Source: Paraglaciecola sp. MB-3u-78
GTDB taxonomy: Bacteria > Pseudomonadota > Gammaproteobacteria > Enterobacterales > Alteromonadaceae
DNA length: 64,000 nt
Reading direction: 5' to 3'
NCBI RefSeq assembly: GCF_002835935.1
Contig: NZ_PJCF01000004.1
Coordinates: 124,001-188,000, forward strand
The stretch's first letter is position 1; each line of letters starts with the position of its first letter. The position numbers and the translations under genes were made by a program. This document shows positions 1 to 64,000 of the stretch, in pieces. The notes beneath the pieces are model-generated. The model did no database searches, had not been told where the DNA came from, and was given only the letters and a program-made list of their open reading frames with translations.

Positions 1-2
1 AA

Positions 3-938
3 AAGTCACGTGGCTTTGGAGGGAGGGCCAGCACAAAACAAACCGATTGGGGACAGTGTGATTTAGGGGCCACCATAGTGCCTGCCCAACAAGCCGGCTT
101 TATGAATTTTATGGGAACCCTGTGTGCTCAAGATAGGGTAAGTCAATGGCCTAAAAACATATTTGTTTCGCAACAAACTACTGACATTAAGCAACCATTA
201 GAAATTTTTGTCAGTGACAAAGAATATTACGTTTTTAACAGCAAAATGAACGCCGCATGTCGATACTGGACAAAAAATGCTAAGGTGCAAAGCAACAACT
301 TAATTAGCCAAATTCGCTACATTGTTGGTAAAGGGTGGCAACTTAAATCAAATGGGGTCTGGCAAGAAAAATTATTTGATAAAGTGGTTTTGACTGCTCC
401 TTGGCCACAAAGCCAGGCGTTAATTGAACAATCTGAGTTATCGATGAAACTGCCTGACTTTTCGCAATCCTGGACAAGTTGTTGGTCGATTGCCTTAAAA
501 TTAGACCAATTGGTCGCCTCAGGTGTTGATTTGGTTTACCTAAAGGAACAATCTATTCGCACTCTCGTTCGGGATTCAGGTAAACCATTACGACCTCAAA
601 CATTCGATGCAGACACGGGAAGAAAAAGTGAAATATGGGTAGCCCAACTCACTAATAAGTTGTCAGATGACTTAGGTAAGGAGGGCAAAGACAAAGCGAT
701 TTCAATTGCCACTAAGGGGTTGTGCGAATTGTTCGATGTACCTATTAAGTCCGTTTTGAATACCTATGGGCATTATTGGCGTTATGCAAGACCTCGCGAG
801 GGGCAAAAGCCGTTAGGCATATTGAATCAACAAAAATATGGGTTATATGCCGGGGGCGATTGGAGTTTTGGTGCCACTATAGAGTCGGCTCATGAAGCTG
901 CTCTATCACTTAGTCAAGCCATAATAATGGGAGAGTAA
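3..938 (+). CDS. FAD-dependent amine oxidase / renalase-like protein, 5' end outside window
   Basis: The reading frame is open from the first bases of the window, so the gene starts upstream. The residues before the internal GTG at 78 read KSRGFGGR followed by AxTxQ, which resembles the arginine/glycine-rich segment just after the first FAD-binding strand of renalase and bacterial NAD(P)/FAD amine-oxidase-like proteins (GRGVGGRM). The C-terminus contains GLYAGGDW followed by SAHEAALSLSQAI, the usual family ending in which the last helix closes the FAD site. Only the N-terminal nucleotide-binding GxGxxG is missing, because it lies outside the window. The product is probably a soluble flavoprotein; its substrate cannot be told. 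The stop lies 6 bp before the next gene, so the two are probably cotranscribed. Confidence 0.75.
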   Translation, partial: KSRGFGGRASTKQTDWGQCDLGATIVPAQQAGFMNFMGTLCAQDRVSQWPKNIFVSQQTTDIKQPLEIFVSDKEYYVFNSKMNAACRYWTKNAKVQSNNLISQIRYIVGKGWQLKSNGVWQEKLFDKVVLTAPWPQSQALIEQSELSMKLPDFSQSWTSCWSIALKLDQLVASGVDLVYLKEQSIRTLVRDSGKPLRPQTFDADTGRKSEIWVAQLTNKLSDDLGKEGKDKAISIATKGLCELFDVPIKSVLNTYGHYWRYARPREGQKPLGILNQQKYGLYAGGDWSFGATIESAHEAALSLSQAIIMGE

Positions 939-944
939 AATACT

Positions 945-1388
945 ATGATTGTCAGTATTCAAGAGTGGTTTAAAGGTTATTTAGAAGTCGAGGACAATGA
1001 TCGCCAACATACAATCGAATTGGCTACAGCTGTGCTATTACATGAAGTCATGCGTGCCGACCATAAGTTTGACCAACGAGAGCAAGATAGTTATCGTATA
1101 CAACTTGAGAAACATTTCTCTTTGAGTGGGACCGAGCTTGAAACCCTTTGCCAGTTGAGTCAATCCAAAGCAGACGACGCTGCAGACTATCAACAATTTA
1201 CAAGAGTCATCAATGATACCTATGGCGCAGACGAAAAAAGAGCGGTGCTTGATTCGTTATGGTCAGTTGCCTACGCTGATCATGAACTCAGTCCTGATGA
1301 AGATTACACCATTAGAAAAATAGCCGATTTACTTTACATACCCCATAGCCAATTTATTCAAAGTAAGTTGTCAATCAAGCCTGATTAG
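945..1388 (+). CDS. TerB-like (tellurite resistance TerB family) protein
   Basis: The gene encodes 147 residues, all helical and acidic, with no signal peptide or membrane segment. The pattern ATAVLLHEVMRADHKFDQRE in the first half and WSVAYADHELSPDED in the second matches the two pseudo-repeats of the TerB/DUF533 fold, each carrying an acidic D-x-x-x-D/E loop that in TerB binds metal. The ATG at 945 follows the flavoprotein stop by 6 bp, which suggests an operon. The family is found in stress or membrane-associated complexes, but many single-domain members have no known role and nothing here points to tellurite resistance itself. Confidence 0.75.
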   Translation: MIVSIQEWFKGYLEVEDNDRQHTIELATAVLLHEVMRADHKFDQREQDSYRIQLEKHFSLSGTELETLCQLSQSKADDAADYQQFTRVINDTYGADEKRAVLDSLWSVAYADHELSPDEDYTIRKIADLLYIPHSQFIQSKLSIKPD

Positions 1389-1437
1389 GCTGGCTACTTT
1401 AGCTCCTATTTTCCAATTAAATAGAATGGTTTTTATT

Positions 1438-1524
1438 AGTGTCTTAAATAAAAGACATTCTAACTACTTGATTTAAAAGGTATAACTTAACCCAGTAGTA
1501 TGGATGTCTCAAATTTAAGACATG
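1438..1524. promoter_or_regulatory. two similar short inverted repeats
   Basis: TGTCTT...AAGACA occurs at 1440-1457 and ATGTCT...AGACAT at 1504-1523. The two dyads share the same arms about 65 bp apart, in a 500-bp gap between the TerB-like gene and the EF-hand gene. They could be paired operator sites; no known regulator consensus was recognised. Confidence 0.25.
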
Positions 1525-1691
1525 TTATTTCGGTGGGGGATGGTTTTTCACGTCTATAAATCCAGTTTGTTATTTTAAGTTGTTGAAATATATATAAAAT
1601 ATTTTATTGGCACGAACCATGTAATGAGTTACTCCGTAATCACATTCAACCTGACTGGTTCCTCAGGTATCACATATGGAGAGTGAGTGTG

Positions 1692-1793
1692 GTGAAGGAT
1701 ATTAGTGCATTTCTGGTTTTGTTATTGGCTGCGATGGCGTTTGCATCTAATAGTACTATTATCCTTGATACGAATATAAATTTGTATCACTGA
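1692..1793 (+). CDS. possible small secreted or membrane peptide (33 aa)
   Basis: A GTG-started frame encodes 33 residues beginning MKDISAFLVLLLAAMAFAS, which looks like a signal peptide or a single membrane helix, followed by a short polar tail and TGA. GGAG at about 1679 could serve as a ribosome binding site although the spacing is long. No homologue is recognised. It may equally be the remnant of a secreted protein gene. It is the only coding-looking item in the 504-bp gap from 1389 to 1892. Confidence 0.2.
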   Translation: MKDISAFLVLLLAAMAFASNSTIILDTNINLYH

Positions 1794-1892
1794 TGGCATG
1801 GATGCCTTCTTTTAATTAGATTTAATGATTGGTTCAGGTTTGTTTATAAAATCTCATTTATCAGATCTTATTTAACAAAGGATGATAATGAT

Positions 1893-2168
1893 ATGAAAAA
1901 GACCGACTACATAGCTCCGTTTGTGTTTCTTGTCGCATTTATCCAGTTGTTAATATCAGTATCAGCAAGGGCTGATACTGATTTGATAGAAAAGCTTGAT
2001 TTGGATAAGGACGGTCAAATCACCATTAAAGAAGCGGTTGCAAACCCTGCTGTTCTTGCCTCATTTGGGAAAATAGATACGGATGGCAACGGAAAGCTCA
2101 GTTCAATAGAGCTTGCCAAGATAAAAGTGGCACTGACTGAAGAAAAAGATATTAGTAAGTCTGAATAA
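1893..2168 (+). CDS. secreted EF-hand calcium-binding protein
   Basis: The product has 91 residues. Residues 1-27 form a signal peptide ending SVSARA. Two EF-hand loops follow: DLDKDGQITIKE and DTDGNGKLSSIE, both with the canonical D-x-D-x-D/N-G pattern and a final acidic residue. It is therefore a periplasmic or exported calcium sensor/buffer of minimal size, similar to small EF-hand proteins common in marine gammaproteobacteria. AAGG about 10 bp upstream supports the ATG. A hairpin with a T-tract follows at 2186-2214, so it is probably monocistronic. Its target is unknown. Confidence 0.8.
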   Translation: MKKTDYIAPFVFLVAFIQLLISVSARADTDLIEKLDLDKDGQITIKEAVANPAVLASFGKIDTDGNGKLSSIELAKIKVALTEEKDISKSE

Positions 2169-2185
2169 AGATTCAAAAATAAAAT

Positions 2186-2214
2186 AAAAAAATCGACCTG
2201 TTCGATCTTTTTTT
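2186..2214 (+). terminator. Rho-independent terminator after EF-hand gene
   Basis: An A-rich stretch, the short arm ATCGA, a 5-nt loop, TCGAT and then CTTTTTTT form a compact hairpin extended by A-U pairs. It separates the EF-hand gene from the kinase operon. Confidence 0.6.
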
Positions 2215-2260
2215 ATTATGCTGGCGCTATGATTAATTGAAAATACAAATGGGAGTGGCC

Positions 2261-3667
2261 ATGCAACTAGGGTCATTACGACAATTAACACTTATTAGTT
2301 TTGTCGTTGTACTTGTGCCTTTGGCGTTGCTGGTCGGCTACAGCCAAATTAAGTTAAGTGAAATTGGTCAAATAGCCACGAATGAGGCTGAATATTCTGT
2401 TAATACAGTTAGGCGAGTCAGCAAAATGGAAGGTTTGTCGGTTGATATTGAGCGACTGGTGCGTCAATACCATATTGTGAAGAAGGACGCGCTTAAACCT
2501 TTGATAGAAAAATCAACTCAGCGGTTTATTGAATACCAAATACCTGTTTGTGAGCAGCTTTTGAAAAAAAGAAACTGTAGCAGTTTAACTGAGCGTATTG
2601 ATTGGATTAACCAATATTCAGGTACCGATGACCAATTATTGTTGGACGCACAATTAGCAGAATTCAAACAAAATTTAAATGACTTTGCCGCACAAGTCGA
2701 TCTCAGTCTTGACAAGAGGATCCAAGATCAACAAATTTATGTGAGTTCGGTTCAGCAAACACAATTTTGGTTAACCGCCTGTTTATTAGGTGCTTCATTT
2801 ATATTAATTGCCCTCGGTTCCAAGGCAATATTAAAACCTGTCTCTAGACTTGAACGCATTATTACCGCCATGTCGAGACAGGAAGATATATTACCGGCAA
2901 TTGCTACTTCAGGTCCAAAAGAGCTAATTGTATTAGAGCAGAAATTACACCGATTAGCTGGTCGCTTAATTCAATTAGAAAATTTACGTCATGCATTATT
3001 GCGTCATGCATCCCATGAGTTAAAAACGCCCTTGGCAAGTATCAAAGAAGGCTGTTCATTATTGACAGAGCAAGTTGTAGGCCCTTTGAATGCAGATCAG
3101 GAAGAGGTGTTATCATTGTTAAACAGCAGCACAGATAGGTTAAATTTACTTATTGTACAGCTGCTCGATTACAATTTGTTGCTGCAACAAGCTAAACCGG
3201 TGTTTTCGAAGTTCAATACCGAAAGATTTTTTGAGGAATTTGTGACCGAAAACAGTTTGGCTATTAAACAACATGATAACCAAATCGATATGAAAATAGA
3301 ATTACCAATCATTTTTGCTGACCAGAAGTTGTTTCGGAGAATTTTGGATAATTTAGTGTCAAATGCCATTGCCCATGGAAGTAAAGGCAGCCCCATTATT
3401 ATAAGTCTCTATCAGCAAGACAATATGCAGGTATTGGATTTCGCTAATCGGGGTCAAGAGATTGCTGTGGAGCAACGTCATTTCCTATTTCAGCCTTTTA
3501 GCCGTGGTGAGGGGGTGCGAAATGATAGAGTCACAGGCTCAGGTCTTGGATTATCTATAGTTGCCGATTGTGCCAGAATGATGTTTGGAAAAGCCGAATT
3601 AGTTGAAGTGGATTATGCAGACGTGTGTATGCGTGTGCAGATCCCAAGCAAAGAAGCGAGTATATGA
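2261..3667 (+). CDS. glrK: sensor histidine kinase, QseE/GlrK type
   Basis: This inner-membrane kinase belongs to a QseE-QseG-QseF (GlrK-GlrR) system. The start at 2261 is chosen because GGGAG lies 5 bp upstream; TTG 2237 and ATG 2249 are in frame but lack such a site. The product is 468 residues. A first membrane helix (about residues 7-27) precedes a roughly 140-residue periplasmic helical sensor region, a second helix (about 170-188), a HAMP-like linker, the H-box HASHELKTPL with phosphoacceptor His252, the N-box LDNLVSNAIAHG and the G-box GSGLGLSI. The stop overlaps the lipoprotein start as ATGA. In E. coli the orthologous kinase phosphorylates the sigma-54 activator GlrR under envelope stress. 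The gene order here makes that assignment likely; the signal is not known. Confidence 0.85.
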   Translation: MQLGSLRQLTLISFVVVLVPLALLVGYSQIKLSEIGQIATNEAEYSVNTVRRVSKMEGLSVDIERLVRQYHIVKKDALKPLIEKSTQRFIEYQIPVCEQLLKKRNCSSLTERIDWINQYSGTDDQLLLDAQLAEFKQNLNDFAAQVDLSLDKRIQDQQIYVSSVQQTQFWLTACLLGASFILIALGSKAILKPVSRLERIITAMSRQEDILPAIATSGPKELIVLEQKLHRLAGRLIQLENLRHALLRHASHELKTPLASIKEGCSLLTEQVVGPLNADQEEVLSLLNSSTDRLNLLIVQLLDYNLLLQQAKPVFSKFNTERFFEEFVTENSLAIKQHDNQIDMKIELPIIFADQKLFRRILDNLVSNAIAHGSKGSPIIISLYQQDNMQVLDFANRGQEIAVEQRHFLFQPFSRGEGVRNDRVTGSGLGLSIVADCARMMFGKAELVEVDYADVCMRVQIPSKEASI

Positions 3668-4242
3668 AATCGAAACTATTAGTCGTATTCAGCAGCTTAA
3701 TTTTATTTACAAGTTGCGAGTTACTGCAGTCTTTAAAAACACCCAAAACCAGCCCTGAAGTACTAGAAGTACTAAACAATCAACCTTTTTGTGTATGGGA
3801 GAATTCTTCACAAGAGAATGATTGTCAAATCGAATATTGGTTAACGTTTTGGTATGAGATAGAAGATGTCGCATGGCCCGAACGTAAAAAACAAATAGAT
3901 GCATTAACTGAACAAGATACTGATGTTTTGAAAAAGGTACTCCTTAGCCAAGGTAAAAGCACACCATTTCAAGATCGTTTGCGAGCACAAGGTTGGGTTG
4001 AGTCAATTTTACCGAAATTAAGTCAACCGATGCGCCGTTTTATCTTAGTCGCACTCTATCATCCTAGTCAGGATTTGCTAGAACTGGAGTCTGCGTTAGT
4101 GACTTTAAGTAAAATTAATACCCAACAATCATTCAAGATTGAAGAACAACAAATGTTGTTAAAAAAACAACAAAATCAAATTGACCAGTTGCTTAATATT
4201 GAAGCGTCTATCATCCAAAGTATCGAAGAGGATAAAGAATGA
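3664..4242 (+). CDS. qseG: QseG-like outer-membrane lipoprotein
   Basis: ATG 3664 overlaps the kinase stop. The 192-residue product begins with a lipoprotein signal: a hydrophobic segment, then LFTSC, with Cys18 as the probable lipidated residue followed by Glu, which does not favour inner-membrane retention. The body is helical with two conserved-looking Cys (in PFCVW and ENDCQ) and a C-terminal coiled coil rich in Gln/Lys. Sequence identity to enterobacterial QseG is not obvious by eye; the call rests mainly on its position between the kinase and the regulator. In E. coli QseG binds the kinase periplasmic domain and activates it. Confidence 0.65.
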   Translation: MKSKLLVVFSSLILFTSCELLQSLKTPKTSPEVLEVLNNQPFCVWENSSQENDCQIEYWLTFWYEIEDVAWPERKKQIDALTEQDTDVLKKVLLSQGKSTPFQDRLRAQGWVESILPKLSQPMRRFILVALYHPSQDLLELESALVTLSKINTQQSFKIEEQQMLLKKQQNQIDQLLNIEASIIQSIEEDKE

Positions 4243-5585
4243 GTCAGTCGAATATATCAGATCCTAATGTACTGTTGGTTGATGATGATGAAAGTTTATT
4301 ACGCTTAATGACCATTAGATTTAAGGGAGAAGGTTACAATGTGCAAAGTGCTGGTGGCGGTAAAGAAGCATTAAGGTTAATCAATACCCAAAATTTTGAC
4401 GTGGTATTGAGCGATTTACGGATGCCGGGATTAGACGGATTAAGCCTTTTTGAAGAGATTATGGGGCTTGGAAAAGATGTGCCTGTTATTTTAATGACCG
4501 CCCACGGAACTATTCAAGATGCGGTTGAAGCCACACAAAGAGGTGTATTTGGTTTCTTAACTAAACCCATAGATCATGATGAATTGCGCAGTTTGATGAA
4601 AAAAGCGGTGAGTCAAAGTCAAGGGGCACAAAAAGGACAGTGGTGCGAAAAAATCATTACCCGTTCGATGCAAATGGAACAACTGCTTGATCAAGCTTAT
4701 CGTGTTGCCAAGCGCGACGTTAGTGTCTTGATAAGTGGGGCCAGTGGCACCGGTAAAGAACTGTTGGCCAGTGCCATTCATAAAGCCAGTAAAAGAGAAG
4801 ACAAAGCTTTTGTGGCGATTAACTGTGGTGCTCTGCCTGAAAACTTGCTCGAATCTGAGCTTTTTGGTCATGCTAAAGGTTCTTTTACTGGCGCGGTCAA
4901 CGAACATAAAGGACTTTTTAGAGAAGCAGATGGAGGCACTTTATTTTTAGATGAGATTGGCGATATGCCAATTCCACTTCAGGTTAAGTTACTTCGAGCG
5001 CTTCAAGAACAAACCATACGCCCCGTGGGTAGTAGTAAACAAATCCCAATTGATGTGAGGGTGATATCCGCGACCCATAAAAACCTCAGTAAGGAAATGG
5101 AAAAAGGCAATTTCAGAGAAGATTTGTATTATCGACTTAACGTAGTGAATATTACTTTACCTACCTTAAGAGAACGCTCTGAAGACATTCCTTTGTTGGC
5201 TCGGCACTTGTTAAAAACCAGCGCAGAACGGCATCAGGTTAAGGTCAATCGATTTTCTGATGATGCAATGCAACTACTCACAACTTGTTTGTGGCCTGGT
5301 AACGTTCGGCAACTTGTTAACGTAGTTGAACAATGTGTTGCTTTAACCCAAACACCCATTATCGCGTCGCATTTAGTTGAACAAGCTTTATCTGCTTCAG
5401 AGCAAAAATGGCCAACCTTAACTGAAGCAAGGGATGCCTTTGAGCAGACGTATTTATTGAAGTTGCTTAAAATGACCGATGGCAATGTTACAAGGGCGGC
5501 AGAATTGGCCGGTAGAAATCGTACAGATATGCATAAGTTGATGAAAAAACATGATCTTCACTCGGTCGATTTTAAGCGAGACTGA
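4239..5585 (+). CDS. glrR: sigma-54-dependent response regulator, QseF/GlrR type
   Basis: The product is a 448-residue NtrC-family activator. Residues 10-120 form a receiver with the acidic pocket DDD and phosphoacceptor Asp59 in VVLSDLRMP. The AAA+ domain carries Walker A GASGTGKE, the sigma-54 contact loop GSFTGA (Ser instead of the usual Ala), and Walker B GGTLFLDEIGD. The C-terminus has a Fis-type helix-turn-helix (DGNVTRAAELAGRNRTDMHKL). It overlaps the lipoprotein gene by 4 bp, so the three genes form one operon. In enterobacteria GlrR drives glmY and rpoE; whether those targets apply here cannot be seen. Confidence 0.9.
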   Translation: MSQSNISDPNVLLVDDDESLLRLMTIRFKGEGYNVQSAGGGKEALRLINTQNFDVVLSDLRMPGLDGLSLFEEIMGLGKDVPVILMTAHGTIQDAVEATQRGVFGFLTKPIDHDELRSLMKKAVSQSQGAQKGQWCEKIITRSMQMEQLLDQAYRVAKRDVSVLISGASGTGKELLASAIHKASKREDKAFVAINCGALPENLLESELFGHAKGSFTGAVNEHKGLFREADGGTLFLDEIGDMPIPLQVKLLRALQEQTIRPVGSSKQIPIDVRVISATHKNLSKEMEKGNFREDLYYRLNVVNITLPTLRERSEDIPLLARHLLKTSAERHQVKVNRFSDDAMQLLTTCLWPGNVRQLVNVVEQCVALTQTPIIASHLVEQALSASEQKWPTLTEARDAFEQTYLLKLLKMTDGNVTRAAELAGRNRTDMHKLMKKHDLHSVDFKRD

Positions 5586-5699
5586 ATGATCTGTTCGATT
5601 CTAAGATTGCACTTTAATCGGGTTTGACTAAAAACCACTGTTAATTACTTATAAGTTCCTTACAATACCGCGAATTTTTTGAATAACAAAAGTGGACTG

Positions 5700-6485
5700 A
5701 TGCGATTAGCTCTAGGCATTGAATACAACGGTGCACCCTACCATGGTTGGCAGCGCCAACAAACTGTGGCTAGTGTGCAACAGCACGTTGAAGAAGCGTT
5801 AACAACTATAGCCAATGAACCCATCAAAGCAGTCTGTGCTGGACGAACTGACGCAGGGGTTCATGCTACTTGCCAAGTGGTACATTTTGATACCAATATT
5901 CAGCGGCCCGATCGTGCTTGGACTATTGGTCTTAATCGTTTTTTACCCGACTCCATTGCAATAAAATGGGTGAAAAATACCGATGAGGAGTTTCATGCTC
6001 GATTTTCTGCTACTGCACGACGTTACCGATATGTCATTTATAATCATCGTCTACGAAACAGCATATTACCTAAAGGTGTAACGCACATACATAATGAGTT
6101 AGACCATGAGTTGATGCATCAAGCAGCTCAATATTTGTTAGGTCGACATGATTATAGTGCGTTTAGAGCTGTAGACTGTCAGGCTAATACTCCAGTGCGG
6201 CAGATGAGTCATATAAATGTCAGCCGATTTGGTAATTTTATTATGATTGATGTTACAGCAAATGCATTTCTTCATCATATGGTACGTAATATTACAGGCT
6301 CTTTATTGACGATTGGCAAAAAGGAAAAACCCACAACTTGGATGAAGACATTGTTAGAAGGTAAAGATCGAACCAAAGCCGCATCAACAGCAAAGCCTAA
6401 TGGTTTATACTTGGTACATGTGACTTACCCCGAAATATTTAATTTGCCGACTACACCTTTGGGGCCATTATTTTTACCTGATTGA
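5700..6485 (+). CDS. truA: tRNA pseudouridine(38-40) synthase TruA
   Basis: TruA isomerises uridines 38-40 in the anticodon stem. The catalytic Asp is in [10 protein letters not shown], and the family motifs [10 protein letters not shown] and FLHHMVRNI are present. The ATG at 5700 is preferred over the in-frame TTG at 5679, because the protein then begins [11 protein letters not shown] as usual and has a GGA element 4 bp upstream; length 261 residues. It stands first in the truA-accD-folC-dedD-cvpA-purF order common in gammaproteobacteria. Confidence 0.95.
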
Positions 6486-6635
6486 TACTTCTAAGACCAG
6501 TTTTATATTCTTGATGGGGGCTTGATGTGATTTAATAGGGTTTCTTTCAGCCGATAGGGCTTAAAACGGGCACTAAATTAACCGTTGAATATTGTCAATT
6601 TGTTAAGTTTAACGAGTTACATAACAGGATTTGAT

Positions 6636-7484
6636 ATGAGTTGGATTGAAAAAATACTACCACGCACTAAATCATCGACTAAAAGCAATGTGCCAGAAGG
6701 AATTTGGACTAAATGCGGTGAATGTGCAGCAGTACTATATAAAACAGAGTTAGAAAAGCAGTTAGGGGTTTGCCCTAAATGTGATCATCATATGCGTATT
6801 ACTGCGCGCGCGCGCATTAATCACTTTTTAGACCAAGGTGACAGGGTAGAGTTGGGCGGTGATTTAGAGCCGCAAGATTTGCTTAAGTTTAAAGACTCTA
6901 AGAAATATAAAGACAGATTAACTAGCGCCCAAAAAGCCACAAAAGAGAAAGACGCAATCGTTATTATGCAGGGCAAACTGAACGGTATGCCTGTTGTTGT
7001 GGCGGCGTTTGAATTTGCCTTTATGGGCGGGTCGATGGCTTCAGTAGTCGGGGCTAGATTTGTTAAAGCAGTGAATGCGTGTTTGGAACACAATATGCCA
7101 CTTATTTGTTTTTCAACGAGTGGCGGCGCACGTATGCAAGAGGCGCTTTTATCTTTGATGCAGATGGCTAAAACAAGTGCTGCATTAGCAAAAATGAGCG
7201 AAAAAGGTTTACCTTATATTTCAGTTATGACTGATCCCACTATGGGTGGCGTGTCTGCAAGTTTAGCAATGTTGGGTGATGTGAATGTAGCAGAGCCTAA
7301 AGCATTGATTGGTTTTGCAGGTCCAAGAGTGATTGAACAAACGGTGCGTGAAACATTGCCTGCAGGCTTTCAGCGAAGTGAATTTTTGTTAGAAAAAGGC
7401 GCCATTGATATTATTGTCGACCGTCGTGAAATGCGTGACAAATTATTTAGTTTATTGTCAAAACTGCACCATCAACATCACTAA
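6636..7484 (+). CDS. accD: acetyl-CoA carboxylase carboxyltransferase subunit beta
   Basis: The beta subunit of the carboxyltransferase transfers carboxyl from carboxybiotin to acetyl-CoA in the first step of fatty-acid synthesis. It has an N-terminal four-Cys zinc ribbon (CGEC...CPKC) followed by the crotonase-like core with [11 protein letters not shown] and [13 protein letters not shown] 6636 gives the standard start MSWIEKI and has AGGAT upstream; a longer TTG-started frame from 6585 is unlikely. The product is 282 residues, the family length. The alpha subunit is not in the window. Confidence 0.95.
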
Positions 7485-7487
7485 TTA

Positions 7488-8777
7488 ATGACTCATCTCA
7501 TACCCCCCCAAGCCTCTGAAAAAGAGGCTTGGTCATTAGACCAATGGTTGACTTATCTTGAGCAGGTTCACCCAAGCAATATCGAACTTGGGCTAGAACG
7601 TGTTGCTGAGGTTTTTTGCAATTTACAGCTCAACCTCAGCCAGCGAACAATTATCACTGTTGCCGGTACTAATGGAAAGGGCACTACCTGTGCCTTTATC
7701 GAACAAGCCCTGTTGACGTCAAAATATACAGTCGCTGTATTTAGCTCACCCCATCTCTTAGATTACCGCGAGCGTTTAAGAGTCGCGGGAGCTATGCTGC
7801 CTGAAAAAGCTCACTGTCAGGCGTTTTTAAAGGTGGATCAGGCACGAGGTGATACTTTATTAACCTACTTTGAATTTGGGACATTAGCGGCAATGCAGTT
7901 AATGGCAGACTCCCATGCAGATTATTTGTTATTAGAAGTGGGGTTAGGTGGGCGTTTAGATGCGGTTAATATTGTCGATGCCACGATAGCTGTGATAACC
8001 AGTATTGATTTAGACCATCAAGATTGGCTTGGTCATACCAAAGAATTAATTGCTATTGAAAAGGCGGGGATTTTTAGAGCCAACATTCCAGCCGTTATTG
8101 GTGAGCCGCATCCCCCAACTACACTGGTTAACGCGGCCTTAGATTATCAGGTCAAACCTTTATGGCAAGGCAGTGATTTTCAGTATCAAATAGATGCTGA
8201 AGGATTTCATTGGCAAGGTGTAAATAGTTGTTATGAGCATTTGCCTGTTCCCAATATTCCAGCCCAAAATGCCTCAACAGCACTGCAAGTCATCGAAATA
8301 TTAGGATTACAATTAGATAACAGACAGATGGCGCAGGTTATTTATCAAACCCGTTTGCCTGGAAGACGCCAGGTTATTCACAATACACCCACAGTTATCT
8401 TGGATGTAGCACATAACCCCCAGGCTACTCGTTTATTAGCCATTGATATTAATAATATGAAATATAAACGGGTTATCGCAGTTGTGGGCATGTTGGCGGA
8501 CAAAGATATTGAGGCAACACTTGCCCCAATGTTTTCTGTTATATCAATTTGGTATTGCGCTACTTTAGGTGTTCCTCGAGGAGCGCAGTCAAGTCGACTC
8601 GTTTCTGCTGTATTAAGCTCAAAGCAAAAAGTGTTAGAATATGGGTCAGTCGAAGCCGCATACAGATGTGCTTTAGAAAAAGCCGAAAAAGATGATCTAG
8701 TAGTCGTCTTTGGATCTTTTTTTACTGTGACAAATGTATTGAAAATGGCGGCGTTAACCCCTCACGAAAAGGTTTAG
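7488..8777 (+). CDS. folC: dihydrofolate synthase / folylpolyglutamate synthase
   Basis: FolC adds glutamate to dihydropteroate and to folates. It carries the P-loop TVAGTNGKGTT, the Mur-ligase-like LLLEVGLGGRLDA(V/T)N and DHQDWLGHT in the ATPase domain, and the C-terminal DVAHNPQA. The 429 residues match the family. It starts 3 bp after accD, so the two are translationally close. Confidence 0.95.
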   Translation: MTHLIPPQASEKEAWSLDQWLTYLEQVHPSNIELGLERVAEVFCNLQLNLSQRTIITVAGTNGKGTTCAFIEQALLTSKYTVAVFSSPHLLDYRERLRVAGAMLPEKAHCQAFLKVDQARGDTLLTYFEFGTLAAMQLMADSHADYLLLEVGLGGRLDAVNIVDATIAVITSIDLDHQDWLGHTKELIAIEKAGIFRANIPAVIGEPHPPTTLVNAALDYQVKPLWQGSDFQYQIDAEGFHWQGVNSCYEHLPVPNIPAQNASTALQVIEILGLQLDNRQMAQVIYQTRLPGRRQVIHNTPTVILDVAHNPQATRLLAIDINNMKYKRVIAVVGMLADKDIEATLAPMFSVISIWYCATLGVPRGAQSSRLVSAVLSSKQKVLEYGSVEAAYRCALEKAEKDDLVVVFGSFFTVTNVLKMAALTPHEKV

Positions 8778-8781
8778 AAAA

Positions 8782-9447
8782 GTGTCATCCGCATTACAAA
8801 ATCGCTTGGTAGGCACCGCCATAGTTGTTGCTATAGTTGTGATTTTTTTACCTGACTTATTAGATGGTAAACAAGAATCAAAGCGTAACTTATTTGTTGA
8901 ATTGCCTCAAAAACCACCCATGAAGACGGTTCAATCTCCTTCTGCCTTTGACACTGATAGAGTAAAAAAAGCGGCAACACGCGAAGTTGAAATTATTTCT
9001 GAGCAGGCAGTAGATGAAAATATATCGCCGAACTTAGGGGCTGAAAAAAATGCCGAAAGCCGAACCGTAGATGTACAAGTGCCTGACATATATCAAGAAA
9101 GTGAATCTGTATCGGTGGCAAAAACCTCAAAAAAGGCTAAGCCAAAGGTGAGCAGTTTACAGCAGCAAACTGTGGTGGAACAAGATGTTGAGAGACTTTT
9201 GGCTAGTGCAGGTTGGGTGGTACAACTAGGCAGTTTTCGCCATCAGAAAAATGTAAAAGAGCTGTTGAATCGCTTAGAAAAAGCGGGCTATCGTGCTTTT
9301 AGTCGGCCTGTAAAAACTAATTCAGGTACTTTAACCAAAGTGTTTGTTGGACCAGATTTGCAAAAAAGTAATTTAGAAGATGCACTATCCCATCTAAAAG
9401 AATTAACAAAATTACAGGGCAGGGTGACACCATTTACTGTTCAATAG
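8782..9447 (+). CDS. dedD: SPOR-domain cell-division protein DedD
   Basis: GTG at 8782 starts a 221-residue bitopic membrane protein: a short cytoplasmic tail, a helix at about residues 9-25 (VGTAIVVAIVVIFLPDLL), a long low-complexity Lys/Ser/Glu periplasmic linker, and a C-terminal SPOR domain (WVVQLGSFRHQKNVKELL ... KVFVGP). SPOR domains bind denuded septal glycan, and DedD helps septal peptidoglycan synthesis in E. coli. The gene is 4 bp after folC. Confidence 0.9.
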   Translation: MSSALQNRLVGTAIVVAIVVIFLPDLLDGKQESKRNLFVELPQKPPMKTVQSPSAFDTDRVKKAATREVEIISEQAVDENISPNLGAEKNAESRTVDVQVPDIYQESESVSVAKTSKKAKPKVSSLQQQTVVEQDVERLLASAGWVVQLGSFRHQKNVKELLNRLEKAGYRAFSRPVKTNSGTLTKVFVGPDLQKSNLEDALSHLKELTKLQGRVTPFTVQ

Positions 9448-9516
9448 CTAATTAGTTTAAAGGTTCTCAGTTATTCTATGTTGTTAGAAAATTATCAGGA
9501 TTTTCGCCATTCCTTT

Positions 9517-9525
9517 TGGTAGAAT
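9517..9525 (+). promoter_or_regulatory. candidate extended -10 promoter for cvpA-purF
   Basis: TGGTAGAAT matches an extended -10 (TG-N-TAGAAT) in the 157-bp gap after dedD, about 80 bp before cvpA. No good -35 is present at the right distance and no clear PurR operator was recognised. Confidence 0.35.
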
Positions 9526-9604
9526 GCGCGCGAATTTAATTCTGTGATGTTAAAAGGCTAGTCCATCTTAATATCACATCATTTAAGCGGTAAAAACGAA
9601 TCTT

Positions 9605-10093
9605 ATGAATTGGATTGACTATGCCATACTAGCTGTAATTTTACTTTCCGCCGTTATCAGCATAATTCGGGGCTTTGTAAAAGAAGCCATCTCCTTGGCA
9701 ATTTGGTTTAGTGCGTTTTTTATTGCCAGCCAATTTTATATCGATCTTGCCACTTACCTCACAAAATTTGATGATCTGATGATCCGCAATGGTGTGGCCA
9801 TTGCCATCTTGTTTGTAGCTACTTTATTGATCGGTGGCCTAGTCAATTATTTGATTTCGCAGTTAGTTCAGTTTACTGGGCTGACAGGTACAGATCGCGC
9901 ATTAGGACTAGTTTTTGGTGCCTTGCGCGGCATCTTAATTGTCAGTGCGTTGTTATTTTTCTTAGATACGTTTACTCCTTTGTCTGCATCAGCATGGTGG
10001 GGCACATCAGTCCTTATTCCAGAATTTAGTTTAATCATTGAGTGGTTTTTTGAATATTTACGAAACAACTCAAGTTTTATAAAGCCAGTTTAA
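9605..10093 (+). CDS. cvpA: CvpA family membrane protein
   Basis: The product is 162 residues with four predicted membrane helices, beginning [28 protein letters not shown], of which the D-x-x-I and R-G segments are typical of CvpA. E. coli cvpA lies just before purF as here, and is needed for colicin V export and for envelope tolerance of bile. The molecular function is not established. Confidence 0.9.
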
Positions 10094-10106
10094 AAAGGTA
10101 AATAGC

Positions 10107-11624
10107 ATGTGTGGTATTGTCGGAATAGTGGGTAAAAGCCCAGTCAATCAAGCTTTGTATGATGCCTTGACCGTTCTCCAGCACCGGGGCCAAGACGCTG
10201 CTGGTATAGTCACTGTAGATGACGGTGTGATCCACCTCAGGAAAGACAATGGCTTGGTGAGAGATGTGTTTCACACTCGTCATATGAAAAGACTAACGGG
10301 GCAATTTGGTATTGGTCACGTTCGTTATCCCACTGCTGGCAGTTCTAGTTCGGCAGAAGCACAGCCTTTTTATGTCAACTCTCCCTATGGTATTGCTTTC
10401 GCACACAACGGTAATTTAACTAACGCACATGAGCTGAAAGATGAAGTGGCTAAAGTGGCGAAAAGGCATATCAACACCACCTCAGATTCAGAGTTATTGT
10501 TAAATATTATTGCCCATGAATTACAAAATTGTGCAGGTTTACATCTTACACCTGAAGAGGTCTTTAAGGCTGTTTCCAAAGTACATCTAAAAATCCGAGG
10601 TGCATACGCGGTTGTCGCCGCTATTATTGGCAACGGAATGTTGGCATTTAGAGACCCTTTTGGAATTCGCCCGTTGTCTTTAGGTAAACGCAAAACTGAG
10701 TTCGGTGATGAATATATGGTAGCCTCTGAAAGTGTGGCACTTAACGCGGTTGGTTTTACTTTTATTCGTGATGTAGCACCCGGCGAAGCTATTTATGTGA
10801 CTGAATCAGGCGAATTGCACACTCAACAATGTGCTCAACAACCCATTAGTGCTCCCTGTATTTTTGAATTTGTTTATTTTGCTCGCCCAGATTCGTTTAT
10901 TGACGGTATATCTGTCTATGCATCGAGGGTAAATATGGGCCGCAAACTTGGGCAAAAAATTGCTAAAGAATGGGCTGATTTAGATATTGATGTTGTTATT
11001 CCTATTCCAGAAACGTCTACCGATGTCGCCCTGCAAATAGCCCTTGAATTAGATAAACCCTATCGCCAAGGCTTTGTAAAAAACCGTTATATTGGTCGTA
11101 CGTTTATTATGCCAGGTCAAACCATGCGCCGTAAGTCGGTGCGCCGTAAATTAAACGCTATCCCTTCAGAATTTAAAGACAAGAGTGTGCTCTTGGTTGA
11201 TGATTCGATCGTGCGAGGTACTACCTCAGAGCAAATTATTGAGATGGCACGTGAGTCTGGTGCCAAGAAGGTTTATTTTGCCTCTGCGGCCCCTGAAATA
11301 CGTTTTCCTAATGTGTATGGCATTGATATGCCATCAGCCAATGAGCTAATTGCATATGGCCGCGAGATAGAACAGATCAGTGACCTAATCCGTGCAGATG
11401 GTTTGATTTTCCAAGACCTCACCGATTTGGTGGATGCGGTTCGTGAATTGAACCCTGATATTAAACGTTTTGAAACGTCAGTATTTGATGGTAATTATAT
11501 TACAGGTGATGTGGATAATGCGTATTTGCAGCGTATCGATAATATGCGAAATGAAGAGTCAAAAAACGAAGGTTTACAAACAGAGTTGAGTAATTTAGAA
11601 ATGCACAATATGAGTCAAGACTAG
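10107..11624 (+). CDS. purF: amidophosphoribosyltransferase
   Basis: PurF catalyses the first committed step of purine synthesis, PRPP plus glutamine to phosphoribosylamine. It starts MCGIVGIVG, so Cys2 is the N-terminal nucleophile of the glutaminase domain. The PRPP-binding loop is [14 protein letters not shown], and other family blocks such as [13 protein letters not shown] are intact. The 505 residues are full length. It follows cvpA by 13 bp and is closed by a strong hairpin at 11661-11699. Confidence 0.97.
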
Positions 11625-11660
11625 GTTACGTTTTTTCATAGAAAGCCGTAGAAAGTCATA

Positions 11661-11699
11661 AAAAAAAAGCCACGTTTTCGACAAACGGTGGCTTTTTTT
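11661..11699. terminator. bidirectional Rho-independent terminator
   Basis: An A8 run, GCCAC..., a loop, ...GTGGC and a T7 run form a hairpin with A and T tracts on both sides. It lies between convergent purF and the minus-strand Yip1 gene and can serve both. Confidence 0.85.
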
Positions 11700-11718
11700 A
11701 TAAGAGCTACAAAGAGTG

Positions 11719-12318
11719 TTAACCCACGTAAACAGGTCCCATGCCCAGACTCCACAAAATAACTGAAGCCGCCATTAATATCGCTAGCAACACCAAACCA
11801 CAAGTGACCACTGAGCTTGCGTATATAAAACCTTTTCCCTCTGGAATATGCATCAAAATGGGTGTTCCTGCGTAGAGTAAATACACCGAATAAGTTAAGC
11901 CAACCAAACCAATAAGCATGACAAACCATAACACTGGAAAGAAAGCGGCAAAGCCCACCATAAATAAAGGTGTGGCAGTATAAGCCGCGAGCTCAAGTGA
12001 CTGTGTATAAGTTGGAGTTGCATCGAATGCTTTGGCTAGTTCATGAATTAATATCGCTAAGGCAATCACTCCCGACATTAAACCAAAATACATACCAATG
12101 CTCATCAGCATGGCACTATCATGGGTTAATTTAATAATGTCACCTACACCTATACTCCAACCAATATGCGCAGCAGAATAATAACTCATCAAAACAGGTA
12201 TTAAGGAAATGATAGCGATATGACTCAAACTGTAAAAGTAATTCTCATGACGTTTGTCAATTGCATGCCACTCTTCTTTTGGATGGGCATATAATCCCCA
12301 CAGGTGATTTAAAATCAT
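11719..12318 (-). CDS. Yip1-domain inner-membrane protein (YohC-like)
   Basis: The 199-residue product has five hydrophobic segments and starts with HLWGLYAHPKEEWHAID, the usual N-terminus of bacterial Yip1/DUF1282 proteins (YohC), in which a short cytosolic motif precedes the helices. The role of these proteins is unknown. It stands alone, convergent with purF, with about 290 bp of AT-rich sequence upstream in which no feature was recognised. Confidence 0.75.
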   Translation of the reverse strand: MILNHLWGLYAHPKEEWHAIDKRHENYFYSLSHIAIISLIPVLMSYYSAAHIGWSIGVGDIIKLTHDSAMLMSIGMYFGLMSGVIALAILIHELAKAFDATPTYTQSLELAAYTATPLFMVGFAAFFPVLWFVMLIGLVGLTYSVYLLYAGTPILMHIPEGKGFIYASSVVTCGLVLLAILMAASVILWSLGMGPVYVG

Positions 12319-12611
12319 ACAACTCAGTCTCTTATGTTGTTAAAGGTTAATACGTTTTGTTAATTAAAATTAAACATGCCATTAACAATTATTGTCTGTG
12401 AGTAGACCCCAAGCGTCAACCTTTTTATCTTTATCTATGTAAGCTAATTGATCTTTATCAAAGGTTAACTTGGTTTATATGTTCCTATCACTACAAAATG
12501 GCTGCACTAGGATATGTTTGGCTAGATGAACTGAACATTATTATTCATATTTCGAAACTGTGATTAATCAGTTTTTAATCGAGCAAATCGTCTTTGAATA
12601 CAGAACATCCT

Positions 12612-13349
12612 TTATCCACGGTTCTTTTGTGCCATTAACATATAGTTTACCCAAGTGGGTTTGATTAACCGCATACTGCGGTTAATGGGGTTAACTGCTA
12701 CCCCTGTGTTAGACCTTAACTCAAAGCCATCGGCATGCAACAAAGGGATTAACTCAGCTGGCTTAACCAACTTATTATAATGATGTGTGCCCTTAGGTAA
12801 TAAACCCGTGACGTACTCTGCACCAACAATAGCAATGATGAAGGCTAACCAATTACGATTGATAGAGGCAATAAATTGTGTGCCATTAGGTTTCACTAGG
12901 GCGTTGCAGCCGCTAATAAAACTATTTACATCCACCACATGTTCTACCACTTCCATATTGAACACAATGTCAAATTGTTGATTGGTTTCAACCATTTGCT
13001 CAACACTGACTAACTGATAGTTAATTTGAAGTCCGTTCTGTTTTGCATGTGCTGTTGCTACACCAATATTTTTCTCGACTACGTCTATCGCCGTAACAAT
13101 AGCACCTTGCTTGGCTAAGGATTCGCTCAATATGCCGCCGCCACAACCAATGTCCAGCACCTTCATACCAGCTAAAGGCTGTTGTTTGTGATTTTGTATT
13201 TTGAGCTGAGTCAATATCCACTCAATTCGTAATGCATTGAGTTTGTGTAATGGCCAGAAAGGGCCATCTAAGTTCCACCATGTATCAGCTAATTTTTCAT
13301 AATAGGCTACTTCTTTAGGATCAATTTTAACCGACTTCAGGTTTGGCAT
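12612..13349 (-). CDS. ubiG: ubiquinone biosynthesis O-methyltransferase UbiG
   Basis: This SAM-dependent methyltransferase carries out both O-methylations in ubiquinone synthesis. The family signature YEKLADTWWNLDGPFWPLHKLN is at residues 17-38 (compare ALASRWWDLEGEF.PLH in E. coli), SAM motif I is VLDIGCGGGIL, and the C-terminal THHYNKLVKPAEL and NPI motifs are present. The 245 residues are normal. It lies 1 bp downstream of the DUF3429 gene and is probably cotranscribed with it. Confidence 0.93.
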   Translation of the reverse strand: MPNLKSVKIDPKEVAYYEKLADTWWNLDGPFWPLHKLNALRIEWILTQLKIQNHKQQPLAGMKVLDIGCGGGILSESLAKQGAIVTAIDVVEKNIGVATAHAKQNGLQINYQLVSVEQMVETNQQFDIVFNMEVVEHVVDVNSFISGCNALVKPNGTQFIASINRNWLAFIIAIVGAEYVTGLLPKGTHHYNKLVKPAELIPLLHADGFELRSNTGVAVNPINRSMRLIKPTWVNYMLMAQKNRG

Positions 13350-13350
13350 T

Positions 13351-13767
13351 TTATGCTACTCCAAATAAATAGCTGGTTATCATAGTTAGGCTGGCAGTGA
13401 TTGTTAGGACTGTGCGCAACCTGCTATAGGTACTAGGAGGTTTAGGGATTAATGAGCTAAACCGTTCAATCGCCCAAATAAGTATAAAGAAACAGGCACC
13501 TATGGCTAACCATTGAAGTGGTAACAGTAAGAATGTAAAAAACGCAGTCAAAAATAAAATATTACTCAGCACAATGCGCCAGAATTTGGCGTTCTGCATA
13601 TCAGTCGTTGGCCACCAAGCGCCGCATAAAAATGTGAAAATACCAAATGAGTAGAGGGCTAGGGCATCTCTCACCAAAATATTTTCGGACAGAATAACGG
13701 ATAAAATAGCCAGGCTAATGAAAGGGAGTAAACCAGCATAGCCCAATATTTTTATAGTAGGTGGCAT
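13351..13767 (-). CDS. DUF3429-type membrane protein
   Basis: This 138-residue protein has five hydrophobic segments. LGYAGLLPFI at the N-terminus and FGIFTFLCGAWW in the middle resemble the LGLAGLIPF and FLGGxxWG blocks of DUF3429 (TMEM69-like) proteins. Function is unknown. Its stop abuts ubiG, which suggests an operon and perhaps a membrane or quinone-related role, but that is only guilt by association. Confidence 0.6.
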   Translation of the reverse strand: MPPTIKILGYAGLLPFISLAILSVILSENILVRDALALYSFGIFTFLCGAWWPTTDMQNAKFWRIVLSNILFLTAFFTFLLLPLQWLAIGACFFILIWAIERFSSLIPKPPSTYSRLRTVLTITASLTMITSYLFGVA

Positions 13768-13856
13768 AGTACAACTTCTAAACTTTAAACATGGATCAAT
13801 ACTGGTGCTTAAGGACTAAGTGGTCAAAAGGATCAAAGGTGTCGAATACAATCTGA

Positions 13857-14729
13857 TTAACGCAAATAATCGGTTAGCACCGATTTGATAAACTTACTTC
13901 TATTAGACAAAGTAGAGTGTCGGTTAACACATAAATAGAGATCCTCACTCACTGATGTTTGTAATTTATGTATCTTTATGGAATTTTGATGTTGATAGGC
14001 TTTGACTGCAAACCATGGAAGAACAGTAAATCCAAATCCTCTACTGACAGGATCCAATATCAAACTGATTTGATTTGAAAAACCTTTACAGGGAAATTGT
14101 TCTACGTGTTCAAATTCCGCGAAATTCATACTCAGTAATTGCCTGCCGTGATGCTCAGCGTCCGGATGTGAAATAAACCCTAGCTCTATCAATGTTTGCC
14201 AATTAACCGACTTAACTTTGTTTGATGTGATTAATACTAGAGGTTCTTCGGCGACTTTCTCGCTGAGCAAACTACTGTTATTGGTCAATTCTGTGATCAA
14301 AGCTAAATCTAGTGTTCGGTCTGCTAATTCTTGTTGTATGGCTTTATTTGGCGCAAATCTATAATCAATGACTAACTCTGGATGCTGTTGCTGTAAGTCA
14401 AGTAAATGCGAGTAAAGCTTTAGGCCAACACTGCCCGGTGAGGCAATCTTGACTCGGCCAACATAAGCTTTATCTTGTCTAATCAGCGCTTCCAATTCAT
14501 CACTAGAACGTAATAGCTCAAGGCCTTTTTGGTGTAACTGATGGCCAGCAGCAGTTAATGAAAATGTCTTCCCTTCTCTGATTAATAATTGGCTATCGAG
14601 CTGCTTTTCCAATTTTTTAATATGTTGGCTAACCCCTGACTGCGTCATAAATAGTTTTTCAGCCGTTTGGGTGAAATGTCCTACATTTACAAGAGTACAA
14701 AACGTTTTTAACAGAGCCTGATTTATCAT
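13857..14729 (-). CDS. LysR-family transcriptional regulator
   Basis: The product has 290 residues. The N-terminal winged helix-turn-helix reads FTQTAEKLFMTQSGVSQHIKKLEKQL, and a periplasmic-binding-like effector domain follows. It is divergent from the VOC-family gene at 14822, with a palindrome at 14746-14758 in the shared 92-bp spacer, which suggests that it controls that gene. The effector is not identifiable. Confidence 0.9.
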   Translation of the reverse strand: MINQALLKTFCTLVNVGHFTQTAEKLFMTQSGVSQHIKKLEKQLDSQLLIREGKTFSLTAAGHQLHQKGLELLRSSDELEALIRQDKAYVGRVKIASPGSVGLKLYSHLLDLQQQHPELVIDYRFAPNKAIQQELADRTLDLALITELTNNSSLLSEKVAEEPLVLITSNKVKSVNWQTLIELGFISHPDAEHHGRQLLSMNFAEFEHVEQFPCKGFSNQISLILDPVSRGFGFTVLPWFAVKAYQHQNSIKIHKLQTSVSEDLYLCVNRHSTLSNRSKFIKSVLTDYLR

Positions 14730-14761
14730 TACAAAAAATACTTATATTCATGATGAATGAT
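14725..14761. promoter_or_regulatory. candidate LysR operator
   Basis: ATTCATGATGAAT (14746-14758) is a perfect 6-1-6 palindrome. ATCATT at 14725-14730 and AATGAT at 14756-14761 form a wider inverted pair. Both lie in the divergent spacer between the LysR gene and the VOC gene, where LysR regulators normally bind. Confidence 0.45.
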
Positions 14762-14821
14762 AATTTTAAGTGTTTTGTTGTGAAATGTATACTTTGTCAA
14801 TCAATTAACAGGAGACAAATA

Positions 14822-15322
14822 ATGAACAAACAGTACCCACGAACATTTTCCCATATCGGAATTTCTGTACCTGATTTAGACGCGGCGGTTAAATTCTATA
14901 CACAAGTGCTTGGGTGGTATCTTATTCTGAAACCTACTGAAATAACCGAAGACGACTCCTCTATTGGCGTAATGTGCACGGATGTTTTTGGTGCAGGTTG
15001 GGAGCATTTTCGTATCGCACATCTGTCTACAGGAGACAGGGTAGGGGTTGAATTATTTGAATTTAAGGGACAAGAAAATCCTGAGAATAATTTCGAATAT
15101 TGGAAAACAGGTATATTCCATTTTTGTGTTCAAGATCCTGATGTTGAGGGTTTAGCTGATAAAATAGTCGCTGCTGGTGGTAAAAAGAGAATGAAAGCGC
15201 CGCGCTATTACTATCCGGGTAAAAAGCCTTATCGGATGATTTACATGGAAGACCCTTTTGGTAATATCTTGGAAATATATAGTCATAGCTATGAGTTAAC
15301 CTATGCCGATGGGGCATATTAG
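14822..15322 (+). CDS. VOC (glyoxalase/dioxygenase) family protein
   Basis: ATG 14822 has AGGAGA upstream. The product is 166 residues with one vicinal-oxygen-chelate module: SHIGISVPDLDAAVKFYTQVLGW at the start, IFHFCVQDPDVEGLADKIVAAGG in the second half and MEDPFGNILEIYSHSYE at the end. His and Glu metal ligands of the family are present (His in SHIG, His in IFHFC, Glu in LEIY). It is probably a lyase, isomerase or dioxygenase acting on a small metabolite. The divergent LysR gene is the likely regulator. Confidence 0.85.
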   Translation: MNKQYPRTFSHIGISVPDLDAAVKFYTQVLGWYLILKPTEITEDDSSIGVMCTDVFGAGWEHFRIAHLSTGDRVGVELFEFKGQENPENNFEYWKTGIFHFCVQDPDVEGLADKIVAAGGKKRMKAPRYYYPGKKPYRMIYMEDPFGNILEIYSHSYELTYADGAY

Positions 15323-15336
15323 ATAAGCACTTTGAA

Positions 15337-15359
15337 GTTCCCAATATTGAATTGGGAAC
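15337..15359 (+). terminator. hairpin after VOC gene
   Basis: GTTCCCAAT and ATTGGGAAC form a perfect 9-bp stem with a 5-nt loop, 15 bp after the stop codon. There is no clear T-tract, so termination is less certain. Confidence 0.45.
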
Positions 15360-15523
15360 AACTCATTCTCTCTATTTCTCGTGTGAGTTGCTGGCTTTAA
15401 TATAAGCATTAGTCAATTTGGACTTATCATTAAGACGCTTTCGATGTATAAATTTTGAAGGGGGAATTATGTTAATGTGTGGAACTCAAATTCTATTTTC
15501 ACACATTTTCCTTAGGCAGTATT

Positions 15524-16201
15524 ATGATCCCCTGGACCTTACTTGGCAGTGCTCAAATTCCTAATAACGGCGGCGAATTAAAATTTTCGCAACGAGGGGA
15601 TGAATTCTCTATTCGTCTATCGGGTATCCGCGGCGAACTTATGAACAGTCGTTTGTATAATTCAGAAAAAGAGTTGGCTGAGTTGGGCTGTGCTCATATC
15701 CAATCAGCGAATAATGCCCATGTATTGGTAGGCGGCTTAGGCATGGGATATACATTGGCTGCAGCCTTAAAAGCGGTGACTGAAAGTTCTCAAGTCACAG
15801 TGGCTGAACTTATCTCTGAAGTAGTGATCTGGAATCAAGGTCCTCTAGGTAACTGTGCTAATAACCCACTTCAAGATCCCCGCACTAAAGTCCATATTGG
15901 TGATGTAAGAGCACTTTTGAAGATTAGAAAACCCACCTTCGATGCCATTTTACTGGATGTCGATAATGGCCCCGAGGGCTTAACTCAAAAAGATAACAAC
16001 AGTATTTATTCGCCAAAGGGCTTGGAAGATATTTACAAAACCCTTCGACCCAAAGGTATGTTGGCCATATGGTCTGCGGGTCCCGACAATAAGTTTACGG
16101 TACGCCTAAAAAAGGCCGGATTTAAAGCCGATACTCGCATAGTGCGTGCCCGTCCCGGAAAGGGCAGTCGGCACACTATCTTTTTGGCCCGTAAACCTTA
16201 G
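15524..16201 (+). CDS. spermidine-synthase-like methyltransferase-fold protein
   Basis: ATG 15524 gives 225 residues. A SAM/dcSAM-type Rossmann fold is visible: VLVGGLGMGYTLAAAL, then the acidic VAELISEVV, AILLDVDNGPEGLT and SPKGLEDIYKTLRPKGMLAIWS. This matches the spermine/spermidine synthase superfamily, but the usual N-terminal beta-barrel tetramerisation domain is reduced. It may be a polyamine aminopropyltransferase or a methyltransferase of the same fold. It is a single gene. Confidence 0.7.
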   Translation: MIPWTLLGSAQIPNNGGELKFSQRGDEFSIRLSGIRGELMNSRLYNSEKELAELGCAHIQSANNAHVLVGGLGMGYTLAAALKAVTESSQVTVAELISEVVIWNQGPLGNCANNPLQDPRTKVHIGDVRALLKIRKPTFDAILLDVDNGPEGLTQKDNNSIYSPKGLEDIYKTLRPKGMLAIWSAGPDNKFTVRLKKAGFKADTRIVRARPGKGSRHTIFLARKP

Positions 16202-16836
16202 TTTAGCTTGTGCCGATTTAAAAGTTATCGGTTTGTATTAAATAGCCAACAATATCATTTGCTAGATGCACTTTAACTCTCCATATTCTGGATAATCAGT
16301 ACCGATTTTTGAAGCGTTCTTAAATGTTTTAAATCGATCTATTAGGTAGCCTTCACAACAATTTTTTCTACTACTCACTCTCAGAATTTGCTCTTAGTGC
16401 CTGCGGTAGTTATCTGATATCAAGCCCTTTCAAATAGATATGTGGCGACCTTATTTGGCTCAATGCTATCCAATCAGTTTCTGCATAACAGACCCTTATT
16501 AGACTAAAGTTCAACATACTAAAGTTCAATTTCGGTTCTCCAATATTAGTTTTATAATCAGTATAGATTTAGGCCCAAATGTTTGTGGTAGATACTCAGA
16601 TATCAAACCTTGTCGTTTTAGAAAATATTCTAAGCGGTATTGACGGCAATTTCATCAAAGCAATCTCTTGATAAGAGGCTTTGTTAATTATGCTCTAAAA
16701 ATGTCAATGACTGAAAGGCAAGCCTTTCCCCATTGGCGGCACTGTTTATTATTTGAAAGCCTACATTAGGATTAGATGCTGGTAACAACATCAATGGAAT
16801 TATTAATAACGTTAATATTTGAATGTAGGAAATATC
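16202..16836. other. intergenic region without recognised gene
   Basis: This 635-bp AT-rich stretch has no convincing reading frame. It holds a short tandem ACTAAAGTTCAA duplication near 16503-16530 and the inverted repeat GAAAGGC-AA-GCCTTTC near 16714. It is probably the promoter region of the PEP-CTERM gene. Confidence 0.4.
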
Positions 16837-17985
16837 ATGAACAGTAAATTATCAAAACTTTTTTTAGGAAGCATATTATTATCTGTCGCAACAGGGTCTT
16901 CAGCAAGCTTATTGCTTGGTCCTGATTTGATCGGTTATTCTGGTGTGTCTGGTGCCGCATTTAATGTAGGAGCAGACGCACTGATAACAAATAATATCGC
17001 AGCATTTGCTGACATTGGTACCGGTGCTGGCTCTACTACCGCTAATCTATCTTCTAGCACCGGCGCCGTTTCTACAGGTGCTGATGGGAGCGCGGGAAAC
17101 ATATATGCCGGCGCTGCCGCAGTTATCGGGGCTCGAGCTGCCGCTGGAGACGTATACTCTGCAGCAGCCATCACAGTAGCCGCTAATAGTACCGCTGGAA
17201 ACGTCTATGCTGCTGCAGCCGTCACTCTTGGCGCGGGTTCGACTACACAAGACGTATATGCCGGAGCAGCTATCACTGGAGTCTCGAAAGGAACCCAAAC
17301 AGCTTTTGCTGTTCCTACTGCTGAACTTAGTTTATATAAAGATTCGTTTGACGTCGACGCTGCTTTAAAACAAATAGGTGATACCCAAGATGCCTTAAAA
17401 AAACTCGATACTGATTTCGCATTGGCTGTGGGTTATGGAAGTACTGTTTTTGAGGCTGGAGTATGGGAAGGAACTGCTGTGACTGTAGCCGCAAACTCAA
17501 TCATTCAATTTGATGGTAAGGGTGAAGAAAACCCTATTTGGGTTTTTAATCTTATTAGCGCTCTAACCTTGGGTACCAATAATAAATTCGAAATAATTAA
17601 CGCCGGCGCAGGGGCAAGTGTCATCTGGAATATAGGCGGTGGGCTAACTATGGGGGCAGGTAGTTCTTTTGTGGGTGCTGCTTTTGTAACAGGAGCTGTA
17701 GCCGCTGCTACATCAGACGTTACTTGCGGAAACTTATTTACGAATACGACGGCCGCCATTGGCATAGGTGATATGATATCTACCAATTGCCTCGGCACAG
17801 ATTCATGGACGGGCTCAATAAATGGGTTAGCTGCGGGCATTGATATTACCGATGGGATTATTTCAAACAAGTCAATAGTAGTAGAAGAGGCTGATCCAGT
17901 ATCAGTCTCTGAGCCATCGACTGGTTTATTGATGTCTAGTTTTGCTTTAATGTTTTTTGCCGGTAGATTAAAACGTCAATCGTAA
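16837..17985 (+). CDS. PEP-CTERM ice-binding-type (DUF3494-like) surface protein
   Basis: ATG 16837 has AGGA 6 bp upstream. The product is 382 residues: a signal peptide (1-24), then from about residue 86 four 17-residue repeats centred on NIY/DVY/NVY/DVY (residues 88, 105, 122, 139) with alternating Ala/Val/Ile expected to form a beta-solenoid. A DUF3494-like domain follows (about 150-330), with WVFNLISALTLGTNNKFEI and VIWNIGGGLTMGAGSSFVG matching the family blocks that pack the ice-binding helix. The C-terminus SEPSTGLLMSS, a hydrophobic segment and RLKRQS is a PEP-CTERM sorting signal, so an exosortase encoded elsewhere should process it. It is probably surface- or matrix-attached. Ice binding is inferred from the family only. 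Confidence 0.75.
   Translation: MNSKLSKLFLGSILLSVATGSSASLLLGPDLIGYSGVSGAAFNVGADALITNNIAAFADIGTGAGSTTANLSSSTGAVSTGADGSAGNIYAGAAAVIGARAAAGDVYSAAAITVAANSTAGNVYAAAAVTLGAGSTTQDVYAGAAITGVSKGTQTAFAVPTAELSLYKDSFDVDAALKQIGDTQDALKKLDTDFALAVGYGSTVFEAGVWEGTAVTVAANSIIQFDGKGEENPIWVFNLISALTLGTNNKFEIINAGAGASVIWNIGGGLTMGAGSSFVGAAFVTGAVAAATSDVTCGNLFTNTTAAIGIGDMISTNCLGTDSWTGSINGLAAGIDITDGIISNKSIVVEEADPVSVSEPSTGLLMSSFALMFFAGRLKRQS
17086..17290 (+). repeat. 51-bp tandem repeats encoding 17-residue solenoid units
   Basis: Four in-frame units of 51 bp encode the pattern (A/T)-G-(N/D)-(V/I)-Y-x-(A/G)-A-A-(V/I)-T. They differ at the DNA level, so they are old rather than freshly duplicated. Confidence 0.7.
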
Positions 17986-18001
17986 GAAAATATTTCAATA
18001 C

Positions 18002-18045
18002 GTGATGGACTTAGCAATTCACTGTTTTGTCCATCACCTTCTCTT
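18002..18045 (+). terminator. terminator after PEP-CTERM gene
   Basis: GTGATGGAC and GTCCATCAC form a 9-bp perfect stem, followed by CTTCTCTTT. It begins 16 bp after the stop codon. Confidence 0.65.
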
Positions 18046-18106
18046 TAAATGCCGCGTTTTTTAGCTAATACCTCTGTGAATAAAAGCCGATAACACCCTA
18101 GTCTAA

Positions 18107-18550
18107 GCCAATTATAATAAAACTAACATATGCTACTTTTGCCTTGAATTCTTTCAACCAAAAGCCAGCTTATGGACGTTTAAAGACCAATATTCAAAAA
18201 TGGTTTCAAATGTCAATTACGATCGTATTAATAATAAATATGGGGGAGTAGCTGAGCTCACACGTGAGGATTTTGGTTCATACTTTGACGCAATAATCAG
18301 TAACGAAGTCATTAACGCTAGCGATGCTAGGGAACATCCGCAAACAGCTTGTTTTAAAGAACTCTATTTTAAACCTAATAATATTTATTCGTTGCTTGAT
18401 TTTATTTTGCACCACGATTTTAAACCCATAGGCGTCATCTGTTGTGAAAGTGTTGGAAGCATTAACCAATGGAGCGAAAATGATGTGAAGTCATTACGGC
18501 GTATCGCCAATGCCAGCTCATTGTATTTCAATTTAGGCCAGACTACCTGA
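18107..18550 (+). pseudogene. remnant of a GAF-domain sensor protein
   Basis: From ATG 18200 a 116-residue frame reads AIISNEVINASDAREHPQT ... LLDFILHH ... PIGVICCESVG ... QWSENDV, which matches the C-terminal two thirds of GAF domains in sensor kinases and cyclases (VIxAxDARxxPxTxxF ... GVVCxExVGxxRxW). In the same frame the sequence stays open upstream to 18107 and encodes further GAF-like residues (ASLWTF before the ATG), but no start codon is available there. The gene is therefore probably a decayed fragment that has lost its start and its output domain. An alternative is a truncated but expressed GAF protein starting at 18200. Confidence 0.5.
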
Positions 18551-18886
18551 TATACGTACCTCCCTTGAAAAGAGTGTTGAAAGTGACACCCAATGTTGAA
18601 AACCAACCAAAGTCTCTTGTAACACATCTATCGATGCTGTGTTTATGAAAGAAGCGAGGGCTCTAAATCTCATGCCTTAAGCGATAAGTTATTCTTAGCA
18701 ATACCCTGTTTAATGAAGTTGCTAGTATCTTATTTGCTCCAGTTCAGGTTTAAAAGGAACAGTTATTGATTTCAGGGTTGCAGATCCCAGTGATTATTAA
18801 CAATGAATTTAGATTAGTTAGATATCGCGTTGGTTTCTAAAAAGCAATTGAAGACTGTTTCAGGCAACGGTCTTCATCACCCCTAA
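18551..18886. other. intergenic region, only a terminator recognised
   Basis: No reading frame or conserved site was recognised in these 336 bp apart from the minus-strand terminator at their right end. Confidence 0.4.
18836..18876 (-). terminator. terminator of the multiheme cytochrome operon
   Basis: On the minus strand GAAGACCGTTGC pairs with a near-complement ending in AGTCTTC, and AATTGCTTTTT follows. It lies just beyond the stop of the barrel-protein gene and closes the five-gene unit. Confidence 0.65.
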
Positions 18887-21040
18887 TCAAAACTGGGCGC
18901 GATAACCGATACTTACAAAGTAACCTGTGGTGGTTCTGTCTATTTCTGAAAATGTTTCATTTAACCATTCATAGCCCAGATCCATCTCAAATTTTAGCCA
19001 CCTCTCATAACGATAATCCAGGCGGATTAAGGGTCTAAGCATCCAACGGTCATCACTGTTTAGTTTGGACTTTCTATAATCCAGTCGCAGCCTTGGATTA
19101 ATTCGGAACTGATTCTTGATATTAAATCGCCAATTTGTATTTAATGTGTGTGTCGTCGAGCGGGTCGAGTCGGAATAACGCCAACTCAGTATCATGGTAT
19201 CTGTATCAAAGGCGACTTTGTTGCCGACTAATTGCACTGAATACATAAATTCGTTGTCACTGGCTGGGTAGCCTTCAATGCCAGCACTGCTTAGCGTTTC
19301 ACCATATTTAGAGTAAGTGACTTCGCCAACCATTTGCCAATCCTGGTTAAATTGATGGGTTAATGAGCTGGTGACAGATTGACTTTTTGCCGTTCGGTCA
19401 CGGGCTAATTGTTGTAATTCATCTTCAGAATATTGCTCTAACAACTGGTCCAGGCTTGATACACCCTGGCCTTGAATGGCATTGTTAGTGGTCAAGATGG
19501 GACTGTTTCTGTAGTCAACAACCACATTTATGTTGTTGCTTTCACTAAAATTCCAATTGCCAATAAACAGAAAAATATTAAGATCATTGAATAGAATATC
19601 GTAATCAATCAGGGTGAAAAGTGACTTCTTGTTATCTCTAAAGCGAATTTCTCCACCCATGGCTTCGCGATCTTTTACCTGATGATTTTGTTGGCTGATA
19701 TAAAAGGCATTGAAATCCCAACCTGTCCAAATTGAACTGATATCAACACTGAGACCCTGAAAATTCACGTTTGAATTGATAGCTGATTTATCTGAATAGT
19801 TGACTGGGTAGCCTAACACAGCATTGATTTGGTAATTGTCATTGACCTCGTAGGCCAGGCGAGCACCATCAAAACGGCCCAGTATGCCTGCTGAATTGAA
19901 TGATTGCCGACCCACTCGTGCATATAAACCTTGTTCACCTAATTTTCCATCAACATAGGCTATGCTGGGGATAAACTCGCTGCCTTTGCCGTCTGTCATA
20001 AGATCGTTGCGGTAGGAGCCAACAAATTGAGTGCCTAATTCCACATTTCCTTTATTCACTTTGGCGACAAAATCGAGGTCACTATTTAGATCAGAGCGTA
20101 TCAACTGACTGCTTTGATCCTCAGGAGTGGTTTCGTCTCGATAGTAGGTTTGAGCAACACTGCCATAAAATTGTGTCTGCCATTCATCATTATTGATTTG
20201 TTTGGAATTTTTGGCGGCCCTGAGTCTTTGCTTGGGTTGTTGAGCCGCTGTGATGATGGCGGCTAGTCGCTGCTTAACGCGAAGGGCGCCCTCACTGTTG
20301 GGATAGTCTTGCAGGTATTGGGTATATTCCGCTTTGGCTTGGGCTAATTGGCCATTAAATTCACGGCTGACACCAATTAATTCCTGAGCTCGTTGTTGCA
20401 CTTCGCCACTGCTTTCGTCCCTTACCTTGCTTAAAAGTCGCACAGCTTTGGAATAATCCTTATCTAACATGCTTTGATTAGCTTGTTGCAGGATTTTGGC
20501 TAGTGCAACATCTTCTTCCTGCAATTTTGCGATCAACAGATCAATGCTGGTGCCCGAACTTGATTGCTGTTGATTGGCTTGCGTTTGCGCTAATTGAGGA
20601 TCAATGACCGAAATGATAACCGCACGTAAATCTTTACTGGCTCGCACATTAAATGTGAGTGCACGTTTAAAGCGTGCGGTAATTCTTGGATTATCAGCGA
20701 GCTCACCGTCATAAGTTAATTCTACTAATGCCGTTGGAATACTGTTATCCCAGCTTAATTCAACACTTTCATTGAGACTGTTATAAAATGTTTGGTCGGC
20801 GATATTTTCTATTTTCAAAAAAATATCAAGGGTTTTAGTCGGCTGTGTTGGTGCATAATTTTGGTAGCGTAAGGGGGTTATAAAATGTATTTCAAGATCA
20901 TACCCCTCGGTTGTAGGCACTACATCTACATTGTCTACTATTTGTGCGCTTAGTGTTTGGCTTATTAAGCCGAACACTAAGGCTGCCCATAATGGTGAGC
21001 AAAGACGCCGTATTTTGACAAGATTTACTAAAATATTCAT
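18887..21040 (-). CDS. outer-membrane beta-barrel protein with periplasmic TPR region
   Basis: ATG 21040 is preferred over ATG 21046, because the AGGT at 21047-21050 then has proper spacing; 717 residues. After a signal peptide ending in LSAQ there is an all-beta AMIN-like region (about 35-150), a helical TPR-type stretch (about 165-265, KAVRLLSKVRDES ... AKAEYTQYLQDYPNSEGALRV), and from about residue 290 to the end alternating polar/hydrophobic strands with the final residues GYRAQF, a typical barrel ending in Phe. It is the last gene of the cytochrome operon, 9 bp after the 32-heme gene. By context it should be the outer-membrane sleeve or partner of the cytochromes, comparable in role to MtrB/PioB, but it has no CXXC near the N-terminus and no visible similarity to MtrB. 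Confidence 0.7.
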   Translation of the reverse strand: MNILVNLVKIRRLCSPLWAALVFGLISQTLSAQIVDNVDVVPTTEGYDLEIHFITPLRYQNYAPTQPTKTLDIFLKIENIADQTFYNSLNESVELSWDNSIPTALVELTYDGELADNPRITARFKRALTFNVRASKDLRAVIISVIDPQLAQTQANQQQSSSGTSIDLLIAKLQEEDVALAKILQQANQSMLDKDYSKAVRLLSKVRDESSGEVQQRAQELIGVSREFNGQLAQAKAEYTQYLQDYPNSEGALRVKQRLAAIITAAQQPKQRLRAAKNSKQINNDEWQTQFYGSVAQTYYRDETTPEDQSSQLIRSDLNSDLDFVAKVNKGNVELGTQFVGSYRNDLMTDGKGSEFIPSIAYVDGKLGEQGLYARVGRQSFNSAGILGRFDGARLAYEVNDNYQINAVLGYPVNYSDKSAINSNVNFQGLSVDISSIWTGWDFNAFYISQQNHQVKDREAMGGEIRFRDNKKSLFTLIDYDILFNDLNIFLFIGNWNFSESNNINVVVDYRNSPILTTNNAIQGQGVSSLDQLLEQYSEDELQQLARDRTAKSQSVTSSLTHQFNQDWQMVGEVTYSKYGETLSSAGIEGYPASDNEFMYSVQLVGNKVAFDTDTMILSWRYSDSTRSTTHTLNTNWRFNIKNQFRINPRLRLDYRKSKLNSDDRWMLRPLIRLDYRYERWLKFEMDLGYEWLNETFSEIDRTTTGYFVSIGYRAQF

Positions 21041-21049
21041 GGCCATACC

Positions 21050-23500
21050 TTAATCAAAATCGCCGTCTGTGGTGCGGTGTTCACTGTTACGCCGTTTCAG
21101 AATGGTGCTCAGCGAAGAGTCGGTATAAACATGGCAGGCACCGGAGCAATCCCTGAGTTCACTAACGGTATAGCGCACCCTGGGGCTATCTATTTTAGTA
21201 TGTTCATCCGACTCATAATCATTTGCATGGCAACCTGCACAATCAGGTTTGTAAGCACTGTTAGGCCAACTTAACACCTGATTATTATTAGTATGACAGT
21301 CATTGCAAGAGACGTTTGAACGATGGTCACCGGGATAAATTGCCGATGAGTGAATAAAGTCGATATTCGACCAATTGTTGTTATTGTGGCAAGTATCACA
21401 CTGTTCAGTCGTTATAAAGTGATTGCTCGGTTTCCCCGTCGCTTGTGAGCCATCATGGCAACTTGAACATGAACCAATAACTGCGTCGTGATTAAAATTT
21501 GCTGGCACCCAGGCAACATTTGTATGACATTCATCACACTCAGCAACAGTTTGCACATGGGTGCTATGTTTACCCGTGGCGGTGCTGCCATTGTGACAAC
21601 TACTGCATGAACCCGTCACGCCAGTATGATCAAATCTGACATCATCCCAACGGGTAGTCACATGGCAATCATCACAGGTGTCTGTGCTGCTAATATGGTT
21701 GGCCGGTTTACCTAAGGCCACAGTATTATTGTGGCAGGAGTTACACGTGCCGTTCACCGAAGCATGATCAACCCGGGCTACCGGTACCCATGCAGTGGTT
21801 AAATGGCAATCTTCACAGATATTATTTGTACTGATGTGCGTGGCATTTTTGCCCGTAGCATCTGAGCCGTTATGACAGGAACTACAGTTACCGGTGACGC
21901 CACTGTGGTCAAAGTTCACCTGATCCCAACTGTTTGTCACATGGCAATCATCACAGGTGTCGGTGCTGCTAATATGGTTGGCCGGTTTACCTAAGGCCAC
22001 AGTATTATTGTGGCAGGAGTTACACGTGCCGTTCACCGAAGCATGATCAACCCGGGCTACTGGTATCCATGCAGTGGTTATATGGCAATCTTCACAGATA
22101 TTATTAGTACTGATGTGCGTGGCATTTTTGCCCGTAGCATCTGAGCCGTTATGGCATGAGCTGCAGTTGTTGCTAACACCGCTGTGGTCAAAATTCACCT
22201 GATCCCAACTGTTTGTCACATGGCAATCATCACAGGTGTCGCTGCTGCTAATATGGTTGGCTTGTTTACCTAAGGCCACCACATTATTATGACAGGAATT
22301 ACATGTACCATTCACCGAAGCATGGTCAACCCGGACTACCGGCACCCATGCAGTGGTTAAATGGCAATCTTCACAGATATTATTAGTACTGATGTGCGTG
22401 GCATTTTTGCCCGTAGCATCTGAGCCGTTATGGCAGGAACTACAATTACCGTTTACAGCGTTGTGATCAAAATTCACCTGATCCCAAGTATAAGTCACAT
22501 GGCAATCATCACAGGTGTCGGTGCTGCTAATATGGTTGGCTGGTTTACCTAAGGCCACCACATTATTATGACAGGAATTACATGTACCGTTCACCGAAGC
22601 ATGGTCAACCCGGACTACCGGCACCCAGGCATTGGTTAAATGGCAATCTTCACAGATATTATTAGTATTGATGTGCGTGGCATTTTTGCCCGTAGCATCT
22701 GAGCCGTTATGGCAGGAACTACAACTACCGTTTACAGCGTTGTGATCAAAATTCACATGATCCCAAGTACTTGTCACATGGCAATCATCACAAGTATCGG
22801 TGCTATTGATATGACTCGTATTTTTACCCAGTGCAACCACATTGTTATGGCATGAACTGCAAGTGCCGTTAACCGCAGCATGATCAACCCGAGTAGCAGG
22901 GCTCCATGTTTGTGTTGAGTGGCAGTCTTCGCAGGTATTGGTGGTATTCAAATGACTGACATTTTTACCGCTAGCTACCGAGCCATTGTGACAAGAGGAG
23001 CATTGCGCAACAAGGCCGTCATGATCAAAACGTGCACCTAGCCAGGTTGAAGTAACATGACAATTGTCACAGGTTTCGCCGCTTGAAATATGGTTAGCCG
23101 GTTTGCCTGAGGCCACCACATTGTTGTGACAGGCATTACAACTACCGTAAAGGGAATTATGATCTACACGGGTAACCTGCTCCCAACTGCGCGTGGTGTG
23201 GCAATCTTCACATTGATTAGCACTTGCAATGTGGTTAAGTGGTTTGGCGGTTTGAGCCACACCGCCTTGCATATGGCATGTGGAACATTGTTTTGGCGTT
23301 CCCTTAAATATGCCCGACACATGGCAACTATCACATTGCACTCTTTCATGTTGACCATCTAAGGGGAAACCGGTATTAAAATGATCAAATTCAGTATCAG
23401 CCGCCACTATCTGGGTCGAGAGCAACAGCAAAAACGTGCATAGCAGATATATAATCTGGGGCAATTTTCGAATGTGTGGTAAAGAAAACGCATATTGCAT
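21050..23500 (-). CDS. 32-heme tandem-repeat c-type cytochrome
   Basis: The product is 816 residues: a signal peptide (1-34, ending IVAA), then 31 CXXCH motifs plus one final CX3CH (CSGACH near residue 785). The motifs are spaced 23-24 residues apart through most of the chain. Two alternating half-units are seen, CxxCHNGSxATGKxATH and CxxCHxTxxWxxVxFDH, and two pairs make a 93-residue, four-heme repeat. Each CXXCH is followed 12-13 residues later by one other His, the number needed for bis-His ligation of every heme. At about 25 residues per heme it is among the densest arrangements possible. It should be an exported electron carrier or wire. The start has AAGGA upstream, inside the end of the 21-heme gene. 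Confidence 0.9.
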   Translation of the reverse strand: MQYAFSLPHIRKLPQIIYLLCTFLLLLSTQIVAADTEFDHFNTGFPLDGQHERVQCDSCHVSGIFKGTPKQCSTCHMQGGVAQTAKPLNHIASANQCEDCHTTRSWEQVTRVDHNSLYGSCNACHNNVVASGKPANHISSGETCDNCHVTSTWLGARFDHDGLVAQCSSCHNGSVASGKNVSHLNTTNTCEDCHSTQTWSPATRVDHAAVNGTCSSCHNNVVALGKNTSHINSTDTCDDCHVTSTWDHVNFDHNAVNGSCSSCHNGSDATGKNATHINTNNICEDCHLTNAWVPVVRVDHASVNGTCNSCHNNVVALGKPANHISSTDTCDDCHVTYTWDQVNFDHNAVNGNCSSCHNGSDATGKNATHISTNNICEDCHLTTAWVPVVRVDHASVNGTCNSCHNNVVALGKQANHISSSDTCDDCHVTNSWDQVNFDHSGVSNNCSSCHNGSDATGKNATHISTNNICEDCHITTAWIPVARVDHASVNGTCNSCHNNTVALGKPANHISSTDTCDDCHVTNSWDQVNFDHSGVTGNCSSCHNGSDATGKNATHISTNNICEDCHLTTAWVPVARVDHASVNGTCNSCHNNTVALGKPANHISSTDTCDDCHVTTRWDDVRFDHTGVTGSCSSCHNGSTATGKHSTHVQTVAECDECHTNVAWVPANFNHDAVIGSCSSCHDGSQATGKPSNHFITTEQCDTCHNNNNWSNIDFIHSSAIYPGDHRSNVSCNDCHTNNNQVLSWPNSAYKPDCAGCHANDYESDEHTKIDSPRVRYTVSELRDCSGACHVYTDSSLSTILKRRNSEHRTTDGDFD
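21378..23080 (-). repeat. 279-bp tandem DNA repeats inside the 32-heme gene
   Basis: The block around GTCACATGGCAATCATCACA recurs exactly every 279 bp (plus-strand positions 21657, 21936, 22215, 22494, 22773), with more diverged units in register at about 21378 and 23052. Some neighbouring units, notably those between about 21660 and 22440, differ by only a few bases, including at third codon positions, so they were recently duplicated or homogenised. Confidence 0.9.
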
Positions 23501-23501
23501 A

Positions 23502-25082
23502 TTATTTTATCCTTATCTCAGCAAATCCAGTTGCAATGTGGCAGCTTTGACAGTTTTGCCCAAAGCGTCCCTGATGTTTGTCGTCTTGGGCATGACAGGC
23601 GTAACAGGCGCTATCTTGCTCAACTTTTTCATCTGCGATAGTGCTATGGCATGCGCTACAAGTGAGTCCCTGGTGAGCGCCTTCAAGGGGAAACTGGGTT
23701 TGTGTACTATGATCGAATTGCCACAGCAGCCAATCGTTAGGATTATGACAAGAGGCGCAGTCGCTACCTAAGGTACGCTCATGGAAATCGTCATTTTCAT
23801 GGCAATTTATACAAGTGCTAGGAGCATCGTGAAACTGTGGGCTTGCATGGCATGATTCGCAGGTCGCAATGGAATGCATGCCCACCAGAGGAAAATTAGA
23901 TAACTCATGGTCAAATCTAACTTGTTTACCCCAATCTGAATCATTGTGGCAGGTATCACATTTGTTACCTAGTTGCCCTTTGTGTGCATCATCTTTGCTG
24001 TGACAATCAATACAGCTATTTCTGCTGAGTTTATTGTTGCTACCAAGCTGGTGGCAACTGGCACAGCTTAAGTCGCTGTGCTTACCGTGAAGCTTAAATT
24101 CAGTATCTGCATTATGATCAAAATCGGTTTCCGCCCATTTTGTTTCGGAATGACAGACTTTGCAGTTAGTGCCATTTAGTCCACGATGTTGATCATCATG
24201 CTTATGGCAATCAACACAGGTGTTTGCTGGTTTTTCATCAAACACAGGGCCACTATGGCAGGCATTACAACTGACATTGATATGGCTACCTATTAAGGCA
24301 AAGTCAGTGTCGTCGTTATGGTCAAAAATAAGCTTCTGCCAATTTTTTTGCTGATGACAACTTTTACAGTCTTTGCCATTAATACCCCCATGCACGTCGT
24401 TGAGAATATGACAAGAAACACACTTTTGCGGTGTACCAATATATTTTTGATCTGGGTGACATGCGTTGCAACTCGTCTGCTGATGTTTGCCAAGTAAAGC
24501 AAAGTTTGTACTATCGTGATCAAAGGAGGACTCGTCCCATTTTTGTGTGGAGTGACAATCGGCACAGCTCTCTTCAAATACGCCATTATGTTTGTCATCT
24601 TTTAAATGGCAACCCACACACTCTTTAGGGGTATCTCTGAATTTTTTATTGTCTGCGTGGCAACTCTGGCAAACGACAACTCTGTGACTGCCGTCTAACT
24701 TGAAATCTGTCACCGCGTGATCAAAATGGTCGACATCAAAATTAACAATATCACCGTCTCGGCCAATGTGCTCAGAGTGACAGGCCTGACATTCTGCGTC
24801 TTTTACCGCCATCGAACGGCCATGAAAACCCAGCGATCCCTGCAGATCTTTTGCTACTTCTTTATGGCAATCTAAACACAGACTTTTAGAGGACGTATCA
24901 GTTGACGAGCCATGACAACTATCACATTTATGCTCAAATTTTGCATGGGTTTGATGAAGATCCCCGGGCATCAACAATTTTTTAAGTGAAAAGTCCTGTT
25001 CTTGCCCATGGGCAGCAAAACTGAGTATCAATACCTGTAGCAACAAAACATATTGGAAATTGATGAGGTATCTTTTAAACAT
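23502..25082 (-). CDS. 21-heme c-type cytochrome (doubled-CXXCH / cytochrome c3-like)
   Basis: The product is 526 residues with a signal peptide (1-26, ending AAHG) and 21 CXXCH motifs. From about residue 125 the chain is built of 67-residue units with three hemes each: F-x-L-x-G-x-H, CxxCH, CxxCH-x-x-(D/N)D-x-H-x-G, CxxCH, W, FDH. Each unit has three non-CXXCH His residues, again fitting bis-His ligation. The N-terminal part (CDSCH, CLDCH, CQACHSEHIGRDG) resembles the entry modules of cytochrome c3 family proteins. It is probably periplasmic, taking electrons from the membrane b-type protein encoded upstream and passing them to the 32-heme protein. The stop lies 2 bp from the start of the 32-heme gene. 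Confidence 0.9.
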   Translation of the reverse strand: MFKRYLINFQYVLLLQVLILSFAAHGQEQDFSLKKLLMPGDLHQTHAKFEHKCDSCHGSSTDTSSKSLCLDCHKEVAKDLQGSLGFHGRSMAVKDAECQACHSEHIGRDGDIVNFDVDHFDHAVTDFKLDGSHRVVVCQSCHADNKKFRDTPKECVGCHLKDDKHNGVFEESCADCHSTQKWDESSFDHDSTNFALLGKHQQTSCNACHPDQKYIGTPQKCVSCHILNDVHGGINGKDCKSCHQQKNWQKLIFDHNDDTDFALIGSHINVSCNACHSGPVFDEKPANTCVDCHKHDDQHRGLNGTNCKVCHSETKWAETDFDHNADTEFKLHGKHSDLSCASCHQLGSNNKLSRNSCIDCHSKDDAHKGQLGNKCDTCHNDSDWGKQVRFDHELSNFPLVGMHSIATCESCHASPQFHDAPSTCINCHENDDFHERTLGSDCASCHNPNDWLLWQFDHSTQTQFPLEGAHQGLTCSACHSTIADEKVEQDSACYACHAQDDKHQGRFGQNCQSCHIATGFAEIRIK

Positions 25083-25132
25083 AGGTTTACAGTCTCAGCC
25101 GGATAACTAAGTTAAAAAACAACTTAGTTAGC

Positions 25133-25996
25133 TTAGTATCTGTGTACAGCATAAACATGAACAAAGCCTGTAATCACTAACATGAAGAATATTGGCATAT
25201 GTAATAAATGCCAAAGGGAGAATAAACGTTCGTAAAAAGCAAGATTTGCTATCTTTCTCACCGCCTGCAAATAGTCAAGAAGATGGCAGATGGTGTCAGT
25301 ATTAACCGCTGCGGTTTTCATTTCTCGTTTAATGCGTCTTTGTGCAAAGCGCGTTGTTAAACTCAATGACATGCTGGTTGATAAACTACCCAACACAGTA
25401 TTCACTTTTTGCAGTTTTTGTTCGCAATGTTGAATTATTTTCAACTGTTCTGGTGTCAGTGAGTGAGCAGATAGAGCCGCATCATCAATTTGTTCGCGGG
25501 CTAAAATTTTGCTGTGCAATAGCTCTTTCAACTGAATTTTATTGCCATAAAGACCATAGTGAATTTTACCGTAAATAAAACGCCCAAAAAGTCCACTGCT
25601 GACCATCAGCAACATACTGGCTAAGGTAATATTACTGTTAGTTGAACCCATACTGAAATTGCAGTGAAACAGCACTAATAAAGGGCCCAGGATACCCAAC
25701 ATCATATGGATGCGGAACCAATTTCTTGTAGAAAAAATTAACAGTCTTGAGTTATAGAAGCGTTTTCTAAGGGGATAAATAAGCAGCAGTAGCATCATTG
25801 AGCCACCAACAATACCGAGCGCGTATCCCAACCCAGATTGCGCAGTGATAAAATACTCGTCGCGTATTTGCCAACCAAAATAAAGTAGCAACAAGATTAA
25901 AATTGAAAATAACACTACAGGTAAATTGATCTTGGCTTTTGGCTTATCAGCATTAATTTTTTGAGCACGTTTGCTGGGTTCGATGGCCTGGTTCAT
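25133..25996 (-). CDS. membrane b-type cytochrome-like protein of the cytochrome operon
   Basis: The product is 287 residues with five clear hydrophobic helices (about 24-44, 55-76, 95-113, 122-141 and 262-284) and a cytoplasmic-looking helical loop between the fourth and fifth. Paired His residues in helices (His97 and His111; His263, His266 and His280) are placed as in di-heme b-type cytochromes of the ferric-reductase or cytochrome b561 kind. It has no FAD- or NAD-binding domain, so electrons must come from another protein; the divergent Fe-S/FAD gene is an obvious candidate. It sits 50 bp upstream of the 21-heme gene and 5 bp after the TPR gene. Heme binding is inferred. Confidence 0.65.
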   Translation of the reverse strand: MNQAIEPSKRAQKINADKPKAKINLPVVLFSILILLLLYFGWQIRDEYFITAQSGLGYALGIVGGSMMLLLLIYPLRKRFYNSRLLIFSTRNWFRIHMMLGILGPLLVLFHCNFSMGSTNSNITLASMLLMVSSGLFGRFIYGKIHYGLYGNKIQLKELLHSKILAREQIDDAALSAHSLTPEQLKIIQHCEQKLQKVNTVLGSLSTSMSLSLTTRFAQRRIKREMKTAAVNTDTICHLLDYLQAVRKIANLAFYERLFSLWHLLHMPIFFMLVITGFVHVYAVHRY

Positions 25997-26001
25997 GGTG
26001 T

Positions 26002-26871
26002 TTAACCTTGACTCTTAGCAGCGAAGACATTGGAGATAACTAAACTGACTGTCGGTTGCGTAGCAGTAGAAACAGCTTGTGATATTTCTTCAATATCGCC
26101 AGCTTGCTTAACAGGGTTGCCAGATATTGCCAGTCGAGCGCCGACTACTACTTGTTCTGTACTGCTAATATTGTGGTCAGGCAGCATTGCCATTTGATCG
26201 TTCAAGGCAATATACAGCGGTAAGTCCCGCACTTGTTTCCGAACTGCTGCTAAAGGGGGACCCGCTACTATCTGTTGATTAATGTAAGGCCTGACAAAAA
26301 TGAACACAGTCGTATCGGGAGAGACAGTTTGAGTCAGTGCTTCAGAAAGCGATACGCGCAGTAAGATTGAGCCCGTGTTTTTAGCAATTGAGTGGGTCTT
26401 AGCTCTGCCTGAATTTTTGCTCTTTGTGGTATTTTTGACTAAATAATTTTGCAGCAAATCATTCATAGGCAGGGGAGTCGATAATTGATCAACTGGGTTA
26501 GGTTTGCGACTGGCATCCGTCTGTGCCACGTCAAGCGTGCCTTTGAAACCGAGGGCTTGTGCTTTTTCTAGGGCTGATTGTGCGGCGCTATCTCGTTGTA
26601 AATAACGATAGGACTTGGCCAACAATAACCAACCTTGCATGTTGTCAGGTTGGTTTTGCAACTTCTGTTCAAGATTAGCCAATAAATCTTCAACTGACGC
26701 TGCTTGTTTGTTTTGCTGAGCCGATGGCGTTTTAACATCCATTGTCTGTTTGTTTTGTTCAGCGCTAACTAATTGATTGTCTGAAGTGGTACTCAGCCAA
26801 AAAACTAGCGCGCTGATGATAACGACTAACACAACAGTAAAAATAACTGTGCGACTTTTGAATGCTTGCAT
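26002..26871 (-). CDS. CcmH/NrfG-type TPR protein, cytochrome c biogenesis
   Basis: ATG 26871 is chosen; an in-frame TTG at 26889 is less likely. The product is 289 residues with an N-terminal membrane anchor (VIFTVVLVVIISALVFW), a TPR region (about 60-120: LANLEQKLQNQPDNMQGWLLLAKSY) and a C-terminal beta domain (LLRVSLSEAL ... TVFIFVRP ... LPLYIALND ... VVVGARLAISGNPVKQAGD). This architecture is that of the C-terminal half of CcmI/CycH, which presents apocytochrome to the heme lyase. As the first gene of the unit it is probably a dedicated maturation factor for the 53-heme load. The general Ccm genes are not in the window. Confidence 0.8.
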   Translation of the reverse strand: MQAFKSRTVIFTVVLVVIISALVFWLSTTSDNQLVSAEQNKQTMDVKTPSAQQNKQAASVEDLLANLEQKLQNQPDNMQGWLLLAKSYRYLQRDSAAQSALEKAQALGFKGTLDVAQTDASRKPNPVDQLSTPLPMNDLLQNYLVKNTTKSKNSGRAKTHSIAKNTGSILLRVSLSEALTQTVSPDTTVFIFVRPYINQQIVAGPPLAAVRKQVRDLPLYIALNDQMAMLPDHNISSTEQVVVGARLAISGNPVKQAGDIEEISQAVSTATQPTVSLVISNVFAAKSQG

Positions 26872-26983
26872 CGGGTGACCGTTCCTCAAAATATTTGACA
26901 GTTTAGACCTACACGGGAAAATCCAATACCTTACAGATAAAAGCTTTAAAACAGTTTATTGCAAAGTAATACCAAACTAACTT

Positions 26984-27024
26984 TACTCACGTTAACTTAA
27001 GGAACACTTAAGTTAACGTGAGTA
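26984..27024. promoter_or_regulatory. 41-bp perfect palindrome in the divergent promoter region
   Basis: TACTCACGTTAACTTAAG, the 5-base loop GAACA and the exact reverse complement make an 18-bp-arm inverted repeat. Weaker complementarity continues outwards (GCAAAGTAATAC and GTATTGC). It lies midway between the minus-strand cytochrome operon and the plus-strand Fe-S/FAD gene and has no T-tract, so a double operator or an inserted palindromic unit is more likely than a terminator. Confidence 0.6.
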
Positions 27025-27167
27025 GTATTGCAGAATATCTGGATGAAAAGGGATGTGATCTTATACTTGGTTAAATATTACGGCATTGTAAATGAGCAGA
27101 ATGATAGACAAAGTAATAAAGATGTCGGTCATTTTGTAGACAAAATATTTGTTAACTTAGAGTAATT

Positions 27168-28487
27168 ATGGCGTTTTTACAGGACTATCCAATTTTCGCT
27201 TATCTTATGCCCATGGTATTTATTTGGTGCATCTTCATTGTCATAAAACGGCGAAAAAACAATCAGGCCTTACAATTGCAACAACAAGCAACCGAATCAG
27301 GTTTGACTGAGCCTGCCAGTTTGCATCCCATCATTGATCCTAATCTTTGTTTAGGCTGTGGTGCATGCACAAGAGCCTGTCCCGAAGGAAATGTGCTGGG
27401 TTTAATTAACGGTAAAGCGCAGTTAATTCAACCTTCTAATTGCATCGGTCATGGTGCTTGTAAAGCGTCCTGCCCTACTAATGCCATCACCTTAGTTTTT
27501 GGTACCGAAACGCGAGGCGTGGACATACCCACTCTTAGCCCTAATTTTGAAACCAATGTTGCTGGCATATTTATCGCGGGTGAGCTGGGCGGTATGGGAT
27601 TAATCAGGAACGCGGTTGAACAGGGTTCTCAAGCGGCTAGCGAAGTTACCAAGCTTGTGCGTCAACTTAAATGGGCACCTGAAGACATGTTAGATGTCGT
27701 TGTGGTTGGTGCAGGTCCGGCAGGCATTGCGGCCTCCTTAAGTGCAAAACAAGATAATTTGAACTTTGTCACCATCGAACAAGATTCGTTGGGGGGCACA
27801 GTCTCTCATTTTCCGCGCAATAAAATTGTGATGACAGCCCCGGTCAATTTACCGCTAGTGGGTAAAGTTAAGTTTCGTGAAACTAGCAAAGAAGCCTTAT
27901 TGGAATTTTGGCAAAACATCATTGAAAAAACCGCTCTTAAAATCAATTTTGATGAACGCCTAGAAGATATTGAGACCTTAAAGGTCGGTTTTAAACTCAC
28001 TACTAACAAGGGGCAGTATTTTACTAAAACGGTACTGCTTGGTCTTGGACGCAGAGGCACCCCCAGAACCTTAAATGTGGAGGGCGAAGCATTACCCAAA
28101 GTAGTCTATCGACTCATTGATCCTGGGCAATATACAGGACAAAAAGTACTCGTTGTTGGCGGCGGTGACAGTGCCTTAGAAGCCGCAACCAGTATTGCTG
28201 AGCAAGCGGGAAGCCACGTGATTTTGTCTTACAGGTCTGATTCGTTTAATCGTGCGAAAAGTAAAAACAGGCAAAAAGTTGAGCAAGCCGAACGTCAAGG
28301 TCAACTGACGGTGATGCTGCGCTCGTCAGTAAAAAAAATCAGTCCTGATGACGTGGTCATTGAGCAAGACGGTAAGCAAGCCTGCTTTGCAAATGATGCG
28401 GTTATCGTCTGTGCCGGTGGTATTTTGCCAACCCCATTTTTGCAAAAAATAGGCATTTCAATCGAGACTAAACATGGCTCAGAGTAA
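27168..28487 (+). CDS. membrane-anchored 2x[4Fe-4S] / FAD / NAD(P) oxidoreductase
   Basis: The product is 439 residues. A membrane helix (about 8-26) and a basic stop precede a ferredoxin-like domain with Cys61, 64, 67, 71 (CLGCGACTRACPE) and a second set Cys92, 98, 102 in which the expected second Cys is His95 (CIGHGACKASCP). A thioredoxin-reductase-like domain follows: FAD-binding VVVVGAGPAGIAAS (177-190), NAD(P)-binding VLVVGGGDSALEA (327-339) and a C-terminal ATG-like motif VIVCAGG. No redox CxxC of true thioredoxin reductases is present, so the electrons probably leave by the Fe-S clusters. It is divergent from the cytochrome operon and is the natural NAD(P)H entry point for it. Direction of electron flow is inferred. 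Confidence 0.8.
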   Translation: MAFLQDYPIFAYLMPMVFIWCIFIVIKRRKNNQALQLQQQATESGLTEPASLHPIIDPNLCLGCGACTRACPEGNVLGLINGKAQLIQPSNCIGHGACKASCPTNAITLVFGTETRGVDIPTLSPNFETNVAGIFIAGELGGMGLIRNAVEQGSQAASEVTKLVRQLKWAPEDMLDVVVVGAGPAGIAASLSAKQDNLNFVTIEQDSLGGTVSHFPRNKIVMTAPVNLPLVGKVKFRETSKEALLEFWQNIIEKTALKINFDERLEDIETLKVGFKLTTNKGQYFTKTVLLGLGRRGTPRTLNVEGEALPKVVYRLIDPGQYTGQKVLVVGGGDSALEAATSIAEQAGSHVILSYRSDSFNRAKSKNRQKVEQAERQGQLTVMLRSSVKKISPDDVVIEQDGKQACFANDAVIVCAGGILPTPFLQKIGISIETKHGSE

Positions 28488-30495
28488 TACTTTTGTGTCT
28501 GCTTTTAACAAAGTAATTTTAATGCTTGCTGTGTGCTGTATAAGCCTATCTGGGTTCACTCAGACAGTCTCAGAGGCAAAATTTGCCATCAGGACACGAG
28601 ATTTTCAGCAAGCATTAAGCTTGCTCATACCTTTAGCAAAACAGGATGATGCAGAGGCGCAATATTTATTAGGGGCTCTTTACGCCGCCGGTAAAGGCAT
28701 AAGTCGTGATGACAATGCAGCTTTTCGTTGGTTTAGCGCCGCAGCAATACAAGGGCACGGTCAGGCTCAGTTTGAACTTGCTTGTTTATATGAGCAGGGC
28801 GATGGTACCGCGCAGAATATCCAACAGGCCTTAGTGTGGTATCAAAAAGCCAGTGAAAATGGCGTGTATAAGGCAAACAAGAAAATTGACGCAATTAAAG
28901 CTAATCAAAGCAAACATGAGCAAGGCCAAGCAATAGGGCAAGGTACTGTATTTGCGGCAATTCATAAACAAAATTTGACACAATTAAAATTATTGCTTAC
29001 ATCAAGTTCTCTGGCAAATGTCGTTGATTCCAATGGTTATTCAGCATTAATGCGGGCAATTGAAACGAACAACTTTAAGGTAGTGGCACTGTTGCTGCAA
29101 AGTGGCGCCAAGGTGGATTTTTTGGGGCCACAAAAAATTACGCCGCTTATTCAAGCCGTAGAATTAAAAAACAATGCAATGGTCAAAGTATTATTGCGTT
29201 ATAAGGCCAAGCTTGATCAGCAAGATTCACTGGGTAACAGCGCACTTATTTATGCAACCCGTAAACAGGCAGTTAAATTAGTTGATATGTTGTTGTCTGC
29301 AGGTGCAAATCCAAATTTAGCCAACCTTAGTGCCAACACTGCAATAGATTTTGCCAAATCCCCCTCACTTATTGCCTCACTATTGCTTAAACACGGTGCC
29401 ATCGATCCGCTTTCGTTGGCAAACAAGCAGTTAAATAAACAAGCCATGAGTAAAAATGCTGAATTGTTTGTCGCCAATGTCGCAGAAGATGCACCTTACA
29501 AGGGATGGCCGGTGTTGAATGTAGCGGCATGGCGAGGGCAAATCGATATGCTTAAAGCTTTATTGGCGACTGCTGCTGCCATTGACTCCGTTGATGTTGA
29601 GCACTATACACCTTTGCTCAGAGCAAGCAGGCAAGGTCATGGTGAGGTCGTTGAATTGTTATTAAATAAAGGTGCGGCAATTAACTGGCAGTTGGATGAC
29701 GGGCGCACTGCCTTGTATTTAGCCGTTGAGCAACACCACAGTGCTGTTGTAAGCCTACTATTGCAACACGGAGCTACTATAGAACTTAGTGGCGAGAAAC
29801 TCTATCCGCCCTTACTTTTAGCCGCTAAACAGGGACAAGACGCGATTGCCTTGCAACTGTTAAACGCCGGTGCCAATGCCAATCTTATATTCGATGATCA
29901 CACTGTACTGCATTGGGCGGCGCAATCGGGCATGTTGGATTTAGCGGCAATAGTGATAAAAAAAATTGATAATGTTGATCACCAAAATACGCTTGGCCAG
30001 TCAGCTTTAATGCTGGCTGTCATTAACCATCAACAGCCTTTGGTTGAATTGTTGTTAAAGTTTGGGGCTGATGTCAATTTAACGGACAATAACAATAATA
30101 CCGCGCTGCATCTGGCAGCTAAATCAGGAAAGCGGGCTTTGGTTGCGCTTTTACTACACCACAAGGCAAACATAAATTTACTTAACGAGCAAAACAACAG
30201 TGCCCTTATTGTTGCTGCCAGTAGTGGTTTTGATGACATAGTATTGCTATTGCTTGAACAGGGAGCAGATGGAGGCATTCGTAACAAGGCCAGTTTTACA
30301 GCCTTGATGCTGGCTGCCACTAATGGTCATTTGCAATCCGTTAAACATTTTGTTGGCCATGGAGCCGATCTTGGTCGCCGCAATAAAGACGGCAAAAATG
30401 CCCAAAAATTAGCTAAGGAAGCAGGTCAAAAAGAGATTGCCAACTACCTTGCTAAGCAAAATAAATCATCGAATTTTCTCGACCTGTTCAATTAG
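28474..30495 (+). CDS. exported Sel1 / ankyrin-repeat protein
   Basis: The start overlaps the end of the oxidoreductase gene by 14 bp in another frame, indicating translational coupling. The product is 673 residues: a signal peptide (about 1-30), two Sel1-like repeats (AEAQYLLGALYAAGKGISRDDNAAFRWF, then a second), and about twelve 33-residue ankyrin repeats with the G-x-T/S-A-L-x-x-A and LL-x-x-G-A-D/N motifs. Ankyrin and Sel1 repeats are protein-binding scaffolds. Its coupling to a redox gene divergent from the cytochrome operon suggests a periplasmic assembly or protection role there, but the partner is unknown. Confidence 0.85.
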   Translation: MAQSNTFVSAFNKVILMLAVCCISLSGFTQTVSEAKFAIRTRDFQQALSLLIPLAKQDDAEAQYLLGALYAAGKGISRDDNAAFRWFSAAAIQGHGQAQFELACLYEQGDGTAQNIQQALVWYQKASENGVYKANKKIDAIKANQSKHEQGQAIGQGTVFAAIHKQNLTQLKLLLTSSSLANVVDSNGYSALMRAIETNNFKVVALLLQSGAKVDFLGPQKITPLIQAVELKNNAMVKVLLRYKAKLDQQDSLGNSALIYATRKQAVKLVDMLLSAGANPNLANLSANTAIDFAKSPSLIASLLLKHGAIDPLSLANKQLNKQAMSKNAELFVANVAEDAPYKGWPVLNVAAWRGQIDMLKALLATAAAIDSVDVEHYTPLLRASRQGHGEVVELLLNKGAAINWQLDDGRTALYLAVEQHHSAVVSLLLQHGATIELSGEKLYPPLLLAAKQGQDAIALQLLNAGANANLIFDDHTVLHWAAQSGMLDLAAIVIKKIDNVDHQNTLGQSALMLAVINHQQPLVELLLKFGADVNLTDNNNNTALHLAAKSGKRALVALLLHHKANINLLNEQNNSALIVAASSGFDDIVLLLLEQGADGGIRNKASFTALMLAATNGHLQSVKHFVGHGADLGRRNKDGKNAQKLAKEAGQKEIANYLAKQNKSSNFLDLFN

Positions 30496-30740
30496 TCACC
30501 GCGCTTACGTATTACCTCTGCTTTGCATTAATTGCGCCGGCAATCGCATCTGCACACACAAACGCTGGGGGTGAGTTTGCATTCAGTGTTGTTGCAACGG
30601 GCGCTTCATTTCATAGGCAAGATTGCCTAAAGGCATCGCGACAGCCCGCTGAATGTCTATGTATGCAGACCAAAAACCATTTTTTGAATAACACAGGGCC
30701 TGTGGCTAATTAGTTTGCAATCGGTCAATTAATACATAAT

Positions 30741-31006
30741 CTCGCACAAAAACTCCCACGACACCCCGTTCCAGGAGCCTTGATTGGCAGGTTAGCTTTA
30801 GATCAAGCGGCTCAAGGTCATGGGGTAGGGAAGATGTTACTGATTGATGCCATCAAGCGAACGCTCGCATTAGTGATGATATCGCCATTTACTGCTTGGT
30901 AGTCGATGCTATTGATGAGCGAGCCCAACACTTCTATGAACAATTCGGTTTCTCACTTCTCAGCTCAAAAAACCAACGTTTGTTCCTTTCACTCAAATCA
31001 ATCTAA
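30741..31006 (+). pseudogene. broken GNAT acetyltransferase (toxin-type)
   Basis: Frame one reads LAQKLPRHPVPGALIGRLALDQAAQGHGVGKMLLIDAI, the acetyl-CoA-binding (Q/R-x-x-G-x-G/A) core of GNAT toxins of the TacT/AtaT kind. At about 30867 the homology moves to another frame: DDIAIYCLVVDAIDERA, then FYEQFGF and LFLSLKSI before a stop. The N-terminus and the partner DUF1778 antitoxin are not recognisable. It is a frameshifted, 5'-truncated toxin gene. Confidence 0.65.
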
Positions 31007-31021
31007 ATTGGGCGAATAATC

Positions 31022-31139
31022 ATGACTAACGCTTTCGAAAGTATAGTTAACCTGAGCTCGGTATAAGCCATACCGTCCAGTACCACTATTAAATGTTGTA
31101 GCCAAAGAAACTCAAGCGGTAATGTGAGCTCTGGGTTAA
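31022..31139 (+). pseudogene. internally deleted copy of the HigA-like antitoxin gene
   Basis: The first 30 bp match the start of the intact antitoxin gene at 39553, and 31081-31139 match its last about 55 bp with only a few changes (LLNVVAKE...). The helix-turn-helix middle is replaced by about 25 unrelated bases. Its last codon runs directly into the miaE remnant at 31142, whereas 154 bp separate the two in the intact arrangement. Confidence 0.7.
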
Positions 31140-31141
31140 TA

Positions 31142-31289
31142 ATGAGCATCAAACAACTATTACTGCCTATCATCACTTTCCTTCAATGCCCAACCCCACA
31201 AAGCTGAATTAATGAGGCAATAAAATCTGAGAACTTACCAAATTTACAGCGGGACCAGGCAAATTGTGAGTTAAAAGTCTATATGTGCA
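31142..31289 (+). pseudogene. truncated miaE 5' end, copy 1
   Basis: The first about 45 codons correspond to intact miaE (39992 on): MSIKQLLLPI..F, with a stop in place of Trp22. Homology ends after the codons for CELK at about 31276, and ATATGTGCA follows at 31281-31289. This copy is closest to the intact gene at its 5' end. Confidence 0.8.
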
Positions 31290-31684
31290 GGTCAAGTTTT
31301 AATAAGTAAAACATTTTTTATGCCTAAACCTGACCTAAGGTATAGGCGCTTCTATGACGTATGCTTAATAATAAAGGTACACATTGTTGGTAAAGCTTGG
31401 CAGTGTATGTTTTTTTGCTGTCCACTCAGTGTGCGGAGAAAAAATAAAACTTCCCCTAATATTAGGTTCAACCTTTCGATCCTGCAGCTGACATCAATTC
31501 CATATTTATAAGGCACAATGAGGCACAAAGTGAATTAAGTTTTATGACAAGTTAGTAACCCGCTTTCAGCGGATGTAAAGTATCACCATGGATAGCCGTT
31601 TTTGACACTTTGCAGTCCTCAGTGTAAGTAATTAATATCAAAATAAACGTCGCTTTGCGTTGTGATTATTCTTGAGTTATAGTT

Positions 31685-31704
31685 TAGCTAAGTTTAGCTA
31701 AGCT
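31685..31704. promoter_or_regulatory. candidate antitoxin operator
   Basis: Two TAGCTA palindromes 10 bp apart (TTTAGCTAAG repeated) lie directly upstream of the PhdYefM gene, as expected for autoregulation by this antitoxin family. Confidence 0.4.
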
Positions 31705-31715
31705 AGGGTTTGGTA

Positions 31716-31946
31716 ATGCAAACAAATATGCATGAAGCAAAAAGTAAACTATCGCAGCTCGTTGAGGCGGCTGTTCTTGGTGAAGAAGTAATTATTGCCA
31801 AGTCAGGCAAGCCTCTTGTCAGGTTAGTGCCTTTTCAACCACATACAAAAAGAGAATTTGGTCTATTGAAAGGTAAGATTAAAATGTCTTCTGATTTTGA
31901 TTCAAAAGAAGTCAATGATGAAATTTCTGAAATGTTTGGTATGTAA
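31716..31946 (+). CDS. Phd/YefM-family antitoxin
   Basis: ATG 31716 gives 76 residues and has AGGG upstream; a TTG 6 bp earlier is in frame. The N-terminus MQTNMHEAKSKLSQLVEAA ... EVIIAKSGKPLVRLVP is the Phd/YefM DNA-binding fold, with KSGKPLVRLVP its most conserved block. The C-terminal tail should wrap the toxin. It overlaps the PIN toxin start as TAATG, a typical coupled module. It neutralises the toxin and represses its own promoter by family knowledge. Confidence 0.9.
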   Translation: MQTNMHEAKSKLSQLVEAAVLGEEVIIAKSGKPLVRLVPFQPHTKREFGLLKGKIKMSSDFDSKEVNDEISEMFGM

Positions 31947-32332
31947 TGAAAAGAATATTATTAGATACCCACACATTAATTTGGTGGATGAATGGTGATC
32001 AAGCTTTAGGTGAATTTGCTCTTGAGTTTATAGCAAACGAAAATAACCAAGTTTATGTTAGTGCCGCCTCTGTCTGGGAGATGTCGATAAAACGACAACT
32101 TGGCAAATTAGAGTGCCCTGTAGATTTAGACTCTGTGATTGAAAGTCTGGGATTTAGTAAGTTGCCAATATCTATTTTTCATAGCGAACAAGCTGGCCAA
32201 TTGCCAATACATCATAAGGACCCTTTTGACAGAATGCTAATCGCACAAGCGCAGGCAGAGGGTTTGCAAATTATAACAAAAGATGAACACTTTCCTTCTT
32301 ACGGAATAAGTTTAATCGACGCCACAAAATGA
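31946..32332 (+). CDS. PIN-domain toxin (VapC-like)
   Basis: The product is 128 residues. The acidic residues of the PIN ribonuclease site are visible: Asp7 in LLDTHTLIWW, Glu in SVWEMSIK, Asp in HKDPFDRML and Asp in TKDEHF. This subgroup is regularly paired with Phd/YefM antitoxins, as here. It is expected to cut RNA. All catalytic positions are intact, so the module may be active. Confidence 0.9.
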   Translation: MKRILLDTHTLIWWMNGDQALGEFALEFIANENNQVYVSAASVWEMSIKRQLGKLECPVDLDSVIESLGFSKLPISIFHSEQAGQLPIHHKDPFDRMLIAQAQAEGLQIITKDEHFPSYGISLIDATK

Positions 32333-32649
32333 AACGTTCACTAAACTGCGTGCGGTATAAAACATCTACGGCTTCAGGTTGTTTTGTCAGTTTTCATGAA
32401 ATAAAGTGGGAATAGTGATCGGGTCATATTCATGGTCGAATGACTTATGTGTCACTGAACCGCCCATAGTGCTTAGGCTAGCAGTGATCTAAATAACCTT
32501 TCAGGTCGAATGGCAAAAATGTAGTATTCCCCTAATTTTGCAGACACTTTGAAAATGGTATAAACAATCGACCTGTTGTTATGTTACAGCCAATTGGTTG
32601 CTTGATAACATTATCTTAATATTTGTATCAGCGTTCCCTAAGAAGCTTT
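32333..32649. other. intergenic, nothing recognised
   Basis: These 317 bp follow the PIN gene. No reading frame, hairpin with T-tract or known repeat was recognised. Confidence 0.3.
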
Positions 32650-32788
32650 ATGTCAGTTGAATTATTACTTAAACCTATAAATAGTTTCCTAAAATGCGCA
32701 ACTCCACAAGCCTAGATTGACGAAGCCGTCAAACCCGAAAACTTGCTACGGGACCATGCTAATTGTGAGCTAAATGTAAATATGTGCA
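32650..32788 (+). pseudogene. truncated miaE 5' end, copy 2
   Basis: The sequence reads MSVELLLKPINSFL, has a stop in place of Trp22, then IDEAVKPEN and LLRDHANCEL, with a 9-bp deletion relative to intact miaE. Homology stops at about 32774, after the codons for CEL, and ATATGTGCA follows at 32780-32788. The first 30 bp match copy 3 better than intact miaE. Confidence 0.8.
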
Positions 32789-32978
32789 AGTAAGGTTTTT
32801 AGCAAAAAAATCACAGTAAAAGCTTATACATAATGATTACTTTGTGCGCTAAGGGGAAGTCTCAGAGTTGCTCTAGCTAAGGTTTGACGCAAGCTCATTA
32901 ATGCCGTTGATAATTTAATTTTGCTTGGGTCGACAAGTGGCTAAGTTAAATTAGCCACTACAGATTTTTACTGAAAAA

Positions 32979-33389
32979 TTAACGACCAACATAAACTATG
33001 ATAATTTCTTCCGCTGATTTATTCACACTTGTACGAGCTACAACATCCTTAATCGTAACCGTTGGTAATTTATCTAGGTTATGTTTACGAGTATACTTTT
33101 TCAGATAATCAAAGGTCTCATTTGCATTATATTTTTTGGCAAAATTTGCTATGTGTAAATTATTGCAATAGACACGATTAACGAGACTTTTTTCACTTTC
33201 TTTATAGCTACTCCACGTTTTATTGTACTTCACTGCTTTTTTTAGTGGCTCAATCTCATTATTACCTGCTAGCACACACATTTTAGTGTCTTTCGAGTTG
33301 TCCTTGGCAATAAACTTATATTGAGCAGCATAAGCACTGTTTATAAAAAAAATAGCCACAGTAACTAGTAGTATTTTAACTGGTTTCAT
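32979..33389 (-). CDS. small exported protein, DUF3718-like
   Basis: The product is 136 residues with a signal peptide (1-21, ending AYA). The mature part has KMCVLAG and VYCNNLHIANFAKKYN, which resembles the Cys-containing DUF3718 proteins of Alteromonadales and Vibrio (C...CNG..I..FA..Y). The two Cys may form a disulfide. No function is known. It is divergent from the CadC-like gene, with 318 bp of AT-rich spacer between them. Confidence 0.5.
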   Translation of the reverse strand: MKPVKILLVTVAIFFINSAYAAQYKFIAKDNSKDTKMCVLAGNNEIEPLKKAVKYNKTWSSYKESEKSLVNRVYCNNLHIANFAKKYNANETFDYLKKYTRKHNLDKLPTVTIKDVVARTSVNKSAEEIIIVYVGR

Positions 33390-33707
33390 AACTTCGTTCT
33401 CCTTTCGTTATTTTTGATAGCAAATCGATTGCTACCGCAGAGCATAGTTAGCTAAAACAACTTCTTAGTTCGCAACACAAAAACACCTTACTGGTTACGT
33501 TAGTTAAGAAATCTAGACTACACTTTACCTTCAAAAGCTAACTACACTTTCACTATAGGAAAACGGTACTAAGTTAATCTATTCTTTATCTATTGTTAGC
33601 TAGGGATTAGCTATGGTTTACCTAATTATTTGATATCTGATTGTTATCATTAGTAAAAATAAGGTATTAGTAATGCTAGAAATGCGCCTTAAGATTAGAC
33701 AAGCAAA
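33390..33707. promoter_or_regulatory. AT-rich divergent spacer
   Basis: These 318 bp separate the DUF3718-like gene from the CadC-like regulator. GTTAGCTA occurs at 33447 and near 33596, both close to further AGCTA motifs. No defined promoter was recognised. Confidence 0.3.
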
Positions 33708-36011
33708 GTGATATATAGGTTTGATAGCTGCGAGTTAAACACGGAAAACTTCACTTTGCGGGTTAATACTGAGGTGCAATTGGTCGAGCCTCATGTTTTT
33801 GACTTAATTTTATACTTGATTGAACATAGAGGTAGACTAGTATCGCGAGATGAACTATTCAAAAACCTTTGGTCTGGCCGTGAAGTGTGTGATGCCACCT
33901 TAAGCAATACTATAAAATGTGCTCGCGCGGCAATTGGGGATGATGGTGAACAACAGGCTATTATTAGAACAACGCGAGGGAGAGGTTATCAATTTATTGC
34001 CGAAATAAAAGGAACATCGATAGGAGCTAACAACTCAACCATATCAAAACCTAGTGCATCCCCTACTAGCTCACCAATTTTTACTGCCCTAAGCACGAAA
34101 CGTCATTTAATATCATTACTGGCAGTGACTTTACTGCTTATTTTTATTATGAGTGAAATATGGAGCCCTGCTAGCGAAATAACCGTGAGTAATGCTGCTA
34201 ACGATAACAAGCAAAAATCCATTGCTGTTCTGCCATTTAGAAACCTGAGTGAATTAGAAAAAGATGTGTTTTTTACCGAAGGGGTACATGATGACTTACT
34301 GGTGCACATTTCGAAAATCAGCGCCATTAAATCAATATCTCGCTCCTCCGTGATGACCTATCATAATTCTAGCAAAAATATGCAAACAATTGGCAAAGAG
34401 CTGAACGTGTCAACAATATTGCAAGGCAGTGTGCAACGGGCAGCGGATCAAATTCGTATTAACGTGCATTTAGTCAATACCTTAACCAATGAAAATATTT
34501 GGGCTGAAAGCTATACCAGAATACTTACGGCTAAAAATATTTTTGATATTCAAGAAGAAATAGCAAAAAACATTGCCATCGAGCTTGAAACGGCACTTTC
34601 ACCTAAAGAATTAGCTTACATTGAAAAGCTTCCAACCCAAAATCTGTCGGCATTAGAAGCATACTTTCGAGCAAAAGAAAGCAGTAGAAAAAATAACAGT
34701 GATGGTTATCAGCAAGCCATCATTCATTTAGAACATGCGGTAAAACTAGATCCTAATTTTTCCACGGCTTATGCACTGTTAGCGAATTTTCAAGTAGGGC
34801 AAATTTACTGGTTAGGACTATCACCAAAAGAGCAAATAGCGAAAGCTAAAGCGCTAATCGCAATAACTATGAAGCTTGATAGTAATAGCAGTGAACTATA
34901 TCTCGCCATTGGTTGGCTTAAAAGATATGAACAAGACTTTAGCGCTGCTGATGCGGCTTTTAAAACAGCAATTAAGTTAAGCCCTAATAATGCCGAGGCT
35001 TATGCTGCATATGCTGGTTTGTATATGTCAACTTTAAAGAATAGTCCTCAAGCAATTTCCTTATTATTAAAAGCTGCTAGCTTAAGCCCAAAAGATGACA
35101 ACTTACCCATAGAGCTGGCTCAAGCATTTATCTATGTGGGTCGATTTGATGAAGCAAAAAGCATAATTGAAGATATTATTGCGCGTAAACCAAATTTCTC
35201 CATTGCTCATAGAAAACTATCCTTTATTAAGTATTTTGCGGAGCATAATATTACAGGATCTCTGCGCTCACTTTATAAATCTGTCGAGCTAGACCCTGTG
35301 CCTTTTTATTTTATGGTATTAGGCTTTAACCATGCTTCTATAGGGGATAAAAAACAGGCAATAGCTTGGTTTAATTATACATTGCAACTTGCACCTGAAT
35401 TTGAAGGCGCAAATTATTGTCAAGGACTGATCCATACACTGAACGGCGATTATAATGCCGCTGTTGATTCGTACCTTAAGATACCAAAAATTTTCGAGAT
35501 GGGTCATGTGCCTATGTACTACTTAATGAAAGCTAGTATACAAACGCAGCGCTTGGCTGAAGTGATGGAACATTTTCAAATTAATTTCCCTGAACTTTTC
35601 CAAGCAGAGTTCAAAGTCGATACAACAAATTTTATCGCAGCTTTAGCGCTTGGGCGATTATTAAAGCAAAAAGGGGAGACTGTACAGGCAAATAGATTAT
35701 TTAAAGCGAGCCTTCAAGTGGCTAAAAAAAGAATACACGGCTCGTGGACAGATAACCAGTATAACTGGGTGGTTAAAATTCACTTAGCCATGGGCAACAA
35801 AGAGGCGGCATTGAAAGCTTTTGCTGATGTTGTAGAAGAGGGCTGGTTCTCAGAGGAGCTTATCAATGATGATGAGTATCACGTTTTACGTGATGAACCT
35901 TTATTTCAACAACTACAGCAGACAATGAAACATCGACTTAAATTAGAACAAGAAAAGCTCAGCAAAATGCGAATAAATGGAGAGCTGTATTCAATTCCGA
36001 CAATACTATAA
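33708..36011 (+). CDS. CadC-type membrane transcriptional regulator with TPR sensor
   Basis: GTG 33708 is the only usual start after an in-frame stop at 33696. The 767-residue product starts with an OmpR-type winged helix (1-105; VEPHVFDLILYLIEHRGRLVSRDEL ... TTRGRGYQFIAEI), then a membrane helix (about 131-150), a TolB-N/adenylate-cyclase-associated domain (IAVLPFRNLSELEKDVFFTEGVHDDL ... ILQGSVQRA) and TPR repeats to about residue 700. This design directly links a periplasmic or protein-sensing domain to DNA binding. It lies 199 bp upstream of a TonB receptor in the same direction, the usual partner of such regulators in this order, and probably controls it. Confidence 0.88.
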   Translation: MIYRFDSCELNTENFTLRVNTEVQLVEPHVFDLILYLIEHRGRLVSRDELFKNLWSGREVCDATLSNTIKCARAAIGDDGEQQAIIRTTRGRGYQFIAEIKGTSIGANNSTISKPSASPTSSPIFTALSTKRHLISLLAVTLLLIFIMSEIWSPASEITVSNAANDNKQKSIAVLPFRNLSELEKDVFFTEGVHDDLLVHISKISAIKSISRSSVMTYHNSSKNMQTIGKELNVSTILQGSVQRAADQIRINVHLVNTLTNENIWAESYTRILTAKNIFDIQEEIAKNIAIELETALSPKELAYIEKLPTQNLSALEAYFRAKESSRKNNSDGYQQAIIHLEHAVKLDPNFSTAYALLANFQVGQIYWLGLSPKEQIAKAKALIAITMKLDSNSSELYLAIGWLKRYEQDFSAADAAFKTAIKLSPNNAEAYAAYAGLYMSTLKNSPQAISLLLKAASLSPKDDNLPIELAQAFIYVGRFDEAKSIIEDIIARKPNFSIAHRKLSFIKYFAEHNITGSLRSLYKSVELDPVPFYFMVLGFNHASIGDKKQAIAWFNYTLQLAPEFEGANYCQGLIHTLNGDYNAAVDSYLKIPKIFEMGHVPMYYLMKASIQTQRLAEVMEHFQINFPELFQAEFKVDTTNFIAALALGRLLKQKGETVQANRLFKASLQVAKKRIHGSWTDNQYNWVVKIHLAMGNKEAALKAFADVVEEGWFSEELINDDEYHVLRDEPLFQQLQQTMKHRLKLEQEKLSKMRINGELYSIPTIL

Positions 36012-36210
36012 CCAATAAACTCTATCATAATTGCATAACTTAAGTGCTAGTGATTGAACTGTCTGAATTTACTGTTTTTTTGTTTTAATGAGCTTGTAGC
36101 CTTTAATGACATGATTTATATATATAAACTCTGGTTATGAACTACGCCTCTAAGAAAAAGTTAAATGTAATTGAGTTGAAAAAACATACTAGATAGTTGA
36201 GTTGAATTGA

Positions 36211-38778
36211 ATGATGAAACCTTATAAATTTCAAGGCTTAACCATTGCAATAAGTCTAACGTTAGTTTCAAGTTCAGCCTATGCAATAGGCGAGCAAACA
36301 GCTCCTGTGACACCTGACGAGAAAATAGAACAAATTGTTGTTGTTGGCTCTCGGGGGGATCCACGTTCACTAGCCGATTCGCCTGTTCCTATTGATGTCA
36401 TCGATGGAGAAGAGTTAAGTAAATCTGGCAATACTGATATGCTAGAACTCCTTAAAGGAGCTATTCCTTCGCTAAATGTTCACGTCAATCCTATCAGTGA
36501 TGCGGCAACCCTGATCCGTCCGGCTAACCTACGTGGCTTACCATCAGATAGTACGTTAATTTTACTTAATGGCAAACGTCGTCACCGCGCCTCAGTTATC
36601 ACCTTCTTAGGTGGTGGTATCAACGATGGATCACAAGGTCCTGATATTTCGGTTATTCCAAGCATAGCCTTAAAACAGGTTGAAGTATTACGCGACGGTG
36701 CTGCGGCGCAGTATGGTTCGGATGCTATTGCCGGTGTTATAAACTTTGTGCTAAAAGACTATAGTGAAGGTGGCACACTTGAAGCGCGCATCGGCCAGTA
36801 CTATGAGGGCGACGGTACACTCGCCCAAATCGCAGGTAACATAGGTTTACCTCTTTCTTATGATGGTTTTGTCAACTTGAGTTTCCAATTGAAAAATGCT
36901 GCTGCGACTAGTCGCAGCTCGCAAATCCCAGATGCACAAGCTTTGATTGATGCAGGTAATAGCGCTGTTCCTTCCATAACCCAATTTTGGGGCTCACCTG
37001 AAATTAAAGATGACATTACAGTATTTGGTAACCTTGGCTTAGACATAAATAAAGATAAAAAATTCTACATGTTTGGTAACTATTCAAAGCGAGATGTAAG
37101 AGGTGGTTTCTACTTTCGTCATCCTCATACACGTGGCCAAGTCTACAGTGATGGAGATACTGATGGTGATGGTGTTAGAAACTTGCTGATAGGTGACCTA
37201 GATGGCTTAAACTCTGGTCAATCATGTGATCCGGTTAACATTACTACGGGTAACGTCCTAACACAGCAAGATTACCTTAATAATGTAGCAAATAATGATA
37301 ATTGTTTTGCCTTTAACGAAATATTACCGGGCGGTTTTACGCCAAACTTTGGTGGCGAAATCACTGATACTTCGCTAGTTATAGGCACCCGTGGTGAATA
37401 CGAAAGTATCTTGTATGATTTCAGCGGCTCTGTCGGGCGTAATGCCTCAACCTATTTTATATACAATACTATTAACCCCTCAATGGGACCTGAATCCCCT
37501 CGTGATTTTAATCCGGGCAAATATATTCAGTTAGAGAAATACGTTAACTTGAATTTGGTTAAGAACATTGATGTTGGCTTATACGAGAACTTAAACCTGG
37601 CTGGTGGCATTGAGTGGCACGAAGAAACCTTCTCAGTAGAGAGTGACGATCCTACTTCATATGAAGTAGGTCCGTTAACCGAACAGGGCTTTGGCATTGG
37701 CTCGAACGGTTTCCCAGGCTTTCAACCTTCACAATTGGGTGACTTTACTGATAGGAACTATGCTGCTTATATTGATGTGGAAGCTTACTACACCGAAAAC
37801 TTTATGATGAGTTACGCCCTTCGCTATGAAGACTATGACACCTTTGGTTCAACCACCAACTATAAAGTCTCAGCGCTATACGAGGTAAATGATGAACTTT
37901 CTATACGAGCCTCTACCAGTACCGGTTTTCGTGCACCGACGGTTGGCCAAGCCAACGTGAGTAACGTTTCTAGCAACTTTGTTGCCGGGAAAATAGTTGA
38001 TACTGTATTACTATCACCAACTACCCTGATTTCAGAACAGTTAGGTGGTATTGAGCTGACGCCGGAAGAGTCGAAAAACTATACTTTCGGCTTAGTATAC
38101 AACTATGGTGAATTCTTCTTCACTGCTGACTATTACAGCATTAAAGTTACTGACCGTATTACTCAGTCAAATAATATTACCTTGTCAGAGAGTGATAAGA
38201 GCATTTTAAAAGCTGCTGGTGTGCCCAATGTAGAGCAATTGGCACAAGTTCGTTTCTTTACCAACGATTTTGACACCATGACACAAGGTGTTGACTTGGT
38301 TGCTAATTATGCAACCGTCTTGTTTGGTGGCTATACTAAGTTGAGTGCAGGGTATAACTGGAATGACACTAGGGTTGATAATTTCTCTGAAATAACAGGC
38401 GATTTCAAAGTGAAACGTTTAGAGAAGGATCTTCCGCAACAACGGGCTATTTTTACTGTGACTCAGGATTGGGAAGATTTAAGCGCCATGGTGCGTGTAA
38501 ACTATTATGGTGAATACCACGCAGTCCACATAGACTGGCATGCAACGGCTAAAACAGCTTCGGCTTCAGTCACTTTAGATGCACAAGTTACTTACTTTGT
38601 TAGCGACGGCGTAAATATCACTTTAGGCGCACAAAATCTCCTTGACCAACAAGCGGAAGAAATTGATTTTGACGCCTTTGATTTACCGAACAACAATTGG
38701 GGTGGTAAGTACTATGAAACGTCACCTTATGGTTTTAACGGTGGTTTTTATTACATTAGTGTCAAGTATAGCTTTTAA
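36211..38778 (+). CDS. TonB-dependent outer-membrane receptor
   Basis: The product is 855 residues (or one fewer if ATG 36214 is used), with a signal peptide (about 1-26), a TonB-box-like EQIVVVGSR, a plug domain (SPVPIDVIDGEELSKSG ... LRGLPSDSTLILLNGKRRHR ... VEVLRDGAAAQYGSDAIAGVINFVLK) and a 22-strand-type barrel ending in KYSF. The plug is of the kind with the wide GxQGPDIS insertion seen in receptors for organic substrates in Alteromonadales. A calcium-like DTDGDGV loop occurs at about residue 313. The substrate is unknown. Confidence 0.9.
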   Translation: MMKPYKFQGLTIAISLTLVSSSAYAIGEQTAPVTPDEKIEQIVVVGSRGDPRSLADSPVPIDVIDGEELSKSGNTDMLELLKGAIPSLNVHVNPISDAATLIRPANLRGLPSDSTLILLNGKRRHRASVITFLGGGINDGSQGPDISVIPSIALKQVEVLRDGAAAQYGSDAIAGVINFVLKDYSEGGTLEARIGQYYEGDGTLAQIAGNIGLPLSYDGFVNLSFQLKNAAATSRSSQIPDAQALIDAGNSAVPSITQFWGSPEIKDDITVFGNLGLDINKDKKFYMFGNYSKRDVRGGFYFRHPHTRGQVYSDGDTDGDGVRNLLIGDLDGLNSGQSCDPVNITTGNVLTQQDYLNNVANNDNCFAFNEILPGGFTPNFGGEITDTSLVIGTRGEYESILYDFSGSVGRNASTYFIYNTINPSMGPESPRDFNPGKYIQLEKYVNLNLVKNIDVGLYENLNLAGGIEWHEETFSVESDDPTSYEVGPLTEQGFGIGSNGFPGFQPSQLGDFTDRNYAAYIDVEAYYTENFMMSYALRYEDYDTFGSTTNYKVSALYEVNDELSIRASTSTGFRAPTVGQANVSNVSSNFVAGKIVDTVLLSPTTLISEQLGGIELTPEESKNYTFGLVYNYGEFFFTADYYSIKVTDRITQSNNITLSESDKSILKAAGVPNVEQLAQVRFFTNDFDTMTQGVDLVANYATVLFGGYTKLSAGYNWNDTRVDNFSEITGDFKVKRLEKDLPQQRAIFTVTQDWEDLSAMVRVNYYGEYHAVHIDWHATAKTASASVTLDAQVTYFVSDGVNITLGAQNLLDQQAEEIDFDAFDLPNNNWGGKYYETSPYGFNGGFYYISVKYSF

Positions 38779-38970
38779 AGCCCCTTCAATTAACCTAACT
38801 TCCCATGTACATTCACATTAGCTCTCTGAATTGTCCTGACTAACCTAGATATATAAGAATCAACCTAAAACATGATTAACGCGAATAAGCGTAATTTAAT
38901 CAAGGTTGATGTAACCGTGCTCTGCTGTCCCAAGAATTAGCTAAACAGGGCGTTTGGGTGAGTTTACATT

Positions 38971-39113
38971 ATGTGGTCAGTTGAATTATTACTTAAACCT
39001 ATAAACTGTTTCCTTCACTGCCAAACCTCACAAAGCTGGGTTGATGAGGCTGTTAAACCCGAAACCAGCCATGTCAGCTGATTGATCACGCTAACTGTGA
39101 GATTAGGTGTGCA
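38971..39113 (+). pseudogene. truncated miaE 5' end, copy 3
   Basis: The sequence reads M(W)SVELLLKPINCFLHC...SWVDEAVKPE and then shifts frame before DHANCEI. Homology ends at about 39105, the same codons as in copies 1 and 2, and GGTGTGCA follows (39106-39113). TCAGTTGAATTATTACTTAA is shared with copy 2. Confidence 0.75.
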
Positions 39114-39156
39114 ACAGTTAATATGATTTACTGTGTGAGAAAACCGAACATTGGTG

Positions 39157-39206
39157 TTGGACCGTCCAATCTTTTTTTTGATTTAAGTAATCCATTGGAT
39201 TATAAT
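39157..39206 (+). promoter_or_regulatory. palindrome and promoter of the RelE/HigA module
   Basis: TTGGACCGTCCAA (39157-39169) is a 6-1-6 palindrome followed by a T8 run; it could be an operator or a weak terminator of upstream transcription. TTGATT (39179-39184), 16 bp and TATAAT (39201-39206) form a good sigma-70 promoter whose start would fall at or next to the toxin ATG at 39213. Confidence 0.5.
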
Positions 39207-39212
39207 TTTTGT

Positions 39213-39560
39213 ATGCTTACGACGATAACTGAACTGCCAGAGTACATCAAACGTGCAGATTCATTGCTAAGTGAATCAGAACGTAAAGATGTAATCGACT
39301 ATCTTTCTGAACATCCTAAAGCAGGAGACATTATGGAAGGTACTGGAGGTATTCGTAAGATACGGTGGAGTAGAGCGAACAAAGGCAAAAGTGGCGGTGT
39401 TAGAGTCATCTATTACTATCACGATGAACGTATTCCTTTGTATCTTCTTACCATGTTTGGAAAGAACGAACGCGCAAATTTGTCAAAAGCTGACAGAAAT
39501 GCGCTTGGACGACTGGTTGGAATTCTTATTACAAACGCTTTGGAGAATAATCATGGCTAA
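39213..39560 (+). CDS. RelE/HigB-family toxin
   Basis: ATG 39213 gives 115 residues, starting MLTTITELPEYIKRADSLL. The RelE-fold segments are GGIRKIRWSRANKGKSGGVRVIYYY, then IPLYLLTMFGKNERANLSKADRNALGRLV, matching RelE/HigB-2 toxins, with basic residues for mRNA cleavage. The end overlaps the antitoxin start by 8 bp. The toxin-first order is that of HigBA-type modules. No ribosome binding site is visible. Confidence 0.88.
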   Translation: MLTTITELPEYIKRADSLLSESERKDVIDYLSEHPKAGDIMEGTGGIRKIRWSRANKGKSGGVRVIYYYHDERIPLYLLTMFGKNERANLSKADRNALGRLVGILITNALENNHG

Positions 39561-39837
39561 CGCATTTGATAGTATAGCTCAGGGACTTCAAGAGGCTATA
39601 GATTTCAATGATGGAAAAGAAGTTGCGGCGAAGACTCACAGACCGCCTCATGTTGACGTTGCTGAGATACGCCACGGACTGGGCTTAACCCAGATGGAGT
39701 TTGCTTCAAAATTCTGTATCAGTGTATCTACGCTCCGGCATTGGGAAAGAGGTGACCGCAATCCACATGGTCCAGCTTTAGCACTATTAAATGTTGTAGC
39801 CAAAGAACCTCAAGCGGTAATGCGAGCTCTGGGTTAA
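39553..39837 (+). CDS. HigA-like helix-turn-helix antitoxin
   Basis: The product is 94 residues. VAEIRHGLGLTQMEFASKFCISVSTLRHWERGDRNPHGPALALLNVVAKEP is a Cro/XRE-type helix-turn-helix of HigA antitoxins partnered with RelE/HigB-2 toxins. The start overlaps the toxin gene. A partly deleted relative of this gene lies at 31022-31139, also just before a miaE 5' end. Confidence 0.9.
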   Translation: MANAFDSIAQGLQEAIDFNDGKEVAAKTHRPPHVDVAEIRHGLGLTQMEFASKFCISVSTLRHWERGDRNPHGPALALLNVVAKEPQAVMRALG

Positions 39838-39991
39838 TAGACAAATAGTAGCGAACGCGACAAAGTATGAGGCATTGCTTCGGATGCAATTGTCCGTCTT
39901 TGTTGTATTTTTCCTTTCAGGGTCAAGTGCTAGCTTTCTAGTAGTAGACAATTACTACGTAAATTTTCAAAAGAAACGAATTTATTAAATA

Positions 39992-40750
39992 ATGAGCATC
40001 AAACAACTATTACTTCCTATCAACAGTTTCCTTCTATGTTCAACCCCACAAGCCTGGATTGACGAAGCAGTCAAACCCGAAAATTTGCCAAATTTGCTGC
40101 GGGACCACGCTAATTGTGAGCTCAAAGCCGCGCAAACCGCTATGTTGTTATTGCGCCGTTATGCGGTTGATCAGCAAAGTGGTGATGCTTTATTAGAGTG
40201 GCTAAAACCTTATGAGGACTTTGTATACCGCAAAATAGGTATAGGTGATTTTAGTGACCACATCAACTTATCAAAAAGGCTGATCAGTAAATCTGAGTTT
40301 GAACATGGCGATGAACTAATCAGTAAAATGGTGTTGTTAATTAAAGAAGAGTTACATCATTTTGAACAAGTTTGGGAAATTATGCAGAGTAGGGGAGTGG
40401 CTTACGACAATCTTACCGCGTCTCGTTATGCCAGAGGTATGATGAAAGGTGTACGCACCCATGAACCCGCTAAACTCAGTGATACGTTAATTTGTGGTGC
40501 TTATATTGAAGCCCGCTCTTGTGAACGTTTTGCTAAGTTAGCGCCGCACTTAGATGCGGAGTTAGAGACCTTTTATACGTCTTTGTTACGCAGCGAAGCG
40601 AGGCATTTCCAAGACTATTTAACCTTAGCCACTAAAGTCAGTGGGACTAACATTAATGAAAGAGTCATTTTTTTTGGTGAAAAAGAAGCTAAGCTTATTC
40701 AAATGCCAGATCAAGAATTTCGCTTTCATAGTGGCTTGCCTCAGCCATAA
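39992..40750 (+). CDS. miaE: tRNA-(ms[2]io[6]A)-hydroxylase MiaE
   Basis: MiaE is a non-heme di-iron enzyme that hydroxylates ms2i6A37 in tRNA. The product is 252 residues with the iron-ligand helices NCELKAAQTAML (Glu43), EELHHFEQVWEIM and SEARHFQDYL. The first about 45 codons are duplicated three times upstream as truncated copies. The crossover point falls inside the first ligand helix, so only this copy is functional. It is convergent with the TPR/LysM gene. Confidence 0.93.
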   Translation: MSIKQLLLPINSFLLCSTPQAWIDEAVKPENLPNLLRDHANCELKAAQTAMLLLRRYAVDQQSGDALLEWLKPYEDFVYRKIGIGDFSDHINLSKRLISKSEFEHGDELISKMVLLIKEELHHFEQVWEIMQSRGVAYDNLTASRYARGMMKGVRTHEPAKLSDTLICGAYIEARSCERFAKLAPHLDAELETFYTSLLRSEARHFQDYLTLATKVSGTNINERVIFFGEKEAKLIQMPDQEFRFHSGLPQP

Positions 40751-40757
40751 TTGAGGC
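40738..40757. terminator. weak hairpin between convergent genes
   Basis: GCCTCA and TGAGGC form a 6-bp stem over the miaE stop codon, in the 15-bp gap to the convergent gene. There are no T-tracts. Confidence 0.25.
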
Positions 40758-40765
40758 TTGGCATC

Positions 40766-41557
40766 TTAGGGAATGGGGCGTATGCGTATTTTTGTCCCTA
40801 TTGAAATATCATCGATGACTAAGTTGGGATTCCAAGACATTAACTCTGGTGTCGTCACTCCGTAACGTTTCGACAGTTGATAAAGGTTTTCACCTATTTG
40901 ATTGGCTATCTCTGATTGTTCCAGTGCCCGGTATACCTCAAAAGCGGTCCATAACATTTTTGCATCGATTTTATTTTTTGTTACTTCATACTGGTTAATT
41001 AACTGTTGGGCGGTTGGATATTGTTTTTGCTCAATAGCCATTCTGGCAAGTGCAAGGTAAGCTTGGTGCGCTAACTGTTGCGTGACATCAAGTTGCTGCA
41101 ACCATTTTTGTGCTTCATCAAAGTGTTGTTCATTGAAAAAGCACAAACCTATTTGGGTTAATGCGCTATTTTTCAAAATATTCACTGTAGGGCTGGCATT
41201 TAGAGTCTTATCTTGTGGAGTATTTGCAACCAATGCTGCAGCATAACCTTGCAATGCGGGCCATTTTTTTTGAGTGCAAAAATAGTCGATAAGCGTCACC
41301 GATACGGATTGTTTGTCGAGTTGTTCATTAGCAATTGCCTGTAAAAAAGCTTGCTGTGCTCCCTCTGCATTGCCCGACGCGGCTCGCAACTCCGCTAGTG
41401 TTAACAGCGTATTAGGCATCGCTTGAGAATTGTCGATAGTGTCGAAGGTCTTTTGTGCCTGTTTGATGTTGCCTATTAATAAGTAGGCTTTAACATAGGA
41501 GAGTGTAATAAGGGTTGAGTCAGCAACATTGATGCTTGAATAGTCTTTTTTTTGCAT
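40766..41557 (-). CDS. PilF/PilW-like TPR protein with C-terminal LysM domain
   Basis: The product is 263 residues. TPR-type helices cover about 15-210 (AYLLIGNIKQAQKTFDTI, LAELRAASGNAEGAQQAFLQAI, IGLCFFNEQHFDEAQKWLQQL, LARMAIEQKQYPTAQQLINQY), with the order and spacing of the second half of PilF/PilW, the pilotin of type IV pilus secretins. The last about 45 residues (GENLYQLSKRYGVTTPELMSWNPNL ... IGTKIRI) are a LysM peptidoglycan-binding module. No signal peptide or lipobox is seen at the chosen ATG, unlike true PilF, so either the start is lost or the protein is cytoplasmic. Function is uncertain. Confidence 0.6.
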   Translation of the reverse strand: MQKKDYSSINVADSTLITLSYVKAYLLIGNIKQAQKTFDTIDNSQAMPNTLLTLAELRAASGNAEGAQQAFLQAIANEQLDKQSVSVTLIDYFCTQKKWPALQGYAAALVANTPQDKTLNASPTVNILKNSALTQIGLCFFNEQHFDEAQKWLQQLDVTQQLAHQAYLALARMAIEQKQYPTAQQLINQYEVTKNKIDAKMLWTAFEVYRALEQSEIANQIGENLYQLSKRYGVTTPELMSWNPNLVIDDISIGTKIRIRPIP

Positions 41558-41687
41558 TTGTTAGGCCGGTTGAGCAACCGAAAAGGAATAATATCCCGCT
41601 AGCAATGATTAAATATCTAACCAACGATTTGTACCCTTTTGTTAAAGATACACTAGCTTAACGACTTTAGTATTGTTAGGTCAAATC

Positions 41688-41710
41688 AGGTCTTTGATTT
41701 ATGATGATTA
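41688..41710. repeat. REP-like repeat, left of transposase
   Basis: AGGTCTTTGATTTATGAT matches the inverted copies at 42581 and 43219 and the direct copy at 43155. Confidence 0.55.
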
Positions 41711-41727
41711 ACTATCCCGCTTACCGT

Positions 41728-42528
41728 TTAATAATGCAGTGTAAAATAATCGCCTAACTGTTTTAAGGTATACCCACCACTTTGATAGGCCTTGCAGATA
41801 GCCGTATTGCGATCCTCACTGTTAGCCAGGTAATAATCGAGTGTGTCTGGTGTAGGTTTTCTTTGGGCTGATGGTATCTCGCTTAGCTTCTGGTCTTCAT
41901 CAATTAAACGTTGCATGTTGTCGATGAATTGCTGGTCCCCCCAAATAAATTTGTTTACGCAGTGAAGACCAAAGTGATGGCTGGCCTTTTCTCTGGGCAA
42001 TAAACTGTTTATAACGCTCAATCGCCTCGGCCTTATTTTGGGCAAAGTTTGCCAATAGCCAATCAGTAAACAAGCGGGCCAGTTGCTTTGTCCTGCAGTC
42101 GACAAATAGCTACTCCATGGCCAATCAGCCGCCAAAGACACCATGTTGGCGCGCACGGGATTTAAAACATTATAGCGCACCAGCTCAAGCAGGTAGCTGT
42201 TTTTTTCTATGAGAATGGATTTATACCGGCCCTGAAATACATGTCCGACTCGATTCTGGGCACGGTTAAACGATTGTGTGTAAACGCCATTTAGTTGTCG
42301 CATACCTTTTGACAGATTAGCATTGGGGGTTTCAATAAGAAGGTGATAGTGGTTGTCCATGAGGCAATAAGCGTGACATGCCCAATTACAAATATCACTG
42401 GTCTTGTCTAAAATAGATAAAAATGATGCGCGATCGGTATCGTCCTCATAGATATCCTCCCGGCGGTCTCCCCTTGAGGTAATGTGATACAGAGCCCCCG
42501 CAAATTCCAAACGTAATGGTCTAGACAT
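41728..42528 (-). CDS. REP-associated tyrosine transposase (RAYT), with compensating frameshifts
   Basis: ATG 42528 has GGAGA upstream and gives MSRPLRLEFAGALYHITSRG, the standard RAYT start; 266 residues. The Y1 domain has the HUH motif NHYHLL and the catalytic Tyr region LVRYNVLNPVRANM. Between about 42065 and 41941 the reading frame gives residues unlike the family (GYWQTLPKIRPRR, then REKASHHFGLHCVNKF). A neighbouring frame of the same bases encodes the expected WLLANFAQNKAEAIERYKQF, then SLRKQIYLG. Thus one base was lost near 42065 and one G gained in the G6 run (41937-41942), leaving about 40 scrambled residues. It may be inactive. Confidence 0.85.
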   Translation of the reverse strand: MSRPLRLEFAGALYHITSRGDRREDIYEDDTDRASFLSILDKTSDICNWACHAYCLMDNHYHLLIETPNANLSKGMRQLNGVYTQSFNRAQNRVGHVFQGRYKSILIEKNSYLLELVRYNVLNPVRANMVSLAADWPWSSYLSTAGQSNWPACLLIGYWQTLPKIRPRRLSVINSLLPREKASHHFGLHCVNKFIWGDQQFIDNMQRLIDEDQKLSEIPSAQRKPTPDTLDYYLANSEDRNTAICKAYQSGGYTLKQLGDYFTLHY

Positions 42529-42577
42529 GGAAAGTATCTCCAAAAATCCTTTTAATAGAGGTTAGGCGAGAATTAAT

Positions 42578-42596
42578 CCAAAATCAAAGACCCCAA
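42578..42596. repeat. REP-like repeat, right of transposase
   Basis: AAATCAAAGACCCCAA is the inverted partner of the copy at 41688, so the RAYT gene is bracketed by the two. Confidence 0.55.
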
Positions 42597-42669
42597 TATT
42601 TCCTTGACATAGACATCATCAATCCTACACGACATATACAAAGGTATTTTAAGATGGCAGGGTTGCGTT

Positions 42670-43086
42670 TTGAGAAAAACGTACATGCTCGATACGAATA
42701 TTTGTTATTTTATCATGCGTCAACGCCCATTACCCTTAATAAAGGTGCTGCAGGCAAATGTAGAAAACAAAGATCGGATTGTGATATCTGCCATTACTTG
42801 CGCTGAAATGCGCTTTGGGGCAATTGGCAAGAAAGCAGCACCGAAGCACAACACCATAGTTGATGAATTTATGTCACGTATTGATAGTGTTTTATCATGG
42901 GATAAAGAGGCTGTTGACGCTACCACTGCCATTAAAAAAGCATTAAGTGACACAGGCACACCCATTGGTGCAAATGATACCGCAATAGCAGGTCATGCTA
43001 TTGCTAGTGACTGCGTGTTGGTTACTAACAACACCAAAGAATTTGAACGCGTACCCGCTCTTCATCTTGAAGATTGGACGAGGTAA
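42670..43086 (+). CDS. VapC-type PIN toxin without visible antitoxin
   Basis: The product is 138 residues from TTG 42670, or 133 from ATG 42685. The VapC signature MLDTNICYFIMRQRP, Glu in TCAEMRFGA, GANDTAIAGHA and TNNTKEF are all present, so the ribonuclease site is intact. VapB antitoxins normally precede vapC with a few bp overlap. Here only about 140 bp separate it from the divergent transposase and no helix or AbrB-type frame is found. It may have been cut from its antitoxin by the transposase insertion or depend on one encoded elsewhere. Confidence 0.85.
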   Translation: MRKTYMLDTNICYFIMRQRPLPLIKVLQANVENKDRIVISAITCAEMRFGAIGKKAAPKHNTIVDEFMSRIDSVLSWDKEAVDATTAIKKALSDTGTPIGANDTAIAGHAIASDCVLVTNNTKEFERVPALHLEDWTR

Positions 43087-43490
43087 CAAAACTGGGGTGT
43101 AGAGGTTAAGTTGACCTTGATCCTGCTCCCAGTTTTATATTAACCAGAACCTCCGGGTCTTTGATTTAGGTTTTTATCACTAATTTTCTTTTGTTAGTGC
43201 TTAGAAGAGTATCGATCATAAATCAAAGACCCCAACCCTCTTGACTCCGACCCTTCTATAGGTTCGTTAAAAACTAAAAATTAAAAAAAGCAGCAAAAGA
43301 TCATGTTGTCACTGCTTCCAAAAATAAATGCTTGTTTAGTATTTTATGTTGGTTTTTATCTTATCTGTTGCGATATCAAGCTCAGGGAAACGTATCGACT
43401 TCCCTCTCTAGAGTCGTTGAAAAATAGTCAATAGATGTTCAATAATTAATGAGACATCATATTATTCGACGTTAAGAATAGTTGAAATCC
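43087..43490. other. intergenic region with REP pair
   Basis: These 404 bp contain the inverted REP pair at 43155-43235. Nothing else was recognised. Confidence 0.4.
43155..43235. repeat. REP-like inverted pair
   Basis: GGGTCTTTGATTTA at 43155-43168 and TAAATCAAAGACCC at 43219-43232 are perfect inverses 50 bp apart, the same sequence as flanks the RAYT gene. The arrangement resembles the paired REP units (BIMEs) mobilised by RAYTs. Confidence 0.65.
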
Positions 43491-44117
43491 TCACAAAAAA
43501 TTGTTGATGACTATGTTAGGTAAAAACTTTGAGGAAGAGGCTACAACTGCATTGGTTTTAAAGTTAATTATACGGGCATTAACAACCAAACCTCTGCTAT
43601 TTCTCAGCATAGTACCGGTTAACACATACCCAATATTCACATTGTTATAAAATTGACCCATGTCCCGTGAAAATGCAAAATCACCTTTGTCGTTAACATC
43701 AAGTACACCCATTAACTTATGATCTGCGACGGGCAGTCCTATTTGTTGCAGGTCGTTGATAAAAGACTCGGCTAATTGGATGCCTAGTGAATCGGTGTTT
43801 TGTAATGACGAGTCTAAATGCACAAAAGAAGCGACTACTATAAGTTCATCAACTTGCATGCCTCGAACATCTCTTTGCAAGTCTGCTGCCATTTGTTCGG
43901 TATATTCGCTCAGTCTATTAAAGTGCAAATCGGTGCTAAATAAACTCGGGTGAGATTTAATCATTATATTCTGTAGCACCATATCTTGACATGTATAAAA
44001 CGTACCATCATCGTTAGCGCATAGCCTTTCAGTGCTCTGTGATAGCTCTAACATTGAGCAAGCACTCAGGGCCGTACTTAAAAATGCAATACCCATTAAT
44101 TTTGTTATCTTTAACAT
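43491..44117 (-). CDS. FlgO-like lipoprotein 1
   Basis: The product is 208 residues with a lipobox ending SACS (Cys20). Mature-domain blocks YTEQMAADLQRDV, IVVASFVHLDSSLQNTDSLGIQLAESFINDL and YVLTGTMLRNSRGLVVNARIINFKTNAVVASS are those of FlgO, a Vibrio outer-membrane lipoprotein linked to flagellar stability. It is the third of three tandem relatives; no flagellar gene is nearby, so a flagellar role is not implied. Confidence 0.82.
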   Translation of the reverse strand: MLKITKLMGIAFLSTALSACSMLELSQSTERLCANDDGTFYTCQDMVLQNIMIKSHPSLFSTDLHFNRLSEYTEQMAADLQRDVRGMQVDELIVVASFVHLDSSLQNTDSLGIQLAESFINDLQQIGLPVADHKLMGVLDVNDKGDFAFSRDMGQFYNNVNIGYVLTGTMLRNSRGLVVNARIINFKTNAVVASSSKFLPNIVINNFL

Positions 44118-44170
44118 TATATTACTTCCAAATAAATGCAGTAAGTTTGTCGGCTCTTCATCTTTAAACC

Positions 44171-45019
44171 CTATTCTTGAATTAAAGAAACGTTGTTTGA
44201 AGAAGAGTGCTTGGCAATATTATCCATTGGCTGGCTTCGATTCATTAAGTCTTCATTTTTCTGCGTAACGAGAGAAGAATCGAAATCTAGAGGAAATGCC
44301 ACTCTACCCAGTTGAACATTTTCGTTTCTATTGGATGACTTTGGCGAGGTTGACATCATTAAAATGGGATCGGATACACTATTGGGTATAAAACTTTGTG
44401 CAGATGCGACTACTGCTTGTGATTTTACCCCCACAATGCGGGCATTAATTAAATATCCATCTGTGTGTTTGAGCATAGTGCCACCCACTATATAACGTGC
44501 TGGCATATCGCCAGTAAAGTCTTCGTAATCTTTACTGAAGGCAAAATCCCCTTGTTCGGTGACCCTGATAAAACCTGTTGTTTTAAAATCAATCACCGGA
44601 ATACCAAATTTATGCACTTCATGGATCAAGCTCTCGGCTATTTGTATGCCTAATAAGTTTGAGTCATTGTAGTCACTGTCTAGCATAACAAAACTGACTA
44701 TAGCGACGGGTGTGGTGGAGTTTACATATTGCAGATTAGCTACTAAGTCTTGCATCAAACTTCGCACATAATAATTGATATCGTGCTCTTGTGAATTTTG
44801 ATTGTTTTGTTTTAGCTTAGTACCAATTGCAAGTTCATCTTTTTTGAACTCCTTCTGAAAACTGACGCTTGAAGCTAAGGTCGAGCCGTCGTCAACGTTT
44901 TGTGAAAGCTCAGTATCTTGCGTTTGTTCGTCAAGCGTAACCATATCCTCAATAGGAGCAAAAACAGCACAACCACTTAAGGCTATGGCTGCCAATAGAC
45001 TCAGATTTTTTACTGCCAT
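44171..45019 (-). CDS. FlgO-like lipoprotein 2
   Basis: ATG 45019 is chosen: GAGGAAC lies upstream and the product then begins with a lipoprotein signal (SGCAV, Cys17); a longer frame from 45136 lacks one. The product is 282 residues with the FlgO blocks VRSLMQDLVANLQYV, VAIVSFVMLDSDYNDSNLLGIQIAESLI and YIVGGTMLKHTDGYLINARIVGVKSQAVVASAQSF. The C-terminal about 70 residues extend beyond the usual domain and are polar. It lies 53 bp upstream of lipoprotein gene 1. Confidence 0.82.
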   Translation of the reverse strand: MAVKNLSLLAAIALSGCAVFAPIEDMVTLDEQTQDTELSQNVDDGSTLASSVSFQKEFKKDELAIGTKLKQNNQNSQEHDINYYVRSLMQDLVANLQYVNSTTPVAIVSFVMLDSDYNDSNLLGIQIAESLIHEVHKFGIPVIDFKTTGFIRVTEQGDFAFSKDYEDFTGDMPARYIVGGTMLKHTDGYLINARIVGVKSQAVVASAQSFIPNSVSDPILMMSTSPKSSNRNENVQLGRVAFPLDFDSSLVTQKNEDLMNRSQPMDNIAKHSSSNNVSLIQE

Positions 45020-45186
45020 GTTACTGTTCCTCAAATGCGATGCATTTAGCCACTTAAGGCTGTGTATTTGTAACCCTGTTCTTAGCAAATCAGATAAAAG
45101 TATATGAGATGCCAGACAAAGGTTTCTGTAAATCATTGCTTAAGTAAAGTAGGGCGATGATGGTTTGGGTTTATTCCATGCCTAAT

Positions 45187-45789
45187 CTAATAGGCGTTGC
45201 GGTATATCTGATTGTGTTTGACGCTGATTTTTGATGCACTCCACATCGCATCATTTGGCACATAATCTGTTGCCGCTGCCAGTACAATGTTTTCTGGCAC
45301 TTGTATTAATCTAATATTCACTATGGTGTTGGTTTCTTGCAGCGTGTAGGTGCCGGTCAAAAAATAGTCTGCTGCGATTCTGGGATTTAATTCATTCACT
45401 TGCCTACTCAACATTTTATCGGCTTGGTCACTGATTTTTATGTTTGGCATAGTTTTATATTCTATGACTTTTAAACCGGCCTGGGTGGCGAAGGTCATTA
45501 AGCTTTCTTGAATTTGCAGACCTAATGCCAAGTGAGAAGGCAATGATTCGCCGTTAGCATGCATAGTCGGTAATATTGTGCCGACGGCCACTGTTTGCGT
45601 TTTGTCAATCAGTTGAGAGGTGCTTAACAGCTGTCTAGCGAGATTTTCTACATGCTTATGCAGTGTGTTAGATGGATGTGGGTTTACGGTTGTCACATCA
45701 GCTAAATCATTGCTTTCATCCATCTGATCCGTTAAGGCACAGCCTGAGTTTAAGGTGCCAATTAGGATCATTAAACATATAGTTCGCAT
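45187..45789 (-). CDS. FlgO-like lipoprotein 3
   Basis: The product is 200 residues with a lipobox NSGC (Cys17) and a more divergent FlgO-type domain (HVENLARQLLSTS, VAVGTILPTM, LGLQIQESLMTF, YFLTGTYTLQETNTIVNIRLIQVPENIVLAAA). It is first in the minus-strand series, 167 bp before gene 2. The three share architecture but differ widely in sequence, which points to an old tandem duplication. Confidence 0.75.
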   Translation of the reverse strand: MRTICLMILIGTLNSGCALTDQMDESNDLADVTTVNPHPSNTLHKHVENLARQLLSTSQLIDKTQTVAVGTILPTMHANGESLPSHLALGLQIQESLMTFATQAGLKVIEYKTMPNIKISDQADKMLSRQVNELNPRIAADYFLTGTYTLQETNTIVNIRLIQVPENIVLAAATDYVPNDAMWSASKISVKHNQIYRNAY

Positions 45790-46035
45790 TGAGTTTATAT
45801 CTTTAGTTAAAGCTTTGAATTGAAATTAGCAATATAAGTGCCAATACCCTTTGTGGGTAAAATTATTTTTCTTCACACAGATAGGATTATGTCTATTCAC
45901 CCAGATAGGCTTAAAAAGCACAATGTGGAATTGTTGCAACGAAGGTTAACTAGGCCTTCAAATTTAATCTAAGTCTAACGAAATATTTTGATTACCTAAC
46001 CTCTCTTATAGGTGACTACATTATTAGGAAAATTT

Positions 46036-46659
46036 ATGAAACTGATGGATCTGTATATGCCTTTGCACAAGATGCTGAATAAAAGTTTAGCTTTTGAAGG
46101 GATCGCGCCTTTGTTACTCAGGCTGTATTTGGCACCTGTGATGATCCAAGGAGGGTGGACTAAATATCAAAATTTTGCAGGGATTGTGGATTGGTTTGGT
46201 AATGCTGATTATGGTTTGGGTTTACCTTTTCCTGTTGTGCTGGCATTTCTTGCTACTGCCGCTGAATTGGTGGGGGGCATATTTTTGGTAATAGGGTTCG
46301 CAACGCGCTGGGTAAGCATTCCTCTGATGGTGACTATGTTAGTGGCAATGTTTTCAGTGCACTGGCCAAACGGTTGGACTGCCATTGCTGATGCCAGCAG
46401 TTGGATGTCAGACGGCACTATTATGCTTAACGAAGCCGTTATGAATGCTCCCGATAAATTGGCCGCTGCTAAAGGTATTTTGCAAGAGCATGGCAATTAT
46501 GAATGGCTTACATCTAGTGGCAAATTTGTGGTACTCAATAACGGTATTGAGTTTGCTATGACGTATTTTATCATGTTGCTTTCATTGTTTTTCACTGGTG
46601 GTGGTAAATACACTAGTGTTGATTATTTTTTAGCGAAAAAATTAATCGTTCAAACATAA
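46036..46659 (+). CDS. DoxX-family membrane protein
   Basis: ATG 46036 has AGGA 7 bp upstream; a GTG at 46012 is in frame but lacks one. The product is 207 residues with four hydrophobic helices. LLLRLYLAPVMIQGGWTKYQNF and FPVVLAFLATAAELVGGIFLVIGFATRW are the DoxX core. DoxX-like proteins are membrane components of quinone- or thiosulfate-linked and detoxification systems; the role here is unknown. A clear terminator follows. Confidence 0.85.
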   Translation: MKLMDLYMPLHKMLNKSLAFEGIAPLLLRLYLAPVMIQGGWTKYQNFAGIVDWFGNADYGLGLPFPVVLAFLATAAELVGGIFLVIGFATRWVSIPLMVTMLVAMFSVHWPNGWTAIADASSWMSDGTIMLNEAVMNAPDKLAAAKGILQEHGNYEWLTSSGKFVVLNNGIEFAMTYFIMLLSLFFTGGGKYTSVDYFLAKKLIVQT

Positions 46660-46667
46660 AATAAAAC

Positions 46668-46687
46668 GGCGCGAAAGCGCCTTTTTT
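46668..46687 (+). terminator. terminator after doxX-like gene
   Basis: GGCGC-GAAA-GCGCC followed by TTTTTT is a textbook GNRA-loop terminator 9 bp after the stop codon. Confidence 0.92.
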
Positions 46688-46761
46688 ATTAGGATAGTCT
46701 CACAAGCCGTTTACTTAATGTGCATATGTAAACGGCCTCTACTAAAGGTACTCAGTTATTA

Positions 46762-47181
46762 TCATATAAATAGCTGTGGTGAAACGTGAAAACGCTCTGA
46801 CAGTTTGCGAATATGACTTAGGTTTAGAGAGCGCTTTTCATTCAAAATCATCGACACTAAGCTCTTACCACCAATCTCATTCTCAAAATCAGTGGTATTA
46901 AGATTGTGCTGCTCCATTAGTATGGCTAACGTTGAAATACCTGAATTGATTTGTGACAAACCTTGGTTGAATATAAGAAATTCGTGCGCACTATTTTCGT
47001 ATTTTTCTATGCTAATGCACAGCAGGTCTATCAATGGCTCATGTTTTGCGTAGTCTTCAATAAGCTGGTCCATTAAATCTAACGCTTTTTCATGATCCGT
47101 TGTGTTTTCTATTCTAAAGATAAAGCTAGCCTCAGCAACAATGCTGCTTAAACCTTGCTCAATACGTTGCAAATTCATCAT
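46762..47181 (-). CDS. HigA-type antitoxin
   Basis: The product is 139 residues, starting at ATG 47181 or 47178. The C-terminal helix-turn-helix reads FENEIGGKSLVSMILNEKRSLNLSHIRKLSERFHVSPQLFI, as in HigA of the E. coli type (the antitoxin half with a long helical N-terminus). It overlaps the end of the toxin gene by 4 bp. It should neutralise HigB and repress the promoter through the palindrome at 47500-47518. Confidence 0.88.
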   Translation of the reverse strand: MMNLQRIEQGLSSIVAEASFIFRIENTTDHEKALDLMDQLIEDYAKHEPLIDLLCISIEKYENSAHEFLIFNQGLSQINSGISTLAILMEQHNLNTTDFENEIGGKSLVSMILNEKRSLNLSHIRKLSERFHVSPQLFI

Positions 47182-47486
47182 TCCCCCTTTGCATATCTTT
47201 CACACAGCTTGTTGTAATCAGAATGATTAATGATATGTTTAACAAACATCTTTCCTGTTCTGAACTCAATAAATGCCATTAATCTGATATTGTTACCTGC
47301 TACATCAATCACATACCATTTGTCTTTGTATTTGAAATTATCTAGGCTGCTAAAAACATTCTTTAACTCTTCAGGAGTATTACATTCTACCTTTTTGAGT
47401 ACGCTGTAAGTTTTCAAAATTGCTGCGGCATATTTTGGGTGTTTTCTGGTCGCTTCTTCAAAAGGCTTTTTCGAATTAATGTGCAT
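47178..47486 (-). CDS. HigB-type mRNA interferase toxin
   Basis: The product is 102 residues of the HigB_toxin family: F-E-E-A-x-x-KHPKYAAAILKTYSVL, KWYVIDVAGNNIRLMAFIEF and MFVKHIINHSDYNKL, with the C-terminal His and Tyr typical of the ribosome-dependent RNase site. Toxin-first order with the antitoxin overlapping. Confidence 0.9.
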   Translation of the reverse strand: MHINSKKPFEEATRKHPKYAAAILKTYSVLKKVECNTPEELKNVFSSLDNFKYKDKWYVIDVAGNNIRLMAFIEFRTGKMFVKHIINHSDYNKLCERYAKGE

Positions 47487-47499
47487 CTAATATTCATTT

Positions 47500-47518
47500 A
47501 GTTCACAATGTGTGAACT
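47500..47518. promoter_or_regulatory. operator of the HigBA module
   Basis: AGTTCACA-ATG-TGTGAACT is a perfect 8-bp-arm palindrome 13 bp upstream of the toxin start, where HigA is expected to bind. Confidence 0.7.
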
Positions 47519-47696
47519 ATAGCATCCTCAGTTATTACTAACAATATTTTCCCACTCCGCGTTGCGGCCGGTTCGTTAAAAATAGCTCATTTGCATAGCC
47601 AAACTTTACTGATTTTGCCTTGATTGTTAGCATATTGAGATAATATCAAGGATATATGAAAAACCAACAAAGCCACCTAAAATTTAAGGATACTTA

Positions 47697-48248
47697 ATGC
47701 AGGCGTTAGATTTATTACTTACCCGCAGCTCCCAACATCGACTTCAAGCTCCGGCTCCTGAAGGCCAAGCGTTAGAAAATATTAAACAAGCCGCTTTAAG
47801 GGCGCCTGATCATGCTTGTCTAACACCATGGAAGTTTGTCGTTTGCCAAAAACAAGGGCTAAAACGTTTAGGTGATGTATTTGAGCAGGCCGCCATTTCT
47901 GCAGATAAAAGCGAAAAAGAAATAGAGCGTGCTTCACAATTACCATTACGCGCACCGATGGTCATGGTGGCGATAGCTAAATACACTGAACATGACAAAG
48001 TGCCATGGGTAGAACAAGTTGCCTCAGCAGCTTGTGCTTTACACGCTATGCAAATGGCCGCAGTTGCTCAAGGTTTTGCAGGCGTGTGGCGGACTGGCAG
48101 TTATGCCCAAGACCCAATAGTCAAACAAGCCTTTGATTTAGCTGAGCAAGACGAAATAGTGGGGTTTCTTTACTTAGGATCTTCGCCTATTAAGCCTCTA
48201 CCAAAGCCAAAAAGAGACAGTGGCGCATTTTTTGAAGAGTGGGATTAA
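47697..48248 (+). CDS. nitroreductase-family protein (YdjA-like)
   Basis: The product is 183 residues. LLLTRSSQHRLQAPAPE at the start, ALRAPDHACLTPWKFVV, and ALHAMQMAAVAQGFAGVWRTGSYA are the YdjA-type nitroreductase blocks; R9-S10-S11 and the PDH segment contact FMN. The enzyme should be an NAD(P)H- and FMN-dependent reductase of unknown substrate. A single gene. Confidence 0.88.
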   Translation: MQALDLLLTRSSQHRLQAPAPEGQALENIKQAALRAPDHACLTPWKFVVCQKQGLKRLGDVFEQAAISADKSEKEIERASQLPLRAPMVMVAIAKYTEHDKVPWVEQVASAACALHAMQMAAVAQGFAGVWRTGSYAQDPIVKQAFDLAEQDEIVGFLYLGSSPIKPLPKPKRDSGAFFEEWD

Positions 48249-48609
48249 TGGCGCTAAAAGGCTGATGGCAGTAGATAGTGAATAGTAGATAGCCCACGAA
48301 AAGATAAAAAAATTACCACAGAGAATCACTTCAACTACTAAAAAAAACAGTACATTTAAAGCAAAATGATTTTTTACCACAGAGTTCACAGAGCGTCGGG
48401 CGCCGACCGCTGCGCTTCACAGAGGACAAAAAGTCAAACGATTAAAACAACATACTATTTTTGATTTTTCTCTGTGATCTGACCTTCCTCTGTGGTGCAA
48501 AAAATCTTTAATCTTTAGCTTTTCAGCATTAAATGTTATTTATCACATAGAACTGAGCTTCACAGGCAAAACAATAATGGAGTGGAAGCTTTGGTATTAA
48601 AGCAAAAAA
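48249..48609. repeat. intergenic CACAGAG repeat region
   Basis: ACCACAGAG occurs at about 48316 and 48375, TTCACAGAG at about 48386 and 48416, and the inverse CTCTGTG at about 48472 and 48490. The inverted arms and A/T-rich spacers form an interspersed repeat that has relatives near 49866 and at 63880-64000. No gene is visible. Confidence 0.5.
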
Positions 48610-49641
48610 TTAATTTGCAGCTAGTTTTACTTGGTTTCTACCTGCATTTTTGGCGGCATAAAGGGCCTGATCAGCTCTTTCAATGATATTGGTTAAACCA
48701 TCATTGGGCCTTTTTTGTGCTACACCAAAAGAAGCGGTAACAGGTGGGATCTTTTCTCCAGTGCGTTTACTACTAAAGGGCACTAAAGCTAATTTCACTC
48801 TAATCCTTTCGGCAACAAGTTGTGCTTGTTTAAGTTTCAAACGCGGACATAAAAGAGCAAACTCTTCGCCACCTAATCGCACTGGCAAAATGGGGTCTTT
48901 GCATTCTTCTTTTAACATTTGCCCAATAAATTTTAGAATTTGATCGCCTACTAAGTGGCCATGAGTATCATTAAAAATCTTGAATTTATCCACATCCATC
49001 ATGATCAGAGTAATGTTGTCATGGTTGCTTTTATCAGCGACAAATTGATTATAAATCGTTTCGAATACACGCCTATTGTAGAGGCCGGTAAGTGGATCTG
49101 TGTTCGCTTCTTTTTTGCTATTCTCAAGTTCAGCTTTCAATGTGTTGATTTCAGCTTGAGCGGCAGACAGTTGCCCTTGAAATTCTTCATTGGTAGTACA
49201 AATCGCACTTGCGTTGGCACTTAACTTATTTAAAACCGGTGCAATGGCATCATCGACACCATGGCTGCCAAGCTCGGTTAAGTTTTCCATCAACGCCTGT
49301 GAGTAACTGTTAGTTTGTTGGGCGGTGTGATCCATTGAATCTGATAAATGATCGACCAAATGTGAGAACGCGTTTTGGAAATTTACCAGTTGTTCTTTAT
49401 TATCATTATCTAACTTACTGATATGCTTAAAAAACAATGATTCTGAGATATATGGAGGACAAGTACCGTAACGTTCTACCGTTTTGTCTAATTCTTTATT
49501 TAATGACGGAAAGGCTTTTGAATAGTAGCTGTACCACAATGTATAGTTAAGAGGATTTGGCACTATGTTGTGTTTTACCATCATGGGTATAGACTGGCGC
49601 AAATACCCTACTGCTTGTGCTGAATTCTCAGAAAATTTCAT
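48610..49641 (-). CDS. diguanylate cyclase (GGDEF), soluble
   Basis: The product is 343 residues with no membrane segment. The N-terminal about 170 residues are helical with a coiled coil just before the cyclase domain. The GGDEF domain starts at DPLTGLYNRRVFE, has DVDKFKIFNDTHGHLVGDQ, and the active loop is GGEEF. The RxxD inhibitory site expected five residues before the loop is not present (CKDP instead), so product inhibition is probably lost. It is predicted to make c-di-GMP. Confidence 0.9.
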   Translation of the reverse strand: MKFSENSAQAVGYLRQSIPMMVKHNIVPNPLNYTLWYSYYSKAFPSLNKELDKTVERYGTCPPYISESLFFKHISKLDNDNKEQLVNFQNAFSHLVDHLSDSMDHTAQQTNSYSQALMENLTELGSHGVDDAIAPVLNKLSANASAICTTNEEFQGQLSAAQAEINTLKAELENSKKEANTDPLTGLYNRRVFETIYNQFVADKSNHDNITLIMMDVDKFKIFNDTHGHLVGDQILKFIGQMLKEECKDPILPVRLGGEEFALLCPRLKLKQAQLVAERIRVKLALVPFSSKRTGEKIPPVTASFGVAQKRPNDGLTNIIERADQALYAAKNAGRNQVKLAAN

Positions 49642-50048
49642 AATGACTCTTTATACAAAATACTACAAAATACTTATACAAAATACGCTAAAAAGATTTC
49701 TCATCTTCACGTTACTATATTTAAATTTCTGATAAAAACCTATATGACTTTGGGTTAATAGGTTAAGTAATATCTTATATCATATAAAAGAATAAAAGAT
49801 AAATATTGCAATTAAATGAAATAACACACAGTAAATAATGTGTAGTTAGGTAATAGAGAAAATTCACCATAGAGTTTATCGGTTAACGCGCATAGCGGAA
49901 ACAAGAGCAAATCTAGAAAGTCCTAAACATGATGGCTTTTATTTTAAGAAAAGCGGTTGGCACCAGATACTCTTTGTTGTATGTGGTTTGACCGCTGTTA
50001 TTTTTTTGTAGCTAGTTGCTAGAAGCTCGTAACTAGCGGCTTCTTTAC
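49642..50048. other. intergenic, nothing coding recognised
   Basis: This 407-bp AT-rich spacer has a short direct repeat (ACTACAAAATACTT) at its left end, a CACCATAGAG segment near 49866 related to the CACAGAG repeats, and at its right end GCTAGTTGCTAGAAGCTCGTAACTAGC, related to the GTAGCTC repeats near 57041. Confidence 0.35.
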
Positions 50049-51383
50049 CTATTCTTCCACATCGTTCTCTGGTTTCAAAGTCGCTCTAGGTTTACGCTTC
50101 ATAGGCATATCACCTGCGTCTTTACCTTGCATGGTTTTAACGCGATTAGGTGCTTGTTGAGGTTTGTTTGTTTGATTGACTTTTTTATTGGTCAATTTTT
50201 TGCCTGGGGCGACTTTAGCTTTAGGTGGCTTTAAGCCTTTAAATTTAGCTTTTAGGCCTTCAATCTCGCTAAATTCGATGTTCTGTTGCATAAAACTTTT
50301 TATTGCCAAAAAACTGAACCAGTCTTTTGGCCCCACAAAGGATACTGCTTGGCCTTTGTTACCGGCTCGTCCGGTTCTACCCACTCTATGCACGTATTCA
50401 TCAGCCAATTTAGGTAAATCAAAATTCACAACTAAGGCTACATTGAGCAAGTCTAAGCCGCGAGAGGCGATATCGGTGGTGACCAATATGTGATGCTGAC
50501 CTCGTCCAAACTCACTCATAATATTATTACGTTGACCTTGGGTTAGGTCGCCACTTAGGGCAACGGCGTGTAATTGTTGCTCTTTAAGTATAAGGGTGAG
50601 TCTTTCTGTATCTGCACGTGTGGCAGTAAATACGATGATTTGACGATATTCTTGCTGATTGATCATATGACTTAACAATAACTCTTTGTGTGTCACGTGA
50701 TCGGCTAAGTAAAATTGTTGTTGAATATCTTTATGTTCTTCACCGGCGGAGCCCACACTGATGCGCTGCGGGCTTTTTAATAGGGTCTGAGTCAGTTCGT
50801 GCATAGCGGCACTGTCTAAAGTAGCTGAGAACATCATGGATTGGCGTTTGCGATGATCAGCTGCTTGATTGATAAGTCTAAGTTCTGAGGCAAAACCTAA
50901 GTCTAACATACGGTCTGCTTCATCCAATATCAACATTTCAAGGCCGTTTAAGAATAACGACTTACCTTTAATGTGATCTGCTACGCGGCCTGCTGTGCCC
51001 ACAATAAATTGTGGATGATGTTTAAGGGCTTTCACTTGGTCGTTAAAGTTTTCACCACCTAATATCAAAGCGGCTTTTAGCTGCTGCTTCGCAATTAATC
51101 CTTTGAGCTGCAAAAACACTTGTTTCGCGAGCTCTCTGGTGGGGGCTAAAATAAGCACTCTGGGGTCACGACGGCTGAGAGGTTGTTTGGTTAACACTCT
51201 ATGCACCGCGGGTAATAGAAACGCTAAGGTTTTACCAGAGCCGGTTTTGGATGAGGCAATTAAGTCTTTACCCATCAAGCCGTAGGGTATCGCCTTACTT
51301 TGGATTTCTGTAGCGGTATTCAGCCCTTTAATTTCAAGGGCTTTTAATAAATTATGATGTAAAGGTAAGTCGGTAAATTGCAA
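50049..51383 (-). CDS. DEAD-box ATP-dependent RNA helicase
   Basis: The product is 444 residues with all helicase motifs: Q motif (TEIQSKAIP), Walker A SSKTGSGKT, APTRELA, GTAGRV, LDEADRMLD, SATLDS, DIASRGLD and HRVGRTGRAG. The C-terminal about 75 residues are Lys/Pro/Asn-rich and basic, an RNA-binding tail. It is closest in layout to the RhlE/SrmB group of ribosome-assembly helicases, but a single ortholog cannot be fixed by eye. Confidence 0.92.
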   Translation of the reverse strand: MQFTDLPLHHNLLKALEIKGLNTATEIQSKAIPYGLMGKDLIASSKTGSGKTLAFLLPAVHRVLTKQPLSRRDPRVLILAPTRELAKQVFLQLKGLIAKQQLKAALILGGENFNDQVKALKHHPQFIVGTAGRVADHIKGKSLFLNGLEMLILDEADRMLDLGFASELRLINQAADHRKRQSMMFSATLDSAAMHELTQTLLKSPQRISVGSAGEEHKDIQQQFYLADHVTHKELLLSHMINQQEYRQIIVFTATRADTERLTLILKEQQLHAVALSGDLTQGQRNNIMSEFGRGQHHILVTTDIASRGLDLLNVALVVNFDLPKLADEYVHRVGRTGRAGNKGQAVSFVGPKDWFSFLAIKSFMQQNIEFSEIEGLKAKFKGLKPPKAKVAPGKKLTNKKVNQTNKPQQAPNRVKTMQGKDAGDMPMKRKPRATLKPENDVEE

Positions 51384-51450
51384 AAGACATGCTCTAAAAA
51401 CTGATATGGATGCAATTATACAAGGGCTAAGTTAATTTTGTGGGTTTATT

Positions 51451-52107
51451 TCAAAACATCATTTCCGGCACGTCTGCAGCCACCACTAATTTGCCTGCAG
51501 TTTTAGTACGGATTTCATCTATCGTTACCCCTGGCGCTCTTTCAACTAAATGAAACGCGCCGTCTTTTACTTCAAGTACTGCTAAGTCGGTAATGATTTT
51601 ATTGATACAATTCACACCAGTTAAGGGCAGGGTGCATTGGGCTAACAGCTTTGAATGTCCATGTTTGTCGGCGTGAGTCATAGTCACAATAATGTTTTGC
51701 GCCCCAGCAACTAAGTCCATCGCGCCTCCCATGCCTTTGATGAGTTTGCCTGGGATCATCCATGAAGCAATATTGCCATGACAATCTACTTCAAATGCGC
51801 CGAGTACAGTTAAGTCAACATGTCCACCGCGGATCATTGCAAAACTTTCTGCTGAATTAAAAATAGACGCGCCTGTTGCTGCAGTGACGGTTTCTTTTCC
51901 CGCATTAATCATATCTGCATCCACTTGTGCTTCTGTGGGATAGGGACCCATTCCAAGTAAACCATTTTCTGATTGCAACATGACCTCAATATCATCAGCC
52001 ACATAGTTGGCTGCAAGGGTCGGGATGCCAATACCTAAGTTAATATAATGACCATCACCAAATTCTTGTGCGACTCGCATAGCAATTTGTTCTCTGCTTA
52101 ATGACAT
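51451..52107 (-). CDS. scoB: 3-oxoacid CoA-transferase subunit B
   Basis: The product is 218 residues. The catalytic Glu is in SENGLLGMGPYP, and YINLGIGIPTLAANYV and GGHVDLTVLGAFEVD are family blocks. With subunit A it moves CoA between succinyl-CoA and 3-oxoacids such as acetoacetate. The genes are 9 bp apart. Confidence 0.9.
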   Translation of the reverse strand: MSLSREQIAMRVAQEFGDGHYINLGIGIPTLAANYVADDIEVMLQSENGLLGMGPYPTEAQVDADMINAGKETVTAATGASIFNSAESFAMIRGGHVDLTVLGAFEVDCHGNIASWMIPGKLIKGMGGAMDLVAGAQNIIVTMTHADKHGHSKLLAQCTLPLTGVNCINKIITDLAVLEVKDGAFHLVERAPGVTIDEIRTKTAGKLVVAADVPEMMF

Positions 52108-52116
52108 AATAATGAC

Positions 52117-52830
52117 CTATTGATTGCTGGTAACTGATGAGAGGATTTTGCGTTCTATACGTTTTTCAAACTTGCCGACTATTATCCTGTCAACGTATAT
52201 GCCAGGAGTGTGTATCTCGCTGGGAGAGAGTTCCCCTGGCTCTACTATTTCTTCTACTTCTAACACTGTGATTTTCCCTGCCGTAGCGGCTATAGGGTTA
52301 AAATTTTGTGCGGTATGACGATAAATACAGTTGCCATAACGGTCTGCCTTGTAGGCTTTTACAATGGCAAAATCACCGGTGATCGATTCTTCGAGAATAT
52401 AATCGCGGCCATTAAATTGTCTAGATTCTTTGCCTTCACCTACTGGTGTACCAAAACCTGTCGCGGTATAAAATGCTGGGATACCTGCGCCGCCAGCGCG
52501 CATTTTTTCAGCTAATGTGCCTTGGGGGGTGAGTTCTACTTCCAATTCGCCATTTAACAGTTGCTGTTCAAATAAGGCGTTTTCACCCACATAGGATGAC
52601 ACCATTTTCTTGATTTGTTTTTCTTCTAATAACAGGCCTAGCCCAAAACCATCAACACCACAATTGTTAGAGACTACTGTTAGGCCCTTTGTATTCATCT
52701 TTTTTATTTGCGCAATTAAACCTTCGGGAATACCGCAAAGACCAAAGCCGCCAGCTATCACTGTCATATTGTCTTGTAAGCCGGCCATTGCCGCTTCGTA
52801 ACTGTCTACTACCTTGTTAAAACCTGCCAT
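52117..52830 (-). CDS. scoA: 3-oxoacid CoA-transferase subunit A
   Basis: The product is 237 residues. [16 protein letters not shown] is the glycine-rich CoA-binding block, and [35 protein letters not shown] and [13 protein letters not shown] match SCOT-type alpha subunits (ScoA) better than AtoD. It is the first gene of the pair, divergent from a LysR gene across a probable MITE. Confidence 0.9.
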
Positions 52831-52854
52831 GATTTACTCTCAAGTTAAATATTA

Positions 52855-53118
52855 GGGGCTGTTGAGCTTTCATATGTCGCCGAGATTTTTCACAAAATGT
52901 ACTCAATCAAGGCAAAACCTGTGAAATTTGGCCATCCAAATAATCAGATTTTAACGCAGAGTGAGGGCGTTTTGAGGAAAACCCTCCGGGCTGGGCCATT
53001 TATTCGCCTACCTTCATTGTTCATCTTTCGTTTAGAGTGACTAAACTTCAAGATAAACGCCTCGGTATCCAAATAAATGGCTTCAGTCCCGACGATATAT
53101 GAAAACTCAACAGTCCCC
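52855..53118. mobile_element. probable MITE with terminal inverted repeats
   Basis: The left end GGGGCTGTTGAGCTTTCATA and the right end, read in reverse complement GGGGACTGTTGAGTTTTCAT, match over about 22 bp with one indel. The 264-bp element has no reading frame and contains internal partial inverted repeats (GCCATTTATT and its inverse). No clear target duplication is seen. It lies between scoA and the LysR gene, so it may affect their promoters. Confidence 0.65.
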
Positions 53119-53218
53119 ACAGTGTAAAAGATACATATAAATAGTAAAATTGAATTAATATGTGTATTAATAGATTTTATTTATTAATCTTTATTGCTTT
53201 AAACGAGAGTATTGAGCT

Positions 53219-54118
53219 ATCTACAACGTATCTTTTCGGCAGGTACAGATTTTTGTCTGTATTGCGCAATCCCATACCTTTGCTCAGGCTGCTGAAAAAA
53301 TGTGCCTGTCTCAGCCCGCCTTATCATCGGCAATAAAAAAAATGGAATCACAGTTGGGGGGGGTATTGTTCTCTCGCACCACTCGTAAAGTGGAGTTAAG
53401 TCCAGAAGGGCGGCAATTTTTACCCGTGGCAGTCAGGCTTATTGGTGATTGGCAAGACGCGTTTTCAGACTTACATAATTTATTTTCATTAGGCCGAGGC
53501 AAGTTATCCATAGCCGCGATGCCTTCTTTTGCCGCTGGGCTGTTACCGGGCATTTTACAACAGTTCAAAGCTGAGTTTCCTAACATAAAATTGTCAGTGG
53601 CTGATGTGGTGATGGAGTCTGTGATAAAAGATGTGCAAGCGGGTAGGGCTGAGATTGGATTCTCCTTTGAACACAAAAAAATGGACGGGTTAGAGTTTCA
53701 TCCCATTCTTACGGATAATTTTATTGCGGTATTACCTGCTAATCACCCCTTGAGCGAACATAAAATGTTGTCATGGTCACACATTGCTTTGTACCCTTTT
53801 GTGGCTATGAATAAAGGATCAGCTATTCGCCAATGGATTGATTCATTTATGGAATTAAATCATTTGTCTTTAAATATAGTAGTGGAGGCAAGTCAACTTG
53901 CCACCTTAGGGCAGTTTGTCAAACATGACTTAGGTGTGTCTGTGGTACCGGCCTTATGTCAGGAACAAATGCTCAGTAAAGACTTAGTTTGCCTGAACAT
54001 TCATCAAAGTGGTTTGAGTAAAAGAGTGGGGGTTATTCGGCAAAAAAACAGTAATTTATCGTCAGTTGCTGCATCATTCTGGCAATGGACTGTGAAAAAT
54101 ATTTCATATCCAAGTTAA
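53219..54118 (+). CDS. LysR-family regulator without a standard start codon
   Basis: From ATG 53300 the frame gives 272 residues that begin inside the helix-turn-helix (MCLSQPALSSAIKKMESQ). The missing first half is encoded in frame just upstream as SFRQVQIFVCIAQSHTFAQAAEK, so the full domain exists back to an in-frame stop at 53213, but no ATG, GTG or TTG lies between. ATC 53219 or ATT 53249 would have to serve, or the original start was mutated. The effector domain looks intact to the end. Its place divergent from scoAB suggests it regulated them. The start coordinate here marks the open-frame limit. Confidence 0.7.
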   Translation: MYNVSFRQVQIFVCIAQSHTFAQAAEKMCLSQPALSSAIKKMESQLGGVLFSRTTRKVELSPEGRQFLPVAVRLIGDWQDAFSDLHNLFSLGRGKLSIAAMPSFAAGLLPGILQQFKAEFPNIKLSVADVVMESVIKDVQAGRAEIGFSFEHKKMDGLEFHPILTDNFIAVLPANHPLSEHKMLSWSHIALYPFVAMNKGSAIRQWIDSFMELNHLSLNIVVEASQLATLGQFVKHDLGVSVVPALCQEQMLSKDLVCLNIHQSGLSKRVGVIRQKNSNLSSVAASFWQWTVKNISYPS

Positions 54119-54172
54119 AGTGACCCAAGTTCAGGTTAAAGTAGAAACGTAAATTAGTTTGATAGGTTGCCG

Positions 54173-54940
54173 TTACCATTTTTTCTTTTCTGCAAATAAA
54201 TCGTCCAGATCGTTTTTTTCTAATTCTTCTTTTTTGGCCACATCACGGCTATTAGCATTTTTTAGGTTACTTTCAATATTAACCAGTTGTTCTTCTAATT
54301 GGGCCTTTCTAACTGTGATGAATTCATCTGGATTAGGCTGGGCAGAGAGTGCACCTATGGCTTTTTCTAAACATTGCCTTGCAGAGCCTAATTGATTGTT
54401 TTTTATAGCAACTTCTCCGCGCCGCATTAACGTGTCGACGTTAGCGCGCAACTGTAATCGTTCCAGTAATTTGTCTTCGGCTAAAAATACTCTGCTTTCA
54501 ATGCGGTTCTTCTTAAACTCAGAGCTTAAAAATGCACGCAGCGTTTTGATACCGCGAATAAATTGAATGACTTGCTTATCGCCTTGTGGCAATTGAAAAT
54601 TTTCTTCTGACGGGGGAGCTTTACTCACGTCGATAGTCTTTAAAGCCTCTTCTGTTGTTTTTATCCTAGTATTTGAACCTGCTGTATTATTACCCATTTG
54701 TTTGGCCGCTTTCATCGCGCCCAACATTCGGCGTTGCATAATAAAAATCAGCCTTTGGGAAATGGGTAATTGGTCTGCGCCCAATAACGCGGCTTCGGTA
54801 TTGTCGATAATCCCTTTTTGTTTGGATAACTCAGTTCTGCGTTCAGTTTCCACTTTGTTTTTGTGTTGCTGAATAGCATTCACTATAACACCGACCAACA
54901 CTAAGGCGACAATCAATACAATTATTATTGTAAATACCAT
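54173..54940 (-). CDS. membrane-anchored coiled-coil protein of unknown function
   Basis: The product is 255 residues with an N-terminal membrane helix (VFTIIIVLIVALVLVGVIVNAI), then a charged helical cytoplasmic part. Around 165-215 a TPR-like pair is seen (MRRGEVAIKNNQLGSARQCLEKAIGALSAQ). The C-terminus is acidic/Lys-rich (DLDDLFAEKKKW). I recognise no named family. It lies 70 bp downstream of the histidine kinase gene, same strand, so the two may be linked. Confidence 0.6.
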   Translation of the reverse strand: MVFTIIIVLIVALVLVGVIVNAIQQHKNKVETERRTELSKQKGIIDNTEAALLGADQLPISQRLIFIMQRRMLGAMKAAKQMGNNTAGSNTRIKTTEEALKTIDVSKAPPSEENFQLPQGDKQVIQFIRGIKTLRAFLSSEFKKNRIESRVFLAEDKLLERLQLRANVDTLMRRGEVAIKNNQLGSARQCLEKAIGALSAQPNPDEFITVRKAQLEEQLVNIESNLKNANSRDVAKKEELEKNDLDDLFAEKKKW

Positions 54941-55010
54941 AAATCTATAATTTTCCCACTATTAGGGTTCAACAAACTTAGCTATTGCAATCTCTTAGTT
55001 TACTGATTAA

Positions 55011-55703
55011 TTAAGGTAACGTTAAGATAAAAACGCTCCCACCTAAACTTCCACCATTTTCTAAAGATATATTACCTTTAGCCTTACCCTTGGTATGCGC
55101 TTGGGCAATTAATCGCGCAAAAAACAAACCCAACCCCGTTCTTCCTTCACCGATATCACAGTTTTGCATTGTAATATTATGGGCATCCAGCATGTTTTGT
55201 GGATAGCCGAGTCCGTCATCTTCCACTTTAAATACTAATTTTTCATGTTCGGTGTAAACGCTCAGGTGTATCTTTTTCTGGCTATAACGCATGGCATTAA
55301 CTAATACGTCATTTAACAAAACACCAATTAAGTCAGCGTCTAGATACCATACTAAATCGGCTGATTGGGTAACTTCTAAAATCATATTTTTATGATTTAA
55401 GTAACTTTCATTGGTAGCCAGCAAATCTTCTACTACATCTTCTATATGGTATTCGTCGATATTAAGAGGCAAATTGTCTGATCCTGCGCGATATAAAGAC
55501 AATAATTGCACCAGTCCTGTATTGAGTCGGGCTGCTTCGTAATGAGCCGATGCCAAATGCCCTCGAGAAACAGGATCTGTCTCTATCAGACTTTGTCCTA
55601 GGCTTTCAATAGATTGCATTAACAAACATAAGGAGTTCTTCATATCATGCACGGCTGAACCTAATACAGTAGAGAAATCAATTGATTTTTCTTCTCTAGA
55701 CAT
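55011..55703 (-). CDS. small soluble histidine kinase
   Basis: The product is 230 residues with no membrane or sensor domain. The H-box VLGSAVHDMKNSLCLL gives the phosphoacceptor His, the N-box is LLNDVLVNAMRYS, and the ATP lid DDGLGYP and GRTGLGLFFARLIA are intact. There is no receiver or regulator gene next to it, so its partner is elsewhere. It could also work as a phosphatase or input to a shared regulator. Confidence 0.82.
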   Translation of the reverse strand: MSREEKSIDFSTVLGSAVHDMKNSLCLLMQSIESLGQSLIETDPVSRGHLASAHYEAARLNTGLVQLLSLYRAGSDNLPLNIDEYHIEDVVEDLLATNESYLNHKNMILEVTQSADLVWYLDADLIGVLLNDVLVNAMRYSQKKIHLSVYTEHEKLVFKVEDDGLGYPQNMLDAHNITMQNCDIGEGRTGLGLFFARLIAQAHTKGKAKGNISLENGGSLGGSVFILTLP

Positions 55704-55940
55704 CAGGTGTTCCCACGGGGTAAATGAATAATAGAAACATAGAGTTACTCACAAATTAATAATATTTATGGGTATCTTATCAGACCTTTTTCTGGATTTG
55801 ATATTTGATTTTTCAGTCTTTTAAGGGGGTTAGGTTGATATAACTAGAACCTTTTTTTTAAAAACTAATGGAATTCGCCTTGTTAAAGTTATATAACAAT
55901 TTAATATAAAGAAGTTCCCTAGGTTAACAAGCAAGGCTAA

Positions 55941-56918
<978 letters not shown>

Positions 56919-56971
56919 AAAGCAGCTTCGAGGATCGAACTACGAGTTACTAGCCTAAAGCTAAAGACAAA

Positions 56972-57008
56972 AAAAACGGCGTCATTTGTTAAAATGATGC
57001 CGTTTTTG
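56972..57008. terminator. terminator between cysB and sdaA
   Basis: An A-run, AACGGCGTCATTT, a GTTA loop, AAATGATGCCGTT and a T-run make a 13-bp stem with one G-T pair. It can serve cysB and, from the other side, sdaA. Confidence 0.85.
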
Positions 57009-57040
57009 TTTGACAGAATAGTTTACCCGAAAATACTTTG

Positions 57041-57082
57041 CGTAGCTCGTAGCTCGTAGCTCGTAGCTCGTAGCTCGTAGCT
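57041..57082. repeat. heptanucleotide tandem repeat
   Basis: CGTAGCT occurs six times in a row, ending 2 bp before the stop codon of sdaA. Related bases (TCGTAACTAGC and its inverse) occur near 50020 and 56936. Confidence 0.9.
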
Positions 57083-57083
57083 T

Positions 57084-58457
57084 TTAACACTCAATAATAT
57101 TGACTGCTAAACCGCCTCTTGACGTTTCTTTGTATTTAGACTTCATATCGTTGCCTGTTTCCCACATGGTTTTGATGACCTTGTCGAGTGATACTTTGTG
57201 TTGTCCTGAGCCTCTTAGAGCGAGTCTGGAAGCGTTAATGGCTTTAATGGCTCCCATAGCATTACGCTCTATACACGGAACTTGTACTAAGCCGCCGACT
57301 GGGTCGCAGGTTAAACCTAAGTTATGCTCCATACCAATTTCGGCTGCGTTTTCAACCGCGTCTACCGAACCGCCGACTATTTCGGTTAATGCTCCTGCTG
57401 CCATTGAACATGCCACGCCTACTTCTCCCTGACAGCCTACTTCGGCGCCAGAAATAGACGCATTCTTTTTATATAAAATACCGATGGCTGCTGCAGTTAA
57501 GAAATAACGGCTCACTGTGTCTTCGTCTACCGGTTTAACAAATTTATCGTAATAACATAACACTGCTGGAATAATACCTGCTGCGCCGTTGGTGGGGGCG
57601 GTTACTACCGTGCCGCCGGCGGCATTTTCCTCGTTAACCGCTAATGCAAATAGATTGACCCAATCCATTGCGACCATTGGATCGGCATTTTTTTCGTTTT
57701 GTAAGCGGTGATATAAGCCCGGCGCTCGGCGCGTGACTTTTAAGCCACCGGGTAAAATACCTTCAGTATGAATACCTGTTTGCACACTTTTATACATAAC
57801 CTGCCATATGTGCCATAGTTTTTTGATGATTTCTTGTTTGGGTTGAAATACTTCTTCGTTTTTCATCATTAATGAACTGATACGTAGACCGTGCTCTTTA
57901 CTTAATTCTAGTAATTGTTTAGCGCTGGAAAAGTCATAAGGCACAGATTGTTCTTCGTGAATAAGTGCGGCTACTTTTTGCTCAGCAAAGTCTTGCTCTC
58001 GAATAATAAAGCCCCCTCCGATAGAAAAATAAGTTTGTGAGGTGATCACAGTCTTATTATTCATGGCATGAAACGTCATACCGTTTGGGTGTTGGCTGAG
58101 GGATTTACGACGATGGAAAACTATTGCATTGAGTGCAGGGAATTTGATTGTTTTTTTACCGTCTAGGTCGAGTTTTTGACAGCTTCTGACTTTTTCTAAA
58201 AAGGATTCAACCATAGAACTATCTATAGTTTCAGGGGCATGGCCAAGTAATCCTAAAATCACAGCTTTGCCTGTTCCGTGGCCTTTTCCTGTTTGTCCTA
58301 ATGAGCCAAACAGCTCGACCTTAATCTGATCAGTGGTATCGAACAAACCTTGTTCCGATAATTCCCCACAAAAAGCTTTAGCAGCCCGCATTGGGCCAAC
58401 GGTGTGGGAGCTGGAAGGGCCAATACCGATGCTGAACATATCAAAAACACTGATCAT
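57084..58457 (-). CDS. sdaA: L-serine ammonia-lyase (iron-sulfur type)
   Basis: The enzyme deaminates serine to pyruvate. It is 457 residues of the single-chain form: [26 protein letters not shown] at the start, the alpha domain with [27 protein letters not shown] and the Cys residues that hold the [4Fe-4S] cluster, and NIIEC at the end, where the last Cys is expected in the active site. Family length. Confidence 0.95.
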
Positions 58458-58590
58458 TTGTTTATTTCACTAGAAAAGATAAAAACTGATTGTGCTAGTT
58501 AAATGTGTTTAGAACAATAGCTGAGGATATAACAGCTTAAATAGCGCTGTAAAGATTGCTTTAAATGTTTACGCTTTGACGATAAAAACG

Positions 58591-59157
58591 TTAGAAATGA
58601 TTCGATAGATTACGCACAAAAGCAGCTGTTGCGCCCCAAATGTTATGTTGCTTCCAAGGGATAAAGTACACCGGGAACTGCCCCTCTTTACGTTTAACCC
58701 AATGAATTAAATGATTATTTTGATCCATTAAAAAACTCAATGGCACTTCGAAGGTGCTTTCCACTTCATTTTTATCCAATATTAAGCGGGTTGGAGCAGA
58801 GACGAAGCCCACATAAGGTATCACTTCATATCGACTCACCGTGCGATACATAGGCAAGTTACCGACAACTTCTACTTTATAGGGGGGTAAACCTACCTCT
58901 TCGTGGGTTTCACGCAGAGCTGTTTCGACCAAAGAATTATCAGTTAACTCTTGTTTACCACCGGGGAAACTTATTTGGCCAGCATGATGCCTTAAGTGAC
59001 TCGCTCTGACTGTAAACAACACAGTCAGCTCATTGTCGTATTCCATTATAGGTAATAATACGGCGGCAGGCCTGCCTGGCTCTCGAAGTGGAAAATCGGC
59101 CTCACTATTAATTTGTTTGGCATGATGAAATCGAGTGAGAAATTGTGCTTTATCCAT
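58591..59157 (-). CDS. NUDIX hydrolase, CoA pyrophosphatase-like
   Basis: ATG 59157 overlaps the end of pabB by 8 bp; a TTG at 59169 is in frame but less likely. The product is 188 residues. The NUDIX box GKQELTDNSLVETALRETHEEVGL is complete, and the upstream LLPIMEYDNELTVLFTVRASHLRHHAGQISFPGG is the NudL (CoA diphosphatase) signature. Overlap with pabB shows coupling, an order also found in E. coli (pabB-nudL). Confidence 0.88.
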   Translation of the reverse strand: MDKAQFLTRFHHAKQINSEADFPLREPGRPAAVLLPIMEYDNELTVLFTVRASHLRHHAGQISFPGGKQELTDNSLVETALRETHEEVGLPPYKVEVVGNLPMYRTVSRYEVIPYVGFVSAPTRLILDKNEVESTFEVPLSFLMDQNNHLIHWVKRKEGQFPVYFIPWKQHNIWGATAAFVRNLSNHF

Positions 59158-60607
59158 GGGCCTTCCCAAGTTTCGACAATGAGGAGTATTGACTCAAGAC
59201 AGGTAATATTTTTGACACCTTATCTAGGCTTTCTTGATATTCATCTTTTGCGTTAGAGTCGAGTACGATGCCTCCGCCAGCCCAGCAATGCATTATATTT
59301 TGATCGTGTGATTGTTCGCGTGATTTTTCGCATAGTAAAGTACGAATACATATATTGGTGTCCATGTCGCCAAACACGCCTAGATAGCCAATACTGCCGC
59401 AGTAAATGTTACGGTTGTTAGGCTCTAGTTCGTCAATAATCTGCATAGCACGTATTTTTGGCGCTCCGGTAATTGAGCCTCCGGGAAACGCACCTTGCAA
59501 TAAGTCTATAGGGTTGCTGGTTGTTTTTAGCTTACCTGTGACGGTACTCACTAGATGATGAACTGCGGCAAAGCTTTCTAATTTAAACAGATCGGGCACA
59601 TTGACAGTGCCCTGCTGGCAGTGTTTGCTTAAGTCGTTACGCAGTAAATCAACAATCATCAAATTTTCAGCTCGGTCTTTCTCGGCATTTAATAAGGATT
59701 CGATTTGTTGTTGATCTTGTTTAGCGTCGTTGCTCCTTGGCCTAGTTCCTTTTATGGGTTTCGTTTGTACCATGCGCTCATTTACGGATAAAAATCGTTC
59801 AAGTGAAATACTCATCACTACGCTTTCTGCTAAACGGATAAATGCAGAAAAAGGCGCATGATTTGCCTCTCGTAATAGTTGGTAAGCCTGCCACTCATCA
59901 CCCATATAATGGGCTGAAAAACGCTGAGCTAAGTTAATTTGATAACAATCACCGGCCTTCAAGTAGGACGAAATACTCGACAGTTTTTGTGTATATTGCT
60001 CTTGGCTCATATTAGCTTGCCATTGACTGGTTAAACTAAAGGACTGTGACGTGTTTTTGCATTGCAGCATTTGTTGAATATCCTTGATCGAAGGATGGGG
60101 ATATTGCTCCAAATAACACAGATAAAATTGCTGATTATTATTGTCTTTAATGATGCTCCACGCATAAATGCCCACGGCCATATCTGGCGTAGAGTACTCG
60201 TTCGCATTTTTATTTGGCAAGTTTTCAAAACGTTTACCCAAGTCATAACCAAACAAACCTAAAGCACCGGCCATAAATGGCAGTTTAGGGTTATCAGCAG
60301 ATGAAACCTGATTGTTAGGCATATGTTTTTCAAGCAAATTTTGTACTAAAGACAAAGGATTGAGTAAACTTTCTTGATTTTGATTGGTGTCATGTTGCCA
60401 CAGATTACTGGTATTGCCGATGGTGGTGATGGTGGCAATGGGGTTGGCAACCATTATATCGTAGCGGCCATCTTGATGTTGACTATCAGCAGAGTCTAAG
60501 AACATTGCCCATGGTTTATCCACAAAGTGGGCAAATATATCTGCCATTGAAAATTGACTGGTTAAATCCAGGGGACTGACTATTAATGAGTAAGTATGGT
60601 TGTTCAT
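59150..60607 (-). CDS. pabB: aminodeoxychorismate synthase component I
   Basis: The enzyme converts chorismate with ammonia to 4-amino-4-deoxychorismate for folate. The product is 485 residues. The chorismate-binding blocks are SLERFLSV, TKPIKGTRPR (the catalytic Lys in PIKGT), NLMIVDLLRNDL and GAFPGGSITGAPK. The N-terminal glutamine-side domain is divergent, as usual for PabB. It is followed by the NUDIX gene with overlap. Confidence 0.93.
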   Translation of the reverse strand: MNNHTYSLIVSPLDLTSQFSMADIFAHFVDKPWAMFLDSADSQHQDGRYDIMVANPIATITTIGNTSNLWQHDTNQNQESLLNPLSLVQNLLEKHMPNNQVSSADNPKLPFMAGALGLFGYDLGKRFENLPNKNANEYSTPDMAVGIYAWSIIKDNNNQQFYLCYLEQYPHPSIKDIQQMLQCKNTSQSFSLTSQWQANMSQEQYTQKLSSISSYLKAGDCYQINLAQRFSAHYMGDEWQAYQLLREANHAPFSAFIRLAESVVMSISLERFLSVNERMVQTKPIKGTRPRSNDAKQDQQQIESLLNAEKDRAENLMIVDLLRNDLSKHCQQGTVNVPDLFKLESFAAVHHLVSTVTGKLKTTSNPIDLLQGAFPGGSITGAPKIRAMQIIDELEPNNRNIYCGSIGYLGVFGDMDTNICIRTLLCEKSREQSHDQNIMHCWAGGGIVLDSNAKDEYQESLDKVSKILPVLSQYSSLSKLGKAHG

Positions 60608-60744
60608 GGTGACTACTTTTAGGTACCTAAAAAAACAGCTGCTGAATTACTGAAGGCGCATCCGAATTGTCGTGGAGCAAATTGCGCTATCAGGTTATCA
60701 TATCAATTAGTGAAAATTTAACCCAGACAATTTAAGAGGCATCT

Positions 60745-62262
60745 ATGGCTGTTATCCGTCAGCAAGATTTTATCGACAGTATTGAAGAGTCTTTACAGTA
60801 TATTTCTTATTATCATCCCCTTGATTACATCAAAGCGGTTGAAAAGGCTTACAACAAAGAAAAAAGTCAGGCGGCAAAAGATGCCATGGCGCAAATACTC
60901 ATTAACTCGCGCATGTCAGCCGAGGGTAAACGCCCTTTGTGTCAAGACACCGGCATAGTGACCTGTTTTGTGAAAATCGGTATGGGTGTGCAATGGGATA
61001 AAACAGATTTGACCGTGCAACAAATGGTTGATGAAGGTACTCGCCGTGCTTATTTAAATCCAGATAATCCATTGCGTGCATCGATTGTCGCCGATCCTGC
61101 AGGTAAACGGAGCAATACGAAAGACAATACACCCGCTGTTGTGCATATTGATACTGTGCCCGGCGGTGAAATTGAAATTATGATTGCAGCCAAAGGTGGC
61201 GGCTCTGAAAATAAATCTAAAATGGTCATGCTTAACCCAAGTGATGATATTGCCGACTGGGTAGTTAAAACATTGCCTACTATGGGCGCAGGTTGGTGTC
61301 CGCCTGGCATGTTGGGAATAGGCATTGGCGGCACGGCTGAAAAAGCAGCGGTTATGGCGAAAGAAAGCTTAATGGATCCTGTGGATATTCAAGAATTAAT
61401 GGATAGAGGCGCCGAGACAACCGAAGAAAAATTACGTTTAGATATATTCAAAAAGGTTAACGCCTTAGGTATTGGTGCCCAAGGGCTGGGTGGGTTAACC
61501 ACAGTAGTGGATATTAAGATCATGTCATGTCCCACTCACGCTGCATCAAAACCTGTGGCGATGATCCCTAATTGTGCGGCAACCCGCCATGCACATTTTC
61601 GTTTAGATGGTTCTGGCCCTGCTGAATTTACGCCACCTAGGTTAGAAGACTGGCCAAAAGTGACTTGGGAAGTAGGCGAGGGCACGCGCCGTGTTGATTT
61701 AAACACTGTGACTAAAGAAGATATACAAGACTGGAAAGTCGGTGAAACGGTTTTATTGTCAGGTAAAATGTTAACGGGACGTGATGCTGCTCACAAACGT
61801 ATTCAAACCATGTTAGCCAATGGCGAAGGTTTACCTAAAGGCGTGAACTTCGATAATAAGTTTATTTATTACGTTGGACCAGTAGACGCGGTTCGTGACG
61901 AAGCGGTAGGTCCGGCAGGGCCCACAACGGCGACTCGTATGGATAAATTTACCGACATGATGTTAGAGCAAACCGGCATCAGTGGCATGATTGGCAAAGC
62001 TGAACGTGGTCCTGCTACGGTGGCAAGTATTGCCAAACACAAGTCTGTGTACTTAATGGCTGTGGGTGGTGCTGCCTATTTAGTGTCTAAAGCGATTAAA
62101 AAGGCGCGAGTAGTCGCTTTTGAAGATTTAGGCATGGAAGCTATCTACGAATTTGATGTAGTGGATATGCCAGTCACTGTTGCGGTAGATAGCACAGGCG
62201 CTAATGCCCATGAAACAGGCCCCGCTATTTGGAAAATAAAAATAGCTGAAATGGAAAAGTAA
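60745..62262 (+). CDS. fumA: class I fumarate hydratase (iron-sulfur)
   Basis: The product is 505 residues. The three cluster Cys residues are in LCQDTG, SCPTHA and PNCAATRH, and KGGGSENKS and GIGGTAEKA are catalytic-domain blocks. The C-terminal beta domain contains GKMLTGRDAAHKRI. The enzyme interconverts fumarate and malate in the TCA cycle. It is divergent from pabB and is followed by a strong terminator. Confidence 0.95.
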   Translation: MAVIRQQDFIDSIEESLQYISYYHPLDYIKAVEKAYNKEKSQAAKDAMAQILINSRMSAEGKRPLCQDTGIVTCFVKIGMGVQWDKTDLTVQQMVDEGTRRAYLNPDNPLRASIVADPAGKRSNTKDNTPAVVHIDTVPGGEIEIMIAAKGGGSENKSKMVMLNPSDDIADWVVKTLPTMGAGWCPPGMLGIGIGGTAEKAAVMAKESLMDPVDIQELMDRGAETTEEKLRLDIFKKVNALGIGAQGLGGLTTVVDIKIMSCPTHAASKPVAMIPNCAATRHAHFRLDGSGPAEFTPPRLEDWPKVTWEVGEGTRRVDLNTVTKEDIQDWKVGETVLLSGKMLTGRDAAHKRIQTMLANGEGLPKGVNFDNKFIYYVGPVDAVRDEAVGPAGPTTATRMDKFTDMMLEQTGISGMIGKAERGPATVASIAKHKSVYLMAVGGAAYLVSKAIKKARVVAFEDLGMEAIYEFDVVDMPVTVAVDSTGANAHETGPAIWKIKIAEMEK

Positions 62263-62308
62263 TCTTTTTCTAGTTAAAAATAAGTCGTTTTAGTTAGGCC
62301 CTGAACAC

Positions 62309-62349
62309 GGCGGTAAATTACAGTGTTGTGATTTACCGCCTTTGTTTTT
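62309..62349 (+). terminator. terminator after fumA
   Basis: GGCGGTAAAT, a 12-nt loop, ATTTACCGCC and TTTGTTTTT form a perfect 10-bp stem. It covers the TTG at 62342 and so argues against that codon as the rmuC start. Confidence 0.88.
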
Positions 62350-62383
62350 GGTAAATATTACAACAAGAGTAAAACACATTTCT

Positions 62384-63862
62384 ATGAGTCAATTTAACGA
62401 CCCTATTTTACTATCCATCTTTGCTGGTCTATTTTTATTTGGATGCTTGATTGGCGCTTTTATTATCAGTTTTAAAGTCACTAAAAGTGCGCAGCAAACG
62501 ATTCAACAGAATAGTTTATTTGCAACTCAACAAGAAACACAACTAAGGGACCAACTTGCACAACAAGATTTGCTGATAAAAGCATCCATATCTGAGCAAA
62601 AAACTGCTCAGCAACAGCAAATGCTTACGCAGAATAAATTGGGGCAATTGACGCAACGAGTAGAAAGGATTGCAGAGCTAGAAACAGAAAAAAACTACTG
62701 GCAGCAACAACATCAACAAAGTAATAGACAGGCTAGTGAATTACGCACCCAATTAGAGTCGCAAGCGGCGCGCTTTGAACAAGAACAAATTGCTAGTCAG
62801 GATAAATTGCAGTTGTTAGAAGCTGCCGAAAAACGTTTACAAGAACAATTCGAAAATATTGCCAATAAAATATTTGAACAGAAACAAGAAAAGTTTAGCC
62901 AATCCAGTAAGGCTGGCTTGGCTTCTATTTTGACACCTTTAAAAGAGCAGATTGAAGGCTTTAAAAAACAAGTTACAGATCAATATGTTAAAGAAGGGCA
63001 GGAGCGAGCATCCCTTAAAACTGAAATTTTGGGTTTAAAAGAGCTTAACCAGCAAATTACTCACGATGCCGCTGCGTTAACCAAAGCTTTAAAAGGGGAT
63101 AACAAAGTCCAAGGTAACTGGGGCGAGGTGGTTTTAGAAAGAGTGTTAAAAGAATCGGGACTGCGGGAAGGTCACGAGTTTGATACCCAAGTTGCCCTAA
63201 AAAATGAACAAGGGAAAAGTTACCAGCCAGATGTGGTGGTACATTTGCCGAATGATAAAGATGTGGTGATTGACTCCAAAGTATCCCTTGCTGCCTACGA
63301 GCGTTATTTTAATGAGCATGATGATGAATTAGCGCGAGTTGTGCATTTAAAAGAACACGTCAACTCGTTGCGCAACCATATAAAAGAACTCGGTAAAAAA
63401 GACTATCATGACTTAAAAGGCATTCGTACCTTAGATTATGTGCTGATGTTTATCCCCATTGAATCGGCGTTTTTACTTGGAGCAGATCAAGCCCCTGAGT
63501 TAATGAAACTGGCTTTTGATAACAATATCATGCTGGTCAGCCCAACAAACTTGCTGGTGGCATTGCGTACTATCAACAATATTTGGCAATACGAATATCA
63601 GAATCAAAACGCACAAAAAATTGCCGATAATGCAGCTAAGTTATACGACAAGTTCCATGGATTTATGGTGGATATGGATAAAGTGGGTAAAGCCATTGAA
63701 TCAAGCCAGAAAAGTTTTGAAGGCGCTATGAATAAACTGTCTACAGGTAAAGGCAACCTTGTAAGACAGGTAGAACAGTTCCGTAAATTGGGTGTTCAGA
63801 GCAATAAAAATATGGATAAAAACTTACTAGATAGTGCCGAAGTTGAGGATGAGCAAGAATAG
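62384..63862 (+). CDS. rmuC: DNA recombination protein RmuC
   Basis: ATG 62384 gives MSQFNDPILLSIFAGLFLFGCLIGAFII, an N-terminal membrane helix. The product is 492 residues: a long coiled coil (about 45-180), then the RmuC nuclease-like domain with KVQGNWGEVVLERVLKESGL, YQPDVVVHLPNDKDVVIDSKVSL and FIPIESAFL. E. coli RmuC limits inversion at short inverted repeats; a PD-(D/E)xK-like fold is proposed. Nothing suggests truncation. Confidence 0.93.
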   Translation: MSQFNDPILLSIFAGLFLFGCLIGAFIISFKVTKSAQQTIQQNSLFATQQETQLRDQLAQQDLLIKASISEQKTAQQQQMLTQNKLGQLTQRVERIAELETEKNYWQQQHQQSNRQASELRTQLESQAARFEQEQIASQDKLQLLEAAEKRLQEQFENIANKIFEQKQEKFSQSSKAGLASILTPLKEQIEGFKKQVTDQYVKEGQERASLKTEILGLKELNQQITHDAAALTKALKGDNKVQGNWGEVVLERVLKESGLREGHEFDTQVALKNEQGKSYQPDVVVHLPNDKDVVIDSKVSLAAYERYFNEHDDELARVVHLKEHVNSLRNHIKELGKKDYHDLKGIRTLDYVLMFIPIESAFLLGADQAPELMKLAFDNNIMLVSPTNLLVALRTINNIWQYEYQNQNAQKIADNAAKLYDKFHGFMVDMDKVGKAIESSQKSFEGAMNKLSTGKGNLVRQVEQFRKLGVQSNKNMDKNLLDSAEVEDEQE

Positions 63863-63879
63863 CAGCGAGCTTTATAGCG

Positions 63880-64000
63880 TTGAGTCTCAGAGAAAGATAA
63901 AAGATTATCGCTGTAAACCGCAGCGCTCTGTGGTTCAAAAATATCTTAGATTATTAGTATTTCAACTTTAAAAGCGTTTAATCACAGAGGAAGAGGAGCG
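63880..64000. repeat. CACAGAG-type repeat at window end
   Basis: GCGCTCTGTGGTTC at about 63931 and ATCACAGAGGAAGAGGAG at about 63980 match the repeat at 48249-48609 in inverted and direct form. The element probably continues past the window. Confidence 0.4.

What the first reader, a model, noticed from the sequence alone, without database searches (positions are those of the whole stretch)
18887..30495. A 53-heme electron-conduit locus with its own cytochrome maturation and NAD(P)H-side modules
Seen: five minus-strand genes (CcmH-type TPR, His-rich membrane protein, 21 CXXCH, 31 CXXCH plus one CX3CH, outer-membrane barrel) packed with gaps of 1-50 bp, and two plus-strand genes (2x[4Fe-4S]/FAD/NAD(P) protein, Sel1/ankyrin) divergent from them. 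Known: porin-cytochrome complexes (MtrABC, PioAB) and multiheme nanowires carry electrons across the outer membrane. Inference: this is a full route NAD(P)H - FAD/Fe-S - membrane heme b - periplasmic 21-heme - 32-heme - surface. The gene set does not match Mtr, Pio, Omb/Omc or Cyc2 layouts that I know.
Basis: partly seen in the sequence, partly recalled or inferred. Interest (0 to 1): 0.85.

Follow-up and report, generated by a model that had tools for sequence, protein, structure and literature searches.

The report
Heme wire across the cell envelope
This is a set of genes for a chain of more than fifty hemes that probably carries electrons through a bacterium's envelope; the type (PCC3) has been known since 2017, but comparing genomes shows that a flavin/iron-sulfur protein nearly always travels with it, which suggests where the electrons enter or leave the cell.

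Summary
In detail: an outer-membrane barrel, a 31-CXXCH + 1-CX3CH cytochrome, a 21-CXXCH cytochrome, a 5-TM di-heme-b-type membrane protein (IMP), a CcmI/NrfG-like protein, and a divergent pair (FAD/2x[4Fe-4S]/NAD(P) protein; exported Sel1/ankyrin protein). The layout is not new: barrel, two cytochromes and IMP are the porin-cytochrome complex "PCC3" of He et al. 2017, and every sequence hallmark tested is met. Added here: (1) the FAD/Fe-S gene is present in 41 of 41 class genomes with a strong IMP hit (2 FAD-only of 369) and follows IMP copy number, although the PCC3 passages I read list four genes; (2) it looks like a circularly permuted YpdA/thioredoxin-reductase-like flavoprotein with an invariant His in its second cluster motif; (3) the wires grow in modules (three hemes periplasmic, two in the large cytochrome) between conserved caps; (4) two split systems, a short capped "plug" plus a separate lipoprotein-like cytochrome, suggest how the long cytochrome threads the barrel. 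Function of PCC3 is unverified in print; direction is unknown. I favour NAD(P)H-side coupling over a purely quinone-linked iron oxidase, without excluding the latter.

The parts
18887..21046 (-). Outer-membrane beta-barrel (PCC3 porin), 719 aa: N-terminal beta domain (about 37-148), TPR-like helices (168-280), 22-strand barrel (290-718), C-terminal Phe
   Evidence: AlphaFold2 mean pLDDT 86; Foldseek to porins, E 7e-12; TPR_6 22.8 bits, below its cut-off; homologs at E<=1e-8 in 46 of 369 class genomes
21050..23500 (-). Large (presumed extracellular) multiheme cytochrome, 816 aa, 31 CXXCH + C-terminal CX3CH; N-cap FDHxxTGFPL, 2-heme repeats, C-cap SELRDCSGACH
23502..25082 (-). Periplasmic multiheme cytochrome, 526 aa, 21 CXXCH in 3-heme modules
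25133..25996 (-). Inner-membrane protein (PCC3 IMP), 5 TM, W93x3H97x13H111, SGLFG 134-138, W262x3H266x13H280, large loop 146-257 (cytoplasmic by charge)
26002..26889 (-). CcmI/NrfG-like membrane-anchored TPR + Ig_CycH protein, probable apocytochrome chaperone
   Evidence: PF23892 E 6e-26; hydrophobic segment 7-37
27168..28487 (+). Membrane-anchored 2x[4Fe-4S] + FAD/NAD(P) oxidoreductase; apparently circularly permuted YpdA/thioredoxin-reductase-like domain; second cluster motif CxxHxxCxxxC
28474..30495 (+). Sel1 + ankyrin-repeat protein with N-terminal hydrophobic segment (signal-peptide-like), second gene of the divergent pair
26984..27024 (.). Perfect 18-bp inverted repeat (5-nt loop) in the 278-bp divergent intergenic region; possible operator or hairpin

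Best explanation
The locus encodes a PCC3-type electron conduit that spans the whole envelope. Membership of PCC3 is shown by sequence features; the flow is inferred. A flavoprotein anchored on the cytoplasmic face of the inner membrane exchanges electrons with NAD(P)H through FAD and two Fe-S clusters. It passes them to two b-hemes in the 5-TM IMP, whose 110-residue cytoplasmic loop could dock it. The IMP hands electrons to the 21-heme periplasmic wire. The CcmI/NrfG-like protein helps mature the apocytochromes, and the exported Sel1/ankyrin protein probably helps assembly. Net flow from NAD(P)H outward is thermodynamically the easier direction, towards metal oxides, humics, oxygen or a partner cell; the reverse is not excluded.
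For: PCC3 hallmarks. Co-occurrence: of 369 class genomes, 41 of 41 with IMP E<=1e-20 have the FAD gene at E<=1e-60, 2 have FAD only; the 5 genomes with two IMP loci are the same 5 with two FAD genes; 41 of 46 IMP/FAD pairs share a contig, all within 12 kb. Barrel present in 39 of 41. In 80 named loci FAD is in 70, and in 26 of 27 with at least 8 kb on both sides. FAD-domain topology: in 79 of 82 homologs with a predicted TM the charge after it is more positive than before, so the domain is cytoplasmic; the IMP loop 146-257 is rich in K/R too. No CXXC is conserved in the flavin domain; apart from one Cys kept in 69% (residue 415), the conserved Cys are cluster ligands. Plug model: N-cap in 57 of 60 by pattern, with the other three visible; short capped cytochromes of 7-11 hemes in 6 of 40 complete cases, two of them (L106, L118) with a separate lipoprotein-like cytochrome after the barrel. 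The own genome has no RuBisCO and no NapC/CymA match, with controls ringing.
Against: No experiment. Foldseek found no significant solved fold for the IMP (best E 0.12), so heme-b binding and an NADPH-oxidase-like role rest on motifs. Quinone coupling, the published model, is not excluded. In Sideroxydans CL21 the IMP of PCC3 copy 2 was significantly upregulated in cells able to oxidise iron, which favours an iron-oxidation role. 20 genomes with weak IMP-like hits (E 1e-18 to 1e-3) lack the FAD gene; I treat them as other IMP-like proteins, but one of them, G191, also carries barrel matches, so a PCC3 without the flavoprotein may exist. The Fisher value ignores phylogeny, the 1e-20 cut was set after seeing the hits, and only a few first-look candidates per genome were scored (4 per genome). 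IMP and FAD are not fused in any of the 80 loci.
Confidence: 0.5

Rival explanations
1. Published model: PCC3 takes electrons from Fe(II), minerals or other outside donors inward and the IMP passes them to the quinone pool; the FAD/Fe-S and ankyrin genes are accessory (for example regulation, or reductant for biogenesis).
For: He et al. 2017 model and IMP likeness to quinone-reactive cytochrome b; PCC3 is reported in iron-oxidizing Gallionellaceae and Leptothrix relatives; the IMP of PCC3 copy 2 of Sideroxydans CL21 is upregulated in iron-oxidising cells.
Against: Both PCC3 clusters of S. lithotrophicus ES-1 are downregulated on Fe(II), and one of its PCC3 extracellular cytochromes (Slit_1448) is at zero in the eight columns of the proteome passage seen. 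The flavoprotein is as constant as the IMP itself. The window genome lacks RuBisCO.
Confidence: 0.33
2. The FAD/Fe-S, ankyrin and TPR proteins form a biogenesis module that keeps apocytochrome thiols or heme reduced and builds the wire in the barrel; they do not lie on the electron path.
For: The CcmI/NrfG-like gene is in the cytochrome operon; the flavoprotein's nearest solved relatives include thiol-disulfide reductases; the ankyrin partner has a signal-peptide-like N terminus and follows the flavoprotein gene closely in 58 of 60 loci.
Against: The flavoprotein has no conserved CXXC in its flavin domain, its domain is cytoplasmic by charge, and the general heme lyase CcmF is elsewhere. Two conserved Fe-S motifs point to one-electron transfer.
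Confidence: 0.12
3. The cytochromes are a periplasmic electron store (capacitor) and the barrel serves another purpose.
For: Very high heme density (about 25 residues per heme) would suit storage; the large cytochrome has an ordinary-looking signal peptide without lipobox.
Against: Barrel and cytochromes stay adjacent across classes; two split systems put surplus hemes into a lipoprotein-like protein encoded after the barrel.
Confidence: 0.05

Closest known systems
PCC3 porin-cytochrome cluster (He et al. 2017, PMC5566968)
   Same: Porin, extracellular cytochrome (published median 34 hemes; here 31-32), periplasmic cytochrome (median 21; here 21), about 300-aa IMP with two WX3HX13H and SGXXG, same set of genes side by side, about 25 residues per heme.
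   Different: The paper's main text names four components and has no hit for FAD, pyridine nucleotide, TPR, tetratricopeptide or ankyrin; supplements and figure images were not readable here.
MtrCAB / MtoAB / PioAB
   Same: Outer-membrane barrel next to multiheme cytochromes; weak cytochrome-level similarity (TIGR03508 155 bits, below its cut-off; PDB chain 6r2q_A E 5e-4, recalled as the MtrCAB structure though the listing names the molecule otherwise).
   Different: Barrel gives no TIGR03509 hit; predicted 22 strands (MtrB has 26, recalled); much larger cytochromes; own IMP in place of CymA.
NADPH oxidase / ferric reductase (FRD) family
   Same: Two HX13H heme-b motifs on helices 3 and 5 plus a cytoplasmic FAD/NAD(P) partner, so it may work alike.
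   Different: No Ferric_reduct (PF01794) hit for the window's IMP; partner is a separate YpdA/TrxR-like protein with Fe-S motifs, not an FNR-type fused domain (recalled for NOX).
YpdA / thioredoxin-reductase / FNR-like flavoproteins
   Same: Residues of about 170-435 align to YpdA (7a7b, profile E 3e-42).
   Different: The segment that should follow the NAD(P) domain lies before the FAD domain (apparent circular permutation), N-terminal TM and two [4Fe-4S] motifs added, no conserved CXXC in the flavin domain.

Membership tests
PCC3 | Beta-barrel outer-membrane protein next to the cytochrome genes | tested here: met
PCC3 | Periplasmic cytochrome with about 21 hemes | tested here: met
   21 CXXCH; 54 of 69 complete homologs have 21
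PCC3 | Second cytochrome with many hemes, 22-39 residues per heme | tested here: met
   816 aa, 31-32 hemes, about 26 per heme
PCC3 | IMP of about 300 aa, 5 TM, WX3HX13H on TM3 and TM5, SGXXG on TM4 | tested here: met
PCC3 | IMP, periplasmic cytochrome, large cytochrome and porin genes side by side | tested here: met
PCC3 | Large cytochrome is outside the cell | not testable with these tools
   indirect only: two split systems with a lipobox-like cytochrome
PCC3 | Carries electrons across the outer membrane | not testable with these tools
   functionally unverified also in print (passages)
MtrB/PioB barrel family | Match to TIGR03509 | tested here: not met
   no hit for the barrel at E 0.01
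NADPH oxidase / ferric reductase | FRD domain PF01794 | tested here: not met
   no hit for the window's IMP; for the 70 homologs it is not among the 25 families shown of 49 matched at E<=1
NADPH oxidase / ferric reductase | Fold match of the membrane domain | tested here: inconclusive
   Foldseek best E 0.12, unrelated proteins in the 50 rows shown
Thioredoxin reductase | Redox-active CXXC in the NADPH domain | tested here: not met
   no Cys of the window protein in residues 103-405 and no conserved Cys listed there
CcmI/NrfG apocytochrome chaperone | TPR plus Ig_CycH domain, membrane anchor | tested here: met
   PF23892 E 6e-26; PF23914 E 2e-7 but below its cut-off; hydrophobic N-terminal segment

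The most novel reading that the evidence does not exclude
PCC3 is not an iron oxidase but a bacterial counterpart of NADPH oxidase built across two membranes: a circularly permuted flavo-iron-sulfur protein with a conserved His in the second cluster motif feeds NAD(P)H electrons through a two-heme-b membrane protein into a modular heme wire whose length is set in whole 2- and 3-heme units, reducing metal oxides, humics or oxygen outside the cell.
Probability: 0.28. Interest if true: 0.75.

Novelty: new member of a known kind. Interest (0 to 1): 0.5.

Why it matters
PCC3 is proposed as a possible iron oxidase in many genomes, yet its function is untested in the passages read here and its expression in ES-1 does not follow Fe(II). 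If the FAD/Fe-S flavoprotein is a constant part, the missing cytoplasmic end of the path becomes a testable protein, and the direction question (NAD(P)H out, or quinone in) can be settled by one deletion and one enzyme assay. The modular heme counts and the natural split systems give rules for building long protein wires.

Tried and rejected
Rejected: chance CXXCH (52 motifs in two adjacent ORFs). Rejected: an MtrAB/MtoAB barrel (no TIGR03509 hit). Rejected: a complete dedicated maturation system (only one chaperone-like gene; CcmF on contig C23). Inconclusive: absence of MtrB-type barrels from the own genome (no control rang). Led nowhere: Foldseek for the IMP; the search for an empty site in five same-genus genomes (in 20-kb stretches only the 15479-16201 gene is shared next to the locus, plus a 36%-identity match of the 50049-51383 gene in four of the five), so horizontal gain versus loss is not decided, though the FAD gene is in only 3 of 147 family genomes, own included, and IMP hits are in 8 of 295 order genomes, four of them strong, own included. 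The TPR profile matches 34 of 80 loci but also picks up TPR proteins elsewhere, so only the 14 of 80 directly upstream same-strand cases are used. Rows set aside before counts: 20 genomes with weak IMP hits (E 1e-18 to 1e-3), none with the FAD gene (with them the overlap is 41 of 61). Loci L004-L039 were in the ORF set from which the HMMs were built but were left out of the 80-locus tables. Of the 80 loci 20 had no second plus-strand cytochrome after the IMP in the held DNA, and 20 of the remaining 60 were cut by a contig or locus end. The 80 loci are the best 80 of 438 by IMP similarity. PF22600, DUF and T4SS-effector hits I take for low-complexity or repeat artefacts.
Full report
What is there. 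Seven ORFs fill 18887-30495. On the minus strand, in transcription order: CcmI/NrfG-like protein (26889-26002), membrane protein (25996-25133), 21-CXXCH cytochrome (25082-23502), 31-CXXCH + CX3CH cytochrome (23500-21050), barrel (21046-18887), with gaps of 5, 50, 1 and 3 bp. On the plus strand an FAD/Fe-S protein (27168-28487) and a Sel1/ankyrin protein (28474-30495) overlap by 14 bp. Motif counts were recomputed: 52 CXXCH in all, plus one CX3CH.

What it is. He et al. 2017 (PMC5566968; I read the abstract, sections 15 and 16, and passages) described 'PCC3': a porin, an extracellular cytochrome (median 34 hemes), a periplasmic cytochrome (median 21) and a roughly 300-aa inner-membrane protein with five helices, two WX3HX13H motifs on helices 3 and 5 and SGXXG on helix 4. 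The window's membrane protein has W93x3H97x13H111, SGLFG at 134-138 and W262x3H266x13H280, and in a 70-sequence alignment these His and Trp are invariant. So the locus is a PCC3 cluster.

Is the neighbourhood conserved? One scan of the genome-contig collection with an IMP profile gave 438 relatives; the best 80 were held. In those loci (L040-L119) I detected homologs by HMMs built from hits among the ORFs of the 116 loci then held: FAD/Fe-S in 70 of 80 (26 of 27 with at least 8 kb on both sides), ankyrin in 62 of 80 (23 of 27), barrel in 46 of 80 (25 of 27). The ankyrin gene follows the FAD gene on the same strand within 300 bp in 58 of 60 loci that have both. The FAD gene lies upstream of the IMP on the opposite strand in 61 of 70, upstream on the same strand in six, and downstream in three, so it changes place but stays linked. 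The CcmI/NrfG-like gene is directly upstream of the IMP on the same strand in 14 of 80 only.

Independent test. In 369 genomes of the class, IMP hits with E<=1e-20 occur in 41; all 41 also have the FAD/Fe-S gene (E<=1e-60); two have the FAD gene only (G098; G178, which is 72% complete and carries a barrel match on the same contig); 326 have neither (Fisher p 2e-52, not corrected for phylogeny; the cut was set after seeing the hits). With every IMP hit to E 1e-3 counted, the overlap is 41 of 61; the 20 weak hits have no FAD gene, and one of them (G191) has barrel matches. The five genomes with two strong IMP loci (G033, G036, G101, G301, G318) are the five with two FAD genes. Of 46 IMP/FAD pairs 41 share a contig, all within 12 kb. 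The barrel is present in 39 of 41, and in seven further genomes without a strong IMP hit. By these measures the flavoprotein is as constant a part as the porin. The main text of He et al. has no occurrence of FAD, pyridine nucleotide, TPR, tetratricopeptide, ankyrin or maturation. Searches for PCC3 with multiheme and FAD, and for multiheme cytochrome with porin and ankyrin repeat, gave one and no papers; in the one paper (PMC10734462) the passages shown do not tie a flavoprotein to PCC3. Supplements and figures could not be read, so I do not claim that it is absent from print.

The flavoprotein. Sequence: a TM helix (in 82 of 87 homologs by hydropathy; charge after it more positive than before in 79 of the 82, so the rest is cytoplasmic), two [4Fe-4S] motifs, then an FAD/NAD(P) domain. 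The second cluster motif reads C92-I-G-H95-G-A-C98-x3-C102; His95 is present in 87 of 87, where a ferredoxin would have Cys (the comparison is from general knowledge). The FAD/NAD(P) domain aligns to YpdA (7a7b) residues 3-271 (profile E 3e-42). The segment before it (residues 108-172) looks like the piece that should come after: alone, it hits the part behind the NAD(P) domain in 6 of 11 PDB matches, the other five being designed proteins by their names (E 0.025 and weaker for the six); as a profile of 39 sequences 19 of 20 matches are pyridine-nucleotide flavoenzymes, best E 3e-4; and in the full-length search profile 122-138 aligns to YpdA 277-293, though with only 1 bit. I read this as a circular permutation; no structure was predicted for it. 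The flavin domain lacks a conserved CXXC, so it is not a dithiol reductase of the thioredoxin-reductase type.

The wires. Complete first cytochromes carry 21 (54), 18 (11), 24 (3) or 22 (1) CXXCH among 69: multiples of three in 68, with 3-heme spacing of about 33-17-18. Complete second cytochromes carry 7 to 73 CXXCH; the number is odd in 39 of 40 (exception L048 with 24). The N-cap FDHxxTGFxL...CxxCH...CxxCH is found by pattern in 57 of 60, and the remaining three show it in the printed sequences. A C-terminal CX3CH or CX4CH is in 31 of 40. So length appears to change by 2-heme units between fixed ends; in the window 4.4 copies of a 279-bp, 4-heme repeat are visible in the DNA. These counts share ancestry and are not independent trials.

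Topology from split systems. Six of 40 complete second cytochromes are short (7-11 CXXCH) and have the N-cap but no C-cap. In two of these loci (L106, L118) a further cytochrome with 19 or more (cut off) or 36 CXXCH follows the barrel; both begin with a lipobox-like LxxGC signal, and the L118 protein ends in a CX4CH. In the other four no further multiheme ORF was seen after the barrel in the held DNA. Three long ones (L048, L082, L087) also lack the C-cap, so the cap is not required for length. The simplest reading is that the N-cap plus 7-11 hemes is the part inside the barrel, and the rest, fused here, is outside.

Barrel and IMP models. AlphaFold2 gives the barrel 22 strands with an N-terminal beta domain and TPR-like helices; Foldseek's top matches are outer-membrane barrels (porins, ushers), and MtrB is not named in the 50 rows shown. 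The IMP model is confident (pLDDT 87.7) but has no significant solved relative by fold. Loop charges put its N terminus, the TM2-3 loop and the 146-257 loop in the cytoplasm, so H97/H266 lie toward the cytoplasm and H111/H280 toward the periplasm (inference).

Physiology. The own genome (6.48 Mb, 87 contigs) has no RuBisCO large subunit and no NapC/CymA match, with controls ringing. Of six decaheme-family hits in it, all below cut-off, the four best are the locus itself and two weak ones lie elsewhere. It has CcmF. In its family the FAD gene is in 3 of 147 genomes, own included, and in none of the five same-genus genomes listed. In print: ES-1 PCC3 clusters go down on Fe(II) (PMC8788666, passages); one ES-1 extracellular PCC3 cytochrome is at zero in the proteome passage (PMC12016527, passages); in CL21 both PCC3 copies are expressed above the mean and the IMP of copy 2 rises with iron-oxidising ability, while PCC3 is called functionally unverified (PMC12442390, passages). 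PCC3 is also reported in Gallionellaceae and in Leptothrix relatives (PMC10734462, PMC13386937, passages).

Mechanism. Shown: gene content, motifs, linkage, predicted folds of barrel and IMP. Inferred: NAD(P)H to FAD to Fe-S to heme b to 21 hemes to 32 hemes to the outside. Outward flow from NAD(P)H is downhill for most outside acceptors and along the membrane potential (general knowledge); inward flow to NAD(P)+ would need energy. The published alternative, inward flow to quinone, remains open. I give the NAD(P)H-coupled model 0.5 and the quinone model 0.33.

Verdict. A typical PCC3 cluster, a known kind with unknown function. The part worth a second look is the constant, apparently permuted flavo-iron-sulfur protein and the rules of wire length.

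Noticed in passing
26984-27024: Perfect 18-bp inverted repeat with a 5-nt loop in the divergent intergenic region; the arm occurs nowhere else in the window at up to 3 mismatches (0 of 100 shuffles reach two matches); among the 141 loci only two copies of the window's own stretch match.
   Followed up: partly
L103 12481-20825: Bradyrhizobium sp. BR13661 PCC3 cytochrome ORF with at least 98 CXXCH in 2781 aa, cut by the locus end; He et al. report 85 as the most they found.
   Followed up: no
L112, L114: PCC3 variants in which barrel and a 19-CXXCH cytochrome are on the opposite strand downstream of the periplasmic cytochrome.
   Followed up: no
16819-17985: Ice-binding-like protein (PF11999, E 2e-14) with a C-terminal hydrophobic stretch and basic tail like a sorting signal (recalled likeness).
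   Followed up: no
31946-32332 and 41728-42543: PIN-domain protein and IS200-like (Y1) transposase near the locus.
   Followed up: no
G000 whole genome: 6.48 Mb against 4.2-5.3 Mb for the five same-genus genomes listed; the PCC3 FAD gene is absent from those five.
   Followed up: partly
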